Of a DNA stretch of 59,827 nt, positions 1-59,827 are shown in pieces. The notes beneath the pieces were generated by a model. That model was given only the letters and a program-made list of their open reading frames with translations, ran no database searches and was not told where the DNA came from. This DNA comes from a virus. Each line of letters opens with the position of its first letter. Positions within the stretch are counted from its first letter, which is position 1. The stretch lies in IMG/VR virus record IMGVR_UViG_3300042292_000091, positions 1 to 59,827 of that record; one strand, given 5' to 3'. The translations under genes were made by a program, and so were the position numbers.

Positions 1-765
1 GGCTTCACGGGTCTAGCCGCGCTTCAAGCGCAGGACCTTGCTAAATATCGCCCTCTTCGTCAGCGACAGTATTACCAGTCGCCGTATATGCAACAAGGCG
101 GTCTTGATCCCTACATGTCCCCGTACATGCAGGGCGTAGTTGAGCAGCAAAAGAAACAGGCAATTCAGGACTACGGTCGTCAACTTCCGGGTATGGCGGC
201 GGCTGCGGCCCGTGCTGGTGCTAAAGGCGGTACTCGTGAAGCATTGATGCAGTCTGAAGCTCGTCGTGGTCTGAATGAGCAGTTGCAGAATATCCAAGCA
301 ACAGGCCTTCAAAACGCCTACCAACAAGCAACTCAACAGGCGATGGCTGATGCTGCAACTCGCGCTCAGTATGGTCTGGCTGGTACGCAGTTGGGTGAGC
401 AGTCCCGTCAGTTCGGTGCTGGCCTTGGTCTACAAGGTCTTCAACAACAGTTGGCCGCTGCCGGGCAGCTTGGTCAGTTGGGTCAGCAGCAATATCAACA
501 GCAGTCAGGCATCCTCGGTGCTCAACTCGGTGCCGGTGCCCAACAACAGGCGCTCAAGCAGCAGATGCTTGCGTCGGACTACCAACGCTTCATTGACGAG
601 ATGCAGTATCCGTACAAGCAGTTGGAGTTCATGTCGAACTTGATTCGTGGTATCCCGTCAACGGATAAGACTACAAGTATCTACGAACCGTCCAGCACCC
701 TTGGCATGATTGGCGGTATCTTGGGTAGCGGCGGTGGTATCAATACGCTCTTCGGAGGTCGATGA
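1..765 (+). CDS. Virion protein, Gln/Ala-rich, partial (5' end outside window)
   Basis: The frame is open from base 1, so the gene begins upstream of the window; the first in-window Met is at 88. The protein starts GFTGLAALQAQDL, then has a Tyr-rich segment (DPYMSPYMQGVV) and long Gln/Ala/Gly-rich, probably helical stretches. It ends in a Gly-rich tail (GGILGSGGGINTLFGGR). The segment YPYKQLEFMSNLIRG resembles a conserved stretch of uncharacterised virion proteins in uncultured short-tailed phages. Position just before a giant polyvalent-type protein suggests an internal or ejected virion component (inference). No enzymatic motif is visible. Confidence 0.7.
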   Translation, partial: GFTGLAALQAQDLAKYRPLRQRQYYQSPYMQQGGLDPYMSPYMQGVVEQQKKQAIQDYGRQLPGMAAAAARAGAKGGTREALMQSEARRGLNEQLQNIQATGLQNAYQQATQQAMADAATRAQYGLAGTQLGEQSRQFGAGLGLQGLQQQLAAAGQLGQLGQQQYQQQSGILGAQLGAGAQQQALKQQMLASDYQRFIDEMQYPYKQLEFMSNLIRGIPSTDKTTSIYEPSSTLGMIGGILGSGGGINTLFGGR

Positions 766-2171
766 TGGCTATCACTCCGCTTAACCCGCTTGTGCGAACG
801 ATGCTGACTTCGCTTCATGGCGCGATGGCTAAAGGTATGCCGATGGATCAAGCCATGACTTATGTGAAGAGCATGGCTCAGCAGGGCATTGCTCCGCTTG
901 TTGATCTCTCTGCCATGCTGCGTCAGTTTGAGCAATTAAAGCAGCCTGAAACTCGTCCTATGCAAACTGGGACTGTGCGAGATCAAATTAACATGGCGGC
1001 GCAAGCACGTGCTGGTGGACTGGGCGGGTTTCAAATGCAACCTACCCAAACTGCACCACAGATTGCTACTCAACCCATGATGTCTCCGCAAATGACGGCT
1101 CCTCAAATGGCTCCGCAAGCAAGTGGTCTTGCCTCGCTTGATGCTGGCAGGATGGAGAATCCGCAGGGCTTTGCCGGTGGCGGCATCGTGGCGTTTGATC
1201 AAGGTGGCGTCAGTGCGTCCACTCCGCCTATCGTGGCGGCGAACTTGCCGAAGCCGCGCTCGGATCAACAGATTTACGATTACTTCGCAAACATCATGGG
1301 ACAAGGTTATGTCCCGGCGTTTAAGAAGCAGGAAGAAGAACTGGAAGGAATTGAGAAAGAGCAAGGTATTGGCGAGTACGCCAAGTCGCTTCAGGAAGAA
1401 GCGGATTTATTGAAGCGGCAGGAAAAGCGTTCGCTTGAAGAGTTGGAGGCTGACCGGGGCAATTTACGCCGTCAGGAAGCTGCCGATATCGCAGGTTACG
1501 CCACTAAGTCTCGTAGCGCGTTGGAGGCAATGGCGAAAGCACGTAGTGCGGCTGTTACTCGTGAGCGTGACCTTGAAAAAGAGATTCGCGCTGCCCGTAA
1601 TGAACGTGAGAAAGCAGCTATTAATCTGACTAAGGCTAAAGAAACTGCTAGAACAACTCGCACCACAACTGCCATGAACCGCGTTAATCAACTTGAAACT
1701 AAGTTGGAAACGGCAGAAAAGACGCTTAATGATCGTCAAGCTCAACGCGAAAATGTTGCATTGGAGTATCAATACCGCACGGCGTTGGCTGGGTTTGAAG
1801 CAGCATCTCGTATGGCTCTGGCTGAGTATGATCGCGGTACACAGATCGCTGTTAGAGAAGCGCAGGCGAGAGTCGAGGCCGGTCGCGGTACTTCGACTGA
1901 CTACGTGCTTGGCGGTGCATTAGCCCGTGTTGGAACGCTGACGGAATCTATCGCTAAAGAAACCGACCCGGCTAAGAAAGCCGCAATGCAGCAAGAACTT
2001 AATCGTGCAAACGCTGAAGTAGATAGAGTCACCAAGTCACTTATTGCAGCTAAACCTAAAACTGGTGCGGCTCCTATTGACGTAACTCAAGCACAGCCTC
2101 AAGGTGGCGCTCCCGCTGCGAACAGTAGTATTCGAGACGAAGCGGACGCCGTTCTTGCTGCCGGGGGTTAA
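765..2171 (+). CDS. Coiled-coil virion protein, function unknown
   Basis: This is a protein of about 468 residues. Two ATGs are possible (762 and 765). The Shine-Dalgarno GGAGGT at 754-759 is 2 nt from the first and 5 nt from the second, so 765 is preferred; the preceding stop overlaps. The N-terminal 100 residues are Met/Gln-rich. Near residue 135 is FAGGGIVAFDQGG, a Gly-rich motif related to ones in the 44289 and 57967 genes. Residues of about 190-380 are highly charged heptad-like helix (coiled coil). No catalytic motif is seen. A structural or internal virion role is inferred from position. Confidence 0.75.
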   Translation: MAITPLNPLVRTMLTSLHGAMAKGMPMDQAMTYVKSMAQQGIAPLVDLSAMLRQFEQLKQPETRPMQTGTVRDQINMAAQARAGGLGGFQMQPTQTAPQIATQPMMSPQMTAPQMAPQASGLASLDAGRMENPQGFAGGGIVAFDQGGVSASTPPIVAANLPKPRSDQQIYDYFANIMGQGYVPAFKKQEEELEGIEKEQGIGEYAKSLQEEADLLKRQEKRSLEELEADRGNLRRQEAADIAGYATKSRSALEAMAKARSAAVTRERDLEKEIRAARNEREKAAINLTKAKETARTTRTTTAMNRVNQLETKLETAEKTLNDRQAQRENVALEYQYRTALAGFEAASRMALAEYDRGTQIAVREAQARVEAGRGTSTDYVLGGALARVGTLTESIAKETDPAKKAAMQQELNRANAEVDRVTKSLIAAKPKTGAAPIDVTQAQPQGGAPAANSSIRDEADAVLAAGG

Positions 2172-2173
2172 TC

Positions 2174-5100
2174 GTGGCAACGGCTGACGAGTACGCGGCG
2201 TGGATTGTACGTAACAAAGACAAAAAAGGTTCTCGGGAATTCGAGACGGTCGCTGCTGCGTACAGACAAGCGGTACAAGAAGAACAAAGACGGCAGACTG
2301 AAGAAGACAAAGGTGGTGTTGGCGCTGGGTTTATGCGCGGCCTTAAGTCGATGGCCTCAACCGTAAAAACGGCTGGTGAATCTTTAGCTGATGCAGAAAA
2401 AGCCGCGCTTGAAGCCGCCGAACGTAGCCGAATCATTTCTGAGAAGTATGGCGAAGGCCCAACTCTTGAGGCGGCTAAGAAAGCCTACGAAGAGCGCGGT
2501 GCATTAGGCGCTGCTGGCGAAGCTGTTGGAAGTATCCCCGAAGCTGTTGCTGAACAACTTCCTCAAATGGGACTTACGATAGCAGGTGCTAAAGCAGGTT
2601 CTGCTCTTGGTGCTATGGTTGGCGGTCCCGCTGCACCTGTAACTGCGTTAGTTGGCGGTATTACCGGCGCTGTCACTCCGTCCTTCATGCAGCAGTACGG
2701 CGCAAACATTCAGCGCCAAGCCGAAGAAGACATCGCCGCAGGTCGTGATGTTGATATCTCCCGCACAGCCGCCGCTGCCGCCGCTGTACCACAAGCTGCG
2801 CTCGACGTAGCAAGCCAAGCTTTAATTCTTGGTCGCGTCCTCCGCAAAAAACTTTTTGGTGAAGCGGGTAAGAAGATTGATGAACTCTTAGCCGAAGGCA
2901 CTGAAGAGTCTGCTAAGAAGGCAGAGAAACTAGCACGAGAAGGTCTTGCTAAAACTGTAGCCAAAGGCACCGCCGTAGGTGTAGCTGCTGAAGTTCCGTT
3001 TGAAGTTGTTCAACAAGCACTTGAACGTGCTCAAGCCGGTCTATCAGTTGCCGATAACGACGCTGTACAAGAGTATCTTGAGGTTGGATACCGTACTAGC
3101 CTTATGGCTCCGCTTGGTGGCGTGGGTCGAGTCGTTGATAGAGCCGCTGCACGAACGCAAGTTGCTCGGGCTGAACCTGCCGGTGACTTAACGCAGGAAA
3201 CTCAAGAAGAAGCCGACGCAATAAAGAAGGAAGAAGAGGAAGCGGCTAAGACTCCTCCGCCTCCGTTGCCGTCGTCGATTGACGATGCGCCCCCTGCTTT
3301 GCGCGGTGAATTACGTAGCATAAGCACGCCTAAAGAAGCTGCTGAAACTCTGCGAAATGCGGAGATGTATCTTGCTAACTTGTCAGAAAGCCTTGCTGAT
3401 CCAGAAGGCATGGAGAGAGACGCCCGTTTAATGGGCGTTGAACCGCTTGATGCTGAGCAAAGACTCATGGCTCGCGCCGAAGCTTTGCAAGAAGCCATTC
3501 CGTTCTATCGTCTAAGACTTCAAGAACTGTCGGGTACACCGACAGTTACGACTCCGGCTACACCGGTCGCACCGATTCCGCAAACTGCGGATGCTCAGCA
3601 GCAGTTAATTGAAACGCCAGCCGCCACAGTGACGGCTACGCAACCTACGGTTCAGGTTGATAAGGCTCTGGCTGAAGCAATTAACGTCCCCGGTGCAGAG
3701 ACCCTACCGAAAGGCCAGCCGGTTACGTTAACAACGCCGACCGCTGCGGTTGCTCCAATCCCGCAAACTGCGGGTGCTCAAGCGGCCCTGCCTATCGAAC
3801 CCACTGATGTTGAAGACCCTATTTACCGACAGGCTGTAGATGCGGTTCTTCAGAGTGGTGTGCCTAGTGTCGCTACCATTCAACGCGCCCTTAACGTCAA
3901 TTTGGCGAAGGCGACTGAACTTCTTAGACGTATGGAGCTTGAAGGTGTCGTTACGGCTCCGAAGAATGGCAAGCGTACAATCACGATGGGGCAACGTCAG
4001 GAGGCTCCCAGTGCAACCGTTGAAACAACATCAAGACCTGTTGAGCCAACTGTCGCTGGAGCAGTTGGAAGAAGCGCTGAACTGCCTTTACCGGGACCAG
4101 AACCCACTAGACCAGAAGTTGCAGGAGTTGCAAGTGAGGGATTGGGGACTGCTCCACGAACTGCTGTTGATGTTGCTGAAAGAGAAGGACGGGTCGAGCC
4201 TCCATTAGGCGATATCAGCACTGTAACTACCACACAAGAACAGCCATCAATTAGTTCACTGCCCCCGCGCCGTCGTGGTGTAGTGCCGCCGTCTCCTGTC
4301 ATGGCACGACAGGATGTTGAGCAAGCCGCGTCTGAGTCAATTCAAGGCTGGACCAACGCACCGGAAGTTGTTGTTCTTGATAACGAGAACGACACACGCA
4401 TTCCTAAAGGTGTGAAGGTAAACCCTGACGACAAAGGTTTTTACCATGAAGGTAAGACCTACGTTATTGCCAGCCGCGCCACTGACAAAGCCGATGTTCA
4501 CGCCACCGTTCTGCATGAAAGTTTTGGGCATTTCGGGTTGCGGCAGAAGTTCCGTACCCGACTCAACGACATCCTGAACGACATCTACGACACCAACCCA
4601 GCTACTCGCGCTGCGGCGGATGCGATCAAAACCCCCGGCATGAGCAATGCACAGGCAGTGGAAGAAGTTCTTGCTTCCAAGGCTGAAGCCGGTCCAATTA
4701 AAGAAGCCGGTATTCGTGCTGCGTTTAACCGTGTGGCTGCGTTTATTCGCCGCGCTGCTAGAGCGATGGGCATCAAGTTTGCCTACTCTAACAATGACGT
4801 TGCACAGGTCATGCGACTGGCGCAGGAGAAAGTTACGACCGGCAAACGTGAAGTTGTCGGTCTCAAATCTGTCGCTGCTGCAAAAAGAAAAGAACGTAAT
4901 TTACTTAACTCTTCGGCTCAGAAACTTCAAGACCTTAAAATAATGTCGCCTGAGCTTGCGGAAACAGCTTTGGCATTTGCAGAAGGGCTTAGCGACAAGT
5001 TACGTCCCGCCTATTTGCAACTCCGCACCATGCGGGAATTGGAAGACATCTTTGGCAAAATCGTTCCTGCTATTAGGGGGCTTACCCGAGTCGCCACTGA

Positions 5101-7714
5101 ACGTGCTGTGAAATTGCGCGAAATGCGCGGTGATATTAATAACAATGTTACTAAATGGAATGACGTACTGTCAGATAAAAAATATAAAGGCGTAATTCAA
5201 AAGTTTTACAGAATTGCGCTTGAGTCTACTGAAACGCAGACCGATTTCCGTAGGACTATTAAACTCAAGAACGGCACGGTTGTTCCTAACAAGGATTACA
5301 ATTCTTTAGACAAACTTACCGCAGAGTTTGAGAGTCTTCCGCAGCCTCTTAAAGATGTTTACTTCGATATGCTTGACGCTTACCGGCAGATGTCTGATCG
5401 GTACATTGAGCTTATTACGAAGAACCTGCCCCCCACGGCAGCTAATTTGATTCGTAAAGAAATTGAATCCCGCAGAATTAAAATTTATTTGCCGCTATAT
5501 CGTGACGGCGATTATTGGATTCGCTATCAAGATAGAAATGGTGAAACTGTTGTTGAGTCTTTTACAAGCAGAAAAGCGCGGCTGTTCGCTATCCGTGACT
5601 TAGTAAAAGCGGGTATTAACCGAAGTAGTATTCAACAGTATTCCAAGATTGAAGACGCCTTTGAAGCGCCGGGTATGGGCAGCTTTGGGTTCTTCGGTAA
5701 GGTAAACGAAGAGATAGATAAGTATTACAAAGATCAGTTCGGTCCTAGAGCGCAAATCCCTGCCGAACTGAAGCAGACTTTGTATAAGTTGTTTTTGGAC
5801 ACTATTCCTGCTTCGTCCGTACGGCAGCAGTTCCGTAAGCGTGAGGGTTATAAAGGCGCTAAGAAAGACCTTCTTAACGTCTATGCCATCGTCGCTTCTC
5901 GCATGGCGAACCAACTGACTAACCTTGAATATGCGCCGCAAATTGACGAAGCCACGAAGTTAGTCGAGGAAGACGTAGCCAAAGACGGCTCAATGACGGC
6001 GTTGCAACTTGGCAACGAATTAAAAGTACGGCTTAACTTTTTGCGTGATCCGTCTAATAGCAGTTTGGTTAACCGTTTTGTGTTCATGAGCTACGCAGAT
6101 TTTATCTTGGGCAATATGTCCTCTGCCGTAGCCAACACTACTAACTTGCCGATGATTGTTTATCCGATGCTTGGCGGCGAGTACGGCTACGGTAAAGCCA
6201 AGACTGCAATGGAAGATGCAATTGCCATGTACTTCCAAGGCGGTTGGGACGACGATGGTAAAGCAGGAAAACCGAGGAAATTTCCAGAGGCCGACCGTAC
6301 TGCGTTTGACCCGGCTTCTATTCCGCCCAATTCTCCGTTGGGACGATTGTTTGAAGAGGCTGTTAAGCAGGGTGCTATCAAGCACTCGGTTGGCTACGAC
6401 ATTATGGAGGCTCGTGACCGGGGAGCCACGCTCAGCGATTACTCTGGAATGCTTAACTACACTAAGCAGTTCTTGGGCTGGACGTTCCAAAACACAGAGC
6501 GTTTTAACCGCGAAGTGACTCTTATCGCGGCGTTCCGATTGGAGATGGAGAAGAAAAGAGCGCAGGGTCTTACGGGACGGGCTGTTGAAAAAGAAGCCAT
6601 TAACAAAGCTATTCGCCTTGCAGATGAAGCCAACGGTGAAACGCTAACTGAGCTTAGCCCGCGCATATTCCAGACTGGGGTATTAAAGGTTGCCCTCACG
6701 TTTAAACGCTTTGCTAGGGCCATGTATGCACTTCAGGTGCGACTGCTACGCGATGCTCTTGAGGGGTCAAAAACTGATACGACGGGGATGAGTCCACAAG
6801 AGAAAGCCGAGGCAGAGGCTGCTGACCGTGAGTTTAGAAAGGTTGCTATTAAGCAATGGGTGGGTACTGTTGGCGGTGCGTTTACGTTTGCGGGTATTCA
6901 GGGATTGCCGTTTTATGGTTTAGCCACTGGGTTGTCTGCGATGGCAAGTGCTGTATCGGCTGCGATGTTTGGTGAAGCAGATGATGAAATCACTGACGCA
7001 GAAGAAGACCTGAAGCAAGACGTTGGACTTGGGGCATTTAGGGGTCCGGTCAACCAGATTTTTGGTATCGACATGGCGGCTCGTACTGGCTTTAACGGTA
7101 TGTTTTGGCGCGATGACCCACGCCGTTTAGATGAAATTGGATTGGAACTGTTTGCGATTGAACAGTTTTTAGGCCCTGCGTACGCCTCTATTCGTTCTCG
7201 TACCGAAGCAGTAAAAGAATGGTATGAAGATGGGTATTCTGATCGCGTGCTTGAAAAGCTGTTGCCGATTGCTGCTAGAAACTTTGCTAAAGCGTGGCGT
7301 TACTACAGTGATGGTGTATTGACTAGAGACGGCAAACAAATCACTGAAGACCTTGATGCCTACGAAATTTTCATGCAAGCGTTTGGATTTACGCCGACGC
7401 AGGTATCGGAAGCAACGGCTCGTGCTGGCGCTAGAAAAGAAATTGTTGATAGCGTTATTGAACGCCGACAGGCGTTGTTTAAGGATGCTTATTCTGCATG
7501 GTCACAAGGCGACCAAGAAGGCTACGAAGAAGCTTTGCAAGATATTAGTAAGTGGAACAAAACTAAAACTGCCGCTGAATTTGACGCTAAAATTAATTGG
7601 GACGAACTTGAACAGTCGTTCCGTCAGCGCAGTAAGGCTGCTGAAGAAGCCGTTGATGGTATTTCAATACCAAAACGATACCGTGAAGGTGCTATCAATC
7701 GGGTAAAAGAGTAA
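2174..7714 (+). CDS. Giant polyvalent-type internal virion protein with FtsK-gamma-like and HExxGH domains
   Basis: The protein has 1846 residues and a GTG start after GGGGGT, 2 nt past the upstream gene. Residues of about 120-170 are Ala/Gly-rich and hydrophobic. Residues 548-606 (DPIYRQAV ... MELEGVVTAP) match the winged-helix gamma domain of FtsK/SpoIIIE. At 781-786 is HESFGH followed by FGLR, the HExxGH(F/Y)GLR signature of peptidase-like domains in phage and plasmid polyvalent proteins. A long helical region follows, and a hydrophobic stretch near 1562-1600 could cross a membrane. Proteins of this class are thought to be packaged and delivered with the DNA, so an ejection-protein role is inferred. 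The C-terminus converges on the minus-strand genes with no gap. Confidence 0.85.
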   Translation: MATADEYAAWIVRNKDKKGSREFETVAAAYRQAVQEEQRRQTEEDKGGVGAGFMRGLKSMASTVKTAGESLADAEKAALEAAERSRIISEKYGEGPTLEAAKKAYEERGALGAAGEAVGSIPEAVAEQLPQMGLTIAGAKAGSALGAMVGGPAAPVTALVGGITGAVTPSFMQQYGANIQRQAEEDIAAGRDVDISRTAAAAAAVPQAALDVASQALILGRVLRKKLFGEAGKKIDELLAEGTEESAKKAEKLAREGLAKTVAKGTAVGVAAEVPFEVVQQALERAQAGLSVADNDAVQEYLEVGYRTSLMAPLGGVGRVVDRAAARTQVARAEPAGDLTQETQEEADAIKKEEEEAAKTPPPPLPSSIDDAPPALRGELRSISTPKEAAETLRNAEMYLANLSESLADPEGMERDARLMGVEPLDAEQRLMARAEALQEAIPFYRLRLQELSGTPTVTTPATPVAPIPQTADAQQQLIETPAATVTATQPTVQVDKALAEAINVPGAETLPKGQPVTLTTPTAAVAPIPQTAGAQAALPIEPTDVEDPIYRQAVDAVLQSGVPSVATIQRALNVNLAKATELLRRMELEGVVTAPKNGKRTITMGQRQEAPSATVETTSRPVEPTVAGAVGRSAELPLPGPEPTRPEVAGVASEGLGTAPRTAVDVAEREGRVEPPLGDISTVTTTQEQPSISSLPPRRRGVVPPSPVMARQDVEQAASESIQGWTNAPEVVVLDNENDTRIPKGVKVNPDDKGFYHEGKTYVIASRATDKADVHATVLHESFGHFGLRQKFRTRLNDILNDIYDTNPATRAAADAIKTPGMSNAQAVEEVLASKAEAGPIKEAGIRAAFNRVAAFIRRAARAMGIKFAYSNNDVAQVMRLAQEKVTTGKREVVGLKSVAAAKRKERNLLNSSAQKLQDLKIMSPELAETALAFAEGLSDKLRPAYLQLRTMRELEDIFGKIVPAIRGLTRVATERAVKLREMRGDINNNVTKWNDVLSDKKYKGVIQKFYRIALESTETQTDFRRTIKLKNGTVVPNKDYNSLDKLTAEFESLPQPLKDVYFDMLDAYRQMSDRYIELITKNLPPTAANLIRKEIESRRIKIYLPLYRDGDYWIRYQDRNGETVVESFTSRKARLFAIRDLVKAGINRSSIQQYSKIEDAFEAPGMGSFGFFGKVNEEIDKYYKDQFGPRAQIPAELKQTLYKLFLDTIPASSVRQQFRKREGYKGAKKDLLNVYAIVASRMANQLTNLEYAPQIDEATKLVEEDVAKDGSMTALQLGNELKVRLNFLRDPSNSSLVNRFVFMSYADFILGNMSSAVANTTNLPMIVYPMLGGEYGYGKAKTAMEDAIAMYFQGGWDDDGKAGKPRKFPEADRTAFDPASIPPNSPLGRLFEEAVKQGAIKHSVGYDIMEARDRGATLSDYSGMLNYTKQFLGWTFQNTERFNREVTLIAAFRLEMEKKRAQGLTGRAVEKEAINKAIRLADEANGETLTELSPRIFQTGVLKVALTFKRFARAMYALQVRLLRDALEGSKTDTTGMSPQEKAEAEAADREFRKVAIKQWVGTVGGAFTFAGIQGLPFYGLATGLSAMASAVSAAMFGEADDEITDAEEDLKQDVGLGAFRGPVNQIFGIDMAARTGFNGMFWRDDPRRLDEIGLELFAIEQFLGPAYASIRSRTEAVKEWYEDGYSDRVLEKLLPIAARNFAKAWRYYSDGVLTRDGKQITEDLDAYEIFMQAFGFTPTQVSEATARAGARKEIVDSVIERRQALFKDAYSAWSQGDQEGYEEALQDISKWNKTKTAAEFDAKINWDELEQSFRQRSKAAEEAVDGISIPKRYREGAINRVKE

Positions 7715-7918
7715 TTAACCAACTCTCCAAACCCTAACGCCAAGGTGTCCTTCCTTGGACGAGGCATAAGCCTTCACTCGTACTTGAGCGGCCTTGGCTC
7801 GGCAGTCTATCACGTACAGCATTTCCGCAATCTTGAGGGTAGGGATGAAGAAACTGTCCCCCACCGCCATACCCTCAAACGGAAAAATCCATTCAGGTTC
7901 AAGTACTTTGATTGTCAT
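7715..7918 (-). CDS. Conserved small phage protein, unknown function
   Basis: This is a 67-residue protein (MTIKVLEPEWIFPFEGM ... GVRVWRVG). It starts inside the last 20 nt of the primase gene and its stop abuts the stop of the convergent plus-strand giant gene. The pattern FEGMAVGDSFFIPTLK followed by VRVKAYASSKEGHLGVRVWRV looks like a small beta-rich fold. I recognise similar small proteins next to phage primases but no function. Confidence 0.7.
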   Translation of the reverse strand: MTIKVLEPEWIFPFEGMAVGDSFFIPTLKIAEMLYVIDCRAKAAQVRVKAYASSKEGHLGVRVWRVG

Positions 7919-10715
7919 CTAACATCTCTTTGGGGATGTCGTACTGGAATGAATAGACATGAATCGGAGGCGAGTTCATACCGGCCTTCCACCCTGTCGA
8001 GAGCCGCATCTTCTTGGACTCCAACTTAACAGTGGACTTCTCTAGTGCTTTTTCAAACTCAGCGGAGCCTACGCTCTTCTCGGATAAAAACTTCTTAAAT
8101 TTGCTCTTCGACACGTATTGAGTGCCGCTACCGATCTCGACACGGGCTACAAGTTCACCAAACGGCTCGTTCACGACCCGACCCTCATCGAAAATCAACG
8201 TGCCACGCCGCCACTGATCGTTCAAGAACTCGGTGATAAGTCCTTCGTAATCCGTAATCTGATGCTTCTGGGTGCTGTCCCTCACTTTGATGGTCTCCAG
8301 TATTACCTTGTCGTAGATACGCTCTATATCGAGGTCGATGATCCCGGCTTCAATGGCAATCTCGGCTCCTGCAAACGTCGCGCTAAACGCAGTTTCATAA
8401 AACCGGAAGGCAGCGTTGCTACCTAACTTGCTTGCGACAAGCCGCTTGCTCCACTTGGCGATACGAGCCTTGATCTCTTCCTCGCCTAACGTCAAAAGGT
8501 AATCTACATACGCAGCGCCCGCGTGACCGTAGTTGTCATGCAAAGGATTAAATATGCTACGCCCGACTTCGATGGTCAGGTACGAGGGCTGAACCAACAC
8601 GTACTCCAAGAGACGCATGATCTCGCCGCTTGCGTTGGCCTTCTTCGACAGGATCAAATCGTAAAGCGATATGTTCGATGACATGAGGCAGAGCATCGAC
8701 GCGATCTCTTGTTGCTCGCGCTCGGCGTTAACCGAACTCTGCATACGCATCTTGCCCTTACCTTGCGAAATCAAGTGAACAAGTTTCGATATCTGCTCGG
8801 GCGGTTTGTCATGCACCTCGTCCATACCCATCATAATGTTCTTGAGGGACATAGCACGGCTGTTAAAAGCGTTGTCTGTAGATTCGTAAACGCTGAGCGG
8901 CTTGGGCGATCCCCATACGGAAAGTGCGGCAAGGAGCGATCCAGACTTGGCTGCGCCAGATAAGCCTGTGAAGCAGAACGACATACCGTTCGTAGACGTA
9001 AACCGCATCAACGGAGAGCCAAACGAGATGAACACGCCGAACGCTTGCATCTCCAACTCTGGCTGATTCAGTTTATTGATGCAGTCTTTCCATACTTGGA
9101 AGTCACCCTTCGGCTTCATAAGCCGCGCCACATCACGTATTAGGGGACTGGATGCCGCCCTGCGTTGCTTACCGTTACCGTAAAACTCTGTCTCGCCAAC
9201 AATGAAAGACTTTGAGTTTTGCGACCAACCCATCTGACGGCAGACGTTCTCTGCTCTGTCGCGGCTTTGTAGATAGTGTGCCCATTTCATAGTGTACTCC
9301 ACGATTTTCGGCCATAGTTTCTGGTTAGGCGGCGCGACTCCTGCCTTACCTAGAATGACTTTCATGCTTTCAACAGATTGTGCTTCGCCCATAGAAATGT
9401 ACTTCTCCCGAACTTCATGAGGCAGAACGACCCGAAGTAGGAATAACTCACCTTCCTCTTCACCGTACATACGCTGTACCGGGAAAAATTCATTAGTCGA
9501 TATCAGCACCGGTTCAGGTTGGATATTTACTCCGTCTTCGTCGGTTTCTGTGGGGGGTAGGTAATAGATTCCTCCGGTTCGCCCTCGTACATAGGGTAAG
9601 ACCGCTTTAGGAAATACTGGAATTTCTTGGGGATTCTCCGCGACCCGAACTGTGTCCTCTTGACTAACCGTCTCGACTGACGGGGCGGCAACAAACTTTC
9701 GGCCAAGGGCAAGTGGGTTGGTGATTCGTCCCTTATGGGGACATCCGTTGCATCCACCGGGGTTGCGCTGCTCGAAAATGCTGCAACTATGCGGTTTACC
9801 AACTGTTTCATTTGCCTTCCTTAAAGTAGCGTCGGGGCTGTATCCGGGGTAATCCTCGGACATCAGGTGAATTGCAGTTTCCCAATCGGTGCAGTGACGG
9901 GCGATAGACAGAGCAGAATGCCACACTGGTTCTGCCAGTGTCTTAGAGTTAATCAGTGCGTTTTTAATCTGATTGCAGCCGTCTCCATTGAGACTTAATT
10001 CCGCGATGTCTTGGAACGTAGTCTCAAAGTTGTCGAGTTTGGCAATCTGCCGAGTGTCGTCATCCAATCCTTTCGGGATAAGATCAAGAATTGACCCGGC
10101 TGGAGTATCAACTTCACCTAAATAATCTTTAAAGGCAGCAAAGTCGTACTGGTTGAACTCGTCGGTCAGCAGACTCGTTGGATTCGGAGGATCAGTTTTG
10201 AAGTTCAGCGTCTCTGGGCAACGCATGATTCGGGTGATATCAGCCGTCACCACAGGATCAATCTTCATGTGATCCAAGCAGAGTTGCTTGAACTTCTCGG
10301 CGTACGGCTTCCACTCCGCAATCGGAACGTCTTCTTCAAACGGCCAATAGGCATGGACACCGTTGCCAGAATCGACAACGATTGGAGGAGGCAGTTCAGT
10401 GACTTTTAGAAAATGATCTAAGTCTTCGATTGCCTCGACTTTGCTTTTATAGCACCCGGCTTTGTCTGGCTTTACGTCCAGATCAACGAAGAACGAACGA
10501 CAGTAAATAACGTAATCGCTCATGCGGCTATGACCGCTGAAGCTACTCAGAGCAATGAATACGTTTTTACCCGCTACGTTTATCTCTTCTACTAAAGTCT
10601 CAACTTCATCAAGGCTACTGGCAAACCGATTGACTACCTTTTTGTCCTTGGAAATCTCGGTAACACAGTAGACGCCCTGCGAAGGTAGTACTTTCTCATA
10701 AAATTGTTTTCGCAT
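7899..10715 (-). CDS. AEP-type primase fused to DUF927-like helicase
   Basis: This is the replicative primase-helicase. From the chosen ATG at 10715 (938 residues), the AEP primase signature is visible: FFVDLDVKP at 76-83 (catalytic D78/D80), DSGNGVHAYW at 115-123 (sGxG.H motif), then DITRIMRCPETLNFK. A central linker has Cys/His (GGCNGCPH). The C-terminal P-loop ATPase has Walker A GLSGAAKSG near residue 580 and Walker B-like IMMGMDE near 630, as in DUF927 helicases. An in-frame ATG at 10775 was rejected because a Rho-independent terminator (10736-10764) lies between it and 10715. It overlaps the following 67-residue gene by 20 nt. Confidence 0.92.
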   Translation of the reverse strand: MRKQFYEKVLPSQGVYCVTEISKDKKVVNRFASSLDEVETLVEEINVAGKNVFIALSSFSGHSRMSDYVIYCRSFFVDLDVKPDKAGCYKSKVEAIEDLDHFLKVTELPPPIVVDSGNGVHAYWPFEEDVPIAEWKPYAEKFKQLCLDHMKIDPVVTADITRIMRCPETLNFKTDPPNPTSLLTDEFNQYDFAAFKDYLGEVDTPAGSILDLIPKGLDDDTRQIAKLDNFETTFQDIAELSLNGDGCNQIKNALINSKTLAEPVWHSALSIARHCTDWETAIHLMSEDYPGYSPDATLRKANETVGKPHSCSIFEQRNPGGCNGCPHKGRITNPLALGRKFVAAPSVETVSQEDTVRVAENPQEIPVFPKAVLPYVRGRTGGIYYLPPTETDEDGVNIQPEPVLISTNEFFPVQRMYGEEEGELFLLRVVLPHEVREKYISMGEAQSVESMKVILGKAGVAPPNQKLWPKIVEYTMKWAHYLQSRDRAENVCRQMGWSQNSKSFIVGETEFYGNGKQRRAASSPLIRDVARLMKPKGDFQVWKDCINKLNQPELEMQAFGVFISFGSPLMRFTSTNGMSFCFTGLSGAAKSGSLLAALSVWGSPKPLSVYESTDNAFNSRAMSLKNIMMGMDEVHDKPPEQISKLVHLISQGKGKMRMQSSVNAEREQQEIASMLCLMSSNISLYDLILSKKANASGEIMRLLEYVLVQPSYLTIEVGRSIFNPLHDNYGHAGAAYVDYLLTLGEEEIKARIAKWSKRLVASKLGSNAAFRFYETAFSATFAGAEIAIEAGIIDLDIERIYDKVILETIKVRDSTQKHQITDYEGLITEFLNDQWRRGTLIFDEGRVVNEPFGELVARVEIGSGTQYVSKSKFKKFLSEKSVGSAEFEKALEKSTVKLESKKMRLSTGWKAGMNSPPIHVYSFQYDIPKEMLDDNQST

Positions 10716-10735
10716 GGACACCAACCCACTTAGAT

Positions 10736-10764
10736 AAAAAAGGCGGGGCGACAGCCACCCCGCC
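10736..10764 (-). terminator. Rho-independent terminator upstream of primase gene
   Basis: Read on the minus strand, GGCGGGG pairs with CCCCGCC around a short loop (10764-10742) and is followed directly by six T (10741-10736). It lies just after the HTH gene and before the primase start, so primase either needs read-through or antitermination, or has its own promoter. Confidence 0.85.
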
Positions 10765-10781
10765 AACCTTCTCATGGAAAC

Positions 10782-11093
10782 TTAAATCTTTTTGCCGATC
10801 ATTCCCTCTATGTAAGTTTTTGCGTGTTTGAGGCTTTTGACAGGCAGCACCCCGTCTCTCATGTCCTGCTCAACAAGGTGCATGAAGGCTTCAACGACCT
10901 TGCGTTTCGGCTCAAGCATGACCTGTCCACGGAACCATAAGTGAACCGTGTTACGCGAGACTTCAAGCGCGGGGGCTACGTAGGCTATAGGGAGATTTGC
11001 CTCAACACATAGGCGACCAAGCCGTACTCCTAACAGAGTAGAGTCGCCACTCTGCAATTTCAGTAACAACTTGTCGCCGTATGTGCGAGCCAT
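10782..11093 (-). CDS. Helix-turn-helix DNA-binding protein
   Basis: A 103-residue protein. LGRLCVEANLPIAYVAPALEVSRNTVHLWFRG (about 25-56) is a clear helix-turn-helix of Cro/XRE type, with the recognition helix VSRNTVHLWF. The C-terminal half is helical and charged. It sits in the replication operon, 3 nt after the putative ssDNA-binding gene and just before the terminator. It could bind the dispersed palindromes described here, but that link is untested. Confidence 0.8.
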   Translation of the reverse strand: MARTYGDKLLLKLQSGDSTLLGVRLGRLCVEANLPIAYVAPALEVSRNTVHLWFRGQVMLEPKRKVVEAFMHLVEQDMRDGVLPVKSLKHAKTYIEGMIGKKI

Positions 11094-11096
11094 GAA

Positions 11097-11957
11097 TCAA
11101 CCCTTCTTCGACCACTTCTTGATGACATCGGAAACGTCAGCCGCAGGAGCAGCGTTCTCCGTCTTCTTAGACTCTCTAACCACAGGCTCAGCCATCGCCG
11201 CCGGTCCAGTTGTAATCGGACCTTCCGGTGCTTCACCTTCGTCCTGCTGATACACGGTCAACTTGACAGCACTCTCCGCTGCCTTCGTTTCCTTCTGGCG
11301 CTGAACAGTTTCAGCGTCGCCCTCTGGCACAACCGCTGCCGGGGAGAACAGGAGTTTCGGTACAGGCGACTTCGTGTCGAACTGCATCTTCGTAACCACC
11401 CGACCCGCTGAGATGTTGTTATTGGCAAGCATCTGAATGTACGGACGGAACGGCCACTTACCCGCCTCTTCCTTACCAAAGCAAGACGTAGCCGGGAGAA
11501 CCAACTGCATCACATCGCCACCGGGGTCTTGCGGCAGAACCACCGCAGTACGCCACGACAGACGGCAAGCAGTGCCGCTACCGCCTTGACCGGAACCCTT
11601 CACCGACCACTGGCACGAATCGCAAGTAGACGCTTGCGGGTTCTTTACCTCGGGGTCAGGGGTCTTGGAGTCAGACGACCAACAGACAGGAGCGATCTTC
11701 TCGCCTTCCTTGTAAGCACCCGTGTAGTAGGTGCGACTCGGATTGTGAGCCATCTTCACAAAGATCACGTTCATGTGCCGATCTTCGATGGAACCAATCT
11801 CCTTGCCACCGGCCATCTTACGGAACACGCCGCCCTTGATGGAGATACGCTTGGATAGGCCACCACCGCCACCGGCAACGGCGCGTGTATCGTCATCGAC
11901 GCCGCCTTGGATAGCAGCAAGTTCGCTCTTCAAATTTGCAATGATATCGTTACTCAT
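11097..11957 (-). CDS. Putative ssDNA-binding protein with zinc-binding cysteines
   Basis: A protein of 286 residues from ATG 11957, which has AGGT about 8 nt upstream and follows the previous stop by 4 nt; an ATG at 11999 would overlap that gene and has no better site. The pattern PVCWSSD ... ASTCDSCQWSVKGSG ... TACRLSWRTAVVL gives four conserved Cys, a likely zinc site within an OB-fold-like core. The C-terminus is Ala/Pro/Glu-rich and ends in charged residues. The family occurs in aquatic phage replication modules; the ssDNA-binding assignment is from context and pattern, not a firm match. Confidence 0.6.
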   Translation of the reverse strand: MSNDIIANLKSELAAIQGGVDDDTRAVAGGGGGLSKRISIKGGVFRKMAGGKEIGSIEDRHMNVIFVKMAHNPSRTYYTGAYKEGEKIAPVCWSSDSKTPDPEVKNPQASTCDSCQWSVKGSGQGGSGTACRLSWRTAVVLPQDPGGDVMQLVLPATSCFGKEEAGKWPFRPYIQMLANNNISAGRVVTKMQFDTKSPVPKLLFSPAAVVPEGDAETVQRQKETKAAESAVKLTVYQQDEGEAPEGPITTGPAAMAEPVVRESKKTENAAPAADVSDVIKKWSKKG

Positions 11958-11961
11958 GTTT

Positions 11962-12363
11962 TTACCTACTGGCTTTACGTACTGAAACACCATACTCACG
12001 CATCACATTTACACCCGGCGGCAGACCATCCATAGCGGTCTCCGCAAGGAACTGTTTGAAGTTGCTCTGATGGATGCGTCTCTCAAGCAACTGAACGGCT
12101 TCAGCATCTAAAACAAACTTATAAAAGTTATCCCAGTCTTGGCAGAAGAAGCGTTCATTTAGCTTCCGCATGACTGTGCCGTGCTTGGTCTTGATGCTAT
12201 CGGCATTGACTGCGTTACACATCTCAAGCATCACGGCTTCCAACTTCGACATATCTTCTTTCAACTTCGCGTCGGCTACTTCGTATTCCCGCAATAGCCG
12301 GTCACGTTCGGTGCGTATCAAAAGATACGCTTCAACTAATTCGTCTGTATTTCCCACTGTCAT
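11962..12363 (-). CDS. Helical protein, Gam/Gp157-like shape, unknown function
   Basis: A 133-residue protein. The first 50 residues are an acidic coiled coil (LLREYEVADAKLKEDMSKLEAVML), followed by a small domain (KTKHGTVMRKLNERFFCQDWDNFYKFVL) and LPPGVNVMREYGVSVRK at the end. Such proteins recur between SNF2 helicases and ssDNA-binding genes of similar phages. The coiled coil plus C-terminal domain recalls Mu Gam or siphovirus Gp157, but similarity is only architectural. The start overlaps the SNF2 stop by 4 nt (ATGA). Confidence 0.65.
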   Translation of the reverse strand: MTVGNTDELVEAYLLIRTERDRLLREYEVADAKLKEDMSKLEAVMLEMCNAVNADSIKTKHGTVMRKLNERFFCQDWDNFYKFVLDAEAVQLLERRIHQSNFKQFLAETAMDGLPPGVNVMREYGVSVRKASR

Positions 12364-13946
12364 ATCTCCTCTAACTCCTGTTTGTACAGGTCTACTAACT
12401 TTTGATGACTATCTACTTTACCTTGCAGCATCTCGTACATCTTTCGTTCGACTTCCGAGCCACGCAAATGCACCACTAACATCTTGTTGACTTGACCATA
12501 TCTTTCGATACGGGCTACGCACTGTAGATACGTTTCAACTGACATTACCGGAGACCAAAAAACTACCGTATCAGCAGCCGTCAAAGTAATCCCATGCGCT
12601 GCCGATTGCGGTTGAATAATCAACACTCTTGGATCGTTCGCAGTCTGAAAGCGGTTGATAATCTCTGATCGCTCTCTTGCCGAAACTGACCCCATGATCA
12701 CTTCATTCGACACGCCCTCGTTACGCAAGTAATCGCCTACGATTTGGATTGAATGAAGGAACGGAACGAATACTACAACCTTGTTTGTAGTTTCTTCAAG
12801 CACTTCTTTGAGCGCATGAAGTCGAGGCGAGATGTCGAACTGCACGATGTCGTGCTTGTCCGTGTACACCGCACCCGCTGATATCTGTAATAGTTTATTT
12901 AGAGACGCCGCTGCGTTGACGGCGGAGATTTGCTCTCCCGCTGCTTCTATGAGTAATTGCTTTTTTAACTCAAGGTAGTACTTCTGAACTTGTGGAGTCA
13001 GTGGTACATCACGTGTCTGGTAAACAACATCAGGCAGATCAAGACACTCTTTCTTTGTATACCGCACCGCCGGTTGCAATGCCCGATACACTTCATCGGT
13101 TGCAACATTCTTCGGAACCCACTTGAACTTACTCACCTGTACCATGACGCGATCACGCCATGCGGTTGAGAACTTGGGCACACGACCGGGGCTAACTAAC
13201 TTAGCCAAACCAAACGCATCAACCGGCGATTGCGCTGCCGGTGTGCCGGTCATCATCCACAACCACGTGGTCGGTTCAACTAGTTTGGCAAGGGTCTTCC
13301 ACCGCCGAGTCGTTGAACTCTTATAAGCGTTGGCCTCGTCCACGATAATTAGATCAAACTTGGCTTGCATCAGTTCAGGTAAGATTACCGTCGTGCCATC
13401 GTAGTTAATGATCGTAAAATCAAAGTTCTCTTCTAATATCTTCTTACGCTTCGATGATGATCCGTGTGCGACGCCACACGTTCGATGAATGGCTGTCTTC
13501 ATGATGTCGGCTTGCCATGCGGAATACATGATCGACAGGGGGCAGATCACCAGAACTTTCTTGATGATGCCCCGTTTCATTAGGTAGTCAGCAGCCCATA
13601 CTGCCGCACTTGTCTTGCCTGTACCCGCTTCGTTAAAGCAGAAGGCTCGTTGCCTAATAGACAAGAACTGCGCTGTGTCGCGCTGATGGTCAAAGGGTTT
13701 GTAGAACCCCGGCCAATCGTAGTCCCGCTCCATCGGAGAAGGAATCTTTGGCACGTTCTGACTAGGCAGGAAATGATCTAAGTATTCAGCGAGGACTTTC
13801 ATCTCGCTGTGATCCCAACAAATCAGTACGTCTTTACTGTGTTTGTTGTCCCGAATAATTTCGGTTCGTTCTAATCGCGCCGTAATTTCGGCGGCGAAAC
13901 TGTTCGACACGGTAAGTTTTACCGCTGCGTTCTCAACTAATTCCAT
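12360..13946 (-). CDS. SNF2-type SF2 DNA helicase/translocase
   Basis: A 528-residue SF2 ATPase. Motif I NEAGTGKT (105-112), motif Ia VLVICPLS, motif II VDEAN (202-206), motif III MTGTP (232-236), motif V ITLTAADTVVF and motif VI QCVARIERYGQ are all present in order. The DEAN form of the DExx box and the ERYGQ ending of motif VI are typical of phage SNF2 helicases. It probably remodels DNA or recombination intermediates at the fork. It lies upstream of the ssDNA-binding and primase genes in one minus-strand operon. Confidence 0.92.
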   Translation of the reverse strand: MELVENAAVKLTVSNSFAAEITARLERTEIIRDNKHSKDVLICWDHSEMKVLAEYLDHFLPSQNVPKIPSPMERDYDWPGFYKPFDHQRDTAQFLSIRQRAFCFNEAGTGKTSAAVWAADYLMKRGIIKKVLVICPLSIMYSAWQADIMKTAIHRTCGVAHGSSSKRKKILEENFDFTIINYDGTTVILPELMQAKFDLIIVDEANAYKSSTTRRWKTLAKLVEPTTWLWMMTGTPAAQSPVDAFGLAKLVSPGRVPKFSTAWRDRVMVQVSKFKWVPKNVATDEVYRALQPAVRYTKKECLDLPDVVYQTRDVPLTPQVQKYYLELKKQLLIEAAGEQISAVNAAASLNKLLQISAGAVYTDKHDIVQFDISPRLHALKEVLEETTNKVVVFVPFLHSIQIVGDYLRNEGVSNEVIMGSVSARERSEIINRFQTANDPRVLIIQPQSAAHGITLTAADTVVFWSPVMSVETYLQCVARIERYGQVNKMLVVHLRGSEVERKMYEMLQGKVDSHQKLVDLYKQELEEI

Positions 13947-14107
13947 ACTGTACCTACTGAATTAAAGAGCCCGTATCGTGGGCCAGACGGTTAGCGCCTA
14001 GGCAAGGAGTGGGCGGTAGCGGCCCAACCTATCGCTAACAGACGCAGTTATTGTGGGGGAGAAGTGGGTGGTAGAAACTCCCCGACAGCACACTTGCGTC
14101 TTGTGCA
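13947..14107 (-). other. Structured leader between HNH-like and SNF2 genes
   Basis: No open frame fills these 161 nt. GTTAGCG near 13990 and CGCTAAC near 14032 form a 7-bp inverted repeat enclosing GC-rich sequence, and GGGGAG/CTCCCC arms lie near 14055-14081. The ATG of the SNF2 gene follows a short AT-rich stretch. This could be a leader hairpin or weak terminator; no T-tract is obvious. Confidence 0.4.
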
Positions 14108-14362
14108 TTATTTCATAGCACCGCTTGAAGTTCTACGGAAGGAACGATTTTTTGAGGGTGATTGCAATCGTGTTCCCGTTGCGTTGCTGCCACCTTTTGA
14201 CAGTGCCTTTACGTGGGCAATGTCTTTACCTTTTCGGCTAATACCTTTTTTATCGTAACTACGACGCGCACGCTGCCGCTCCATGCGGTTCTCGTGTTCA
14301 TCACGCTCAACCTGTTGCTTGTATTCTTTTTTGTAAGGCCGTGCCTTGTTTACGTATGGCAT
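14108..14362 (-). CDS. Small HNH-like protein
   Basis: An 84-residue basic protein from ATG 14362, with AAGGAG 7 nt upstream inside the end of the nuclease gene. The C-terminal half DIAHVKALSKGGSNATGTRLQSPSKNRSFRR has the layout of small phage HNH proteins (DH-x-x-PLSKGGSN-x-x-NL-x-L-x-x-x-x-x-N). The first metal residue region reads AH rather than DH and the central NL is replaced, so nuclease activity may be altered or lost. It lies in the replication operon beside a RecB-like nuclease. Confidence 0.7.
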   Translation of the reverse strand: MPYVNKARPYKKEYKQQVERDEHENRMERQRARRSYDKKGISRKGKDIAHVKALSKGGSNATGTRLQSPSKNRSFRRTSSGAMK

Positions 14363-14363
14363 C

Positions 14364-15017
14364 TCATCGCTCCTTATAAAATTTGCACGTGGTGACGGGA
14401 CACCATCCACACAACCCACCGGGCTTTGCCATCCACATACTGTTTGTGAAGGCCATCTCCAGTTGGTCTAAATGCGGCAAGAAGGTTTCCCATAACTTAC
14501 CTGTCTGGTCCCGTGTGTACTCTTCATTAACGAAACTATTATGCATCACAAATAGCAGGCCAGCCTTGATCCGCTCAACCTGTGGGAAGTGAGCGTAAGT
14601 CATCAACGCCATCAACTTTAATTGCTTCGGATCAGGATAGCGGTTGCTGCCGGTTTTGTAGTCAATGATGTAAGCATCGGCTCCATCTACTACCAATAAG
14701 TCAACGATACCCCGCACCCACCTAGTATCGGAATTAAACGCGCAAGGCTCCCGATCCCGTGTGAGCGCCATCTCATATTCGCAATATCTATCACCATCAA
14801 TCTCTAGCAACGCATCGAGAGGTGGCTGAAATCGCTTATAGTTTTTAACTAGTGGCACAGCCTTACAAACATAATCCTCCAACGCCTTGTGTACTTCTGA
14901 CCCGTACAACATCTGTTCGGATGCTTTCTTGGTAAAGTCCTGCGCTACCTTGGTGTGGTAGTACTGCTTCGGGCAGTTGATAAAGTCCTTAAGACTACTG
15001 AATGACCACTGAATCAT
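14364..15017 (-). CDS. Cas4/RecB-like PD-(D/E)XK exonuclease with Fe-S cysteines
   Basis: A 217-residue protein starting at ATG 15017, which overlaps the polymerase stop (TAATG); an upstream ATG at 15080 would lie inside the polymerase. The PD-(D/E)XK core is seen as H43 (GSEVHKALE), D106 (GIVDLL) and D119-x-K121 (YIIDYKTG). Cys15 in the motif NCPKQYY and C203/C206/C211 at the C-terminus match the four-cysteine Fe-S arrangement of Cas4 and AddB. It probably processes DNA ends for recombination or packaging. Confidence 0.88.
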   Translation of the reverse strand: MIQWSFSSLKDFINCPKQYYHTKVAQDFTKKASEQMLYGSEVHKALEDYVCKAVPLVKNYKRFQPPLDALLEIDGDRYCEYEMALTRDREPCAFNSDTRWVRGIVDLLVVDGADAYIIDYKTGSNRYPDPKQLKLMALMTYAHFPQVERIKAGLLFVMHNSFVNEEYTRDQTGKLWETFLPHLDQLEMAFTNSMWMAKPGGLCGWCPVTTCKFYKER

Positions 15018-16876
15018 TAACAATCCCCGTACGACTCGCCGTACTTGGCCTCGCAAGACACAGGCAAACCCTCTGCCCAACTTGGAGGAGTAGACATGAC
15101 TTGTACTATAAAGGCAACCGCTTCCTCGACCTCTTCTTTCCGAGCCACGATTACCGCTGCGTCATGCACGGTCAAGACAGGTCGATAGCGTTCTCGTATC
15201 TTGAGCATCTGCTCACCGACGATGATCCGAGCCAAGGCTTGCACGATGTTCTCTACCATCGCGCCTCCCCATATCGAAGTTACCCCTTTACGCGATTTGT
15301 AAATGTATTTCTTGTCGCTCAAACGTAGGTCGGGGTATCGTATAAACAATTCATTTGGGAGACGGATACCCGACGCGGTAGCCCATACACACTTGTGTTT
15401 GCCCATAGCATAAGACTTTAAATTGCTAGGCCACGACGAAAAGTGCTGGAGCGCACTATCGCAATCTCGCCATAAGTCCGTGATCATGTGGTTGGAATCA
15501 CGGTAAATATCGACGATGCGCTTGCACTCTTCCTCGGGCAAGTCAGCACCCGGCGGCTGCGTCTTGAGTGTGTGCTGTAACTTTTTAGCCCCTGTGCCGT
15601 AGCCCAATCCCAAGATACAAGTCTTGCCGACGAACCGTTCAACGGGGTTCGCCTTGCTAATGGGCTTTTTATAAATCTTCGACGCAAAGATCGAATACAC
15701 ATCCTCGCCCTTGGCGAACTGTGCAGTGACATCATCCTGTCCCGCTAACCATGCAAGGACACGCGCCTCAATCTGAGAAGAGTCACAGTTGATAACGACA
15801 TGACCAGCAGGGGCCGCGATAGAGTTCTTCAGCGTTTTCTTTTTCTTATCACGGCTCGGAAGGTTTTGAAAATTGACTGAATCCGTTCCTGCCCAACGGC
15901 CTGTGTGAGCGCCGTAATACTTGAGCGGGATAGGTATCCTGCCGCCATTCCTAGCACCAATACCGATAAAGCGTTCAATGCGTGACTCCTCAATAGTGGA
16001 CTTCGTACCCAACCGGACTGAGCAGAGTTGCTGAATGAGCGGGTCTTCATGTTCTAAGAGTTCAATAAACCCCTCGTCATTTTTAGCAAGTGCATACGTT
16101 TCTTTACCGGTTGTTGGACTAATTTTCATTGGCACAGGAATGCTGAGTTCCTTCAGTATCGCTGCAAACTGCGGATTACTTGCCAACTTCGCCCGGACTT
16201 CTTCCTCGTTCCCAACTTGCAGAACGCCCATCAAACCACCAAGAAGTTCTTTCTTCTCAGCCTTGATCTCCTCAAGACGTTCAACAAGCATCGCGTCATT
16301 CACCGTCAATACCGGCTGCGTATACATACGCAGAGTCATGTCAATCAGGTCTAACTCTGACTGCGGGAAATGATCCGCGATAAAAAGGTTGAAAAGTTTG
16401 AAAGTAAGATCGACATCGTTAATGCAATAATCCCCGTAACGATTAAGATCAGCAGGAGAAAAATCCTGCCGACGCTTACCCAAGGCTTCGATAACTTCTG
16501 TTCCCTTTTGGCCCAAACCATACATTTTCACCAAGTTGGCTAGAGACCCGCTTACATCAACGCCGTGCTTAGCCCGTGCCATGCACAGGGTGTCAAAGTA
16601 GTAAGCAGGGGTAATTCCAAAAACAAACGATAAAATAGCCCCGTCAAACATCGCGTTATGGCAGAGCAGTGCTGACTCGTCCCAATTTACTTGATTAAGC
16701 CACGCCTTGATTTCATCCTTGGTCCCGCTAAACCACACGGTCTTGTCATCGTCGATCTTCATCGCCACGCCGATGACTTCAAACAACGGACTACGTATGT
16801 ATTCTTCGGTTGTGGCCCGGCTCAGACTAAACTGTTGCGAGTAATAAGTTTCAAAGTCCAATGTCACGAAACTCAT
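15017..16876 (-). CDS. Family A DNA polymerase with 3'-5' exonuclease
   Basis: 619 residues. Exonuclease motifs: DFET (D7, E9), HNAMFDG (D78) and YCIND (Y150, D154), all intact. Polymerase motif A is INCDSSQIEAR (D365, E370); motif B is R414-x3-K418-x3-L422-G-x2-Y426-G; motif C is TVHDA (H571, D572). Position 422, equivalent to E. coli Pol I Phe762, is Leu. The Glu after the catalytic Asp of motif C (HDE) is Ala here. There is no 5'-nuclease domain. It is the replicative polymerase, coupled to the exonuclease gene by TAATG. Confidence 0.95.
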   Translation of the reverse strand: MSFVTLDFETYYSQQFSLSRATTEEYIRSPLFEVIGVAMKIDDDKTVWFSGTKDEIKAWLNQVNWDESALLCHNAMFDGAILSFVFGITPAYYFDTLCMARAKHGVDVSGSLANLVKMYGLGQKGTEVIEALGKRRQDFSPADLNRYGDYCINDVDLTFKLFNLFIADHFPQSELDLIDMTLRMYTQPVLTVNDAMLVERLEEIKAEKKELLGGLMGVLQVGNEEEVRAKLASNPQFAAILKELSIPVPMKISPTTGKETYALAKNDEGFIELLEHEDPLIQQLCSVRLGTKSTIEESRIERFIGIGARNGGRIPIPLKYYGAHTGRWAGTDSVNFQNLPSRDKKKKTLKNSIAAPAGHVVINCDSSQIEARVLAWLAGQDDVTAQFAKGEDVYSIFASKIYKKPISKANPVERFVGKTCILGLGYGTGAKKLQHTLKTQPPGADLPEEECKRIVDIYRDSNHMITDLWRDCDSALQHFSSWPSNLKSYAMGKHKCVWATASGIRLPNELFIRYPDLRLSDKKYIYKSRKGVTSIWGGAMVENIVQALARIIVGEQMLKIRERYRPVLTVHDAAVIVARKEEVEEAVAFIVQVMSTPPSWAEGLPVSCEAKYGESYGDC

Positions 16877-17415
16877 GGATCAACGCTCCACGTTTCCGTC
16901 TGCCGCTCAAGTCTCGGCCATTCAGATGTCGTGATAAAAGACTTATCCTGCACAAGGATGTGATTAGTCGGCTGTGCTGTAAATCTGCCGTTGTCTAACT
17001 TAATAAAGTAAAACTCTTTCGATTGCTCTGGCTCCAGACTGAACCCGTCGAGCATAGGTACGGCGGTAAACATATACCGCCCAGTTAGTTCTACTTTGGA
17101 GCGCAACTTAACGCGCAGAGGAACGGCTTCAAGAAACGGGTACTCCACCATGCTGAAGTGGTATCCGTAACAGTCCCATGTTTGTGCGTCAGAAGGAGCC
17201 CAAGGCGTTTCCAAAGTTTTATGTGCTAGTCGATGCAGCGGCACATTGCGGTATACCGCTCCGCATTCAAGCATCACATGGCATCCCCACGTGCGACCGG
17301 GATGGCTGACTAAACCAAACCACGACACGCGCAGCCAATCGCCGTTACCGAAAGTGTGCGGCTGAACGTAGCAATACGTATGTCGGGGCAACGGCCCCGC
17401 GCCTGAGTAAATCAT
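16873..17415 (-). CDS. Hypothetical protein, aromatic-rich
   Basis: A 180-residue protein rich in Trp, Tyr and His (GNGDWLRVSWFGLVSHPGRTWGCHVMLECGAVYRNVPLHRLAH). The compact, probably beta-rich sequence has no recognised domain. Stop/start overlaps (ATGA) couple it to the polymerase and to the 60-residue gene upstream. Confidence 0.7.
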   Translation of the reverse strand: MIYSGAGPLPRHTYCYVQPHTFGNGDWLRVSWFGLVSHPGRTWGCHVMLECGAVYRNVPLHRLAHKTLETPWAPSDAQTWDCYGYHFSMVEYPFLEAVPLRVKLRSKVELTGRYMFTAVPMLDGFSLEPEQSKEFYFIKLDNGRFTAQPTNHILVQDKSFITTSEWPRLERQTETWSVDP

Positions 17416-17594
17416 CGTCTCTTACCACCCCTTTTTAACTTCGCGTTTTCATCGCGTAGTCGTTTGATCTCGTGGTAACACTCCCACAAGACGCTGCCCA
17501 CTGTCAAGAATTTGAATTCAGTCGTTGTCGATGCGTTGTTGATTTCATCTGGCAATGCCCGAATCAAATCTAAAATATCATCTTCAGTCTCCAT
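17412..17594 (-). CDS. Small acidic/basic helical protein, unknown
   Basis: A 60-residue protein: an acidic N-terminus (METEDDILDLIRALPDEINNA) and a basic coiled C-terminus (YHEIKRLRDENAKLKRGGKRR). It overlaps both neighbours by a few nucleotides, which supports it as a coupled gene. No function is recognised. Confidence 0.6.
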   Translation of the reverse strand: METEDDILDLIRALPDEINNASTTTEFKFLTVGSVLWECYHEIKRLRDENAKLKRGGKRR

Positions 17595-18369
17595 CTACCA
17601 CCTCACCCTTTTTATTTTTGGGTAGCCGCAAGTTTCTTTGGTGTGGGTAAATAAATTTATTACCATAGATATCTTCTCCCTTGTGATACCTACGTCCCAC
17701 TCCGTGCGGCTTCTTCGGATCTTCTTTAGACCTTTCTTCCCCAAATGCTTTTGCTGTGTTCTGTTCTGCTGCAATCTGTTCTTCAGTGAATAATTGCTCG
17801 GGGCCAATTAGTTTGTAGTTGTCTATGAATAGTCTTGGATAAGGCAGTACGGCAGAAAGTACATCGCCTTTCTTGACTTCGATCAACGAGTTAGCGCGTG
17901 TCACCCTAATGTTGAATGTAAAGTCTCGACGTAAGTTATCAGTTTCGATAACTCCGACCATGTTCTGAAGCCCATCAATGCCCATGTTCGGTGGCTGCAT
18001 TGTCATCAGACTGACGTTAGGCGGGGTGCGTAAAGAGAAAGCAGTCTGAACCGTGAACGTCCCCATTCCAAAGTGTGCTTTGACAGACTGAAGATTAGAA
18101 TTTTCTCTATAAAATTCGTCATCGTGAATTGCGATCTTAACGTCATCAGGATTTTTGCCGCCCGTCCACCAAACAGAGAAGTCATACAAGGACTTGACTC
18201 CGAATCCATGTTGATTGCCGATAACTAAAGGAAGGCAGCGGTAGGCGTGTTCGATAAACCAATCCCGAGTCACCATTCCGTTAAAATTAAAGAAAACTTC
18301 ATCGTGACGGTTTCTAAACCGATTGTCGTAAGGAATTGCAACAATCGTACTTTCTGGTACGACGATCAC
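17584..18369 (-). CDS. DUF6065-like protein
   Basis: A 261-residue protein. The core HFGMGTFTVQTAFSLRTPPNVSLMTMQPPN ... GLQNMVGVIETDNL ... FTFNIRVTRAN ... EVKKGDVLSAVLPYPR matches my memory of DUF6065 proteins: a beta-rich fold with the RTPP motif, an ETDW-like strand and an FxKGxP-like turn. DUF6065 genes tend to sit near 2OG-Fe(II) oxygenases, and here the next gene upstream is one (ATGA overlap). The function of the domain is unknown to me; a role with the oxygenase is inferred from pairing. Confidence 0.7.
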   Translation of the reverse strand: MIVVPESTIVAIPYDNRFRNRHDEVFFNFNGMVTRDWFIEHAYRCLPLVIGNQHGFGVKSLYDFSVWWTGGKNPDDVKIAIHDDEFYRENSNLQSVKAHFGMGTFTVQTAFSLRTPPNVSLMTMQPPNMGIDGLQNMVGVIETDNLRRDFTFNIRVTRANSLIEVKKGDVLSAVLPYPRLFIDNYKLIGPEQLFTEEQIAAEQNTAKAFGEERSKEDPKKPHGVGRRYHKGEDIYGNKFIYPHQRNLRLPKNKKGEVVDGD

Positions 18370-18971
18370 ATCGCACCTCCAAACCTGTCGTGTTTGGTTT
18401 CATCAAAGGTTAAGAAACTTGCAATCGTATGTCTCATACCTTTCGTCACCGGACGTACCCCGTGCAAATAATGAAGAGTGCCGGGGAACATAATCAGCGA
18501 CCGAGCCTGTGGCTGAAGTTCAATGCCCAGATTAGGGAAGTGAATCTTTCCACCCTCGTAGTCTTCATTCAGATAAACCACAGCCGCAAAGTGCCGCCAC
18601 GGATACGGGTGAGGACTCCCGCCGGGATTCTCTGCATCAGCATGGGGATGAAGTTCATACCCAACCGGCCATCGTGCAAAATTAATTAGGTCAGAGTAGA
18701 GCGGAGGTTGCGAGCCTAAGTGTTCTTCTAGTTTGGAACGTAGGTGTTTAGCCATTCTCGTACGCATCTGCGTAAACTTTTCTTGAATGACCGGACTACC
18801 CGACTGTTGAATAGTCATCGTACGACCAAGCCAAAAGTTGCCCTCAACTAACGCGCCAAACTTACTTTCATTGTTGGATAAAAACGTCAGCAAATCTTCG
18901 CATTCATTGTCGCTAATAAATTCTTTAACTACCAAGGGAAAACAAGGTAGCCCTACCCACGGATATGTCAT
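18366..18971 (-). CDS. 2OG-Fe(II) oxygenase, prolyl-4-hydroxylase type (copy 1)
   Basis: A 201-residue double-stranded beta-helix dioxygenase. Iron ligands: H110-A-D112 in ELHPHADAEN and distal H170 (LHYLHGVRPV); R180 ten residues later should bind 2-oxoglutarate. FAAVVYLNEDYEGGKIHFP and ARSLIMFPG are standard strands of prolyl-4-hydroxylase-like enzymes. Such enzymes hydroxylate protein or small-molecule substrates. It is coupled to the DUF6065-like gene and lies in an island with glycosyltransferases. Confidence 0.9.
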   Translation of the reverse strand: MTYPWVGLPCFPLVVKEFISDNECEDLLTFLSNNESKFGALVEGNFWLGRTMTIQQSGSPVIQEKFTQMRTRMAKHLRSKLEEHLGSQPPLYSDLINFARWPVGYELHPHADAENPGGSPHPYPWRHFAAVVYLNEDYEGGKIHFPNLGIELQPQARSLIMFPGTLHYLHGVRPVTKGMRHTIASFLTFDETKHDRFGGAM

Positions 18972-19216
18972 GGTTTTTTAACCTTCCCACTCAAATACTC
19001 TAGTTCATTCCTCAAAGTAAGAAGCTCTAATGTAAGGACTGTAGCCTCGTTGGACAACCCCGCTCTCCGTATATTCTCTAAGGATCGCTCGACGAGCGTC
19101 TGCTGACTTTGACCATAACCCCAAGGGGCAGCTTTCATTTCGTCTTTCCACGCGCCGGGCGGGGATTGGTTGTCTACTGTTACGGTCTCTGCCTTCGGCT
19201 TTGATTCGTTCGTCAT
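18968..19216 (-). CDS. Hypothetical protein overlapping the next gene out of frame
   Basis: An 82-residue hydrophilic protein (MTNESKPKAETVTVDNQSPPGAWKD ... TLRNELEYLSGKVKKP). GAGG lies about 11 nt before its ATG, and its stop overlaps the oxygenase ATG (ATGA), both supporting expression. About 210 nt are shared with the C-terminal part of the 19005-19427 frame. The second half is helical. Confidence 0.55.
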   Translation of the reverse strand: MTNESKPKAETVTVDNQSPPGAWKDEMKAAPWGYGQSQQTLVERSLENIRRAGLSNEATVLTLELLTLRNELEYLSGKVKKP

Positions 19217-19427
19217 ACTGTCTTATCCCTCGGTGAACAGCACCTGCCATGTGGTATTGAGGAATACCCCATAGCTCCACTAGGTCTTTGTATTTCACCC
19301 GCTCGTCGAGTTCCCGCGCCTTACGTTTGCGCTCTAACAGAAACTTGTACTGCTCGAATGTCAGAACCACATTGAACCTCGACAGCCTTGTGTAGACCTT
19401 ACCCTCTTTCTTTTTGTCTCGTGCCAT
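19005..19427 (-). CDS. Small helix-turn-helix-like protein with extended C-terminus
   Basis: A 140-residue basic protein. Residues 1-75 (LTFEQYKFLLERKRKARELDERVKYKDLVELWGIPQYHMAGAVHRGIRQYDERI) look like a helix-turn-helix module with a KYKDLVELWGIP...AVHRGIRQYD recognition region. The last 65 residues run over the start of the 82-residue gene in another frame and look poorly conserved, so the ancestral stop may have been lost near 19200. Confidence 0.55.
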   Translation of the reverse strand: MARDKKKEGKVYTRLSRFNVVLTFEQYKFLLERKRKARELDERVKYKDLVELWGIPQYHMAGAVHRGIRQYDERIKAEGRDRNSRQPIPARRVERRNESCPLGLWSKSADARRAILREYTESGVVQRGYSPYIRASYFEE

Positions 19428-19436
19428 CTCGCACCA

Positions 19437-20075
19437 TTAAAATTCTACCCATCCCGTGATGATGTATTTGTCACCCTTTAATGGGGGATTGCCGCGATGG
19501 GTATGCGTAAAGCCAGCAGGCCAAATCACCATGCGACCGGTCTTTGGCTGAACTCGTTTGCTTAAATACAGGAACTCAGTCTCTCCGCCTTCTTCAACGT
19601 CGTTCAGATAGAGAGTAAAAACAAGTACTCGGCTACGCTGCATTCTGGCGGTGTCTTCGGCGTGCCAAATGTGATACCCACCACCCGGCACAGTCTTTTG
19701 AATTTTAATTGTGTAAATCTTGTGCGGGTCTGACGTTTGCAGGATTGAATACTTCTCTGCATAAAGTGGGTAACAGATACTCCAAAAACCTGTATTAAAA
19801 TCGCCACACTCAATTCGGAGTTCATCGTTCGTATAGATCGAGCAATTCGGAAAGTCTACAGCCTGATCCTTATTAACATGAGACGGACGATCCATGCCCT
19901 GCACTCGGGAATACGACATCCCTGCTGAATCTATCTTGTCAAAGTACTTGATCCAGTTTTGGCAGTACTCGGCGGGGAACACGCCATCAAACACGCCAAC
20001 AAAGTCATCCGTAATTTTATAATCAAGAGTCGGGATTTTCTCCCGTAACTGCTGTTCAAGACTAGGCTTAACCAT
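19437..20075 (-). CDS. 2OG-Fe(II) oxygenase with HxE iron triad (copy 2)
   Basis: 212 residues. The motif GGGYHIWHAED gives H138-A-E140, an HxE rather than HxD pair; the distal His is H193 in THTHRG and K203 replaces the usual Arg as 2OG ligand. VFTLYLNDVEEGGETEFLY and GRMVIWPAGFTHTHRG are typical strands of prolyl-4-hydroxylase-like phage enzymes. The sequence differs from copy 1, so these are two distinct families rather than a recent duplication. It is coupled to the 95-residue gene upstream. Confidence 0.88.
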   Translation of the reverse strand: MVKPSLEQQLREKIPTLDYKITDDFVGVFDGVFPAEYCQNWIKYFDKIDSAGMSYSRVQGMDRPSHVNKDQAVDFPNCSIYTNDELRIECGDFNTGFWSICYPLYAEKYSILQTSDPHKIYTIKIQKTVPGGGYHIWHAEDTARMQRSRVLVFTLYLNDVEEGGETEFLYLSKRVQPKTGRMVIWPAGFTHTHRGNPPLKGDKYIITGWVEF

Positions 20076-20355
20076 TTAAACACTCCTTCCTTGTTTGCTC
20101 TCGCACTAGCGTTAATAACTTACAGATAACTTGGCTTTGATTGCGTTCGCCTTCGTTACCGATCTTGTCATACTCTCTGGCAAAGTTTTCTATCGCTTCC
20201 CAGTTGATGTACTCAAGATCACCCGCGTCTCCAATTTTACACCACGTAACTTCATGTACGACCTGATTTGAATTAGGTTGTTTCTGCGTAGGTAGGATCA
20301 AATAAGTCGCGGTCTCACCCTCATCCAAGGGAACTGTATCGCCGTACTCACTCAT
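20068..20355 (-). CDS. Hypothetical acidic protein
   Basis: A 95-residue acidic protein (MSEYGDTVPLDEGETATYLILPTQKQPNS...). There is a short beta segment then helices ending EQTRKECLNG. It sits between the glycosyltransferase and oxygenase genes and overlaps the latter by 8 nt. No domain recognised. Confidence 0.6.
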   Translation of the reverse strand: MSEYGDTVPLDEGETATYLILPTQKQPNSNQVVHEVTWCKIGDAGDLEYINWEAIENFAREYDKIGNEGERNQSQVICKLLTLVREQTRKECLNG

Positions 20356-20356
20356 G

Positions 20357-21025
20357 TCACATCTCCTTTGCTACTGCCAACCATTCATCGGCGTATTCAA
20401 CATCTGCCCAATCTTTAAACCACGGACCACCTCGGGTGAAGTGGACAGCGACAGGGTTCGGACAATCGTTTCTCGTATGCCATCCCTCAAGATAGTTGTA
20501 GGCTATGGGTAACTCCCCAATACAGGCGTCCCATAAGAACCGCAGTTGATGTAAGTACATCCCGCTCTCACGGTTGACTAACTCAGGCGTCACCGCCTTC
20601 ATGTGTAGATGCTCACAGTTAAAGAGGATCAGGCTCGACCAATTCTTGCGTGGATATTGGTGTTGTATCGCACCGTCCATCTTGGTTGTTTCCTTCGGCT
20701 TGTAGTCATGCTTGACCACCATCGCGCCGTAGTAGGGATTGGCATAGTCCATCAGCCCTGCAACGTCTCCTCGCCAGAAGAAGTCACAGTCCATAAACAC
20801 CGCCCACCCCTTGTATCCTGCAAGATACGGCACGAGGAACCGGGTAAACGAAAACTCTGTCGATGACAGCGCATCATGCTCACGCCAGTACAGGTTCTTC
20901 TCCCGCATCTCCTGCTGCTTGATGGGCTGTATGTCTAACGGAACAGATGTGTACCGTAGCAACGACTCTTTGCATACCTGATACGCAATGTCCTCGCGGC
21001 TATCCCAACCAATAAAAATTTTCAT
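20357..21025 (-). CDS. GT-A glycosyltransferase (GT8-like)
   Basis: 222 residues from ATG 21025; a GTG one codon earlier is less well spaced from GAGGTGG. The start MKIFIGWDSREDIAYQVCKESLLRY, the central AVFMDCDFFW (D79-x-D81 metal/nucleotide-sugar motif) and the C-terminal AVHFTRGGPWF are typical of small GT8-like glycosyltransferases. Its stop/start overlaps with the upstream TPR-glycosyltransferase suggest one pathway. Acceptor unknown. Confidence 0.85.
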   Translation of the reverse strand: MKIFIGWDSREDIAYQVCKESLLRYTSVPLDIQPIKQQEMREKNLYWREHDALSSTEFSFTRFLVPYLAGYKGWAVFMDCDFFWRGDVAGLMDYANPYYGAMVVKHDYKPKETTKMDGAIQHQYPRKNWSSLILFNCEHLHMKAVTPELVNRESGMYLHQLRFLWDACIGELPIAYNYLEGWHTRNDCPNPVAVHFTRGGPWFKDWADVEYADEWLAVAKEM

Positions 21026-22941
21026 CACGCCACCTCAAATGCTTCTTTTCGATTCGGGCCTTTGTAGTGCAGAACCTTGGGCGATCTGCCTTCCACAAAC
21101 TCGGGGAGACAGCCGTAATCTTCTTCACTCAAATATCCGACATTAAATTCTTCTGCCATTACAGCAAGTCGCTTCATGGCCTCCTGATCGCCGTACCACT
21201 TCCGATACTTCGGATCGATCTCCTCAAGCATCTCGTACATCTTTACCCACGGAGTAAAGTCTTTAGTCACGGTGAAACAAGCGATGATGGGATAGACCTC
21301 GTCAATCTTCTTCCCTGCATATTCATCAAACCGGATGCCGCGCTGTTCGGTAATAAAATCATAGTCTCGCTGAAAGAACCGGCGACAGAACAACACATCC
21401 TTGTCTCCCAGAAGTTCTTTAGCATCAAGTCTCTGCTGCACCAGCATATCAGTGTCGATGTACATAGCCGGGTGTGGGCAGCGGAGTCGAGCAAACGCTT
21501 TGAGCCTTGCTGTCATCAGTTCATTACGGTCGCACTCAATCTCAAACCGATGGGTCACGCCCTCGATGTGCGGAGTTGTCTTGTCCGTACACATCACAAT
21601 CTCTGCGTTAGGGTTCGTTGCCAAGATAGAGCCAACCGTTTTGCGGGGGAAATAAATGTCCTGCCCCACGTGGAAGAACACAAACGTTGTCTTGGGCGGC
21701 TCGATCTCTTCGATACCTAACTTCGCATTACGTAGTTTTCTAACATCATGAGCAACACGCAGAATCTGCCTTGTCCACGGCGTTGCCATGCTGTCACGTG
21801 GAAAAATCTTGACTGACGGATACCACAGGCTCTGTTGACCGCGCTTATTTCCCCAGTACCACAACTTGTTTGCATCAAACAGTAAAACTGGGATGCCCAT
21901 AGCCCCCGCGAAATGTACCGTCGCACTACTGACAGACACCACCACATCACACAAACTCATCAGTGCTGTGAGTCCGTTTAAATTTAAAAAGTTGTCAATA
22001 TCCTCGGCACAGATCAACTCCACACCATGTTTCTCTTTCAACTCTTGAATAGCCGGTTGAACCTGTCCGTACTGAAGATTGATGAACTTGACGTTCTCCA
22101 AATTAAAAACAGGTAATAGTTCATTCAGCCCCATGCTTTTATGAGGGCCAATCGCGGGAGCCATGCTTCCCCAAGAAACTCCTACAACAAAGTCTTCGGG
22201 CTTGATGCCGAATCGTTTCCGCAGTTCGTTCGCCTTTTCTTCGTCGGGCTTTAAAAAATTAACCGCTCGGTGTCGTTCAAAATCTTCTAGCCCATTGATG
22301 AAGTGACTGCCCAAACTAGCAATCGGAATGTGCGAGTCGTGATCCTCGTCCATGACTCTTGTGTTACCCGGCTCGAAATTGATCTCAGGCATAGAGCGTT
22401 GGTAAATCGGCAGCAAACGGAAATCAATCAGCATCGTGACTTTATCAACGTGCTTCGCCAACTCCCGCAGCAAAGATGAGTAAATAACCACATCACCCAC
22501 GCCTTGCTCAGGCCACACCAGCACAGACTTATAACCTTTGCCGGGCTTCCACCGTGGCTTGTTGGTTTTAAGTTTGGGAGTCGTAAACTTTACAGACTGC
22601 CATCGTCGCTCATACAACGGCCAACAATCTTTAAATCTGTTTTGCTGCAAATAGAACAGACCTAGTACCCATTTAATATCCGCGCTGTTGACAGGATCCA
22701 AATAGTCAGCGGCTCTGAAATCGGCTTCGGCTTTATCCCACCGTCGCAGTTCCCAATTACAACGTCCTCGCTGTAAGTAGAAAAACGCAAGAGGACCGGT
22801 CACGTTTGTCAACGCATTAAATACTTCGTAGCATTTCTTAAAGTCGGTGTCACCGTAAGTCGATATGGCTTGATTGCCGACATCAACAAGTTCTTTGATC
22901 AGCCGATGCGATTCCTTAACTAATTGTTCGTGATCCTTCAC
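21025..22941 (-). CDS. TPR + GT-B-like + GT-A-like fusion glycosyltransferase
   Basis: 638 residues with a GTG start, coupled to a 38-residue gene (GTGA). Residues of about 50-125 form TPR-like helices (AFFYLQRGRCNWELRRWDKAEADFRAADYLDP). Residues of about 138-400 are a GT-B-like C-terminal domain (SVLVWPEQGVGDVVIYSSLLRELA; VVSVSSATVHFAGAMGIPVLLF), as in TPR-linked glycosyltransferases of GT41/heptosyltransferase type. From about 410 a second, GT-A-like domain has MYIDTDMLV (DxD). Three modules in one phage protein suggest sequential sugar transfer onto a protein acceptor bound by the TPR. Confidence 0.85.
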   Translation of the reverse strand: MKDHEQLVKESHRLIKELVDVGNQAISTYGDTDFKKCYEVFNALTNVTGPLAFFYLQRGRCNWELRRWDKAEADFRAADYLDPVNSADIKWVLGLFYLQQNRFKDCWPLYERRWQSVKFTTPKLKTNKPRWKPGKGYKSVLVWPEQGVGDVVIYSSLLRELAKHVDKVTMLIDFRLLPIYQRSMPEINFEPGNTRVMDEDHDSHIPIASLGSHFINGLEDFERHRAVNFLKPDEEKANELRKRFGIKPEDFVVGVSWGSMAPAIGPHKSMGLNELLPVFNLENVKFINLQYGQVQPAIQELKEKHGVELICAEDIDNFLNLNGLTALMSLCDVVVSVSSATVHFAGAMGIPVLLFDANKLWYWGNKRGQQSLWYPSVKIFPRDSMATPWTRQILRVAHDVRKLRNAKLGIEEIEPPKTTFVFFHVGQDIYFPRKTVGSILATNPNAEIVMCTDKTTPHIEGVTHRFEIECDRNELMTARLKAFARLRCPHPAMYIDTDMLVQQRLDAKELLGDKDVLFCRRFFQRDYDFITEQRGIRFDEYAGKKIDEVYPIIACFTVTKDFTPWVKMYEMLEEIDPKYRKWYGDQEAMKRLAVMAEEFNVGYLSEEDYGCLPEFVEGRSPKVLHYKGPNRKEAFEVA

Positions 22942-23054
22942 CAGTAATCCCTCCCACTACGCTTCGCTCCCCATGCCGGGGGTGGCACGTGTGCCCATTC
23001 TTTCTTACGGAACTCATCCGCACGTTTAAAGAAACCTAATAGCCACTTGATCAC
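22938..23054 (-). CDS. 38-residue coupled small protein
   Basis: GTG start at 23054 overlaps the methyltransferase stop (GTGA), and its own TGA overlaps the GTG of the TPR-glycosyltransferase. The product begins VIKWLLGFFKRADEFRKKEW and ends AKRSGRDYW: a short hydrophobic N-terminus, then basic. Perfect coupling at both ends and no stop in between make this a likely real gene despite its size. Confidence 0.6.
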   Translation of the reverse strand: MIKWLLGFFKRADEFRKKEWAHVPPPAWGAKRSGRDYW

Positions 23055-23692
23055 ACAGCCTCCTGCGCTACAAAGTGCAGCATGGTGAACGGGAGAGATA
23101 CCGCCGTCTTCCTGCCTTCACGTGGGTAGATCAGTACACGTGTGCCAGATTCCAACCGCATGGCATTGACCGTACCCTTCTCAATGCCTTCAAAGTCATC
23201 AAAGACAAAGATGGTGTGGTCATGGATGATGCTCGGCAGGTACTGGAAATCTTCTTCTTGAACCCTGCCATCAAAGTAGATCAGATCAATGCCAATCTTC
23301 TTGTCGGCCAAGTTCTTGAACATCTGTGTCGATGACTGCTTGGGGTATTGGAAAATGCCCGTGTCGCTTTGACTTATCTGTATCTGATTGGATACATCGC
23401 AGGTATATATCTTTGCTGACGGCATGGCCTCACGCATGGTTCGGGTAGAGACCCCGATGAACGTGCCCACTTCGGCAATAGCCTTCGGCTTAAAGAATGC
23501 CACCAATTTATAAAGTTCTACCGCATCGTCGTACGGAACTGAACCAGTGTTGTAGTCTGCGTCAACTCGCAGCCTCTGTTGTTCTTCAATAATCTTTTCG
23601 ATGGTCTCGTACGGGAAGTCATTTACCTTCTCGTCCATGATACCCCAGAAGATATTGCTAAATCGTTGTCGTCCAATCTGTACCGGATTCAT
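23051..23692 (-). CDS. Class I SAM-dependent methyltransferase
   Basis: 213 residues. Motif I AEVGTFIGVSTRTM (about 73-86) with acidic YTCDVS after the next strand binds SAM; DLIYFDGRVQEEDF and IFVFDDFEG complete a Methyltransf_24/O-methyltransferase-like Rossmann fold. The substrate is unknown; its place beside glycosyltransferases suggests sugar or protein methylation. It is coupled by ATGA to the gene upstream. Confidence 0.82.
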   Translation of the reverse strand: MNPVQIGRQRFSNIFWGIMDEKVNDFPYETIEKIIEEQQRLRVDADYNTGSVPYDDAVELYKLVAFFKPKAIAEVGTFIGVSTRTMREAMPSAKIYTCDVSNQIQISQSDTGIFQYPKQSSTQMFKNLADKKIGIDLIYFDGRVQEEDFQYLPSIIHDHTIFVFDDFEGIEKGTVNAMRLESGTRVLIYPREGRKTAVSLPFTMLHFVAQEAV

Positions 23693-23928
23693 TTTTTAAC
23701 CCCTGTTTTAAGTGCTGAGTCTTCTCGTTCTTTAAGCATTGCATCTGCAATGACGTAAGACATCTTAGAGACTTCTTCGGGACGTAGTAAGACACCGTGG
23801 GATATGAGATATCCCTGCATGGCTTTCGCAGCCATGTAGTCTCGCAGTGTCATGCCGTGACCCCACCACTTTAGACGTTCGCCTTCCAACTGTGGGAAAG
23901 CAAACTCATTCTTAGGCTTACCACTCAC
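23689..23928 (-). CDS. Conserved small phage protein (GMTLRDYMAAKAMQG)
   Basis: A 79-residue protein with a GTG start after GAGGTAGCAAA. The segment GHGMTLRDYMAAKAMQGYL is a widely shared motif in small phage proteins of unknown function. It is the first gene downstream of the pentamer array on the minus strand, so its leader may be the array itself. Confidence 0.75.
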   Translation of the reverse strand: MSGKPKNEFAFPQLEGERLKWWGHGMTLRDYMAAKAMQGYLISHGVLLRPEEVSKMSYVIADAMLKEREDSALKTGVKK

Positions 23929-23944
23929 TTTGCTACCTCAATAA

Positions 23945-24154
23945 AAACCTTACCAAACCAGACCGTGCCCCGCCTTACCCGACCATGCCCGACCCCACCA
24001 CGCCACGCCGTACCCCACCTTGCCAGACCTAGCCTAACCCGACCATGCCTCGCTACGCCGTACCAAACCTCACCAAACCCGACCAGACCCTACCCGACCC
24101 GACCTGACCCTACCAAACCCCGCCGCGCCGCGCCTTGCCGGACCTGACCCGACC
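23945..24154 (-). repeat. Degenerate pentamer array 1: 42 units NNRCC (GGYNN on minus)
   Basis: 42 contiguous 5-bp units in strict phase. Position 3 is A or G in all 42 (28 A, 14 G), positions 4-5 are CC in 41 (one CT), and positions 1-2 use nearly every dinucleotide. On the transcribed minus strand this is (GGYNN)42. It ends in GGTTTTTATT next to the GAGGTAGC ribosome-binding site of the 23928 gene. It has no consistent coding frame. Confidence 0.95.
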
Positions 24155-24183
24155 ACAAATAAAAATTTCTTGCCAGAGAAACC
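24155..24183 (-). repeat. Hairpin module copy 1
   Basis: AAATAAAAATTTCTTGCCAG followed by AGAAACC. Six-base arms TTTCTT/GAGAAA (one G-T type pair) around GCCA; on minus the stem is followed by TTTTTATTT, terminator-like but AT-rich. Near-identical to two other copies. Confidence 0.85.
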
Positions 24184-24238
24184 AAACCCTACCAAGCCCC
24201 ACCTTACCGCGCCCGACCCCGCCCCGCAGGACCACACC
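24179..24238 (-). repeat. Degenerate pentamer array 2: 12 units NNRCC
   Basis: Twelve in-phase units. Position 3 is purine in all 12 (8 A, 4 G) and positions 4-5 are CC in 11 (one CA). Flanked by hairpin modules 1 and 2; the first unit (AAACC) is the end of module 1. Confidence 0.93.
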
Positions 24239-24266
24239 AGATAAAAAATTTCTCGCCAGAGAAACC
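24239..24266 (-). repeat. Hairpin module copy 2
   Basis: AGATAAAAAATTTCTCGCCA followed by GAGAAACC. Perfect 6-bp arms TTTCTC/GAGAAA with a GCCA loop and, on minus, a T-rich tail. Confidence 0.85.
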
Positions 24267-24356
24267 AAACCGAACCTCACCGCGCCCCACCATGCCCCAC
24301 CTAACCTCACCACACCCGACCGAGCCACGCCGAGCCTGACCGCGCCACGCCTCATC
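24262..24356 (-). repeat. Degenerate pentamer array 3: 18 units NNRCC plus TCATC
   Basis: Eighteen in-phase units, all with purine at position 3 (11 A, 7 G) and CC at 4-5, then a one-base variant TCATC that leads into hairpin module 3. Confidence 0.93.
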
Positions 24357-24383
24357 AAATAAAAATTTCTCGCCAGAGAAACC
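24357..24383 (-). repeat. Hairpin module copy 3
   Basis: AAATAAAAATTTCTCGCCAG followed by AGAAACC. Same perfect TTTCTC/GAGAAA stem with GCCA loop as copy 2; copy 1 differs by one base that keeps pairing as a wobble. Confidence 0.85.
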
Positions 24384-24533
24384 GTACCCTACCGAGCCAT
24401 ACCCTACCCGACACGACCTAGCCACGCCGCGCCATACCGTGCCTGACCAAACCTGACCTCACCAAACCCGACCTCACCGGGGCGCACCGTGCCAGACCCT
24501 ACCCAACCTCGCCAGACCGCGCCAGACCTGATC
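24379..24533 (-). repeat. Degenerate pentamer array 4: 30 units NNRCC plus TGATC
   Basis: Thirty in-phase units, purine at position 3 in all 30 (21 A, 9 G), CC at 4-5 in 28 (exceptions CGACA and GGGGC). The terminal unit TGATC runs into the stop of the 24539-25114 gene. This is the first array met by minus-strand transcription. Confidence 0.93.
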
Positions 24534-24538
24534 TCAAA

Positions 24539-25114
24539 TTAAACTTCCTTAAAACTCGTCACTCTAAAAGTCCCAAAGGGACCACGTTTCTCTGGCCTAA
24601 AATCACCGATACCCATGCTCTCACCCGCTTCATTCAGCAGACGATGTGCGTCCTCAGACGAGAGCATTTGATCATTCAGAATTAAACGGAACTTCGCGCC
24701 CCATTTATCGAATCGGGGGCGATAACGCATCACCCGACCCTTGGTTGCAGGGATCGTGACCGGACGGCCATCAACCTCAAAGTTCCCTGCCGGTTTACCG
24801 TCTTCACCCAAGATGGTGATGGTGTCTGTGTCAATACGCACAGCAGACGGAACAACAAATTTTAGAGTCTTACGCGAACCGCGCATTTTGTGGTTCACGC
24901 CCGCGTTCGCCATCGTTGCAGGGATAGAGAAAGCATTAAAGTAGTATGTTCCATCCTGCGCGATGTAAGCATTCTTCGTCGCCTCGTCTCGCGGATTCAT
25001 ACTATCGACCATCACACGACGGGTCGCCTTGCCTTGCTCTGCCTGTTCCGCAAACTTGTGGATCAAGAGCGGAGTGTTACCACGGATTTCAACTTCAATC
25101 GTCTTCATGTTCAT
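24539..25114 (-). CDS. Conserved phage protein of unknown function (GIGDFRPEKRGPFG)
   Basis: 191 residues with GAGGTAA before the ATG. Features: IEVEIRGNTPLLIHKF at the N-terminus, DGTYYFNAFSIPATMANAGVNHK, a strand-rich centre with FEVDGRPVTIPATKGRVMRYRPRFDKWGAKFRLIL, and ESMGIGDFRPEKRGPFGTFRVTSF at the C-terminus. I recognise this as a recurrent phage family but know no function. It lies directly upstream of the pentamer array on the same strand. Confidence 0.75.
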   Translation of the reverse strand: MNMKTIEVEIRGNTPLLIHKFAEQAEQGKATRRVMVDSMNPRDEATKNAYIAQDGTYYFNAFSIPATMANAGVNHKMRGSRKTLKFVVPSAVRIDTDTITILGEDGKPAGNFEVDGRPVTIPATKGRVMRYRPRFDKWGAKFRLILNDQMLSSEDAHRLLNEAGESMGIGDFRPEKRGPFGTFRVTSFKEV

Positions 25115-25123
25115 TACCTCTGT

Positions 25124-25519
25124 TTAAGCGCGTTCGCGGATTGCGATTTCGCGTGTCAAATAAAACTGTGCTTTCTTCAAGTCCTCGACCGGATCGGCTC
25201 CGACCTTCTTACCGGCGCGGCTCACATACTTCACCACGTTAAAAAGGTAAGCGTTCTCAGTCAGACCTTTTGCTTCTGCGTAGTCTAGAAAGTCTACGCC
25301 CCCGACTGTGTAGTGCGGCGGCTTGTTCACAAGATCAGGCTTGTTTTCTAGTACGTTGAGTGCGGCCTTTGTTTCTCGCACCGCCTCCATAATCTTTGAT
25401 GACTTATTCTTCGACCGCACGGTATACACGTACTGCGGCTTTACCTTTGCGATCTTTGCTATTTCCTTGACCGACTTCCCCGACTGCAACAACTTTAAAA
25501 TCTGCCTTGACTTCGACAT
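25124..25519 (-). CDS. HTH + DUF3310 protein
   Basis: 131 residues. Residues 1-40 (ILKLLQSGKSVKEIAKIAKVKPQYVYTVRSK) form a helix-turn-helix. Residues of about 64-127 (VNKPPHYTVGGVDFLDYAEAKGLTENAYLFNVVKYVSRAGKK...EDLKKAQFYL) are a clear DUF3310 domain, also found in T7 gp1.7, which acts in nucleotide metabolism. The HTH-coding part overlaps the VRR-NUC gene by 116 nt in another frame. Confidence 0.88.
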   Translation of the reverse strand: MSKSRQILKLLQSGKSVKEIAKIAKVKPQYVYTVRSKNKSSKIMEAVRETKAALNVLENKPDLVNKPPHYTVGGVDFLDYAEAKGLTENAYLFNVVKYVSRAGKKVGADPVEDLKKAQFYLTREIAIRERA

Positions 25520-25799
25520 AACTTAATATCTCCTTGCGTAGGTTCTCTACGTTTGTCTCATCTATCACTACTGCGATGCCACCGGCTTTACGTATGTCAT
25601 CGTGATGCTTCAGTTGAAGCGCGGTGGGCTTTCCACCGTTTGCTTTACACTCTATACCATAAAACAACCCGGCGATACAAATAATAAAATCGGGTGCGCC
25701 AGAAGAAGAGAAGCCAGTTCCTATCGGCATCGTGTAGTACGCGCCGAGTTCATTGAGAATCTCCTTCACTCGTTTCTTTACTCGTCCTTCCGGTGTCAT
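25404..25799 (-). CDS. VRR-NUC domain nuclease
   Basis: 131 residues. The N-terminal 90 residues form a VRR-NUC PD-(D/E)XK fold: TPEGRVKKRVKEILNELGAYYTMPIG, GAPDFIICIAGLFYGIECKANGGKPTALQ (PD...ECK catalytic set) and a C-terminal helix. VRR-NUC proteins are Holliday-junction or flap nucleases. The last ~38 residues overlap the start of the DUF3310 gene out of phase. A palindrome lies just upstream of its start. Confidence 0.88.
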   Translation of the reverse strand: MTPEGRVKKRVKEILNELGAYYTMPIGTGFSSSGAPDFIICIAGLFYGIECKANGGKPTALQLKHHDDIRKAGGIAVVIDETNVENLRKEILSYVEVKADFKVVAVGEVGQGNSKDRKGKAAVRVYRAVEE

Positions 25800-26154
25800 G
25801 CTCTACCTTCCTATAAATGCCATTAGTTAATGGCATCCCTCTAAGTTCATTTAAAAGTTTTTCGCTGATGACAAACTGATACCACGTGTCATCAAGCCTC
25901 CAACCTACATCCTCTAATACTTCGGGGATGTCTACGACCTCAAACGCTTTACTGTCTATTGAATGAATCAACACCAACTTCTCTTTGATCTCGGTTGGCA
26001 AGTCCTTGAGCGGGAATTGCCTGTTATACTTTTTATCTACGTAAATAACGAAATGGTCGGACGGCGTTCTCTTCACGTAAACAACCCAATGCCCCGGCCA
26101 GATAGCATCTTTAACCGGAGCCAAGGATGTTGGATCGCCCTTCTCCTCGCGCAT
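25750..26154 (-). CDS. Hypothetical protein
   Basis: 134 residues. WPGHWVVYVKRTPSDHFVIYVDKKYNRQFPLKDLPTEIKEKL forms a compact beta-then-helix segment, followed by DVGWRLDDTWYQFVISEKLLNELRG. Its C-terminus overlaps the VRR-NUC start by 50 nt and its codons GMPLTNG are spelled by the dispersed palindrome at 25817-25836. Function unknown. Confidence 0.65.
   Translation of the reverse strand: MREEKGDPTSLAPVKDAIWPGHWVVYVKRTPSDHFVIYVDKKYNRQFPLKDLPTEIKEKLVLIHSIDSKAFEVVDIPEVLEDVGWRLDDTWYQFVISEKLLNELRGMPLTNGIYRKVEHDTGRTSKETSEGDSQ
25817..25836. promoter_or_regulatory. Dispersed palindrome, copy 1
   Basis: ATGCCATTAGTTAATGGCAT: perfect 9-bp arms around GT. It lies 18 bp upstream of the VRR-NUC start and inside the end of the preceding gene, so a coding role is secondary. 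Confidence 0.7.
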
Positions 26155-26157
26155 ACA

Positions 26158-27207
26158 TCACCGGGGAAGAAGTAAGCATTGGTTCATATCTACCTCGTCG
26201 GTGCTTGATGAGTACGCACCCATCTCCTGCCAGAACGTCGAGATTGTTACTTCGGGAATTATCTGAGCCGATGCTCGGTGTGTCTTCAACATCATTAAAG
26301 AGTATTCCAACTGACGCTGATACTCTTCGGGAACCTTACTCAGTGACTTGTACCATTTAAAAGGTACAGTCTCCTTGACGTAGTTAAACCGATTACCGAA
26401 CGGCAACTCGTCGTCGGCAATGAACTTGTCCATCGCTTCAATCATAGGCTCGGGGCTAATCGCGCCCAGTAGTACGCCGCCGTTAAAGTTGGGGCAATAC
26501 ATCCACTTCTCACCGTCAAAGAAGTCCTTAGACTTGTCGATAGATTCCCTAAATTTATTGCGTTTAGTCGTGTAGTTAGAGTAATGCGTGTCAAATTCTT
26601 GACGCATGGACGACGGCATCTCCAACATGGTCACTTCATTCGCTGCCAACTTAGCCAGAAATGTTTGCAGATTCTCAGTCAATTTGTTCATCGGAAACTG
26701 TGGCTGCGAACTGATGCCGTGTCCGTAGTTTCTGTCAATAAGATCATCAACGATGTCACGCAACTTTGTGGACAAACCGTTTTGTGCGTTACCAATACTT
26801 CTAATCAACGAGTCTGCGGCATCATGCGACGATTCTGGTTTGAGTTTACTCTGCAAATACCGGGGGTTCGCTGTACCTATTTGATGGCGGGTAGCACCGA
26901 CATTGAACGCACCCCAAGGGGTATATAAGTTTAGCGTACCCCCGTCTCCGACTTTGCCGGTAATACTAAATTTGCAGATTTTCATACCAAGAGAAGAGAC
27001 CATCTCTATTGCATAGACTTGCCCGGTCTGGAATGTTTCCACGTGACCGATAAATGCCTTGCCACCCGAATAGTTGTAGACACAAGCAACGCTGCCAAAC
27101 AACGGGCTTGTAGTAACTGCTTGAACTAGATCGTGAGGCAATGGGTTGTACTTCTCCTTGAAAAACAAATCACCCACATTGAACTTAACCTTCTCCTTCT
27201 TCGCCAT
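26158..27207 (-). CDS. Hypothetical protein
   Basis: 349 residues with GAGGTAGC before the ATG. N-terminus MAKKEKVKFNVGDLFFKEKYNPLPHDLVQAV, then beta-rich repeats (GKAFIGHVETFQTGQVYAIEM), and a helical middle and end (LRDIVDDLIDRNYGHG...MLEMPSSMRQEFDTHYSNYT). No catalytic motif was recognised. It belongs to the early operon between VRR-NUC and the VWA protein. Confidence 0.7.
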   Translation of the reverse strand: MAKKEKVKFNVGDLFFKEKYNPLPHDLVQAVTTSPLFGSVACVYNYSGGKAFIGHVETFQTGQVYAIEMVSSLGMKICKFSITGKVGDGGTLNLYTPWGAFNVGATRHQIGTANPRYLQSKLKPESSHDAADSLIRSIGNAQNGLSTKLRDIVDDLIDRNYGHGISSQPQFPMNKLTENLQTFLAKLAANEVTMLEMPSSMRQEFDTHYSNYTTKRNKFRESIDKSKDFFDGEKWMYCPNFNGGVLLGAISPEPMIEAMDKFIADDELPFGNRFNYVKETVPFKWYKSLSKVPEEYQRQLEYSLMMLKTHRASAQIIPEVTISTFWQEMGAYSSSTDEVDMNQCLLLPR

Positions 27208-27219
27208 GACTGCTACCTC

Positions 27220-27345
27220 TTAACTGATGAAGATATAGAAAACTAATACACCAAACAGACAACTAAAGAAGCCATGCCGGAAAGCAGAGTAATACACTCT
27301 CTTCACTTCATAGTTTACCTGTCTTATCAACTCTTCGTCGCTCAT
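27220..27345 (-). CDS. 41-residue single-span membrane protein
   Basis: ATG at 27345 has AAGGAG about 8 nt upstream. The product begins MSDEELIRQVNYEVKRVYYS and ends with a hydrophobic span, GFFSCLFGVLVFYIFIS. The stop is followed at once by the GAGGTAGC site of the 349-residue gene. Site, spacing and membrane span make this a likely gene too short for routine callers. Confidence 0.7.
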   Translation of the reverse strand: MSDEELIRQVNYEVKRVYYSAFRHGFFSCLFGVLVFYIFIS

Positions 27346-27356
27346 GCTCTTTCTCC

Positions 27357-28550
27357 TTACGCTTTCATCACCACACGCTTGTTACCGTTCGGCGGCACGA
27401 ATGACTCGCGGCCACCCTCTTTGATCACCCAGATCGACGGGATCGGGGTCTGCCATGTCACCGGGTCTTCTACGTAACCGTCCGTGAACACGATCATGCA
27501 GTCTGCGTTAATACGATTCTTAACGATGTAGTCACTGACACAGCCCGCACGAGTACCGCCACCACCCAAAGGCTTGAGCATCCGATTGATCTCTGAGTAG
27601 TTACCCTCAAAGACTTGCTCACCATGCACCTCGGTGTCCCACCACAACACACGGATACGCTCGGGCGGCAAGGTATCGCACAGTTCTTGGATACGTGATG
27701 CGACCTTGGCAATGTCCTTGTTGTTGATCGACCCTGACGTATCGACCGCCAGAATGACCTCACCGATTGTTTCGTTGATCGTGCTAGGCAGATAGTGTCC
27801 ATCGGCTAAACGATTCTTATTGAACCGCCGCCATGTGAACTCATCCGACCCGCGCACATTGGCAGTCCAGAAGTCCTGCAACACCTCGCGCCAATCAATC
27901 TCGGGCTTCATCAAATCTTGAATGGCTCGGGGAATGTTCGCCCCAAACCGACCGGCCAACGTACCACCTTGGTGTATGGCTTCATCAACCTTGCTACCCA
28001 ATTTCTCCAAATCACCCGGCTCCATGCCTTCGACTAGATCATCTCCATGATCATCGAACGATTCTTGTGGACGACCTCCGCCGCCTCCCTGCTCTTGCTC
28101 TTGTTTAAGATAGTCATACACACGACGGACAGACCAATCGTGGAACATCGGATCGTAGTAACAACCCGCCGGTAACTTGCACAACTTCTTGTCTTGAATG
28201 TTTGTGATGATGTCGTTCACCACATAGTCCATCGCAATGTTGGCTAGTTTCTTGTCTTTCTTCATCAAGTCCTTGTGACGGGGAATGTGCTTGAGCATCA
28301 CGTGCAGAGTCTCATGCAGCACAACACCGGCAATCTCTTCGTCAGTCAGTGTCTCCAAAAACTTTCTACCGTATCGTTTGTTCAAGCCATCGGTGTACGC
28401 TGTCGGACACTGCCGCTCGTCATCAACAAGGGAAGTCTCACCCATTAGGATGACACCGCCGTATAAGCAAGTCTCAGGATGGCGAATTAGTTTAATGTTC
28501 GCCTTCTTCAACCGCGTTTCTAGATCGACTTCACGCACGACTGCGTTCAT
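27357..28550 (-). CDS. Metallopeptidase-like + VWA protein (DUF2201 type)
   Basis: 397 residues. N-terminal zincin-like domain with VVLHETLHVMLKH (H79-E80-x2-H83), then a Gly/Gln-rich linker (GGGGGRPQ), and a C-terminal VWA-like domain with MIDAS residues D270-T-S272-G-S274 (ILAVDTSGSINN), GGGGTRAG and VFTDGYVED. This HExxH plus VWA layout is the DUF2201 family, normally partnered with a MoxR AAA+ ATPase, which is encoded nearby at 28753-29835. Such pairs act in metal insertion or protein-complex remodelling; the phage target is unknown. Confidence 0.9.
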   Translation of the reverse strand: MNAVVREVDLETRLKKANIKLIRHPETCLYGGVILMGETSLVDDERQCPTAYTDGLNKRYGRKFLETLTDEEIAGVVLHETLHVMLKHIPRHKDLMKKDKKLANIAMDYVVNDIITNIQDKKLCKLPAGCYYDPMFHDWSVRRVYDYLKQEQEQGGGGGRPQESFDDHGDDLVEGMEPGDLEKLGSKVDEAIHQGGTLAGRFGANIPRAIQDLMKPEIDWREVLQDFWTANVRGSDEFTWRRFNKNRLADGHYLPSTINETIGEVILAVDTSGSINNKDIAKVASRIQELCDTLPPERIRVLWWDTEVHGEQVFEGNYSEINRMLKPLGGGGTRAGCVSDYIVKNRINADCMIVFTDGYVEDPVTWQTPIPSIWVIKEGGRESFVPPNGNKRVVMKA

Positions 28551-28741
28551 AACTCCACCTCACTTTGTTTGACTATGATCTTGTACCCAAGTTCCTTGAT
28601 CATGAACAATTCCCGCCGACTAAATGTTCGTCGATGGGACAGCCTCGCCAGAATCGTTGACTTAGGACACTCTGGATAAAACCTTTCTGTGCCATAGACC
28701 TCACGCTTGGTGATGACTATCTGCATTTGATCGTCATTCAT
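28547..28741 (-). CDS. Conserved small protein between VWA and MoxR genes
   Basis: 64 residues: MQIVITKREVYGTERFYPECPKSTILARLSHRRTFSRRELFMIKELGYKIIVK. The pattern ITKREVYGxExFYPxCP ... T(L/F)(T/S)R...IKELGY is one I have seen in phage small proteins without known role. The ATGA overlap with the VWA gene implies coupled expression. Confidence 0.7.
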   Translation of the reverse strand: MNDDQMQIVITKREVYGTERFYPECPKSTILARLSHRRTFSRRELFMIKELGYKIIVKQSEVEL

Positions 28742-28752
28742 TAGTCTCTACC

Positions 28753-29835
28753 TCAGATTAAAAGTTCAATGTTCTTCATGCCCCATGCTCGTAACTCATC
28801 GTTGTTACGTGCCAACTTCGCGGTGCGCTTGGACTCAAACACCATCGAGTTGAAGCAAGCCTGTATTTCCTCAGACTTCAACCGCTTCACAAACTTCATG
28901 AACGATGTGAGTTCATCCTGCGTGTCGATGGTATCGACCGCATTGAACATGGCGTGGAACAGGACTGCCGGGTTCGTCGGTATCGCAATGTTCTCGGGGT
29001 CAGCCAGAATGTCAGCGACCTTGAGCCACTCCTTCTCCATCTTCATAAACGCATCGACCGACTCGGCAAACGCACCACCACAAAGCCCGGCCAGTGCTGC
29101 CTTCGTCACGTATTGACCTAACTTGCCAGAGTTGTTCACAACCTCATTAGCACCGACCAACGACCGGGGCGTAACGAATGATGTAATGGGCTTGGCCGGG
29201 TCAAAGATGTACGGGTTCTGCTCCTGCCCACCATCAAGATACGACGCGAGACACGACGGATTCATGGCAACCCATGTACGAATGATGCGGGAGATACCAT
29301 TATCAGTTGCCCACAGATTCCAACGCCGGGCATCGGGCTTACGCACATTGATCACACACAGACGATTCAACACGTGCGCCGACAGCGTATCGCCAACACC
29401 GTCAGAGGAATTATTACCCGTTGCGAACACGATAGATCCCGCTGGCAGTTTCACATCACCGACCGTTCGCTCAAGCATCAACCGGGTGAAGATAACTTGC
29501 AGCAACTTGTTCGCCTTGCTCACCTCGTCAAGCATGATGATCTTGGGCTTCGGGCTGTCCAACTTGAACAACTCCGACACGTAAGACTCCAACGATTTAG
29601 TCTGATGGTTCGGTATCCGCATCACTACGTCGGACACATCCAACACCGGGCAGTCTGCATAGATCGGGTCATACTCGTTACCCAAAATCTGTTTAACCAT
29701 AGTCAACACCGTTGACTTGCCGATACCCGGCTCACCGCGCAGCATCACCGTTCGATGATGACCAATCGTTGCGATCAAGTTCGGGATATCACTCAGTTCA
29801 ACAGGGTTGTTGAAGTTGATTGTCTTGTTAGCCAT
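28753..29835 (-). CDS. MoxR-type AAA+ ATPase
   Basis: 360 residues. Walker A GEPGIGKST (34-42), Walker B IIMLDEVSKA (99-108), sensor-1 region FATGNNSSDG and an arginine-finger region near LNRLCVINVRKPDARRW. This is the MoxR/CobS-like AAA+ class, which works with VWA-domain partners. The partner VWA/zincin gene is two genes downstream. The start follows GAGGTAGCAAAC; a palindrome sits immediately before that. Confidence 0.9.
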   Translation of the reverse strand: MANKTINFNNPVELSDIPNLIATIGHHRTVMLRGEPGIGKSTVLTMVKQILGNEYDPIYADCPVLDVSDVVMRIPNHQTKSLESYVSELFKLDSPKPKIIMLDEVSKANKLLQVIFTRLMLERTVGDVKLPAGSIVFATGNNSSDGVGDTLSAHVLNRLCVINVRKPDARRWNLWATDNGISRIIRTWVAMNPSCLASYLDGGQEQNPYIFDPAKPITSFVTPRSLVGANEVVNNSGKLGQYVTKAALAGLCGGAFAESVDAFMKMEKEWLKVADILADPENIAIPTNPAVLFHAMFNAVDTIDTQDELTSFMKFVKRLKSEEIQACFNSMVFESKRTAKLARNNDELRAWGMKNIELLI

Positions 29836-29852
29836 GTTTGCTACCTCTCGTT

Positions 29853-29872
29853 ATGCCATTGGTTAATGGCGT
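29853..29872. promoter_or_regulatory. Dispersed palindrome, copy 2
   Basis: ATGCCATTGGTTAATGGCGT. Arms GCCATT/AATGGC are intact, with one inner mismatch. It lies between the 52-residue gene and the GAGGTAGC site of MoxR. Confidence 0.65.
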
Positions 29873-30030
29873 TAATAATCCACACAGTCATCACATTGTT
29901 CTGAGGCTTCCGTCAGTACTTTGACCGCCTCCTCGATGGCAAGTTCCTCCTTCTCAGACAGATTCTTGCCCTCGACCACCCACAACACCTCGGCCAGTGC
30001 CGACATCAATTTCTTTTCTAACAGGGTCAT
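29872..30030 (-). CDS. 52-residue acidic helical protein
   Basis: ATG 30030 overlaps the previous gene's stop (ATGA). The product begins MTLLEKKLMSALAEVLWVVE and ends SEQCDDCVDY, acidic and helical with a C-terminal CDDC. Stop codon lies at the edge of palindrome copy 2. Coupling and composition support a real gene, function unknown. Confidence 0.65.
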   Translation of the reverse strand: MTLLEKKLMSALAEVLWVVEGKNLSEKEELAIEEAVKVLTEASEQCDDCVDY

Positions 30031-30944
30031 ACGCTCACCCCGAATGTCTTCAAGATGTCATCAATAGATTCTTTAATCACGACACGCTTCGTGTCTGAGT
30101 TACGCAGTTCGTCGATGGTGGTGTTACCCAGTACCTTCTCAAGTGACGACCGCGCTTGCTCCAACTTGGGGTCTTCTACGAGATTAAAGTTACGGAACGT
30201 ATCGCAAAGCTCACGGGCGCGTTCCAACGTAGAGTCATACAGTCTTCGACGACGCACCTTCACCTCGCCGTTGTCACCCACCGTTGTCTCGGTCTCGCAG
30301 CAATAACTGATCGACTCCATCACCTCGATCAACTGCTTCGTCTGCTTGCCCAAGATATCCTCGACCATGCGCTTCGCTTGTTTCTCGTAGTGCGTTGCCA
30401 TGTCATCAAGCAAGTCCTGTGCAATCTTGCAACGGAAGTCCCCGGTCGGAACCTCGCTCTGCACCAGATCAACAGAGAACTTGTAACGCAACTCGGCTGC
30501 ATCGGGATACTCTGATCGGTCGAACATATCGCCTTGCACAAACGCCATGTTGCTCACGATGGACGGATACTTGTTCAAGAAGTCTTCGACCAATTCATAA
30601 AACTTCTTCTCATGCTCACGATATTCTTTATGGAATCGTGCGATGTTCACCACGGGTAGTAGGCGTTGCGATCCCGCCCAGTCATACGTGCATCGCTGCA
30701 CCCAGTTGTACATCGTCTGCCGATAGTTCAAGACCGCCTTGTGTTCGGCATTGTTGGCAAGAAGATTCTTAACGAACTTGCCACTGTCCTTGCTCGCTTT
30801 CTTAGCGAGCGTCACCTCGTCGCTGATCTGCCGATCCTGCACCGTCGCATTCCATACGTGCGACTCGACTGACACAAGCACACACGCAGATGACAGGGAG
30901 ATGATGTGTTTCGGCTTGTTCAGAATTGTCTGACTCATTTCCAT
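30027..30944 (-). CDS. DUF3150-like protein near MoxR/VWA
   Basis: 305 residues, mostly helical. VSVESHVWNATVQDRQISDEVTLAKKASKDSGKFVKNLLANNAEHKAVLNYRQTMYNWVQRCTYDWAG resembles the N-terminal part of DUF3150 proteins, which occur beside MoxR and VWA genes on plasmids and phages. The middle has LVEDFLNKYPSIV. The GAGGTAGCAATC site and palindrome copy 3 precede it. The assignment rests on pattern memory and context. Confidence 0.6.
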   Translation of the reverse strand: MEMSQTILNKPKHIISLSSACVLVSVESHVWNATVQDRQISDEVTLAKKASKDSGKFVKNLLANNAEHKAVLNYRQTMYNWVQRCTYDWAGSQRLLPVVNIARFHKEYREHEKKFYELVEDFLNKYPSIVSNMAFVQGDMFDRSEYPDAAELRYKFSVDLVQSEVPTGDFRCKIAQDLLDDMATHYEKQAKRMVEDILGKQTKQLIEVMESISYCCETETTVGDNGEVKVRRRRLYDSTLERARELCDTFRNFNLVEDPKLEQARSSLEKVLGNTTIDELRNSDTKRVVIKESIDDILKTFGVSV

Positions 30945-30964
30945 GATTGCTACCTCTGGTTGTT

Positions 30965-30984
30965 ATGCCATTACTTAATGGCGT
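30965..30984. promoter_or_regulatory. Dispersed palindrome, copy 3
   Basis: Core GCCATTACTTAATGGC (30967-30982) with perfect 7-bp arms. It lies just upstream of the GAGGTAGC site of the 30944 gene and overlaps the stop of the gene before. Confidence 0.7.
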
Positions 30985-31162
30985 TTTGATTGTTCAAACG
31001 ATCTAGTCTGTATTGCAGATACCTACGAAACGCATTCTCTACAAATATCTTAGACCGCAATTCTTCGTGTAAGTTCCGTAGTTTTTTCAACTCTTCTGTG
31101 GATTTCTCAATCCGCTCGGTTAAATCTTCAACGGTGTCTTTGATTATGTCTTGCTCGTTCAT
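30971..31162 (-). CDS. Small coiled-coil protein
   Basis: 63 residues from ATG 31162 (MNEQDIIKDTVEDLTERIEKSTEELKKLRNLHEELRSKI...). Continuous heptad-like helix. GAGG lies about 10 nt upstream; an in-frame ATG at 31189 lacks a site. It overlaps the upstream gene by 35 nt. Confidence 0.6.
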   Translation of the reverse strand: MNEQDIIKDTVEDLTERIEKSTEELKKLRNLHEELRSKIFVENAFRRYLQYRLDRLNNQNAIK

Positions 31163-31316
31163 CACCAAAAGCCTCAAGAAACCAATCATTCATGTTGTTA
31201 CCCTGCTCGATGATCCAAGCCTCTTCCGCTTGCTCAGACTTCCACTTGTTACGCTTGGCCTCGATCTTGCGGAGTAGAACTTCTAAACCTTTTGCTATGT
31301 GTTCGGGTTCGTTCAT
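31128..31316 (-). CDS. Small helical protein
   Basis: 62 residues from ATG 31316 (MNEPEHIAKGLEVLLRKIEAKRNKWKSEQAEEAWIIEQGNN...). GGAG is 8 nt upstream and ATGA overlaps the previous stop. Basic and helical; unknown function. Confidence 0.6.
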   Translation of the reverse strand: MNEPEHIAKGLEVLLRKIEAKRNKWKSEQAEEAWIIEQGNNMNDWFLEAFGDERARHNQRHR

Positions 31317-31513
31317 TCGCCAATCTCCTGCACTGCGGTAAGTTCGGCATCCATCCACTCGTATTCCTCTTCAGATACGTCCGTATCTGCGTCATACCAA
31401 TCGGTATCGCGGAATTTGTCGCAAGCCTCTTCTTGGTTGTCGGCTTTAACGTATACCGTCTTCACTGCAAACATCGTGACGGGGACGGTGAAGGTATAAA
31501 GTTTCTCGCTCAT
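31313..31513 (-). CDS. Small acidic protein
   Basis: 66 residues from ATG 31513 (MSEKLYTFTVPVTMFAVKTVYVKADNQEEACDKFRDTDWYDADTDVSEEEYEWMDAELTAV...), with GGAGG at a good distance. The beta-strand N-terminus plus an EEACDKF helix and an acidic tail are seen in small phage host-takeover proteins; no function assigned. Confidence 0.65.
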   Translation of the reverse strand: MSEKLYTFTVPVTMFAVKTVYVKADNQEEACDKFRDTDWYDADTDVSEEEYEWMDAELTAVQEIGE

Positions 31514-31514
31514 C

Positions 31515-31754
31515 TCACGCCTCCTTCTTTGTCGGCTTGAACAAGTCTGCAAAAGATTCAGAAAACGAAAAGTCATCTCCCGGTACGATCATCGCGTCAT
31601 CTACCCATATCGCAGATGCACCCGACTCGTCGTAAACCTCGTCAAGACTCATCATCTGTGACACCCGACTCACTATCTCGTCTGCTTTGAATCCATCGGG
31701 ACTATCTACATCATCAAACTCAAACATCACCATCACTTGCAATTTCTTAGCCAT
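31515..31754 (-). CDS. Small acidic protein
   Basis: 79 residues from ATG 31754 (MAKKLQVMVMFEFDDVDSPDGFKADEIVSRVSQMM...), chosen because GAGG is 8 nt upstream. The ferredoxin-like pattern of strand, D-rich loop and helix recalls small phage proteins of unknown function. Confidence 0.65.
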   Translation of the reverse strand: MAKKLQVMVMFEFDDVDSPDGFKADEIVSRVSQMMSLDEVYDESGASAIWVDDAMIVPGDDFSFSESFADLFKPTKKEA

Positions 31755-31756
31755 CT

Positions 31757-31954
31757 TCATGTCCTCGCGTACTTGTTTAGTTGTTTCAACATCTCTTTGT
31801 CACGCACGACACCATACGCACCCTTGTGCGCTGTGATCGTCACGCACCACTTCACTTTCTTCGCATCTGCCTCGCCACAACGTAGGCAGGTAATGAATCC
31901 CACCTCGACGCGCTTGGCTGCGACCTCTTCTGTTCGACACGCTACGCACCACAT
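31757..31954 (-). CDS. Small zinc-ribbon protein
   Basis: 65 residues. WCVACRTEE and FITCLRCGEADA give two CxxC pairs (CVAC and CLRC) for a treble-clef or zinc-ribbon site. GGAGGTAGC precedes the ATG, and palindrome copy 4 precedes that. Confidence 0.7.
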   Translation of the reverse strand: MWCVACRTEEVAAKRVEVGFITCLRCGEADAKKVKWCVTITAHKGAYGVVRDKEMLKQLNKYART

Positions 31955-31969
31955 AGTTGCGCTACCTCC

Positions 31970-31989
31970 ATGCCATTACCTAATGGCAT
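31970..31989. promoter_or_regulatory. Dispersed palindrome, copy 4
   Basis: ATGCCATTACCTAATGGCAT, perfect 9-bp arms, identical to copy 5. It abuts the GGAGGTAGC site of the zinc-ribbon gene. Confidence 0.75.
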
Positions 31990-32207
31990 TACTCTCTGAA
32001 AAACTTGGCGGTCATGGCCGTCATGCCTACGACACCTGCCGTAAACGCAATCAGGTATAACCAATTACCACCCGGTATAAGTTCGACTAGGGCAACCGTG
32101 ATTAAGTTCACGCAGCACCCAAACAACACCAACTCTGAAAACTTCTTAACCCTTGCCTCGCGGCGACGGCGACCTGTGCTAGGCCATTTGTAGTCTTTAC
32201 GAATCAC
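31989..32207 (-). CDS. Small two-span membrane protein
   Basis: 72 residues. A basic N-terminus (RKDYKWPSTGRRRREARVKKF) is followed by two hydrophobic spans: ELVLFGCCVNLITVALVELI and WLYLIAFTAGVVGMTAMTA. It is the first gene of the minus-strand early operon after the non-coding region. GGAGGTAGC precedes the ATG. Confidence 0.7.
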   Translation of the reverse strand: MIRKDYKWPSTGRRRREARVKKFSELVLFGCCVNLITVALVELIPGGNWLYLIAFTAGVVGMTAMTAKFFRE

Positions 32208-32218
32208 TTGCTACCTCC

Positions 32219-32238
32219 ATGCCATTACCTAATGGCAT
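32219..32238. promoter_or_regulatory. Dispersed palindrome, copy 5
   Basis: ATGCCATTACCTAATGGCAT, identical to copy 4 and again touching a GGAGGTAGC site on the minus strand, upstream of the 72-residue membrane protein. Confidence 0.75.
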
Positions 32239-32249
32239 TTGCTTTGAAT

Positions 32250-32610
32250 AAACACTCACGCAGGGTTGGGGTTGCCAACCCTGCTAGGCTGCTCACTCGT
32301 TGTTATTACGGCTTGCTGCTCTTGTAGGCAGATACTCGGGCGCGGGGAAACCCGCTCATGCCCTTAACGCTGCCGGGTGTATGTTGCCCACCCGTACCGG
32401 CTACGGACTGCTTGGCCTAGAACAACCTAGATGATCAGACTTGGCGCGGATAAGGTTTGATTCCCTAGCCGCAATCCCGTGAGTCCTCTTTTACGATCAC
32501 CTTTGCTGCCCGACTTGTCGCCGTGCAATCCTGACGCGCACTGGTTGCGCGTAACCGTCGCCCTTGATATGGGGACACCGGGACTTGCCATGTCCCGTCG
32601 AACCTCTTCC
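32250..32610. other. Hairpin-rich, possibly structured RNA region
   Basis: No convincing gene. Perfect stems: GCAGGGTTGG/CCAACCCTGC (32260-32284), GCGGG-GAAA-CCCGC with a GNRA loop when read on plus (32342-32355), CGGGTG/CACCCG (32374-32394), ACGCGC/GCGCGT (32534-32552) and CGGGAC/GTCCCG (32579-32597). They lie between palindrome copies 5 and 6. The strand transcribed is unknown. It may be a structured ncRNA, a leader or a DNA element; the rest of 32208-32700 shows nothing else. Confidence 0.5.
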
Positions 32611-32700
32611 AGTTCGCCTTCTGCTGCTACCGGCTTTCGGCTTGCAGCGTCGCTACAGATGTAACCTTTAAGACCGTCACCGTTCGGTGGAGTTCCCGAT

Positions 32701-32720
32701 ATGCCATTAGGTAATGGCAT
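32701..32720. promoter_or_regulatory. Dispersed palindrome, copy 6
   Basis: ATGCCATTAGGTAATGGCAT, the reverse complement of copies 4 and 5, in the non-coding region. Its first three bases on minus form an ATG but no convincing protein follows. Confidence 0.7.
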
Positions 32721-32827
32721 TTGCCGGTCATGCTCTGCGAACGATGGACGAGGCCATCCGTATATGAATTAGACCGCCCAAAACGGAGTAAGTTCCCCAA
32801 TCCGTAAAGATTTTCTGGAAGAACTTT

Positions 32828-32843
32828 GCCATTAGGTAATGGC
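32828..32843. promoter_or_regulatory. Dispersed palindrome, copy 7
   Basis: GCCATTAGGTAATGGC, perfect 7-bp arms, 140 bp upstream of the DnaA box. Confidence 0.7.
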
Positions 32844-32865
32844 GTTTCGGGGTGATGTTCGAGAG

Positions 32866-32892
32866 ATGGTATTTGGCTAATACCATTTTTTA
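32866..32892 (+). terminator. Inverted repeat with T-run, terminator-like
   Basis: ATGGTATT/AATACCAT arms (8 bp) around TGGCT at 32866-32886, followed by six T on the plus strand. No plus-strand gene lies upstream, so the transcript it would stop is unknown; it may insulate the origin-like region. Confidence 0.45.
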
Positions 32893-32982
32893 CTACGCTG
32901 ACACTCTCGGGTTCGTTTTTATTTTTCAGGTGGTATCGGCGTAGTGGGAAAAAATAAATTTGAGTTCTACTTGGGGGTGAAA

Positions 32983-33378
32983 TGTGGATAAGTTTGTTCC
33001 AATGTTCCATTTGTTCCAAGTTTCTGGATTTGTATTATGCTACAGAATTCGGTTTTCGGGGTGGGAGTGGGGTAAGTGTAAGTGCTTGATTTTGTAGAGA
33101 AGAAGAAGAAGAAGTAATAATAATAATATATAAAAGAGAAGAAGAAGAAGGGGATTTGTTCCAATGTTCCACGATTTAGAGGGGCGAGGGGTTTTGGGCA
33201 TTGTGAGTGGGAAAATTTTTTCACTGCGTGTCCCCCATCCCGACTTGCCAATCCCGCTATATTTTCTTGGAACATTGGAACATTGGAACAAAACGTCGTT
33301 TTCTTCAACAAAATCATACACTTATCTTGTTCCAACGAATTTTTATCTTGGAACAAACGGAACAGACCGCGTGGAACA
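32983..33378. other. Candidate replication origin: DnaA box, iterons, AT-rich trinucleotide repeats
   Basis: TGTGGATAA at 32983-32991 is the consensus DnaA box TTATCCACA on minus. About 12 copies of the octamer TGTTCCAA/TTGGAACA or one-base variants follow in both orientations: 32995, 33003, 33012, 33157, 33165, three tandem perfect copies at 33267-33290, 33328, 33348, 33357 and 33371. Between them lie (GAA)n, (TAA)n and TATATAAAA at 33097-33150, a plausible unwinding element. The region is non-coding and lies where early and late transcription diverge. Confidence 0.55.
33267..33290. repeat. Three tandem 8-bp iterons TTGGAACA
   Basis: Three exact, contiguous copies of TTGGAACA. They are the densest part of the iteron cluster and a likely binding site for an initiator or regulator. 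Confidence 0.8.
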
Positions 33379-33550
33379 AGGTCAAACGTGGCCTTGCGCA
33401 GATTGGTGCGGCGTAGAACAAAATCTTCTGTAGGAACTGGCTTCACCATAACTGGCTTCACACAGACGGAACTGGTCTCGCACCGCGAGACCGAGAGGGG
33501 CGCGGTCGCAGGGTCGCCGTGGCCGGGGCGTGGCGTGGCGCGGAAACGAC

Positions 33551-33576
33551 AAAACCCCGCCCGGCGTGAGCCGGGC
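33551..33576 (-). terminator. Rho-independent terminator of the 34213 gene
   Basis: Arms GCCCGGC/GCCGGGC (33559-33565, 33570-33576) around a 4-nt loop. On minus the stem is followed by GGGGTTTT. It lies about 30 bp after the stop of the 33608-34213 gene. Confidence 0.8.
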
Positions 33577-33607
33577 AGGGTGGCAGGGTTGGCCTAGTCG
33601 CGTGGCC

Positions 33608-34213
33608 TTACTTGGGTTGCCGCTTGATCACCTCGCGGAAAAAGTTATCAACCAGGGTTTTGCCGGGGTTGGTTGCCAACCACGCATCGACGGCCGCAAG
33701 GAGCGCAGTCGCGTCAAGTACCGGCGGGGTCTCCACCTCACTCGATCCTGCACCCGCACCCGCTGTGGCCGTGGCCGTGGCCGTCGCACCGTGAACATCG
33801 GGAATGCAATCGGTAACGGACTGCTTGACCCCGGTATCGATATATTTCTGGATGCCGCGCCGAATCACCTTATCCGCATCGGGCATGGCCTTAACATCCT
33901 TGCGGAGAGCCGTGAACACCTTGCGCGCGTGATCATGGTCTACGGACTTACCCGCGATAATGCGGGGAGCCTTAAAGAATGCGTCGGTATAGATATCCTT
34001 GGCATCCTTGACGATATCAGCCCACAACGGCGACCCGGTAACGGCCGCGATACTTTCAGCCGATGGTTCAGCGGGGAAGAGGCCGCGCACCGTCGCGCGG
34101 AGTTCCGCACGGATAGTGTCGGTTGTGACCGTGTTATCGGCCACGCGCTTGAGGAGGCCACGCACCGTGGCGCGGATCTCCTCGTTCTGTACGATGGTTC
34201 GACCCAGTTCCAT
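33608..34213 (-). CDS. Hypothetical protein beside the origin
   Basis: 201 residues with AAAGGAG 6 nt before the ATG. Helical N-terminal half (IVQNEEIRATVRGLLKRVADNTVTTDTIRAELRATVRGLF) with an internal repeat of xIRAxxRxxxRGL; then DHDHARKVFTALRKDV and an Ala/Thr/Gly hinge ATATATAGAGAG encoded by tandem GTGGCC repeats; a C-terminal helix LLAAVDAWLATNPGKTLVDNFFREVIKRQ. The gene is richer in GC than its neighbours. It has its own terminator, and palindrome copy 8 lies upstream. It could be an initiator or regulator, but no motif proves this. Confidence 0.7.
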   Translation of the reverse strand: MELGRTIVQNEEIRATVRGLLKRVADNTVTTDTIRAELRATVRGLFPAEPSAESIAAVTGSPLWADIVKDAKDIYTDAFFKAPRIIAGKSVDHDHARKVFTALRKDVKAMPDADKVIRRGIQKYIDTGVKQSVTDCIPDVHGATATATATAGAGAGSSEVETPPVLDATALLAAVDAWLATNPGKTLVDNFFREVIKRQPK

Positions 34214-34313
34214 TTCCGTCTCCTTTCAAAGTCCCGCGATATTGCGGGGTCTATAGATAAGACCGCCGAAACGGGGTCGAGTTCCGCATCATCCAAACTT
34301 TTTTTGACCTGAC

Positions 34314-34329
34314 GCCATTACCTAATGGC
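34314..34329. promoter_or_regulatory. Dispersed palindrome, copy 8
   Basis: GCCATTACCTAATGGC, perfect 7-bp arms, about 100 bp upstream of the 34213 gene and in the divergent region toward the late genes. The remaining intergenic sequence 34214-34573 is otherwise unremarkable apart from the promoter candidate. Confidence 0.7.
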
Positions 34330-34520
34330 ATTTCGCCCGGCCGCACCGTGGTCAAAACCGGCAGGACTCGACCCCACCCCCACCCGACCCCCCGCGCCAG
34401 CGTTGGGACTCCTACAATCCTATACACACTAAAACTTGCACAAATTACCACCCACTTTTCAAAACTCGGTTTTTATAACACCCCCCCGGTTGTCTTTTTG
34501 GTACCATGCGTTTTATTTTC

Positions 34521-34530
34521 TGCTATATAG
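34521..34530 (+). promoter_or_regulatory. Extended -10 promoter candidate for late operon
   Basis: TGCTATATAG fits TGnTATAAT with one mismatch. A transcript would start near 34537 and open with GGGG-TTCG-CCCC (34540-34551), a UUCG-type hairpin, before the terminase gene. No good -35 box is seen. Confidence 0.4.
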
Positions 34531-34573
34531 TCTCTATCCGGGGTTCGCCCCCCGCCTAAACAGTATTGGGTTC

Positions 34574-35128
34574 ATGCAAGACCTTCTCATTCCTGAGATC
34601 GACGAAAACATACCGCTCCCGGCTAACGCGGCCGATGCTCTGCCGGACCTCACTCCCGAGGCCGAAATTGAGATGCGGGCGAGGACAATTAAGCTCATAT
34701 CCGATTTAACTGGGACGCCACTGTGCCCGGACGAGAACGACATTAGCGTGGCTAAAGAAATTGCTACCCAGCACCTCGCTAATCCCAAGACCCGCATTGA
34801 CTACAGTAAATATCCAAATGAAACGATGGCTTATCTCGCGGGCCTCGTAGCGCAAAGCAACTGCGCGTTAGTCGATGATTTGGCTGAATTGAAGCTGTAT
34901 GTCGTGAATAAGCTGGTCTACGAAGTAGAACACGCCGATAGCAGCAAGACTCGCATTCAAGCCTTATCAAAATTGGGCGAAGTAGATGGCGTTGATGCCT
35001 TTAAGAAGCGCAGCGAAACGACGCATATCATCAAACCGATTGAAGAAGTGGAGAAAGAACTTCTATCGGTGCTAGAGGGCATCGAATATCGCGTGGTAGA
35101 TGAGGGTAATAGCCGTGAAGTTGGCTAG
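34574..35128 (+). CDS. Putative terminase small subunit
   Basis: 184 residues from ATG 34574; an earlier in-frame ATG at 34436 would translate the promoter-like sequence and is rejected. The N-terminus MQDLLIPEIDENIPLPANAADALPDLTPEAEIEMRARTIKLISDLTG is followed by a helical core (ANPKTRIDYSKYPNETMAYLAGLVAQSNCALVDDLAELKLYVVNKLVYEVEHA) and EEVEKELLSVLEGIEYRVVDE. These features and the place directly before terL match small terminase-like genes of related phages. Confidence 0.7.
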   Translation: MQDLLIPEIDENIPLPANAADALPDLTPEAEIEMRARTIKLISDLTGTPLCPDENDISVAKEIATQHLANPKTRIDYSKYPNETMAYLAGLVAQSNCALVDDLAELKLYVVNKLVYEVEHADSSKTRIQALSKLGEVDGVDAFKKRSETTHIIKPIEEVEKELLSVLEGIEYRVVDEGNSREVG

Positions 35129-35306
35129 GCAGTCCACGATAGATGAGCGTCTGTCGCATTGCACCGACTGCGAAAACAACAAAATGGGAATTTGTAAGAA
35201 ATGTGGGTGCATCATTCAGGGCAAAGTCCGGTTTCCAAACCAAAAATGTCCGATTGGGCTGTGGGGCCGCGAGTCTCAGGGCATTAAAGACCTCATAAAC
35301 GACTAA
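35115..35306 (+). CDS. Small four-cysteine zinc-binding protein
   Basis: 63 residues from GTG 35115 (GAGGG 8 nt upstream); ATG 35100 is an alternative. HCTDCENNKMGICKKCGCIIQGKVRFPNQKCPIGLWG has CxxC, CxxCGC and C pairs of a zinc-binding module found in small phage proteins between terminase genes. It overlaps the small terminase gene by 14 nt. Confidence 0.75.
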   Translation: MKLARQSTIDERLSHCTDCENNKMGICKKCGCIIQGKVRFPNQKCPIGLWGRESQGIKDLIND

Positions 35307-35311
35307 AAATC

Positions 35312-36820
35312 GTGCAATTAACCCCACAAAATCTGCAAAAACTAAAGTTGGCCCTGCCAACCATGCCCGATAAAGAGAAACGGCGTGTCGCAGAGCTATT
35401 AAAGACGTATCAAAGCCAACTAACGCAGGCAAAGGGGAAGGATTCTTTTCTCGATTTCATTAATCACGTGTACCCCGGCTATAAAGTTGGGCCGCATCAC
35501 CGCAAATTAGCGAAGATTTTTGAAGATATTGCCGAAGGCAAGAAGAAACGGGTGATCGTGAATATCGCCCCGCGTCACGGCAAGTCGGAGATGATCAGTT
35601 ACCTCGCTCCGGCGTGGTTTCTAGGCAAATTTCCGCATAAAAAAGTGATTATGGCCTCACACACCGCAGATTTGGCGGTGAACTTCGGTCGCAGAGTTAG
35701 AAACCTCGTAGGCTCGGAGCTTTACCGTGACATCTTCTCCAACGTCGAGCTTCAAGCAGATAGTAAGAGTGCTTCTCGTTGGGGTACGAACTTTAATGGC
35801 GAGTATTTTGCTATTGGCGTTGGTGGTGCCTTGGCTGGTCGGGGTGCTGATCTATTCATTATTGATGATCCTCATTCTGAACAAGACGCCAAGCAAGGCC
35901 GATCTGATGTATTTGATCCCGCTTGGGAATGGTTTCAATCAGGACCGGTCCAGCGACTAATGCCGGGTGGCGCGATCATCGTGGTGATGACGCGGTGGAG
36001 TAAGCAGGACCTGACCGGCAAGATTGTCGAGCACATGACCAAGGAAGACGGGGCGGATGAGTGGGAGTTGGTCGAGTTCCCTGCCATCCTGAACGATAAA
36101 CCGCTCTGGCCTGAGTTCTGGACGATTGAGGAGTTGCTGGCAAAGAAAGCCAGCATGGACATCCGGTACTGGCAAGCCCAGTACATGCAGGAGCCGACAT
36201 CCGAAGAGGGTGCGCTCATCAAACGAGAGTGGTGGCAGGTTTGGGATAGAGATAATCCCCCGTCTTGCGAACACATCATTATGTCGCTTGACGCTGCCCA
36301 AGAGAAAACGAACCGGTCGGACTTTAATGCCTTATTAACGTGGGGGGTTTTCAAAAATGAGGAAACCCAGAATTACAACATTATCTTGTTGAACGCGATT
36401 AAGGAGCGGCTGGAGTTCCCGGAGCTAAAAGCGCTTGTCCTTGAGCAGTACAAAGAGTGGAACCCGGACACCTTTATCGTGGAAAAGAAATCCAACGGTG
36501 CGGCGCTGTATCAGGAGATGCGGCGCATGGGTGTCCCGATATCGGAATTTACCCCCGGTAAGGGGCAGGACAAGATTAGCCGGGTTAACTCGGTGACGGA
36601 CTTATTTTCGGCGGGTATAGTCTGGGTGCCTGACCGCAGGTGGGCGTATGAGGTAGTCGAGGAGTGCAATGACTTCCCTGCCGGTACCCACGATGACTTG
36701 GTGGACGCCACCACATTAGCCCTTCTTCGTTTTAGGCAAGGCGGCTTTATTAGGCTCCCTACGGATGAGCCAGAACCAACGAAATGGTTCAAGAGCCACA
36801 GACGCGAGTCGTATTACTAG
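35312..36820 (+). CDS. terL: Terminase large subunit
   Basis: 502 residues (GTG 35312; ATG 35363 possible). ATPase: Walker A APRHGKSE (86-93) and Walker B LFIIDDP (181-187), with motif III-like VMTRW. The RNase H-like nuclease follows: MSLDAAQEKTNRSDFNAL, VEKKSNG and HDDLVDATTLAL supply the acidic residues. This is the packaging motor. It is followed at 11 nt by the portal gene. Confidence 0.96.
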   Translation: MQLTPQNLQKLKLALPTMPDKEKRRVAELLKTYQSQLTQAKGKDSFLDFINHVYPGYKVGPHHRKLAKIFEDIAEGKKKRVIVNIAPRHGKSEMISYLAPAWFLGKFPHKKVIMASHTADLAVNFGRRVRNLVGSELYRDIFSNVELQADSKSASRWGTNFNGEYFAIGVGGALAGRGADLFIIDDPHSEQDAKQGRSDVFDPAWEWFQSGPVQRLMPGGAIIVVMTRWSKQDLTGKIVEHMTKEDGADEWELVEFPAILNDKPLWPEFWTIEELLAKKASMDIRYWQAQYMQEPTSEEGALIKREWWQVWDRDNPPSCEHIIMSLDAAQEKTNRSDFNALLTWGVFKNEETQNYNIILLNAIKERLEFPELKALVLEQYKEWNPDTFIVEKKSNGAALYQEMRRMGVPISEFTPGKGQDKISRVNSVTDLFSAGIVWVPDRRWAYEVVEECNDFPAGTHDDLVDATTLALLRFRQGGFIRLPTDEPEPTKWFKSHRRESYY

Positions 36821-36830
36821 GAGAACTTAA

Positions 36831-39347
36831 ATGGCCGTTGATAAAAGTTTGATGGAGGCTCCCCAAGGGATCGCGATACTCGCGGCTGAGATGGAGCCGA
36901 TTGACATCATCGTTGAGACTGAAGAGGACGATGCTGTTGTTGAGTTGATGAAGGACGAGTCACGCTCGGAAGGGTTTGATGACAACCTCGCGGAGTACAT
37001 GAGCGAGAGCGACCTTCAGACTATGGCCTCCGAGTTAATCGGACAGTACGAACAGGACATCTCCAGTCGCAAGGATTGGCTCGATACCTACGTCAAAGGT
37101 TTGAAGATTTTAGGCATTCGGTACGAAGAGCGTACTGAGCCGTGGCCGGGTGCGTGTGGTGTGTTTCACCCGCTCCTCATGGAGAGTGCGGTCAAGTTTC
37201 AGTCTGAGACGATCATGGAGACCTTCCCTGCAATGGGGCCGGTCAAGACCAAGATCATCGGCAAGGAGACCCCGGAGAAGAAGGACTCGGCTATTCGTGT
37301 CGCTGATGACATGAACTACCAGCTTACCGAGGTGATGAAGGAGTATCGGCCTGAGCACGAGCGCATGTTGCTCAGCATGGCCTTGGCGGGTAATGCCTTT
37401 AAGAAGGTGTACTTCGATCCGTCGATGAATCGTCAGACGGCGGTGTATATCCCGGCGGAAGACATCATTGTTCCGTACGGTGCGTCTAACTTAGAGACGG
37501 CAGAACGTGTTACGCATCGGATGCGTAAGACGAAGAACGAGTTAGCCAAACTTCAATACGCTGGGTTCTATCGTGACGTTGATCTCGGTGAGCCGATGCG
37601 CGTCATGGACGAGGTGGAGAAACAGAAGGCTGAAGATCAAGGCTTCAGTGCAAGCATGGACGACCGGTTCCAGTTGCTTGAGATGCACGTGAACATTGAT
37701 CTGCCGGGCTACCCGGATGTGGATGATGAGAACCACGAGACCGGGATTGCTCTTCCCTACGTGGTGACGATTGAGAAGGGAACGGGAACAGTTCTAGCAA
37801 TTCGCAGGAACTGGAGAGAAGACGATGAACTCAAAGCCAAGCGACAGCACTTTGTCCACTACGGATATATCCCCGGATTTGGATTTTACTACTTCGGACT
37901 TATTCACCTTATCGGGGGACACAGTAAAGCTGCAACGTCCCTCCTTCGCCAACTTGTCGATGCGGGAACCCTCAGTAATCTCCCCGGAGGACTCAAATCT
38001 AGAGGACTACGAATTAAGGGAGACGATACTCCAATCGCTCCGGGTGAGTGGCGAGACGTAGATATCCCAAGCGGTGCGGTACGCGACAACATCCTGCCGT
38101 TGCCGTACAAGGAGCCAAGCCAAGTTCTTTCTTTGATGCTTGATAAGATCGTTGAAGAAGGACGCCGTTTCGCTGCGGTGTCGGACCTCAAGATCAGCGA
38201 TATGTCGAACCAAGCGCCGGTCGGTACCACACTAGCCATCCTAGAGCGCGTTCTCAAAGTGATGTCGGCAGTGCAGGCTCGCGTGTACTACGCGATGAAG
38301 CAGGAGTTCAAACTGCTTGCAGCCATCATCCGAGACAACACTCCGGAAGAGTATTCGTATGAACCGGAAGTGGGCAATCGCAAAGCGAAGAAAGCTGACT
38401 ACGACGATGTAGATGTCATCCCGGTATCTGATCCGAACGCGGCAACGATGTCGCAGAAGGTGGTTCAGTATCAGGCTGTAATGCAGTTAGCGCAGCAGTC
38501 GCCGCAGTTGTATGACTTACCGTATTTGCACCGCCAGATGATTGAGGTGCTAGGCATTCGCAATGCTGACAAGATTGTGCCGCTGCCGGATGATCAGAAG
38601 CCACGCGATCCGGTCACGGAGAACATGGACGCTATCATGGGCAAACCGCTCAAGGCGTTTATGTATCAAGACCACGAGGCGCATATCCGCGTCCACATGT
38701 CGCTTGGTCAAGACCCGAAGATTGCCGCGATGATTGGACAGAATCCGCAAGCGCAACAGATTACGTCGTCTCTTCAGGCGCACATCATGGAGCACGTAGG
38801 CTTTCAGTATCGCCGTGATATTGAGAAGCAGCTTGGCGTGGCTCTGCCGCCTCTGCCGCAGGACGACAACGAGGAGTACGACCTCAGTCCAGAGATGGAG
38901 GTACAGGTCGCGCAGGTCAGCGCCATTGCAGCGGAACGTCTGCTCCAGAAGGATGTGGCCGAGATGCAAGCTCAGCAGAACGCTCAGCAAGCACAAGACC
39001 CGCTTGTTCAGATGCAGATGATGGACCTCCAGATCAAGCAGATGGAGGCTCAGACCAAGCAGATGAAGGCGCAGATGGAGGCTCAAGCAAAAGCAGAAGA
39101 GCTTCGCCTCAAAGAGCAGCAGAACATCATCACTGCTTCGGCCAAAGAAGACGAGTTGCGACTGCGAGAGGCGGAAATCTCTGGGCGTCAGCAGCTTGAA
39201 GCAGCACGCCTCGGTGCGGATATCGAGAAGCACAAGGCGCAGGAAACAAACCGACAGCAACTTGAAGGCACGAAACTCGGCGTTGAGATTGCGAAAGCAA
39301 AAGACGCTGCATCACAACGGCAAACACCGCCGCCTAGAAAGGAGTAA
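36831..39347 (+). CDS. Portal protein (P22 gp1-like) with coiled-coil barrel
   Basis: 838 residues with GGAG before the ATG. The body has MASELIGQYEQDISSRKDWLDTYVKGLKILGI, EPWPGACGVFHPLLMESAVKFQSETIMETFPAMGPV and the long stem/clip region typical of P22-like portals. From about 690 the sequence becomes Gln/Met/Ala-rich heptads (QMMDLQIKQMEAQTKQMKAQ), the helical barrel. Forms the dodecameric DNA entry ring next to TerL. Confidence 0.92.
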   Translation: MAVDKSLMEAPQGIAILAAEMEPIDIIVETEEDDAVVELMKDESRSEGFDDNLAEYMSESDLQTMASELIGQYEQDISSRKDWLDTYVKGLKILGIRYEERTEPWPGACGVFHPLLMESAVKFQSETIMETFPAMGPVKTKIIGKETPEKKDSAIRVADDMNYQLTEVMKEYRPEHERMLLSMALAGNAFKKVYFDPSMNRQTAVYIPAEDIIVPYGASNLETAERVTHRMRKTKNELAKLQYAGFYRDVDLGEPMRVMDEVEKQKAEDQGFSASMDDRFQLLEMHVNIDLPGYPDVDDENHETGIALPYVVTIEKGTGTVLAIRRNWREDDELKAKRQHFVHYGYIPGFGFYYFGLIHLIGGHSKAATSLLRQLVDAGTLSNLPGGLKSRGLRIKGDDTPIAPGEWRDVDIPSGAVRDNILPLPYKEPSQVLSLMLDKIVEEGRRFAAVSDLKISDMSNQAPVGTTLAILERVLKVMSAVQARVYYAMKQEFKLLAAIIRDNTPEEYSYEPEVGNRKAKKADYDDVDVIPVSDPNAATMSQKVVQYQAVMQLAQQSPQLYDLPYLHRQMIEVLGIRNADKIVPLPDDQKPRDPVTENMDAIMGKPLKAFMYQDHEAHIRVHMSLGQDPKIAAMIGQNPQAQQITSSLQAHIMEHVGFQYRRDIEKQLGVALPPLPQDDNEEYDLSPEMEVQVAQVSAIAAERLLQKDVAEMQAQQNAQQAQDPLVQMQMMDLQIKQMEAQTKQMKAQMEAQAKAEELRLKEQQNIITASAKEDELRLREAEISGRQQLEAARLGADIEKHKAQETNRQQLEGTKLGVEIAKAKDAASQRQTPPPRKE

Positions 39348-39350
39348 TTA

Positions 39351-39545
39351 ATGTCCTATTCAAACGCTCTGGAGTATTTGGAATCAAAACTCAAAGAAGA
39401 GCGCGTACTAATTGTAGAAACCCTGACCCAAGGCAAATTGGATGAGGGTGAATACAAACGTCTGTGTGGGGCGCTACAGGGTCTCGACCTAGCACGGAAT
39501 CACATCAAAGACCTTGCACAACGCTTGGAGCGTGACGATGAGTAA
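39351..39545 (+). CDS. Small helical protein after portal
   Basis: 64 residues (MSYSNALEYLESKLKEERVLIVETLTQGKLDEGEYKRLCGALQGLDLARNHIKDLAQRLERDDE), wholly helical. It starts 3 nt after the portal stop and overlaps the GroES-like gene by 8 nt. Likely a small virion-assembly protein; function unknown. Confidence 0.75.
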   Translation: MSYSNALEYLESKLKEERVLIVETLTQGKLDEGEYKRLCGALQGLDLARNHIKDLAQRLERDDE

Positions 39546-39915
39546 CATTGATATTGAGAAGACGCAGGAAGAGGCTGCTAAAGCCAAACTACTGCCCGAA
39601 CCCCGAGGCTACCGAATCCTCTGCGCCGTGCCGCACGTGGAAGAAGAGTTTGAAGGGGGCATCGTAAAAGCCGAGGACACCCGCCGAGTTGAGGAGCAGA
39701 CCACTGTGGTTCTGTTTGTCATCAAGATGGGAGACCTTTGCTATGCGGATAAGGACCGGTTCCCCACCGGCCCGTGGTGTAAGGAAGGTGATTTTGTCCT
39801 TACCCGTCCGTATTCGGGTACTCGCGTGGTCATCCACGGCAGAGAGTTCCGCATCATTAACGACGACACGGTGGAAGCGGTGGTCGATGACCCCCGTGGA
39901 ATCCGCAGGGCGTGA
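39538..39915 (+). CDS. GroES-like co-chaperonin
   Basis: 125 residues from ATG 39538, with TTGGAG 8 nt upstream. LPEPRGYRILCAVPHVEEEFEGGIVKAEDTRRVEEQTTVVLFVIKMGDLCYADKDRFPTGPWCKEGDFVLTRPYSGTRVVIHGREFRIINDDTVEAVVDDPRG has the GroES beta-barrel and the flexible loop (EFEGGIVKAED). Phage homologues such as T4 gp31 assist GroEL in folding the capsid protein; here it lies upstream of scaffold and capsid. Confidence 0.85.
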   Translation: MSNIDIEKTQEEAAKAKLLPEPRGYRILCAVPHVEEEFEGGIVKAEDTRRVEEQTTVVLFVIKMGDLCYADKDRFPTGPWCKEGDFVLTRPYSGTRVVIHGREFRIINDDTVEAVVDDPRGIRRA

Positions 39916-39926
39916 GGTAAAATATT

Positions 39927-40922
39927 ATGGCTGTTGAACGTACTGAATATAAGTTCCCTGATGAAGTTGAGGCCGAGGCCGAACAAAAAGCCGAGGCTAA
40001 TCAAGAGGTTAGCGATGATATTGAGGTAAAGGTTGAAGATGATACTCCGGAAGAAGACCGGGGTCGCAAACCGTTATCTAAGCGTACGGTGCAAGAGATT
40101 GATAACGAGGACTTAGACGAGTACTCGGATAAGGTTAAAAAGCGTCTTTCTCAGATGAAGCGCATTTATCACGATGAGCGCCGGGAGAAAGAAAGAGCAT
40201 TAAGAGAGCGCGAGGAGGCTCTACGTTTTGCCCAAGTTCGTGAGCAGGAGATTCAAAAGCTCAAGCAACGGCTTGGTCATAGTGAGCAAGCATTTGTTAA
40301 AGAGGCTGAGAAATACGCCAATTTTGATTTAAGCTCGGCTAAAGAGCGTTTGAGACAGGCGTACGATGCAGGAGACTCTGAGCAAATAGCGAACGCTCAA
40401 GAACTGTTAACAGATGCCAAACTTAAGCTGCAAAACCTCGCTAGAGTGAGACCATCTTTACAACAGGCAGAAGAGAGAGTAGAACAAACGCAACAGGTAC
40501 AGGCACCCGAACCGGTTGCTCAACCCAAAGCTGATCCCAAAGCGGAGGCTTGGCGCGAGAGAAACACTTGGTTTGGTGAAGACGACGAGATGACCGCGTT
40601 AGCCCTTGGCCTGCATGAAAAGCTAGTCCGAAACGGCGTAGACCCGAATTCAGACGAGTATTACCGCCGAGTCGATGACACTATGAGGAAACGATTCCCC
40701 GAGGCATTTGAAGATGCCGAAGAGGAAGAAGAGAAACCTCAAACGAGTCAGGAGAAAAAACCTGCTCGCACTAACAAGCCAGCTACTGTTGTGGCTCCAG
40801 CAACGCGGAATACCGCGCCTCGTCAGGTACGCCTGACGCCTACGCAAGTTGCTATTGCCAAAAAACTTGGGCTTAGCAATGAGCAATACGCACGTGAACT
40901 TATGAAACTGGAGGCTAACTAA
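39927..40922 (+). CDS. Scaffolding protein
   Basis: 331 residues, highly charged. Acidic N-terminus, long coiled coil (VKKRLSQMKRIYHDERREKERALREREEALRF) then a Gln/Pro linker and a C-terminal helix-loop (LTPTQVAIAKKLGLSNEQYARELMKLEAN) typical of phage scaffolds that dock the capsid protein. Position two genes before the capsid supports this. Confidence 0.87.
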   Translation: MAVERTEYKFPDEVEAEAEQKAEANQEVSDDIEVKVEDDTPEEDRGRKPLSKRTVQEIDNEDLDEYSDKVKKRLSQMKRIYHDERREKERALREREEALRFAQVREQEIQKLKQRLGHSEQAFVKEAEKYANFDLSSAKERLRQAYDAGDSEQIANAQELLTDAKLKLQNLARVRPSLQQAEERVEQTQQVQAPEPVAQPKADPKAEAWRERNTWFGEDDEMTALALGLHEKLVRNGVDPNSDEYYRRVDDTMRKRFPEAFEDAEEEEEKPQTSQEKKPARTNKPATVVAPATRNTAPRQVRLTPTQVAIAKKLGLSNEQYARELMKLEAN

Positions 40923-40923
40923 A

Positions 40924-41373
40924 ATGGCTGAGAATAGACTCGCTCGTGAACTCGAAAATCGAGAGTCAGCGCAACGTAAAACAACGTGGACCCCACCCCA
41001 GACGCTCCCTGAACCGGAGCCGCAGGAAGGTTGGGTATTTCGTTGGATTCGGACAAGTATTATGGGGCAGGCAGACCCTTCTAATACCTCCGCGAAATTT
41101 AGGGAAGGTTGGGAGCCGGTTAAGGCTTCTGAACAACCCAAACTGATGATGCAAGCTGATCCCAATGGACGTTTTAAAGACAACATTGAGATTGGTGGGT
41201 TGTTGCTCTGCAAGGCTCCGAAAGAGCTTATGGCTCAGCGTGACGATTATTACGCTCAACAAGCCAAGGCTCAGATTCAGTCTGTAGATAACAACTTTAT
41301 GAGGCTGAACGATGAGCGTATGCCCCTCTTCACTGAGAAGAAAACTACGGTCTCGTTTGGCAAGGGCAAATAA
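40924..41373 (+). CDS. Head-associated protein, unknown
   Basis: 149 residues (MAENRLARELENRESAQRKTTWTPPQTLPEPEPQEGWVFRWIRTSIMGQADPSNTSAKFREGWEPV...). GWVFRWIRTSIMGQADPSN and PKELMAQRDDYYAQQAKAQI recur in virion modules of similar phages. The gene lies 2 nt after the scaffold. Likely structural or assembly; no domain named. Confidence 0.7.
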   Translation: MAENRLARELENRESAQRKTTWTPPQTLPEPEPQEGWVFRWIRTSIMGQADPSNTSAKFREGWEPVKASEQPKLMMQADPNGRFKDNIEIGGLLLCKAPKELMAQRDDYYAQQAKAQIQSVDNNFMRLNDERMPLFTEKKTTVSFGKGK

Positions 41374-41392
41374 CTTATTTTTGGAGTGACAA

Positions 41393-42055
41393 ATGGCATA
41401 TCCCACTGTTGACAAGCCGTATGGCTTGAAGCCGATCAATCTGATCGGCGGGCAGGTGTTTGCCGGTGCAACTCGTCAGCGTCGTATTGCTTCCGGTGCG
41501 TCAAGCATTGGTTATGGCGACCCGCTGCAATTTGCTTCGGACGGCACCGTTGAAGTAACCACGGCCACGACTGCTGCCCCGACCTCCGGTTTTGCCGGTG
41601 TGTTTTTGGGCTGCAATTACGTGTCCTCTGTGACGGGTCAGCCGACCTACTCGCAGGCTTGGATTTCGGGTACTTCGGTCAAGGCAAATACGTTTATCTA
41701 TGCGTATGTTGTTGATGATCCGGACACCTTGTTCAAGGTTGTTGGTGTGACGGCTTCGCTGGTGGTTTCGACCACGGGCGGCTTTGTGTACAGCGATGTT
41801 GGTACCAACGTTGAATTGGTTGCTAACACGTTGAATACGACGACCAACGATTCGCAGCAGGGCGTTCGTGTTGGCTCGGTTGCTACTACACGTTCGTTGC
41901 CGATCCGCATCGTTGATGTGGTTGAGGACACGGCGTTTGTTTCCAGCGGTACGGTGTACTACCCAGAGGTCATTGTGAAGTTTAATGCTCCGTATATCAC
42001 GGACACTTCACTGATCGTGGGTGGTCACGCTTACTACAACCCGCTCGGAACCTAA
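41393..42055 (+). CDS. Capsid-associated beta-rich protein (decoration-like)
   Basis: 220 residues. MAYPTVDKPYGLKPINLIGGQVFAGATRQRRIA is a conserved opening in this phage group, followed by strands rich in Thr/Val/Ser. Its position directly before the capsid gene and its beta-rich composition suggest a head decoration or stabilising protein. Confidence 0.72.
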   Translation: MAYPTVDKPYGLKPINLIGGQVFAGATRQRRIASGASSIGYGDPLQFASDGTVEVTTATTAAPTSGFAGVFLGCNYVSSVTGQPTYSQAWISGTSVKANTFIYAYVVDDPDTLFKVVGVTASLVVSTTGGFVYSDVGTNVELVANTLNTTTNDSQQGVRVGSVATTRSLPIRIVDVVEDTAFVSSGTVYYPEVIVKFNAPYITDTSLIVGGHAYYNPLGT

Positions 42056-42072
42056 TAGGGGAGTTCTAAGAC

Positions 42073-42981
42073 ATGGCTATTTCACGTGCACAATTACTCA
42101 AAGAGCTCCTTCCGGGTTTGAACGCCCTGTTCGGCCTTGAGTACAAGACCTATGGTGAGGAGCACAAGGAGATCTACGAGACTGAGACCTCCGAGCGTTC
42201 CTTTGAAGAAGAGACCAAGCTTTCTGGTTTCAGCGCCGCTCCCGTAAAGAACGAAGGTGCTGCGATTGCGTATGACAACGCACAGGAAGCGTGGACTGCT
42301 CGTTACAACCACGAGACCATCGCTCTCGGCTTTTCCATCACGGAAGAAGCGGTTGAAGACAACCTGTACGACTCGCTCAGCAAGCGTTATACGAAGGCTC
42401 TTGCTCGCGCTATGGCGTACACGAAGCAGGTCAAGGCGGCTTCTGTCCTTAACAATGGCTTCTCCTCGTCCTACACGGGCGGTGACGGTCAGCCGTTGTT
42501 CTCGGCGGTGCATCCGCTTGTTTCGGGTGGCACCAACAGCAACCGTCTGACGGCATCTGACCTCAACGAAACTTCGCTTGAGGCGGCTGTCATTCAGATC
42601 GCTGGTTGGACCGACGAACGTGGTCTCTTGATCGCGGCGAAGCCCGGTAAGCTCATCGTTCCCCCGGCTTTGATGTTCACTGCCAAGCGCCTCCTCGACA
42701 CGGAACTCCGTGTTGCGACCGCTGACAACGACATCAACGCTCTCAAGGCGATGGGTTCGATTCCGGGTGGTTACACCGTGAACCACTACTTGACCGATAC
42801 GAACGCTTGGTTCCTGACGACCGACGTTCCGAACGGCATGAAGCACTTCGTTCGCACCCCGCTGCAAAACAGCATGGACGGCGATTTCGACACCGGCAAC
42901 GTCCGGTACAAGAGCCGCGAGCGTTATAGCTTCGGCTGGTCGGACCCGCTGGGCATGTTCGGTTCGCCGGGCGCGTCCTGA
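42073..42981 (+). CDS. Major capsid protein (Mu gpT / HK97-fold type)
   Basis: 302 residues. MAISRAQLLKELLPGLNALFGLEYKTYGEEHKEIYETETSERSFEEETKLSGF leads into an E-loop-like region, then LYDSLSKRYTKALARAMAYTKQVKAASVLNNGF (spine helix) and PLGMFGSPGAS at the end. The pattern agrees with Mu gpT-like capsid proteins. A terminator follows immediately, consistent with high expression. Confidence 0.9.
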   Translation: MAISRAQLLKELLPGLNALFGLEYKTYGEEHKEIYETETSERSFEEETKLSGFSAAPVKNEGAAIAYDNAQEAWTARYNHETIALGFSITEEAVEDNLYDSLSKRYTKALARAMAYTKQVKAASVLNNGFSSSYTGGDGQPLFSAVHPLVSGGTNSNRLTASDLNETSLEAAVIQIAGWTDERGLLIAAKPGKLIVPPALMFTAKRLLDTELRVATADNDINALKAMGSIPGGYTVNHYLTDTNAWFLTTDVPNGMKHFVRTPLQNSMDGDFDTGNVRYKSRERYSFGWSDPLGMFGSPGAS

Positions 42982-43007
42982 TAGGTTGATGGCGACCTAG
43001 AGAGATT

Positions 43008-43047
43008 GGGGGGTTACAAGTAGCAATGCTTGTGGCCCCTCTTTTTT
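43008..43047 (+). terminator. Terminator after capsid gene
   Basis: GGGG...ACAAG (43008-43020) pairs with CTTGT...CCCC (43029-43039), followed by C and six T (43042-43047). Confidence 0.8.
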
Positions 43048-43145
43048 GATGGTATACAGTCGTTATCGGGAAAAAACCGTTTACCAGACAGACCCGACTG
43101 ACGACATGCAGACTGGTAAACACAACTCGCATGTGAGGTTTTGAA

Positions 43146-43424
43146 ATGGCTCGTACTACTTTTTCCGGCCCGGTTAAGTCTGACAACGGCTTTGAGGGCA
43201 ATTTTGTTTCTGGCACGATCAGCAGCGCATCGGCCAACATCACGGTCCTGACAGCCGCTTCTGGCACCGTTACGAACCTTCTTTGCACGACCCTGACGAT
43301 TGGCAGCACCAAGCTGACCACGGGTTCGGTGTCGGGTACGGTGTCGGTTCAGGCAGGTCGCATCCCGGTTGTCATCGGCAGCACCACGCTTTACATTGGT
43401 CTGTACGCCAGTCTCGTCCCGTAA
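43146..43424 (+). CDS. Small Ser/Thr-rich structural protein
   Basis: 92 residues (MARTTFSGPVKSDNGFEGNFVSGTISSASANITVLTAASGTVTNLLCTTLTIGSTKLTTGSV...). Repetitive short beta strands as in fibre or head-spike proteins. The 164-nt leader holds the capsid terminator and nothing else. Confidence 0.7.
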   Translation: MARTTFSGPVKSDNGFEGNFVSGTISSASANITVLTAASGTVTNLLCTTLTIGSTKLTTGSVSGTVSVQAGRIPVVIGSTTLYIGLYASLVP

Positions 43425-43434
43425 GGATTTCGTA

Positions 43435-43451
43435 GGGGGGCTAACGCCCCC
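43435..43451 (+). terminator. GC hairpin between small virion genes
   Basis: GGGGGC-TAAC-GCCCCC followed by TTCACTC. Strong stem but no T-tract, so a pause or partial terminator. Confidence 0.5.
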
Positions 43452-43474
43452 TTCACTCATTACAGGAGACTCAG

Positions 43475-43780
43475 ATGGGTATGCAAACAGATGTCCTTGC
43501 TAGTAAGGTCCGCACTGATGCAGGTCAGTTGTTGGACCAGAATAGCCTCGTTATTGGCCGCGCCCGTGTAAAGGCGATCTACATCGTCCCTGATTCGGGT
43601 GCCGGTACCGTTACGTTTATCGACGGCGGCGCAAGCGGCGCTACCAAAATTGTTGTTAACACTAAGGCAAGTTCGACTTCGGCGGATTACATCCTGATGC
43701 CCGGTGAAGGCTTGCTTTTTCAAAACAACATTTACATCGTCCCGTCAGCCGTTATTTCGACGATGGTCATTTATGGCTAA
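43475..43780 (+). CDS. Small beta-rich virion protein
   Basis: 101 residues (MGMQTDVLASKVRTDAGQLLDQNSLVIGRARVKAIYIVPDSGAGTVTFIDGG...). Looks like a single beta-sandwich; possibly decoration or head-fibre protein. AGGAG lies before the ATG. Confidence 0.7.
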   Translation: MGMQTDVLASKVRTDAGQLLDQNSLVIGRARVKAIYIVPDSGAGTVTFIDGGASGATKIVVNTKASSTSADYILMPGEGLLFQNNIYIVPSAVISTMVIYG

Positions 43781-44027
43781 GTCACCAGCTTGGCAGCGGA
43801 AAGAAGGGAAGTCTCCGTCCGGCGGTTTAAATGCCAAAGGCCGTGCTTCTTATAACCGTGCCAATCCCGGCAAGCCGGGTCTGAAGGCTCCACAGCCTGA
43901 AGGCGGGCCTCGCAAGAAGTCGTTCTGCGCGAGAATGTCTGGAATGAAAAAGAAGCTTACTAGCGCCAAAACGGCAAACGACCCTAACAGTCGGATCAAT
44001 AAATCCTTACGGGCATGGAAGTGTTAA
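43773..44027 (+). CDS. DUF6321-like small basic protein
   Basis: 84 residues from ATG 43773, overlapping the previous stop. SPSGGLNAKGRASYNRANPGKPGLKAPQPEGGPRKKSFCARMSGMKKKLTSAKTANDPNSRINKSLRAWKC is nearly the DUF6321 consensus as I remember it. Very basic; function unknown, perhaps bound to packaged DNA. Conserved in virion modules. Confidence 0.82.
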   Translation: MAKSPAWQRKEGKSPSGGLNAKGRASYNRANPGKPGLKAPQPEGGPRKKSFCARMSGMKKKLTSAKTANDPNSRINKSLRAWKC

Positions 44028-44030
44028 GTC

Positions 44031-44276
44031 ATGGAAATGCTCATCTGGAATATGGTCCTGACTGGGATCGTGGCGATATTGGGTTTTGTTGTGAAAGAGA
44101 AGTTCGCTGAACTTCAGCGGTTGGGGATTCTCCTCAACAGAACCCGAGAAGAAGTGGCTCGTGACCATGTCACCCGTGCGGAAGTCCGAGCCGATGCCCA
44201 GATGCTCCTCGACCGGCTTGATCGGTTGGAGCAAAAAATAGACCGCTTGGTAAATCACAACACCAAGCCAATTTAA
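44031..44276 (+). CDS. Single-span membrane protein with coiled coil
   Basis: 81 residues. The N-terminal span MLIWNMVLTGIVAILGFVV is followed by a charged coiled coil (EKFAELQRLGILLNRTREEV ... LLDRLDRLEQKIDRLVNH). This resembles small phage membrane proteins such as holin-like or spanin-like components; the lysis genes lie elsewhere (54069-55039). Confidence 0.65.
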   Translation: MEMLIWNMVLTGIVAILGFVVKEKFAELQRLGILLNRTREEVARDHVTRAEVRADAQMLLDRLDRLEQKIDRLVNHNTKPI

Positions 44277-44288
44277 AGGTAAATCCAA

Positions 44289-44588
44289 ATGAAAGAATCC
44301 AAGATGATGATGAAGAAAGAAGTGGCCTTCATGAAGAAGAAGGGCGCTCCGAAGTCCATGCTCAAGCATGAAATGCGCGAAATGGCTGACAAAGGCGGTC
44401 GCGCCATGAAGAACCGTACGGCTGACAAGATGGGTCGTGCGATGGTCAAGAACAAGAAAATGGCCGGTGGCGGTATGGCTTATTCGGACGGTGGTTCTGT
44501 CTATCGCAAGGGCGCTGATGGCGTTGCCAGCAAAGGCAAGACCAAGGGCAAGATGGTTCGCATGATGAAGGGTGGCTACTGTGGCTAA
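44289..44588 (+). CDS. Small basic Gly/Lys-rich protein (DGVASKGKTKGKMV motif)
   Basis: 99 residues, Lys/Met-rich. MKKKGAPKSMLKHEMREMADKGGRAMKNR, then KMAGGGMAYSDGGSVYRKGADGVASKGKTKGKMV, ending RMMKGGYCG. It carries the GG-M-AY-S-DGG motif and the DGIA..GKT.G motif shared with three following genes. Confidence 0.75.
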   Translation: MKESKMMMKKEVAFMKKKGAPKSMLKHEMREMADKGGRAMKNRTADKMGRAMVKNKKMAGGGMAYSDGGSVYRKGADGVASKGKTKGKMVRMMKGGYCG

Positions 44589-45033
44589 AGCGGCCAAACC
44601 CCCGGCTCCAAAAACCGGATCGTCGGATGATTTAATCCCACGTTCCATGCTGCCCGATTCTTCGGTGATCCCGGAGTGGCGGCAGTTTGGTTATGGTGCT
44701 GAAGGCCCCGCTGTCCCGAAACCCGCTCCTAAAAAGCCGGGTGGCAAGGCTGCTGGCGGTCACATCAAGAAGATGGCTGGTGGCGGTCAGGTACCGGCTA
44801 GAAGGAGTAAAGGTTCAGGGTCTATGCAACGAGCCTCTGAACAACGATTCCGCGATAAAATTTCTACCCCAGTAATTCCCGATCCGGTCAAATATCCGGA
44901 ATACATCGAGGAAGTTGGCGAGGAGCGTACTAGCGGTCCCCGTATGCGTAAGGGCGGCGTAGCCCGTTCTTCTGCTTCCAAACGTGCTGACGGCATTGCT
45001 CAACGCGGCAAGACCCGAGGCAAAATGGTGTAA
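44581..45033 (+). CDS. Small basic protein with C-terminal DGIAQRGKTRGKMV
   Basis: 150 residues from GTG 44581 (AAGGG about 8 nt upstream); GTG 44572 also possible. Pro-rich middle, a Gly/Lys stretch (GGHIKKMAGGGQVPARRS) and C-terminus RKGGVARSSASKRADGIAQRGKTRGKMV. The last 15 residues are nearly the same as in the 45036 and 45470 genes. Overlaps the preceding gene by 8 nt. Confidence 0.75.
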   Translation: MAKAAKPPAPKTGSSDDLIPRSMLPDSSVIPEWRQFGYGAEGPAVPKPAPKKPGGKAAGGHIKKMAGGGQVPARRSKGSGSMQRASEQRFRDKISTPVIPDPVKYPEYIEEVGEERTSGPRMRKGGVARSSASKRADGIAQRGKTRGKMV

Positions 45034-45035
45034 CT

Positions 45036-45473
45036 ATGGATCGTATTCCCAAATATACGGCTGGTATGTTCAAAAAGAAGATGCCTCGGTTTGGGGCTAT
45101 GAGCATTAGAAAACAACGCTTACCGCTTCCGCCTAAACCGCGAGCAAAAAAATTCCAAGACGGCGGCGAGATTGAAGAGATCATCATTGGTCCCGGCGCT
45201 GCTCAGGAAGAGTACGCTGGCGAGATGGCTCAAATCGAAGAGCGTAAGAAGCAGAACGAGCAGAAACGCCGTGATGCAGAGAGTAAGGCTCTCGTTAAGA
45301 AATACTACGAGGCCAAGAAGAAACGAGCCGAAATCAACCAAGAAAACCGAGAAAAGTCTATCAAACACTTTACTCGTAACGTGCGTACGGCCCGTAGCGG
45401 GGGCAAGATGGACTCTTGCTGCCGTGGTGACGGCATCGCCAAACGCGGTAAAACCCGAGGTAAATTTGTATGA
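45036..45473 (+). CDS. Small basic coiled-coil protein with C-terminal DGIAKRGKTRGKFV
   Basis: 145 residues. Central coiled coil (EMAQIEERKKQNEQKRRDAESKALVKKYYEAKKKRAEINQENREKS) and the shared C-terminus GKMDSCCRGDGIAKRGKTRGKFV. The tag Cys pair SCC is not seen in the other copies. Confidence 0.75.
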   Translation: MDRIPKYTAGMFKKKMPRFGAMSIRKQRLPLPPKPRAKKFQDGGEIEEIIIGPGAAQEEYAGEMAQIEERKKQNEQKRRDAESKALVKKYYEAKKKRAEINQENREKSIKHFTRNVRTARSGGKMDSCCRGDGIAKRGKTRGKFV

Positions 45474-46138
45474 AGCGCAAGGTTCGTCGCTACGCTGAAG
45501 GCGGAGTGGGTTACGAAGAAGACCCAAAGCCGGGTGTGCAATCCGATAAAAAATCGTCGAGCAAAAAGTCGGGTAGTGGTAAGACTCCCTCCCGTCGCGT
45601 TAGTTCGATGGAGTTCATTAAAAAGTATGAGACTTCAGGTCCTTCTAGCCGGATAAAAGAAGAGGCTGAAACGACCGTAGCTCGTACTAAGTCCGGTCTT
45701 CCCGGCGACCGCAGCACCGGGTACAGCGATAAAGGCAAGAGTCCGTATGTTGATATGGACCAAGAAGATGTAGATCGCGCTTTGAAAAGAATGGGTGAAG
45801 TTGCAGGTGCCGCTGCCAGTGTAAGCGCTGCTGGGGCAAACCTACCTCTTCGCGCCAAGCAGATGCTTCGTCGTATGCAAACGGCTCGGGCTAATGCTGC
45901 TGAACGTGCTACGGATAAAGCCGGTGAAGCGGCTCGGCGTGGTTTGTCCCGTCGTGGCATTCCTCGTTATGACGAGCGGTATCGCGCTAGTTCGGAAGGT
46001 TCGGATCGTCGTGCGGCGTATGCAGACGAACTCCCGGAAGGACTTAAATTCAAGCGGGGCGGTTCAGTGAAATCGTCAGCTTCGCGGCGTGCTGACGGTA
46101 TCGCTAAGAAAGGTAAAACCCGAGGCCGATTTGTATGA
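45470..46138 (+). CDS. Basic protein with C-terminal DGIAKKGKTRGRFV
   Basis: 222 residues. A Ser/Lys-rich N-terminus, an Arg/Ala-rich helical part (PLRAKQMLRRMQTARANAAERATDKAGEAARRGL) and the C-terminus FKRGGSVKSSASRRADGIAKKGKTRGRFV. Overlaps its neighbours by 4 nt (ATGA). Fourth member of the tagged set. Confidence 0.75.
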   Translation: MKRKVRRYAEGGVGYEEDPKPGVQSDKKSSSKKSGSGKTPSRRVSSMEFIKKYETSGPSSRIKEEAETTVARTKSGLPGDRSTGYSDKGKSPYVDMDQEDVDRALKRMGEVAGAAASVSAAGANLPLRAKQMLRRMQTARANAAERATDKAGEAARRGLSRRGIPRYDERYRASSEGSDRRAAYADELPEGLKFKRGGSVKSSASRRADGIAKKGKTRGRFV

Positions 46139-46431
46139 TGGCTTCGCGTGGCATGGGTGCAATCAGTCCAAAGAAGATTCCCCGCGCCAAACGACGGGGG
46201 GATAAAAAGCCTGTGATTGGAACGGGCAAACCCATTCGTACCTTCAAGGAAGGCGGCGAGAGCAAGGTCAACCAAGCCGGTAACTACACCAAGCCCGGTA
46301 TGCGTAAAAAGTTGTTCGAGTCGATCAAGGCTTCAGCAACACAAGGTACTGCCGCAGGACAGTGGTCGGCGCGTAAGGCGCAGCTTCTAGCCAAGCGATA
46401 CAAAGAGAAGGGCGGCGGGTATAAGTCATGA
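46135..46431 (+). CDS. Small basic conserved phage protein
   Basis: 98 residues. The C-terminal half VNQAGNYTKPGMRKKLFESIKASATQGTAAGQWSARKAQLLAKRYKEKGGGYKS is a widely shared phage sequence (KPGMRKxLF...GQWSARKAQxLAKxYKxxGGGY). ATG at 46135 or 46138. Function unknown, likely virion or DNA-associated. Confidence 0.75.
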   Translation: MMASRGMGAISPKKIPRAKRRGDKKPVIGTGKPIRTFKEGGESKVNQAGNYTKPGMRKKLFESIKASATQGTAAGQWSARKAQLLAKRYKEKGGGYKS

Positions 46432-46673
46432 AAGCTCCGCAGCAATCGTTAAAGGCTTGGACTGCCCAAAAGTGGAGAACAAAAAGTGGTAAACGATCTT
46501 CTGACACAGGTGAAAGGTATTTACCAGAGGCTGCGATTAAAGCTCTCAGCCCTGCTGAGTACGCCCGTACCACCGCAGCCAAGCGAAAAGGCAAAGCCCA
46601 AGGCAAGCAGTTCGTCCCGCAGCCCAAGGGTATATCTCAAAAAACGCGGTCCTACCGCCAAAGGGGTAAATAA
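46428..46673 (+). CDS. DUF5872 protein
   Basis: 81 residues. QQSLKAWTAQKWRTKSGKRSSDTGERYLPEAAIKALSPAEYARTTAAKRKGKAQGKQFVPQPKGISQKTRSYR fits the DUF5872 consensus as I remember it. Very basic; function unknown. ATGA overlap with the gene before. Confidence 0.85.
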   Translation: MKAPQQSLKAWTAQKWRTKSGKRSSDTGERYLPEAAIKALSPAEYARTTAAKRKGKAQGKQFVPQPKGISQKTRSYRQRGK

Positions 46674-46675
46674 AC

Positions 46676-46930
46676 GTGGCTAAAGAATTTCCAGATTTGA
46701 ACAACGACGGCAAGGTGACTCGCGCTGATGTCCTCAAAGGGCGTGGCGTGTTTAAGAAAGGCGGTTGGATCAAGGACGCTATCAAAAAGCCGGGCGCACT
46801 GCGTTCGGCTATGGGCGTTAAGGCTGGTGATAAAATCCCGGCTAAGAAACTCGCTGCTGCGGCAAAGAAGCCCGGTAAGATGGGCCAACGCGCTCGTTTG
46901 GCGCAAACGCTTAGGAAACTAGGTAAGTAA
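46676..46930 (+). CDS. Small basic protein with dockerin/EF-hand-like loop
   Basis: 84 residues with a GTG start after AAGGGG. Residues 7-18, DLNNDGKVTRAD, match a dockerin-type calcium loop (D1, N3, D5, G6, D12). The rest is basic: KKPGALRSAMGVKAGDKIPAKKLAAAAKKPGKMGQRARLAQTLRKLGK, a stretch found in related phage proteins. A calcium-dependent contact in the virion is possible. Confidence 0.72.
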   Translation: MAKEFPDLNNDGKVTRADVLKGRGVFKKGGWIKDAIKKPGALRSAMGVKAGDKIPAKKLAAAAKKPGKMGQRARLAQTLRKLGK

Positions 46931-46931
46931 G

Positions 46932-47342
46932 ATGACGCTCGGAGATTTTCTCAAGGCTCGTCTTGACGCTATGGCAGAGGCCAAGCGGATTGAAGGTGAG
47001 TCGTCTGCGAAGGATGTTGCTGGTAAATCTATCGGCAAATATGGCCTTTTCTACATCACGTTTATCGTGGTGATTGGGGTTGTTTCTAGCCTTCAGTTGG
47101 ACAACGAGAAAATCGCTGCTGTCATGGGCTTGCTGGGCGCGTCTCTGACCGCTTTGATCTCTATGCTGGCAAACATTGCCGGTGCGACGGAGAAGGAAGC
47201 CAAGCCTGAGTTTGATGTCATCAAAGACCTCATTGCCAAACTTGATAAGTTGGACCGCAAGGAACAGCCGATGCGGGTGGACGTTGAGGGCGATCATGTC
47301 ACCGTCACCAAGGGTGACGACATAGTGACAGCGAGGAAGTAA
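46932..47342 (+). CDS. Two-span membrane protein
   Basis: 136 residues. Spans YGLFYITFIVVIGVVSSL (about 37-54) and KIAAVMGLLGASLTALISMLANIAG (about 60-84), then a soluble C-terminus with helix FDVIKDLIAKLDKLD and strand MRVDVEGDHVTVTKGDD. Holin-like topology, but a better holin candidate is at 54069. Coupled to the adaptor gene by TAATG. Confidence 0.7.
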   Translation: MTLGDFLKARLDAMAEAKRIEGESSAKDVAGKSIGKYGLFYITFIVVIGVVSSLQLDNEKIAAVMGLLGASLTALISMLANIAGATEKEAKPEFDVIKDLIAKLDKLDRKEQPMRVDVEGDHVTVTKGDDIVTARK

Positions 47343-48067
47343 TGGTAGACAAGACTACAGCTACGACAGACTTCAACCTCGACCTCAATACGATCATTGA
47401 AGAGGCGTTTGAGCGTTGCGGTGCTGAACTGCGTACGGGTTATGACTTCCGTACGTCGAAGCGTAGTCTTGCCCTGCTCCTGATGGACTGGTCAAACCGG
47501 GGTATTAATCTTTGGACGTTGGAGGAAGGCACCAAGACGCTGACCTACAACGTCGGTACGTACGACTTGCCGGTGGATACGGTTGATCTGCTTGATCACG
47601 TGATTCGCACGGGGTCTGGGCAAAACCAGCAGGACATCAATATCAGTCGTATTTCGTCCAGCACCTACGTGTCTATCCCAAACAAGAACGCGACGGGTCG
47701 CCCGATTCAGATTTGGATCAATCGGCGTACGGGTGCAACCGGCGCGGATAACGTCGTGGTCTATCCGCAGTTTACGGTGTGGCCGAAACCCGACAACAGT
47801 ACGACTTGGATTCTGTACTACACCCGTCTGCGTCGGATGTTTGACCCCGGTACGGGCGTAAACGGACAGGACATCCCGTTCCGGTTCTTGCCCTGCATGG
47901 TGGCGGGTCTGGCCTATATGCTGTCGATGAAGATTCCCGGTGCAGAAGCGCGTACGCAGATTCTGAAAGCCCAGTACGACGAGGCTTGGGATTTGGCTGC
48001 TGGCGAGGACCGGGAAAAAGCGGCGGTACGGTTTGTCCCACGTGAGAGCTTCTTGGGTGGCTACTAA
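47342..48067 (+). CDS. Head-tail adaptor, P22 gp4-like
   Basis: 241 residues. LNTIIEEAFERCGAELRTGYDFRTSKRSLALLLMDWSNRGINLWTLEEGTKTL is the helical entry of P22 gp4-like tail accessory factors; then strands with YVSIPNKNATGRPIQIWINR and a C-terminal helix bundle (RFLPCMVAGLAYMLSMKIPG). This ring bridges portal and tail. Confidence 0.87.
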   Translation: MVDKTTATTDFNLDLNTIIEEAFERCGAELRTGYDFRTSKRSLALLLMDWSNRGINLWTLEEGTKTLTYNVGTYDLPVDTVDLLDHVIRTGSGQNQQDINISRISSSTYVSIPNKNATGRPIQIWINRRTGATGADNVVVYPQFTVWPKPDNSTTWILYYTRLRRMFDPGTGVNGQDIPFRFLPCMVAGLAYMLSMKIPGAEARTQILKAQYDEAWDLAAGEDREKAAVRFVPRESFLGGY

Positions 48068-48444
48068 TGCCAAACAGGTTCGCAAGTGGCAAACATTCCA
48101 TCGCGATGTGCGACCGGTGTGGTTTTCAATACAAACTGCGCCAGTTGAAGTCAATTGTGGTGAAGACCAAGAATGTAAATATCTTGGTCTGTCCGGAGTG
48201 CTGGGAGCCTGACCAACCCCAGTTGTCTCTCGGTTTGTACCCTGTGGACGATCCGCAGGCATTACGGAACCCGAGACCGGACACGAGTTATTTTGCGGTC
48301 GGTAATGACGGTGCTAATGGCAGTCGTCAGATACAATGGGGCTGGGCACCCGTGGGCGGGGCCAGAGCGGATGATGCCGGACTGACGCCTAATGATTTAG
48401 CGCCGTTCGGTGAAGTAGGAACGGTGACGGTCGTTACGACCTAG
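48067..48444 (+). CDS. Zinc-ribbon virion-module protein
   Basis: 125 residues. MCDRCGFQYKLRQLKSIVVKTKNVNILVCPECWEPDQPQ has CxxC...CxxC spaced by about 27 residues, a zinc ribbon. The second half is Gly/Pro-rich beta. It regularly follows gp4-like adaptors in this phage group; probably structural. Confidence 0.75.
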   Translation: MPNRFASGKHSIAMCDRCGFQYKLRQLKSIVVKTKNVNILVCPECWEPDQPQLSLGLYPVDDPQALRNPRPDTSYFAVGNDGANGSRQIQWGWAPVGGARADDAGLTPNDLAPFGEVGTVTVVTT

Positions 48445-48453
48445 GAGATTGTG

Positions 48454-48630
48454 ATGAAGAATGGTGATGCAATGAAAGCTTTGAGAAAGCACGCTTCACT
48501 TCCGGCGAGTAAAGCTCACGGTATGCGTGCTGGTGGCAAGACCAACAGCGAAATGAAGAAGTACGGTCGGAATATGGCGAAGGTTATGAACCAGCGCAGC
48601 CCGGTGCGTAAGTCTTCGGGTCCGAGGTAA
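48454..48630 (+). CDS. 58-residue basic protein
   Basis: ATG 48454 follows AGGAG at 5-6 nt. The product begins MKNGDAMKALRKHASLPASK and includes GGKTNSEMKKYGRNMAKVMNQ, ending KSSGPR. The GGKTN...MKKYGRNMA...MNQRS stretch is shared by small virion-module proteins of related phages. Too short for routine calling but well supported. Confidence 0.72.
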   Translation: MKNGDAMKALRKHASLPASKAHGMRAGGKTNSEMKKYGRNMAKVMNQRSPVRKSSGPR

Positions 48631-48635
48631 GTACC

Positions 48636-48830
48636 ATGAAAGAATTGAATCCCGGCAAGATCAAGCACAACCCTGATCCGACTGGTGAGAATGGCTATCC
48701 TGAAAAGGATGTGAACAAGGGCGTCACCCACATGGAAATGAAGGGTGCTGGCGCTGCCACCAAGGGTAAAAAGTTCGTCTCGCAGATTAATTTGCAGTAC
48801 AACGGCAAAGTACGAGCAGGCTGGAGCTAA
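48636..48830 (+). CDS. Small conserved protein
   Basis: 64 residues (MKELNPGKIKHNPDPTGENGYPEKDVNKGVTHMEMKGAGAATKGKKFVSQINLQYNGKVRAGWS). Hydrophilic with a Lys/Gly centre. Coupled to the next gene by TAATG. Function unknown. Confidence 0.7.
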   Translation: MKELNPGKIKHNPDPTGENGYPEKDVNKGVTHMEMKGAGAATKGKKFVSQINLQYNGKVRAGWS

Positions 48831-49468
48831 TGAATTACACGCAGCTTTCACAATCAATTCAGGACTACTGTCAGTCCACGGAGACCTCCTTCGTGGCGAA
48901 TATCCCGAATTTTGTGCAGCTTGCTGAAGAGCGGATTTACAACTCCGTTCAGATTCCTGCTATCCGAAAGAATGTCACGGGGACGATGACAAATACGTTT
49001 CCGTACTTCCAGTTGCCTTCTGACTGGCTTTCGACCTTTTCGTTAGCTGTTATTGACCCGACTACGGGTGAGTACGAATACCTGCTGAATAAGGATGTGA
49101 ACTACATCCGAGCGGCGTATCCTCCCCCGAACAGCACGGGTAAGCCTAAGTACTACGCAATTTGGGACGACGCCACTATGATTCTTGGGCCGACTCCTGA
49201 TCAAGCATACACGGCTGAACTGCACTACTATTACTATCCGCCGTCAATCGTAAATAACTCGACTTCTTGGTTGGGAGACAACTTTGAGACGGTATTGCTC
49301 TACGGGTCATTGCGCGAAGCGTACACCTACTTGAAGGGTGAGCAGGACATGATGACTTATTACGAGCAGAAATATCAGGAGTCATTAGCACTCCTCAAAC
49401 GTCTTGGCGATGGTTTGGATCGTCAGGATGCGTATCGTTCGGGACAAGTTAGGATTCCGGTGACTTGA
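48830..49468 (+). CDS. Second tail adaptor-like protein
   Basis: 212 residues. NYTQLSQSIQDYCQSTETSFVANIPNFVQLAEERIYNSVQIPAIRK (helical) then strands with FQLPSDWLSTFSLAVID and YYAIWDDATMILGPTPDQAYTAELHYYYYPPSI, and a C-terminal helix (LYGSLREAYTYLKGEQDMMTYYEQKYQESLALLKRLGDG). This layout matches T7 gp11-like or gp4-like adaptors of short tails. Confidence 0.8.
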   Translation: MNYTQLSQSIQDYCQSTETSFVANIPNFVQLAEERIYNSVQIPAIRKNVTGTMTNTFPYFQLPSDWLSTFSLAVIDPTTGEYEYLLNKDVNYIRAAYPPPNSTGKPKYYAIWDDATMILGPTPDQAYTAELHYYYYPPSIVNNSTSWLGDNFETVLLYGSLREAYTYLKGEQDMMTYYEQKYQESLALLKRLGDGLDRQDAYRSGQVRIPVT

Positions 49469-49713
49469 TGTTTAGTGGAAACGTAGAAGTTGGGCAGGTA
49501 TTTGTGCAAACGACTAACCGTCGTGAGCATACTGTCGAAGAAATTGCAGAACGTGCGGTAAACCGCATACTCAGTGCTGATTCAAAGGAAGCACTGCATT
49601 ATTGGCTGGTGAAATATCTACGCGAAGCCCAAGAAGCCGAGCGCAAGATGATATGTAAGAAACTAGATCAACAAGGCTATGCGGAAATCGCACAATTAAT
49701 TGGAGACCTCTAA
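49468..49713 (+). CDS. Small tail-module protein
   Basis: 81 residues from ATG 49468 (TGATG overlap). VEVGQVFVQTTNRREHTVEEIAERAVNRILSADSKEALHYWLVKYLREAQEAERKMICKKL. The HTVEEIAERA(V)xRI pattern recurs beside tail genes in related phages; function unknown. Confidence 0.75.
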   Translation: MFSGNVEVGQVFVQTTNRREHTVEEIAERAVNRILSADSKEALHYWLVKYLREAQEAERKMICKKLDQQGYAEIAQLIGDL

Positions 49714-50168
49714 TGGCTATTACTCAGGCAATGGCAACGTCGTTTAAGGTTGAAATCCTTGACGGCATTCACAATTTTGGTACCGGCGTAATCCGTGCAT
49801 CGGCTGCTGCGGATGTGTTTAAGCTGGCGCTGTTCACTTCGTCGGCTACGTTGGGCGCTGCTACAACGGCGTATAGCACGACAGATGAGGTTTCCTCGTC
49901 TGGCACGAACTACCCGGCGGGCGGTTTGACGTTGACGATCTCGCAGGTTCCCACTTCGTCTGGCACGACGGCTTTCATCGACTTCGATGATTTGACCTTC
50001 CCGAGCGCGACGATTACGGCGAACGGCGCGTTGATCTATAACGCTACGCAGAGCAACAAGGCTGTTGCGGTTCTGGCCTTTGGTGGTGATAAGACCTCCA
50101 CGGCTGGTAACTTCACCATCCAGTTCCCTGCTGCCGCTGCTTCGACCGCGATCCTCCGAATCGCCTAA
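49713..50168 (+). CDS. Small structural protein, beta-rich
   Basis: 151 residues. MAITQAMATSFKVEILDGIHNFGTGVIRASAAADVFKLALFTSSATLGAATTAYSTTDEVSSSGTNYPAGGLTLTIS begins like phage virion proteins of this group; the rest is Thr/Ser/Ala-rich strands. Possibly a tail or decoration protein. TAATG overlap. Confidence 0.72.
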   Translation: MAITQAMATSFKVEILDGIHNFGTGVIRASAAADVFKLALFTSSATLGAATTAYSTTDEVSSSGTNYPAGGLTLTISQVPTSSGTTAFIDFDDLTFPSATITANGALIYNATQSNKAVAVLAFGGDKTSTAGNFTIQFPAAAASTAILRIA

Positions 50169-50181
50169 GTAGGCTACGTCT

Positions 50182-51021
50182 GTGACGGACGTAGTAGTAA
50201 CCCTTGAAGGCTGGAACTCCATTACAGGATGGGGCGAAGGCGGATGGGGTACAGCATCTGTAAGCTTCACCGGTACCGGTGAGGTAGGGACGCTTTCGTT
50301 TGTCACAGATCAAGTTATTGTAGTCACGGGCCTTGAGGCTACGGGTGAACTCGGTACGGTCTTTGTTTCTACCGAGCAAATCCTCTTAGTCACAGGGCTA
50401 GAAGCTCAGGCGATACTCAGCGATGAAGTTGTCGTTGCTGATGCGATTGTTATTGAAGATGGCGTTGAGGGTACGGGGGAGCTAGGCGATGCCACAGTCT
50501 TCCTTGAACTCATTGTGCCGGTCACGGGCGTTTCGGCGTCTGGACAGATTGGTACGGTGTCGCTTGTCACTGAACAGATATTGTCGGTTACGGGAGTTGA
50601 AGGCACGTTCCAGATCGGTAACTTTATTGTTATCGCTGGGCACACTCAGGTCGTAACGGGCCTTGAAGCAACTAGCGAACTGGGCGATGTAGCCGTCTTT
50701 ACTGATCAAGTTCTGGTTGTAACTGGACTTGCAGCAACCGGCGCGGTTGGTACGGTGTCGCTCGTTACAGATCAGGTTCTGGTTGTAACCGGACTTGAAG
50801 GTACAAGCGAACTTGGCGTTGCGACTCAAAATTCTATTTACCCTGTTGCTGGGGTAAGTGGGACTGGACAAGTTGGGACGGTTCAGGTACGGATAGATAG
50901 AATAGTCATTGTGACCGGCGTATCTGCAACGGGTAATATTGGTTCCCAATCGCCAGCAGTGAACGTGTGGAGTTTGATTAATACAGATCAGAACGCGAAC
51001 TGGACACAAATCGCGGCGTGA
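50182..51021 (+). CDS. Repetitive beta-repeat tail fibre-like protein
   Basis: 279 residues with a GTG start. After TGWGEGGWGTA come about ten imperfect 22-25-residue repeats built on VTGLEATGELGTVxVxTDQVLV. Regular Val/Thr/Gly strands suggest a beta-solenoid or stacked-strand fibre. The last 30 residues (VWSLINTDQNANWTQIAA) form a non-repeated end. Confidence 0.72.
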   Translation: MTDVVVTLEGWNSITGWGEGGWGTASVSFTGTGEVGTLSFVTDQVIVVTGLEATGELGTVFVSTEQILLVTGLEAQAILSDEVVVADAIVIEDGVEGTGELGDATVFLELIVPVTGVSASGQIGTVSLVTEQILSVTGVEGTFQIGNFIVIAGHTQVVTGLEATSELGDVAVFTDQVLVVTGLAATGAVGTVSLVTDQVLVVTGLEGTSELGVATQNSIYPVAGVSGTGQVGTVQVRIDRIVIVTGVSATGNIGSQSPAVNVWSLINTDQNANWTQIAA

Positions 51022-51032
51022 GGTAACTAAAA

Positions 51033-52052
51033 ATGCCGTCTACATTTTCAACAAATTTGGCCCTTGAACTCCTCGCTACAGGCGAAGGAGCAGGTACGTG
51101 GGGTGACACCACTAATACCAACTTGGGAACCCTGCTTGAGCAGGCCATTTCTGGTTATGTCACTCAGGCCGTATCTACCGGTAATGACACGACCATCACC
51201 ATCCCGAACGGTGCGACCGGTGTCGCCCGTAATATGTACATTGAGTTGACAGGAACCGGTGGAGCCAGTACCAACCTGATCGTTCCTGCTAACAAGAAAC
51301 TCTACTTCATCTTTAACAACGCCTCTGGTGCGGTGACGGTAAAAGTTTCTGGTCAAACGGGCGTTTCGGTTCCGGCGGGAAGTAAGTTTATTCTCGTATC
51401 AAACGGTACCGATATTGTTGAGGCAACGAGTTATTCAGCGGGTGTTGGAAGTAGTCTTAACCTGACTACGCTAACGGCGACCTCGGCTAATATCACGACG
51501 CTAACTAGCACTAGCGCCAACATCACGACGCTAACTAGCACTAGCGCCAACATCACGACGCTGACTGGTACAAACTTTTCTGCCACAAGTTTGACGTTAA
51601 CCAACGCGCTGAAAATCGCGGAAGGCGGTACTGGACTTGATACCACGCCGACTAACGGCCAACTTCTGATCGGTAACGGTACTGGTTACGCTCTGTCTAC
51701 ATTGACGGCAGGTGACGGAATTTCGGTCACTAACAATGCGGGCAGTATCACAATTGCAGCGAGTGGCGGCGGTCTTCCTACCGTTACAGTCACAGCATCT
51801 ACTGCGATCACTGCGGCGGTTAATTTCCACTACGTTTTGACTGCTGCAACAACCGCCACGGTTACGCTTCCGGCCTCGCCTACCATTAGTGATACGATTT
51901 ACGTTACGGTTGCTAACGGCTTGGTCACGAATGTCGTGGCGCGTAATGGTAAAAACATTCAAGGTCTTGCCGAGGACCTGACGCTTAATGCGACTTACGC
52001 TTCGGTACAACTTAGATACTCAGACGCAACTGAAGGATGGATCTTCGCATGA
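51033..52052 (+). CDS. Tail fibre protein
   Basis: 339 residues. N-terminus ALELLATGEGAGTWGDTTNTNLGTLLEQAI is the common fibre opening in such phages; then repeats ITTLTSTSAN and KIAEGGTGLDTTPTNGQLLIGNGTGYALSTLTAG, another frequent fibre motif. Two exact 30-bp DNA repeats (51492-51551) encode the repeats. ATGA-coupled to the glycine-rich adhesin. Confidence 0.82.
   Translation: MPSTFSTNLALELLATGEGAGTWGDTTNTNLGTLLEQAISGYVTQAVSTGNDTTITIPNGATGVARNMYIELTGTGGASTNLIVPANKKLYFIFNNASGAVTVKVSGQTGVSVPAGSKFILVSNGTDIVEATSYSAGVGSSLNLTTLTATSANITTLTSTSANITTLTSTSANITTLTGTNFSATSLTLTNALKIAEGGTGLDTTPTNGQLLIGNGTGYALSTLTAGDGISVTNNAGSITIAASGGGLPTVTVTASTAITAAVNFHYVLTAATTATVTLPASPTISDTIYVTVANGLVTNVVARNGKNIQGLAEDLTLNATYASVQLRYSDATEGWIFA
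51492..51551 (+). repeat. Two exact tandem 30-bp repeats in fibre gene
   Basis: Units 51492-51521 and 51522-51551 are identical and encode ITTLTSTSAN; diverged copies flank them. Suggests recent expansion of the fibre shaft. Confidence 0.9.
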
Positions 52053-53080
52053 GTCAGTACACTCAATTTTCTGGCAATACGCCAACACAACCGGCTTGGA
52101 CCAGAGCTTTCAACTCTTCCACCACTTTTGTACCTAGTCAGTCTGGGTGGTATCAGTTCTTAGTGGTTGGTGCTGGCGGCGGTGGTGGTGGCGCAGGATG
52201 GGACACGCAAAATTTAGGTAACCTATACGCACTAGGCGCTATTGGTGGTGGTGCTGGCGGATGTGCTGTTAAAACCGCTTTTGTTGCTTCTGGTGCGTCA
52301 ATTGTTATTACGTTAGGCGCAGGGGGCACCGCAGGTACTGGCAATGCCGGTAGCTCTGGTAATGGAAATAGTGGCAGCATTACTACTGTAGTTGGTGGCG
52401 GCGTCAGTATCACATGCAACGCTGGCTCCGGTGGTAATGCTACAGCTGGTGCCGCTAACCTCAATTCCAGTGTCGGTGGTAATGCTAACGGCGGTGATTA
52501 CAACTTTACTGGCGGTGGTTCTCAATCCGCTACCATAAGCACTTATTTTACGACTCCTAGAGGCGGCGGTTCAGTTGGGTTTTGGGGCACAGGTTACACA
52601 GCGGCTGGCCAACAGGGCGCGGGAACAGGTGGCGACGGCAGACAAGGCGGTAGTAATAGATCGGGTGATGGTTACTCAGTCGCCCAGTACGGCGGCGGGG
52701 GCGGTAACAATTTCGCCGTTGGTGCTAATCTTCAGCCTTGGGGCGGTCCGGCTCCTGTTTTTGGCTTACAACATAATGGGTTTGGTCAAACCCCCGTCAG
52801 CGCCAGTAACGCTGTTGCTCTTCCATATCCCGATGTTGGTGCCGGTGGAGCAGCTGTATCAGGCTCAACTTCCAATAGCAGAACTAGAGCCGGTTTGTTT
52901 GGAGGCGGAGGCGGAGCTATTAATTCAGGCGCTACCGCTGGCGCTGCGTCTGGTGGTGACGGCGGTAGAGGCGGCGGCGCCGGTGGCGGGGTTTCTCTCG
53001 GCTACGGTGTTGGTAACGGCATAGGCGTTGGCGGTGCCGGTGGCGGTGGTTTCGCTATGATAGGGTTTTTAGGATCATGA
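52049..53080 (+). CDS. Glycine-rich tail fibre adhesin
   Basis: 343 residues from ATG 52049, ATGA-coupled. MSQYTQFSGNTPTQPAWTRAFNSSTTFVPSQSGWYQFLVVGAGGGGGGAG starts like glycine-rich phage tip proteins; many poly-Gly tracts (GGGGGNNFAVGAN; GGGGAINSG; GGRGGGAGGG) suit a polyglycine-II sandwich like that of S16 gp38. Probably the receptor-binding part of the tail. Confidence 0.8.
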   Translation: MSQYTQFSGNTPTQPAWTRAFNSSTTFVPSQSGWYQFLVVGAGGGGGGAGWDTQNLGNLYALGAIGGGAGGCAVKTAFVASGASIVITLGAGGTAGTGNAGSSGNGNSGSITTVVGGGVSITCNAGSGGNATAGAANLNSSVGGNANGGDYNFTGGGSQSATISTYFTTPRGGGSVGFWGTGYTAAGQQGAGTGGDGRQGGSNRSGDGYSVAQYGGGGGNNFAVGANLQPWGGPAPVFGLQHNGFGQTPVSASNAVALPYPDVGAGGAAVSGSTSNSRTRAGLFGGGGGAINSGATAGAASGGDGGRGGGAGGGVSLGYGVGNGIGVGGAGGGGFAMIGFLGS

Positions 53081-53472
53081 ACAACATTTACACAGTAACT
53101 GAACTTGACGGTTCAACCCGCGACATCATCTCTGATCAGGCGTTTGTAGACCAATATTATCCCGGCAGGTGGGTTTTGGTCGGCCCTGAGATTCAGCCAG
53201 ATCCTGTTGTGCCATACCCACCGATTACACGGCTGGCTATGATTGATAGATTCTCGGACGCTGAATACACAGGCATTTTGACTGCGGCAAAAACCGACGT
53301 TGAGGTGCAAGGTTGGCTAGATCGTTTCTATGCGGTAAGCAAAATTAACCTAAAAGACTCTCGTACTATTGACGGAATTAACATGATGGTCAGCAAAAAT
53401 TTGCTAACTCAGCCTCGTGCTGATGCGATTTTAACTGATCCAGTTCAACCCGAAGAGATATGGCAGCCTTAA
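53077..53472 (+). CDS. Tail fibre-associated small protein
   Basis: 131 residues. PPITRLAMIDRFSDAEYTGILTAAKTDVEVQGWLDRFYAVSKINLKDSRTIDGINMMVSKNLLTQPRADAILTDPVQPEEIWQ is a conserved pattern in proteins that follow glycine-rich fibres. Could be a fibre chaperone or accessory. ATGA overlap with the adhesin. Confidence 0.72.
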   Translation: MNNIYTVTELDGSTRDIISDQAFVDQYYPGRWVLVGPEIQPDPVVPYPPITRLAMIDRFSDAEYTGILTAAKTDVEVQGWLDRFYAVSKINLKDSRTIDGINMMVSKNLLTQPRADAILTDPVQPEEIWQP

Positions 53473-53475
53473 GAT

Positions 53476-54072
53476 ATGGTTTTATTCAAAGGCCATAAAG
53501 TAGCTTTTCTGTTTCCCTCTAAAACGGGGTCAACAACGGCCGCGAAGTTCTTGATGAATTGCAAAGATGCGGTTGTTTTTGACGATAGACATGCTACGCC
53601 CGAAAGAGCTATTGAGTTTGAGCCAAATTTAAGCGAGTACAAGGTTTACTCTTTTTTACGAAATCCCGCTGAACGGTTTGTCAGTGGAATATTGATGTTT
53701 AAAGAGTACAAATACACCCAGCAGTTAATAAAAGTTTTCTCAAGAAATGATATTGCCGACTATAAAGACTTTATAGAAGTTTATTACGAACGCCATAAAG
53801 ACGTTAATTTTGCGGGTTTGCTGTTTCCACAAGTTAGATATTTTAATAGTGACTTGGAAGTAACCGCTCTTGACTTTGACAATTATGAGTCTGAGTTAAG
53901 AAAAGCGACTGTGGGTCTTGGGTTAGATGATTTCCCGATAGGCTGGGAAAACAAAGGCGCGTATGACGGCAAAAAAGAAATGGCTAAGAAAGTTGTTAGC
54001 TATGTAAAAACCAAATACGCCGAAGACTGCGAACTTTGGTTTCAGAAGTTTGGTCGGAGGATAGACGCATGA
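53476..54072 (+). CDS. Sulfotransferase-like protein
   Basis: 198 residues. FLFPSKTGSTTAAKFL (11-26) matches the 5'-phosphosulfate-binding P-loop-like PKTGSTT of sulfotransferases, with K16. FLRNPAERFVSGI (61-72) matches the 3'-phosphate-binding RxPxxRxxS motif (R62, S70). Both PAPS-binding motifs are complete. The gene is AT-richer than its neighbours and sits between fibre and lysis genes, so an acquired moron that sulfates a fibre, surface or host molecule is plausible. Confidence 0.82.
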   Translation: MVLFKGHKVAFLFPSKTGSTTAAKFLMNCKDAVVFDDRHATPERAIEFEPNLSEYKVYSFLRNPAERFVSGILMFKEYKYTQQLIKVFSRNDIADYKDFIEVYYERHKDVNFAGLLFPQVRYFNSDLEVTALDFDNYESELRKATVGLGLDDFPIGWENKGAYDGKKEMAKKVVSYVKTKYAEDCELWFQKFGRRIDA

Positions 54073-54554
54073 TGACAATGATTAGTACGTTTCTGTCCTT
54101 CCTTGCGGGTGGGCTTCCCAAGATCCTGCAAATCTTCCAAGACCGGCAGGACAAGAAGCATGAGTTAGCCTTGGTCGCTGCCCAGAAGGAGCGCGAGTTG
54201 GCGCTGGCCGAACGAGGCTTCATTGCTCAGGCACGGGTAGAAGAGATCAAGCTGGAGCAGATTCAGACTCAGACGGCGGGCGAAGAGCGTCAAGCCCTGT
54301 ATCAGCACGACATGGAAATTGGTAAGGGTGCTTCGCAGTGGATGATCAATCTCCGCGCCAGCGTCCGTCCGGTTGTGACATATATCTTCGTGTTAGAACT
54401 CGTTGCCATCAATATCGCTGGAGTCTGGTACGCCTACAACACGGGTGTGCCGTTTGCCGCTGCTATGGCAGAAGTGTTCTCGGATGACGAGATGCTAATC
54501 CTGTCTTCAATTATCGCCTTCTGGTTTGGGACACAGGCTTTTGGCAAGAAGTGA
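54069..54554 (+). CDS. Holin, GTA 3TM type
   Basis: 161 residues from ATG 54069 with GGAGG upstream. Amphipathic N-terminus (MISTFLSFLAGGLPKILQIF), long charged coiled coil, then spans VVTYIFVLELVAINIAGVWYA and MLILSSIIAFWFGTQAFG. This is the layout of the GTA three-TM holin family. It is GTGA-coupled to the endolysin. Confidence 0.82.
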   Translation: MMTMISTFLSFLAGGLPKILQIFQDRQDKKHELALVAAQKERELALAERGFIAQARVEEIKLEQIQTQTAGEERQALYQHDMEIGKGASQWMINLRASVRPVVTYIFVLELVAINIAGVWYAYNTGVPFAAAMAEVFSDDEMLILSSIIAFWFGTQAFGKK

Positions 54555-55039
54555 AAGTCAGCCCCGCTGCCATTCAGATGATCAAGCACCACGAAGGGGT
54601 GAGGACTAAGCCTTACCGCTGTCCGGCGCTTTTGTGGACTGTGGGCGTGGGTCACGTGATTGACCCGACTCATGCGACGGTGAAGTATGAGGAGCGCAAG
54701 AATCTACCGATACCCGCAGGCTGGGACCGGGTTCTCACGATGGACGAGGTGGATCGGATACTTGCTCAAGACCTTGGCCGGTTTGAGCGTGGTGTGGTTC
54801 GACTTTGCCCTGCTGCTGTTGGCCGTCAGGGAGTCTTTGATGCTCTCGTATCTTTTGCCTTCAACGTGGGTCTTGGCAATCTCCAACGCTCTTCCCTTCG
54901 GATGAAGACCAACCGAGGTGAGTTGGAAGAGGCGGCTGACGAGTTCCTGAAATGGACGAAGGCTGGTGGTAAAGTACTGCCGGGATTGGTAAAAAGGCGC
55001 AACGACGAACGGGCGTTGTACCTGTCAGGGGTTGTCTAA
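54551..55039 (+). CDS. GH24 endolysin (lysozyme)
   Basis: 162 residues with a GTG start. The catalytic signature E15-x8-C24-x5-T30 (HHEG...C...WTVGVGH) is of T4/P22-type lysozyme with Cys replacing the usual Asp. FDALVSFAFNVGLGNLQRSSL and GLVKRRNDERALYLSG are conserved. There is no signal peptide, so export is through the holin just upstream. Confidence 0.9.
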   Translation: MKVSPAAIQMIKHHEGVRTKPYRCPALLWTVGVGHVIDPTHATVKYEERKNLPIPAGWDRVLTMDEVDRILAQDLGRFERGVVRLCPAAVGRQGVFDALVSFAFNVGLGNLQRSSLRMKTNRGELEEAADEFLKWTKAGGKVLPGLVKRRNDERALYLSGVV

Positions 55040-57333
55040 TGCCACTTCAGAGAGTTGATTTCAGGCCCGGCGTCAATCGAGAAACCACTAACTACGCTGG
55101 TGAGGGCGGGTTTTTCGTCGTAGACAAGGTGCGGTTCCGTGGTGGCTACGCCCAAAAGATCGGCGGCTGGGTCAACATCACTAATAACGCTAATACCTAT
55201 AACGGCGTAGCCCGGTCGCTGTGGAACTACTCGACTCTGGAAGGACTTAACCTTTTAAGCGTAGGGACCAATCAGAAATTCTACGTCGAGCTTGGCGGCG
55301 TCTATCACGACATTACCCCCCTTGCTTTCTCGGGGACGCTTTCTAGCGACCCAATCCGTACTACTGCTGGAAGTAAACTCGTCAACATTACATCGACGGG
55401 ACACGGCGTATCACTCGGTACGTTTGTTACTTTCTCTGGCGCGACCGCTGTCGGTAGTTTGACTATTAACGGAGAGTACGAGGTCATCTCGGTTTCGAGC
55501 GCCAACTCGTTTGTCATTGCAAGCCCAACGCCCGCCGGGTCAACTGCTACAGGCGGTGGCTCTCTCGTTATCGGGCAATACGACATTGATGCCGGTACTG
55601 CGGTCTATACGACTTCGGTTGGTTGGGGCGGCCCTCCGTGGGGTTCTGGTACTTGGGGTTCTAGTACTCCAGCAGGTGTACCGCTTCGTCTTTGGTCGCA
55701 GTTTAATTACGGCAACGACCTGATTTTTGCTGAAAACAACGGCGCTATTTACTACTGGACTAAAGACACTTCTACATGGTCAAGAGCAACGACTCTTGAG
55801 GCTAAAGCAAATTCTGTAGAAAAAACGGCTACGACGGCAGCTTACGCTTCGGGGTCTATTACCGTAGTTGTTGCAGATGCAACCGGAATTAATACGGGCG
55901 CGGTTGTTTCGGGTAGTGGCATTCCGTCTGGCACTTATGTTCTGGCTACGTGGGACGGCAGTACTTCGGTAACACTTTCTACGGCTACAACGGCTTCTGC
56001 TACAGCGTCTTTGCTGTCTTTTAGTTATTCGGGCCGACACGTACCGAACGAAACGGCGTTGATCCTCGACTCCCCGGTTGACGATTTCACCGTATGTATG
56101 GGGGCTAACCCGTACGATCCGACTAACTTTGATACCGCATTTGATCCGCTCGTTGTTCGTTGGTCAGATGCCGATAACCCGTACGAGTGGGTGCCTGAAG
56201 TTACGAACCAGTCAGGTGAACAACGTCTGGCTAATGGCTCTAAGATCGTAGCGGCTACGACAGCGCGTCAAGAAATTGTCGTTTGGACAGACACGGCTGT
56301 GTACTCCATGCAGTACCTCGGGCCTCCGTTTGTCTTCGGCTTTACGCTGCTTGATCAAGACATTTCTATCGCATCGCAGAACTCGGTCATTAACGTCAAC
56401 AACGCCGTGTATTGGATGGGACTGGATAAGTTCTTCGTATACGACGGTCGCGTAAACACACTGCCTTGCACGATCCGACAGCATATATTTAGTACGCTAA
56501 ATAAAGATCAAATCGCGCAAGTCACTTGCGGTAACAACGAAGCGTTCAGCGAAGTCTGGTGGTTTTACCCAAGCACCGGAAGTACCCGCAACGACACGGT
56601 AGTAATATTCAACTACCTCGAAAACGTCTGGTCATACGGCAGTTTGGGTCGAAGCGCGTTTTCACCGCAATTAATCCGTGACTACCCGTTGCTGGCGAAT
56701 AGTATCCAAGTGTCTTACACGACGGCGGATATCACAGCTTCAGATACCAGCATTACTTTGCTGAACGCCTCTTCATATCCCAGTGCTGGGACTATCTTTA
56801 TTGACTCTGAGCAGATTACGTACACCGGGGTCACGAATAACACCGTTCTGACTGGGTGCGTGCGAGGCGTAAACGGAACGGTGGCTGCGTCTCATACGGC
56901 TTACACGCCGGTCACGATGTCCTATCCGAATCAGGTTCTTTACCACGAAGTCGGTTGGGATGATGTCTCAACGGGCACCGCGCAGCCGATCAGTTGCTTC
57001 ATTGAGTCGTCAGACTTTGACATCGGTGACGGACACAACTTTGGCTTTGTGTCACGTATCATTCCGGACATTAAGTTCTTGGGATCATCGACCACGACTC
57101 CCTCTGTCAATATTTCTATCTACCCGCGCAACTATCCCGGTGCCGCATACGGCACACCCGACATAGAAACAGTGCAGGCTACGGCTGTATTGCCGTACGA
57201 GATTTACACCGAGCAGTTGTTTACGCGAGTTCGGAGTAGGCAGATGGCGGTGCGTGTAGGGTCATCGGACCTTGGCGTGTCGTGGCAGATGGGTGCGCTG
57301 CGTCTTGATATCAGGCCGGACGGTCGTCGGTAA
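55039..57333 (+). CDS. Tail nozzle/tubular-type protein
   Basis: 764 residues, beta-rich. MPLQRVDFRPGVNRETTNYAGEGGFFVVDKVRFRGGYAQKIGGWVNI is a recurrent start for nozzle proteins of P22 gp10/T7 gp12-like kind; VRWSDADNPYEWVPEVTNQSGEQRLANGSKIVAATTARQEIVVWTDTAVYSMQYLGPPFVFGFTLL and WWFYPSTGSTRNDTVVIFNYLENVWS fit its beta-propeller. Two inserted Ig-like regions lie near residues 110-175 and 265-335. TAATG-coupled on both sides. Confidence 0.83.
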   Translation: MPLQRVDFRPGVNRETTNYAGEGGFFVVDKVRFRGGYAQKIGGWVNITNNANTYNGVARSLWNYSTLEGLNLLSVGTNQKFYVELGGVYHDITPLAFSGTLSSDPIRTTAGSKLVNITSTGHGVSLGTFVTFSGATAVGSLTINGEYEVISVSSANSFVIASPTPAGSTATGGGSLVIGQYDIDAGTAVYTTSVGWGGPPWGSGTWGSSTPAGVPLRLWSQFNYGNDLIFAENNGAIYYWTKDTSTWSRATTLEAKANSVEKTATTAAYASGSITVVVADATGINTGAVVSGSGIPSGTYVLATWDGSTSVTLSTATTASATASLLSFSYSGRHVPNETALILDSPVDDFTVCMGANPYDPTNFDTAFDPLVVRWSDADNPYEWVPEVTNQSGEQRLANGSKIVAATTARQEIVVWTDTAVYSMQYLGPPFVFGFTLLDQDISIASQNSVINVNNAVYWMGLDKFFVYDGRVNTLPCTIRQHIFSTLNKDQIAQVTCGNNEAFSEVWWFYPSTGSTRNDTVVIFNYLENVWSYGSLGRSAFSPQLIRDYPLLANSIQVSYTTADITASDTSITLLNASSYPSAGTIFIDSEQITYTGVTNNTVLTGCVRGVNGTVAASHTAYTPVTMSYPNQVLYHEVGWDDVSTGTAQPISCFIESSDFDIGDGHNFGFVSRIIPDIKFLGSSTTTPSVNISIYPRNYPGAAYGTPDIETVQATAVLPYEIYTEQLFTRVRSRQMAVRVGSSDLGVSWQMGALRLDIRPDGRR

Positions 57334-57932
57334 TGACCGTACCTCGTGGTGTAGTTCCGCCGAGTATTCCAGTCGCACTTAGACAGTACGACCAGCGTGG
57401 CATGGAGCAGACTAATAATGTTCTGCGCCTCTTCTTTAATCAAATTGCCAACCGGATCAACTCGCCTACCGCACATGCTTCGTACTTTGACACTACAACG
57501 CAGACGAATCCGGTAGCAAGTGCAGTAAATATATTTAAATACAACTCAGTTGTGTCTGAGTTTCAGGTGACTCGCGGTACCCCAACGTCGAAAATCTACG
57601 TCAACAACACTGGGGTTTATAACTTTCAGTTCTCGGCGCAGTTAGACAAGACAGGCGGTGGCTCTGATGCGGTTTACATCTGGCCTCGCATTAACGGGGT
57701 TAACGTACCGGACTCAGCCACCAAGATTGTCATTGACGGTCCTAACAGCGAAATCGTCCCGGCTTGGAACTTCGTACTGGTTATGGAAGCAGGGGACTAT
57801 TTTGAGTTGGCTTGGCAGTCGCCAGATACGGCTGTGTTTGTCCCTTACGTAGCCCCAACCGGGAATATTCCAGCTATCCCGTCCATCATTCTGACCGTCA
57901 CTTGGGTGTCGAATTACGAGGCCAACCGGTGA
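57333..57932 (+). CDS. Beta-sandwich tail/fibre protein
   Basis: 199 residues. RQYDQRGMEQTNNVLRLFFNQIANRINSP (helix) then a beta-sandwich (NIFKYNSVVSEFQVTRGTPTSKIYVNNTGVYNFQFSAQLDKTGGGSDAVYIWPRINGVNVPDS...) with C1q/TNF-like strand order. Such domains end phage fibres and bind receptors. It precedes the collagen-like gene. Confidence 0.72.
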   Translation: MTVPRGVVPPSIPVALRQYDQRGMEQTNNVLRLFFNQIANRINSPTAHASYFDTTTQTNPVASAVNIFKYNSVVSEFQVTRGTPTSKIYVNNTGVYNFQFSAQLDKTGGGSDAVYIWPRINGVNVPDSATKIVIDGPNSEIVPAWNFVLVMEAGDYFELAWQSPDTAVFVPYVAPTGNIPAIPSIILTVTWVSNYEANR

Positions 57933-57966
57933 TACCATTTAAGAAACCTTTCCCCTTGGGGGGCTT

Positions 57967-59827
57967 ATGAACCAATATCCTGCGGCGGGACTCGCGTCCC
58001 TTGTAGCCGCTCAAGGCCGTAACGGGGATTCCGCCCTCGTTCACATGACTCCCGAAGAGGTTCGCAGCCTCCAAGCCATCGCCCGTGCACAGGGTGTGGA
58101 ACTGCCGGTCAATCCGGTAACAGGGGTCCTTGAAGCGTCGGCCCTTAGTAGATTTTTAAGTTCTATTGGAAGGGGCATTGCTAACGTCGGTCGCACGATA
58201 ATCCAAAACCCTCAGACCACCGCATTGATTGCTGGCACCGCCTACGGCGCTATCAAGGGCGATCTACAAAAGGGTCTTGAGGCGGGCATGAAAGCCTACG
58301 CCGGGACTAAGTTGCTCGGTGGTATTACGAGCGCAGTACAGCAAGGTAGGAGAACCCCCGGTATCGCGGGTCCTGCTGGATACAGAGAGGCTTCTCGTGG
58401 AGCAGATGACTTTGGCGAAGTTGCACCGGGTTTGATGGATGTTAAGCCTACGGTTGAAGCTCCGTTAGGTAGAAGTCCTGCCAGTGGTGGCGGGCTTGAT
58501 GCGCTCTTACAACGAATACTAGGCGGCGGTCAGTCGGGTACTACGCAACAAGGGCAACCCTCGCAAGGACAACAGGGACAGCAGGGTATTTTCGGTCGAG
58601 GCACTGACCCGATCATGCAGGCGATTGCGCTTTATGCAATGAATCGTGCTGAACAAAAGGCGACGGGACAACGACCGGGTATTCCAACTCCGCAGCCTCA
58701 ACAGTACCGCAACGTCCAGTTTAATTACGGACGGGTCAATCCAAGGTTCCGTGAGCCGGGGCAACCGTACTTTATTGACGGCGGCTATACCGATCAGGGC
58801 TACACCACGCAGTTCCCTGATTACAGTAGGCCACCACCTACGGGGCAAGCGCCACAAGCGCCTAATCAACCGCCACAGACTCCTCCACGGAACCAACCTC
58901 CTCCTTACGCGCAGGATGATCGTCGCTACGGGCTGCAAATGGCTTCGGGCGGCGTCGCCTACGCGGATGGCGGAGTTTCTGAAACGGCGAGCAACTTGGA
59001 GCAAGACGAGCAAAGGAGGCGCGAAGAATACTTCCGTAACCTCCGCCCTTTCGCTCCCGCCCTGACTGATCAGTATCGCACCGATGCAACTCGCATCGGG
59101 TCAGTTCAGGGCGTTGATCCTTATAACCGCGATCCGCTTACCCGCCTGACGCAGCCCGCACCCAGAGGTGTAGGCACGGAAGGTATTGCCTCACTCCAAC
59201 CGTACGATGAATCGCTCGCTGAGTGGTATCGTTCGCTATTAGTCCCCCCGATTGGCCGTGCGCCGCTTGAGACGGGAGACTATTTCACGACTACGCCGAA
59301 GCGTGGTGCGACTAACTATGGCCCGGTAATTAATTACCCGCCCCCGCCACCTCCGCCAATAGTTGTCCCGCCGCCCCCGCCACCTCCGCCGCTCACCTGC
59401 CCAAATGGTGAGCCTTTTGACTTAATTCGTTTGGCACAGGGACTTGACCCGTGCGGCATTGGCGGCTGCGGCGCTAACGAATATTTTGACGTCAGCACGA
59501 AGCAGTGCGAGTGTATGCCCGGCACTACTCGTGGTGCCGATGGCGTTTGCGGTAAAGGACCTCCGGGACCTCCGGGACCTCCGGGACCTCCGGGACCTCC
59601 GGGACCTCCGGGACCTCCGGGACCTCCGGGGCCGCCTCAACCTCCGGGACCTCCGGGACCTCCGGGACCTCCGGGACCTCCGGGACCTCCGGGACCTCCG
59701 GGGCCGCCTCAACCTCCGGGACCTCCGGGGCCGCCTCAACCTCCGGGACCTCCGGGACCTCCGGGACCTCCGGGGCCGCCTCAACCTCCGGGACCTCCGG
59801 GACCTCCGGGACCGCCGGTGCCTCCGG
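57967..59827 (+). CDS. Collagen-like virion protein, 3' end outside window
   Basis: At least 620 residues; GGGGGG precedes the ATG. Residues 1-180: [21 protein letters not shown] and a [18 protein letters not shown] helix. The middle is Gln/Pro-rich with [12 protein letters not shown] (near 330). A Pro-rich hinge [18 protein letters not shown] leads to a Cys-rich segment ([24 protein letters not shown]). From about 530 it is pure (GPP)n broken by GPPQPP, encoded by the 9-mer GGACCTCCG, up to the end. No stop is reached. Confidence 0.85.
59557..59827 (+). repeat. Tandem 9-bp repeat encoding Gly-Pro-Pro
   Basis: Units GGACCTCCG (Gly-Pro-Pro) in tandem, interrupted by GGGCCGCCTCAACCTCCG (GPPQPP) variants. 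Near-identical units explain why the contig ends here. Confidence 0.95.

What the first reader, a model, noticed from the sequence alone, without database searches (positions are those of the whole stretch)
23945..24533. A 102-unit degenerate pentamer array, NNRCC, with strict phase and hairpin separators
The sequence shows 102 in-phase 5-bp units in four blocks (42, 12, 18, 30). Position 3 is a purine in 102/102 (68 A, 34 G by my count), positions 4-5 are CC in about 98, and positions 1-2 are essentially free. Ordinary tandem repeats copy whole units; this keeps only three of five positions, which implies selection on the pattern itself. On the transcribed strand it reads (GGYNN)n. Candidates: RNA target of a ring-like binding protein (five-nt spacing as in TRAP), tandem two-tetrad G-quadruplexes (GG every 5 nt), a DNA-protein array with half-turn period, or packaging/replication site. 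I know of no described element like this.
Basis: seen in the sequence. Interest (0 to 1): 0.95.

Follow-up and report, generated by a model that had tools for sequence, protein, structure and literature searches.

The report
Phage VIPR guide-RNA array and partner
The strange five-letter repeat is a bank of guide RNAs of a phage-encoded, CRISPR-related system called VIPR, first described in a 2026 preprint, in which a small protein reads the two free letters of each unit to find and silence competing viruses; this phage carries a new example with unusually long guide tracts.

Summary
In detail: 102 in-phase NNRCC units (GGYNN on the minus strand, the coding strand of the flanking genes) lie in tracts of 42, 12, 18 and 30, far beyond chance. 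It is not an undescribed element. The gene directly upstream (24539-25114, minus) belongs to phrog_4652, matches the solved 'SUSP1 Vipr protein' (36pp), and is predicted with high confidence to fold like the CRISPR RAMP/Cas7 subunit Csm3. GGYNN arrays next to this gene are the VIPR systems (Viral Interference Programmable Repeat) of bioRxiv 2026.04.26.720920. There, Vipr binds GGY and the NN pairs are matched to DNA with one skipped base, giving programmable repression of rival phages. I reached the protein-array pairing independently: the family is in 91 of 120 array-bearing viral loci, and its only 13 hits in 239 control-scan loci are loci that also carry degenerate arrays. In 104 of 106 loci the array is on the gene's strand. 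In 6,545 units from 104 loci, NN composition fits codon positions 1-2 best, as the published wobble-skip rule predicts. Own features: 29- and 41-unit tracts (published guides have 9-16 units), short hairpin tails after three tracts, no recognisable vap1. No target was found. Known kind, new member.

The parts
24539..25114 (-). vipr gene (191 aa, P0001; alternative start 25108): RAMP/Cas7-like guide-RNA-binding protein
   Evidence: phrog_4652 E 5.8e-23; phmmer to 36pp_D 'SUSP1 Vipr protein' 2.3e-07, family profile 5.6e-42; AF2 pLDDT 93.6; Foldseek/VIA best matches are Csm3-type Cas7, Z 12.1
24379..24528 (-). vrRNA repeat tract 1, 30 GGYNN units (last GGTTT also forms the hairpin stem; 29 without it)
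24352..24378 (-). tail/separator 1: CTCTGGCGAGAAATTTTTATTTGATGA; 8-bp hairpin with the preceding GGTTT, then U run
   Evidence: -6.5 kcal/mol, z -1.5
24262..24351 (-). vrRNA repeat tract 2, 18 units (17 before the stem)
24239..24261 (-). tail/separator 2: CTCTGGCGAGAAATTTTTTATCT, same hairpin
   Evidence: -7.1 kcal/mol, z -1.9
24179..24238 (-). vrRNA repeat tract 3, 12 units (11 before the stem)
24155..24178 (-). tail/separator 3: CTCTGGCAAGAAATTTTTATTTGT, weaker hairpin (one base differs)
   Evidence: -3.0 kcal/mol, z 0.3
23945..24154 (-). vrRNA repeat tract 4, 42 units; followed by GGTTTTTATTGAGG with no hairpin, then the next gene

Best explanation
A VIPR locus. The minus-strand operon makes Vipr (24539-25114) and, directly downstream, RNAs of tandem GGYNN units with hairpin tails (vrRNAs). 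Vipr, a minimal Cas7-like RAMP protein, is inferred to coat the RNA one subunit per 5 nt, holding GGY and presenting NN. The NN pairs are inferred to base-pair with double-stranded DNA as NNxNNxNN..., the skipped base usually at a codon wobble position, and to block transcription of a competing phage, satellite or prophage. Shown here: the array, its strand and position, the protein family and fold, the pairing of the two across many genomes, and hypervariability of NN against fixed GGY. Taken from the published work on SUSP1 and P. fulva systems: RNA binding, DNA targeting and repression. Inferred for this phage: expression, processing and targets.
For: Array confirmed. Neighbour gene is phrog_4652, as is the gene between the two array regions of Felixounavirus bumzen. 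Family found in 91/120 GGYNN-array viral loci; its 13 hits among 239 control-scan loci are all in loci with degenerate arrays. Array on the vipr strand in 104/106 loci, median distance 31 nt. Structure of a family member solved under the name SUSP1 Vipr. Predicted fold matches Csm3 with Z 12.1, rmsd 4.4 over 165 residues. Nearest relative (L078, 80% identical Vipr) has wholly different NN content but the same GGY frame. Pooled NN pairs fit codon positions 1-2 better than 2-3 by 249 bits, 3-1 by 1544 bits and base composition alone by 464 bits; 75 of 104 loci agree. Published mechanism: PMC13142463.
Against: No target found: six segments of the tracts (20-22 informative bases each) gave no exact match in IMG/VR and three decoded peptides gave none in phages. 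Tracts of 29 and 41 units exceed the published 9-16. Tail hairpins are weak, one no better than shuffles, and tract 4 has none. No vap1 homologue in the window. In the window alone the 102 NN pairs do not favour the codon 1-2 register over 2-3. No RNA data for this phage.
Confidence: 0.95

Rival explanations
1. The array RNA is a decoy or sponge: Vipr (or a host RNA-binding protein) is titrated by the GGY repeats and NN carry no information.
For: GGY is the only fixed part and some tracts are very long.
Against: NN composition follows codon positions 1-2 across 104 loci, unexpected for free filler; the published reporter and phage assays show that NN dictates the target.
Confidence: 0.03
2. 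A DNA-level element (packaging, replication or partition site) read by a DNA-binding protein at half-turn spacing.
For: 5-bp period is close to half a helical turn (sequence).
Against: Array lies on the vipr coding strand in 104/106 loci and beside that gene; partner is a RAMP protein; several arrays per genome at different places, as in bumzen.
Confidence: 0.01
3. A decayed or assembly-collapsed tandem repeat with no function.
For: Tandem repeats are often misassembled and this is a metagenomic virus record.
Against: Strict GGY with free NN cannot arise by copying; the same design is in complete genomes of isolated phages and in over a hundred other contigs.
Confidence: 0.01

Closest known systems
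VIPR systems (Vipr + vrRNA; PMC13142463, bioRxiv 2026.04.26.720920), SUSP1/Felixounavirus type
   Same: Homologous Vipr protein, GGY/NN pentamer tracts on the same strand beside it, phage genome, tail after each of three tracts
   Different: 24% identity to the Felixounavirus Vipr; tracts of 29 and 41 units against 9-16; short AT-rich hairpin instead of a pseudoknot tail; no vap1
Class 1 CRISPR effector RAMPs (Csm3/Cas7)
   Same: Predicted RAMP fold, Z about 12; RNA-coating with periodic skipped bases by analogy
   Different: No CRISPR array of contiguous spacers, one small protein only, 5-nt RNA unit with two informative bases against a 6-nt Cas7 footprint
TRAP (trp RNA-binding attenuation protein) sites
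   Same: Triplet plus two spacer bases, repeated many times in RNA (from general knowledge)
   Different: TRAP reads (G/U)AG with an 11-mer ring; here GGY, tracts up to 42 units and a RAMP protein

Membership tests
VIPR | Vipr protein: RAMP homologue of the published family | tested here: met
   phrog_4652 E 5.8e-23; 36pp_D E 2.3e-07 from P0001 alone; RAMP fold
VIPR | Noncoding tandem repeats alternating GGY and hypervariable NN beside vipr | tested here: met
   102 units starting 10 nt from vipr on its strand; NN replaced in the closest relative
VIPR | vrRNA of 9-16 units (published for the SUSP1 and P. fulva clades; other types have staggered arrays) | tested here: inconclusive
   Tracts of 29, 17, 11 and 41 units; ends of mature RNAs cannot be read from DNA. 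56 of 504 blocks (6+ units) in relatives are 17 units or longer
VIPR | Invariable structured 3' tail after each repeat tract | tested here: inconclusive
   Near-identical hairpin tail after three tracts, none after the fourth; energies near shuffles
VIPR | Accessory vap gene (typical, not universal) | tested here: inconclusive
   No vap1 by profile in the window or nine relatives, though present in 48 of 106 vipr loci; sequences of vap2-6 were not available
VIPR | Targets DNA by NN with a 1-nt skip | tested here: inconclusive
   Pooled composition supports it; no target found for this window
VIPR | Encoded by phage or provirus | tested here: met
   Virus record with terminase, portal and DNA polymerase genes
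CRISPR-Cas class 1 | CRISPR array of identical direct repeats with contiguous spacers, and several cas genes | tested here: not met
   Tandem Repeats Finder shows no such array and the neighbouring genes tested match no cas family
TRAP | (G/U)AG triplets and TRAP protein | tested here: not met
   Triplet is GG followed by C or T in 98/102 units; neighbour is a RAMP protein

The most novel reading that the evidence does not exclude
The 29- and 41-unit tracts act as single very long guides, or as staggered overlapping guides in a clade that has no vap1, so that one Vipr filament would read up to about 120 bp of target DNA; a VIPR variant not covered by the published 9-16-unit guides.
Probability: 0.3. 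Interest if true: 0.6.

Novelty: new member of a known kind. Interest (0 to 1): 0.45.

Why it matters
It places a freshly described RNA-guided system, proposed as the ancestor of CRISPR effectors, in another phage lineage (relatives of Pelagibacter, Roseobacter and Planktothrix phages by portal protein). It also gives independent support, from over 100 loci, for two published claims: the pairing of protein and array, and the reading of NN as codon positions 1-2. Long tracts and the recurrent GGANN variant are concrete questions about how Vipr reads its guide.

Tried and rejected
G-quadruplex, TRAP-like ring, rut site, tRNA 3'-end or anti-SD pairing, and packaging site were considered before the partner gene was seen and dropped once it was. 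Rfam: nothing at gathering score, and only chance-level matches below it. Target search: six segments (20-22 informative bases) of the window tracts in IMG/VR, all empty; three decoded peptides in phages, empty; 484 guides from all loci against 3.1 Mb of fetched DNA with skips 0-4 gave no excess for skip 1, but that set was too small and not expected to hold targets. A first version of that scan was swamped by simple repeats. Profile search in IMG/VR with the whole family failed for lack of a conserved stretch, so an unbiased count of vipr genes without arrays was not obtained. Tract lengths as multiples of 6: no such preference in relatives. Promoter and terminator scans of the region found nothing.

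Full report
OBSERVATION. The finding is accurate. On the minus strand the region reads as (GGYNN)n in four phased tracts of 30, 18, 12 and 42 units (in order of transcription), 102 in all. GG is kept in 98 units and a pyrimidine at position 3 in all 102, while positions 4-5 are close to random. Shuffled windows never approach these scores. The tracts are separated by 23-27 nt containing a near-identical short hairpin, TTTCTC-TGGC-GAGAAA followed by a U run; the last tract runs into the next gene without one. The array sits between same-strand genes.

RELATED ARRAYS. The control pattern YCC gave 18 of 120 and the RCC search in bacterial genomes (ten units) 13 of 120 by the same criterion, most of them weak. 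Blast of the array led to intergenic arrays in Felixounavirus phages of E. coli. The bumzen genome has four blocks of 10-11 units, all on the strand of their operon.

PARTNER GENE. Reading the sequence beside strong arrays showed one recurring gene. The window gene directly upstream of the array (24539-25114) and bumzen_43, between the two bumzen array regions, both belong to phrog_4652, annotated 'unknown function'. A profile iterated from these two finds the family in 91 of 120 array loci, many of which are cut short. It finds 9 of 119 and 4 of 120 loci in the two control scans, and all 13 have degenerate arrays. In 104 of 106 loci the array is on the vipr strand, at a median distance of 31 nt.

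IDENTITY. The family profile matches PDB 36pp, 'SUSP1 Vipr protein', at 5.6e-42, and P0001 alone at 2.3e-07. The AlphaFold model of P0001 (pLDDT 93.6) matches CRISPR Csm3/Cas7 subunits with Z up to 12.1. The preprint PMC13142463 describes exactly this: VIPR systems, a RAMP protein proposed to be older than CRISPR plus vrRNAs of alternating GGY/NN, reading DNA through NN with a one-base skip, mostly at codon wobble positions, and repressing rival phages. The window is therefore a VIPR locus.

INDEPENDENT TESTS OF THE PUBLISHED CODE. If NN are codon positions 1-2 of either strand, their frequencies should follow those positions. With each phage's own genes as proxy, 6,545 NN pairs from 104 loci prefer this register over 2-3 by 249 bits and over 3-1 by 1544 bits; 75 loci agree, 28 prefer 2-3. 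The window's own 102 pairs do not decide between the first two. The closest relative, L078 (Vipr 80% identical), has an array with the same frame and unrelated NN, as expected for guides that change with the enemy.

WHAT IS PARTICULAR HERE. The 29- and 41-unit tracts (not counting the GGTTT in the hairpin stem) exceed the published 9-16 units. Of 504 blocks of six or more units across the vipr loci, 357 are 9-16 units, 56 are 17 or longer and 19 are 29 or longer. Long tracts recur in the window's own wider clade (L093 34, L002 28, L099 32) and in another (L018 140, L116 74). The clade lacks vap1, which 48 of 106 vipr loci have. A GGANN variant with A almost always at position 3 occurs in 8 loci and needs at least 5 changes on supported branches of the Vipr tree. 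The preprint mentions 'a related consensus', so I do not claim this as new.

LIMITS. No target was found and no expression data exist for this phage. The mechanism for this locus is inferred from homologues at about 24% identity. The type within the seven published types could not be assigned. The source is a preprint.

Noticed in passing
L173, L227, L157, L183, L149, L181, L224, L235: Vipr loci whose arrays read GGANN with A almost always at position 3 (L173 has 20 guides of 5-16 units). On the Vipr tree this change needs at least 5 events.
   Followed up: partly
L125:34593-34924 and 36130-36184 (Felixounavirus bumzen): Array blocks of 10-11 units with separators that look like an H-type pseudoknot (GTAG..CTAC with TAATCG/CGATTA or GTCTCA/TGAGAC, a covarying stem by eye); agrees with the published SUSP1 tail.
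   Followed up: partly
L018, L121, L063, L116, L032, L067: A supported Vipr clade with very long unbroken tracts (up to 140 units), possibly the staggered type of the preprint.
   Followed up: no
window 59557-59827: Tandem 9-bp repeat GGACCTCCG running off the contig end, which could encode collagen-like Gly-Pro-Pro.
   Followed up: no
window 2174-7714: 1,846-aa protein with a DarB-like antirestriction match in its C-terminal part.
   Followed up: no
window 25124-25799: Upstream of vipr: a DUF3310 protein with a possible HTH, and a small phage endonuclease-like gene (phrog_93), overlapping by 116 bp; candidates for an accessory gene but not conserved beside vipr in relatives.
   Followed up: partly
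window 51492-51566: 30-bp unit repeated 2.5 times at 97% matches.
   Followed up: no
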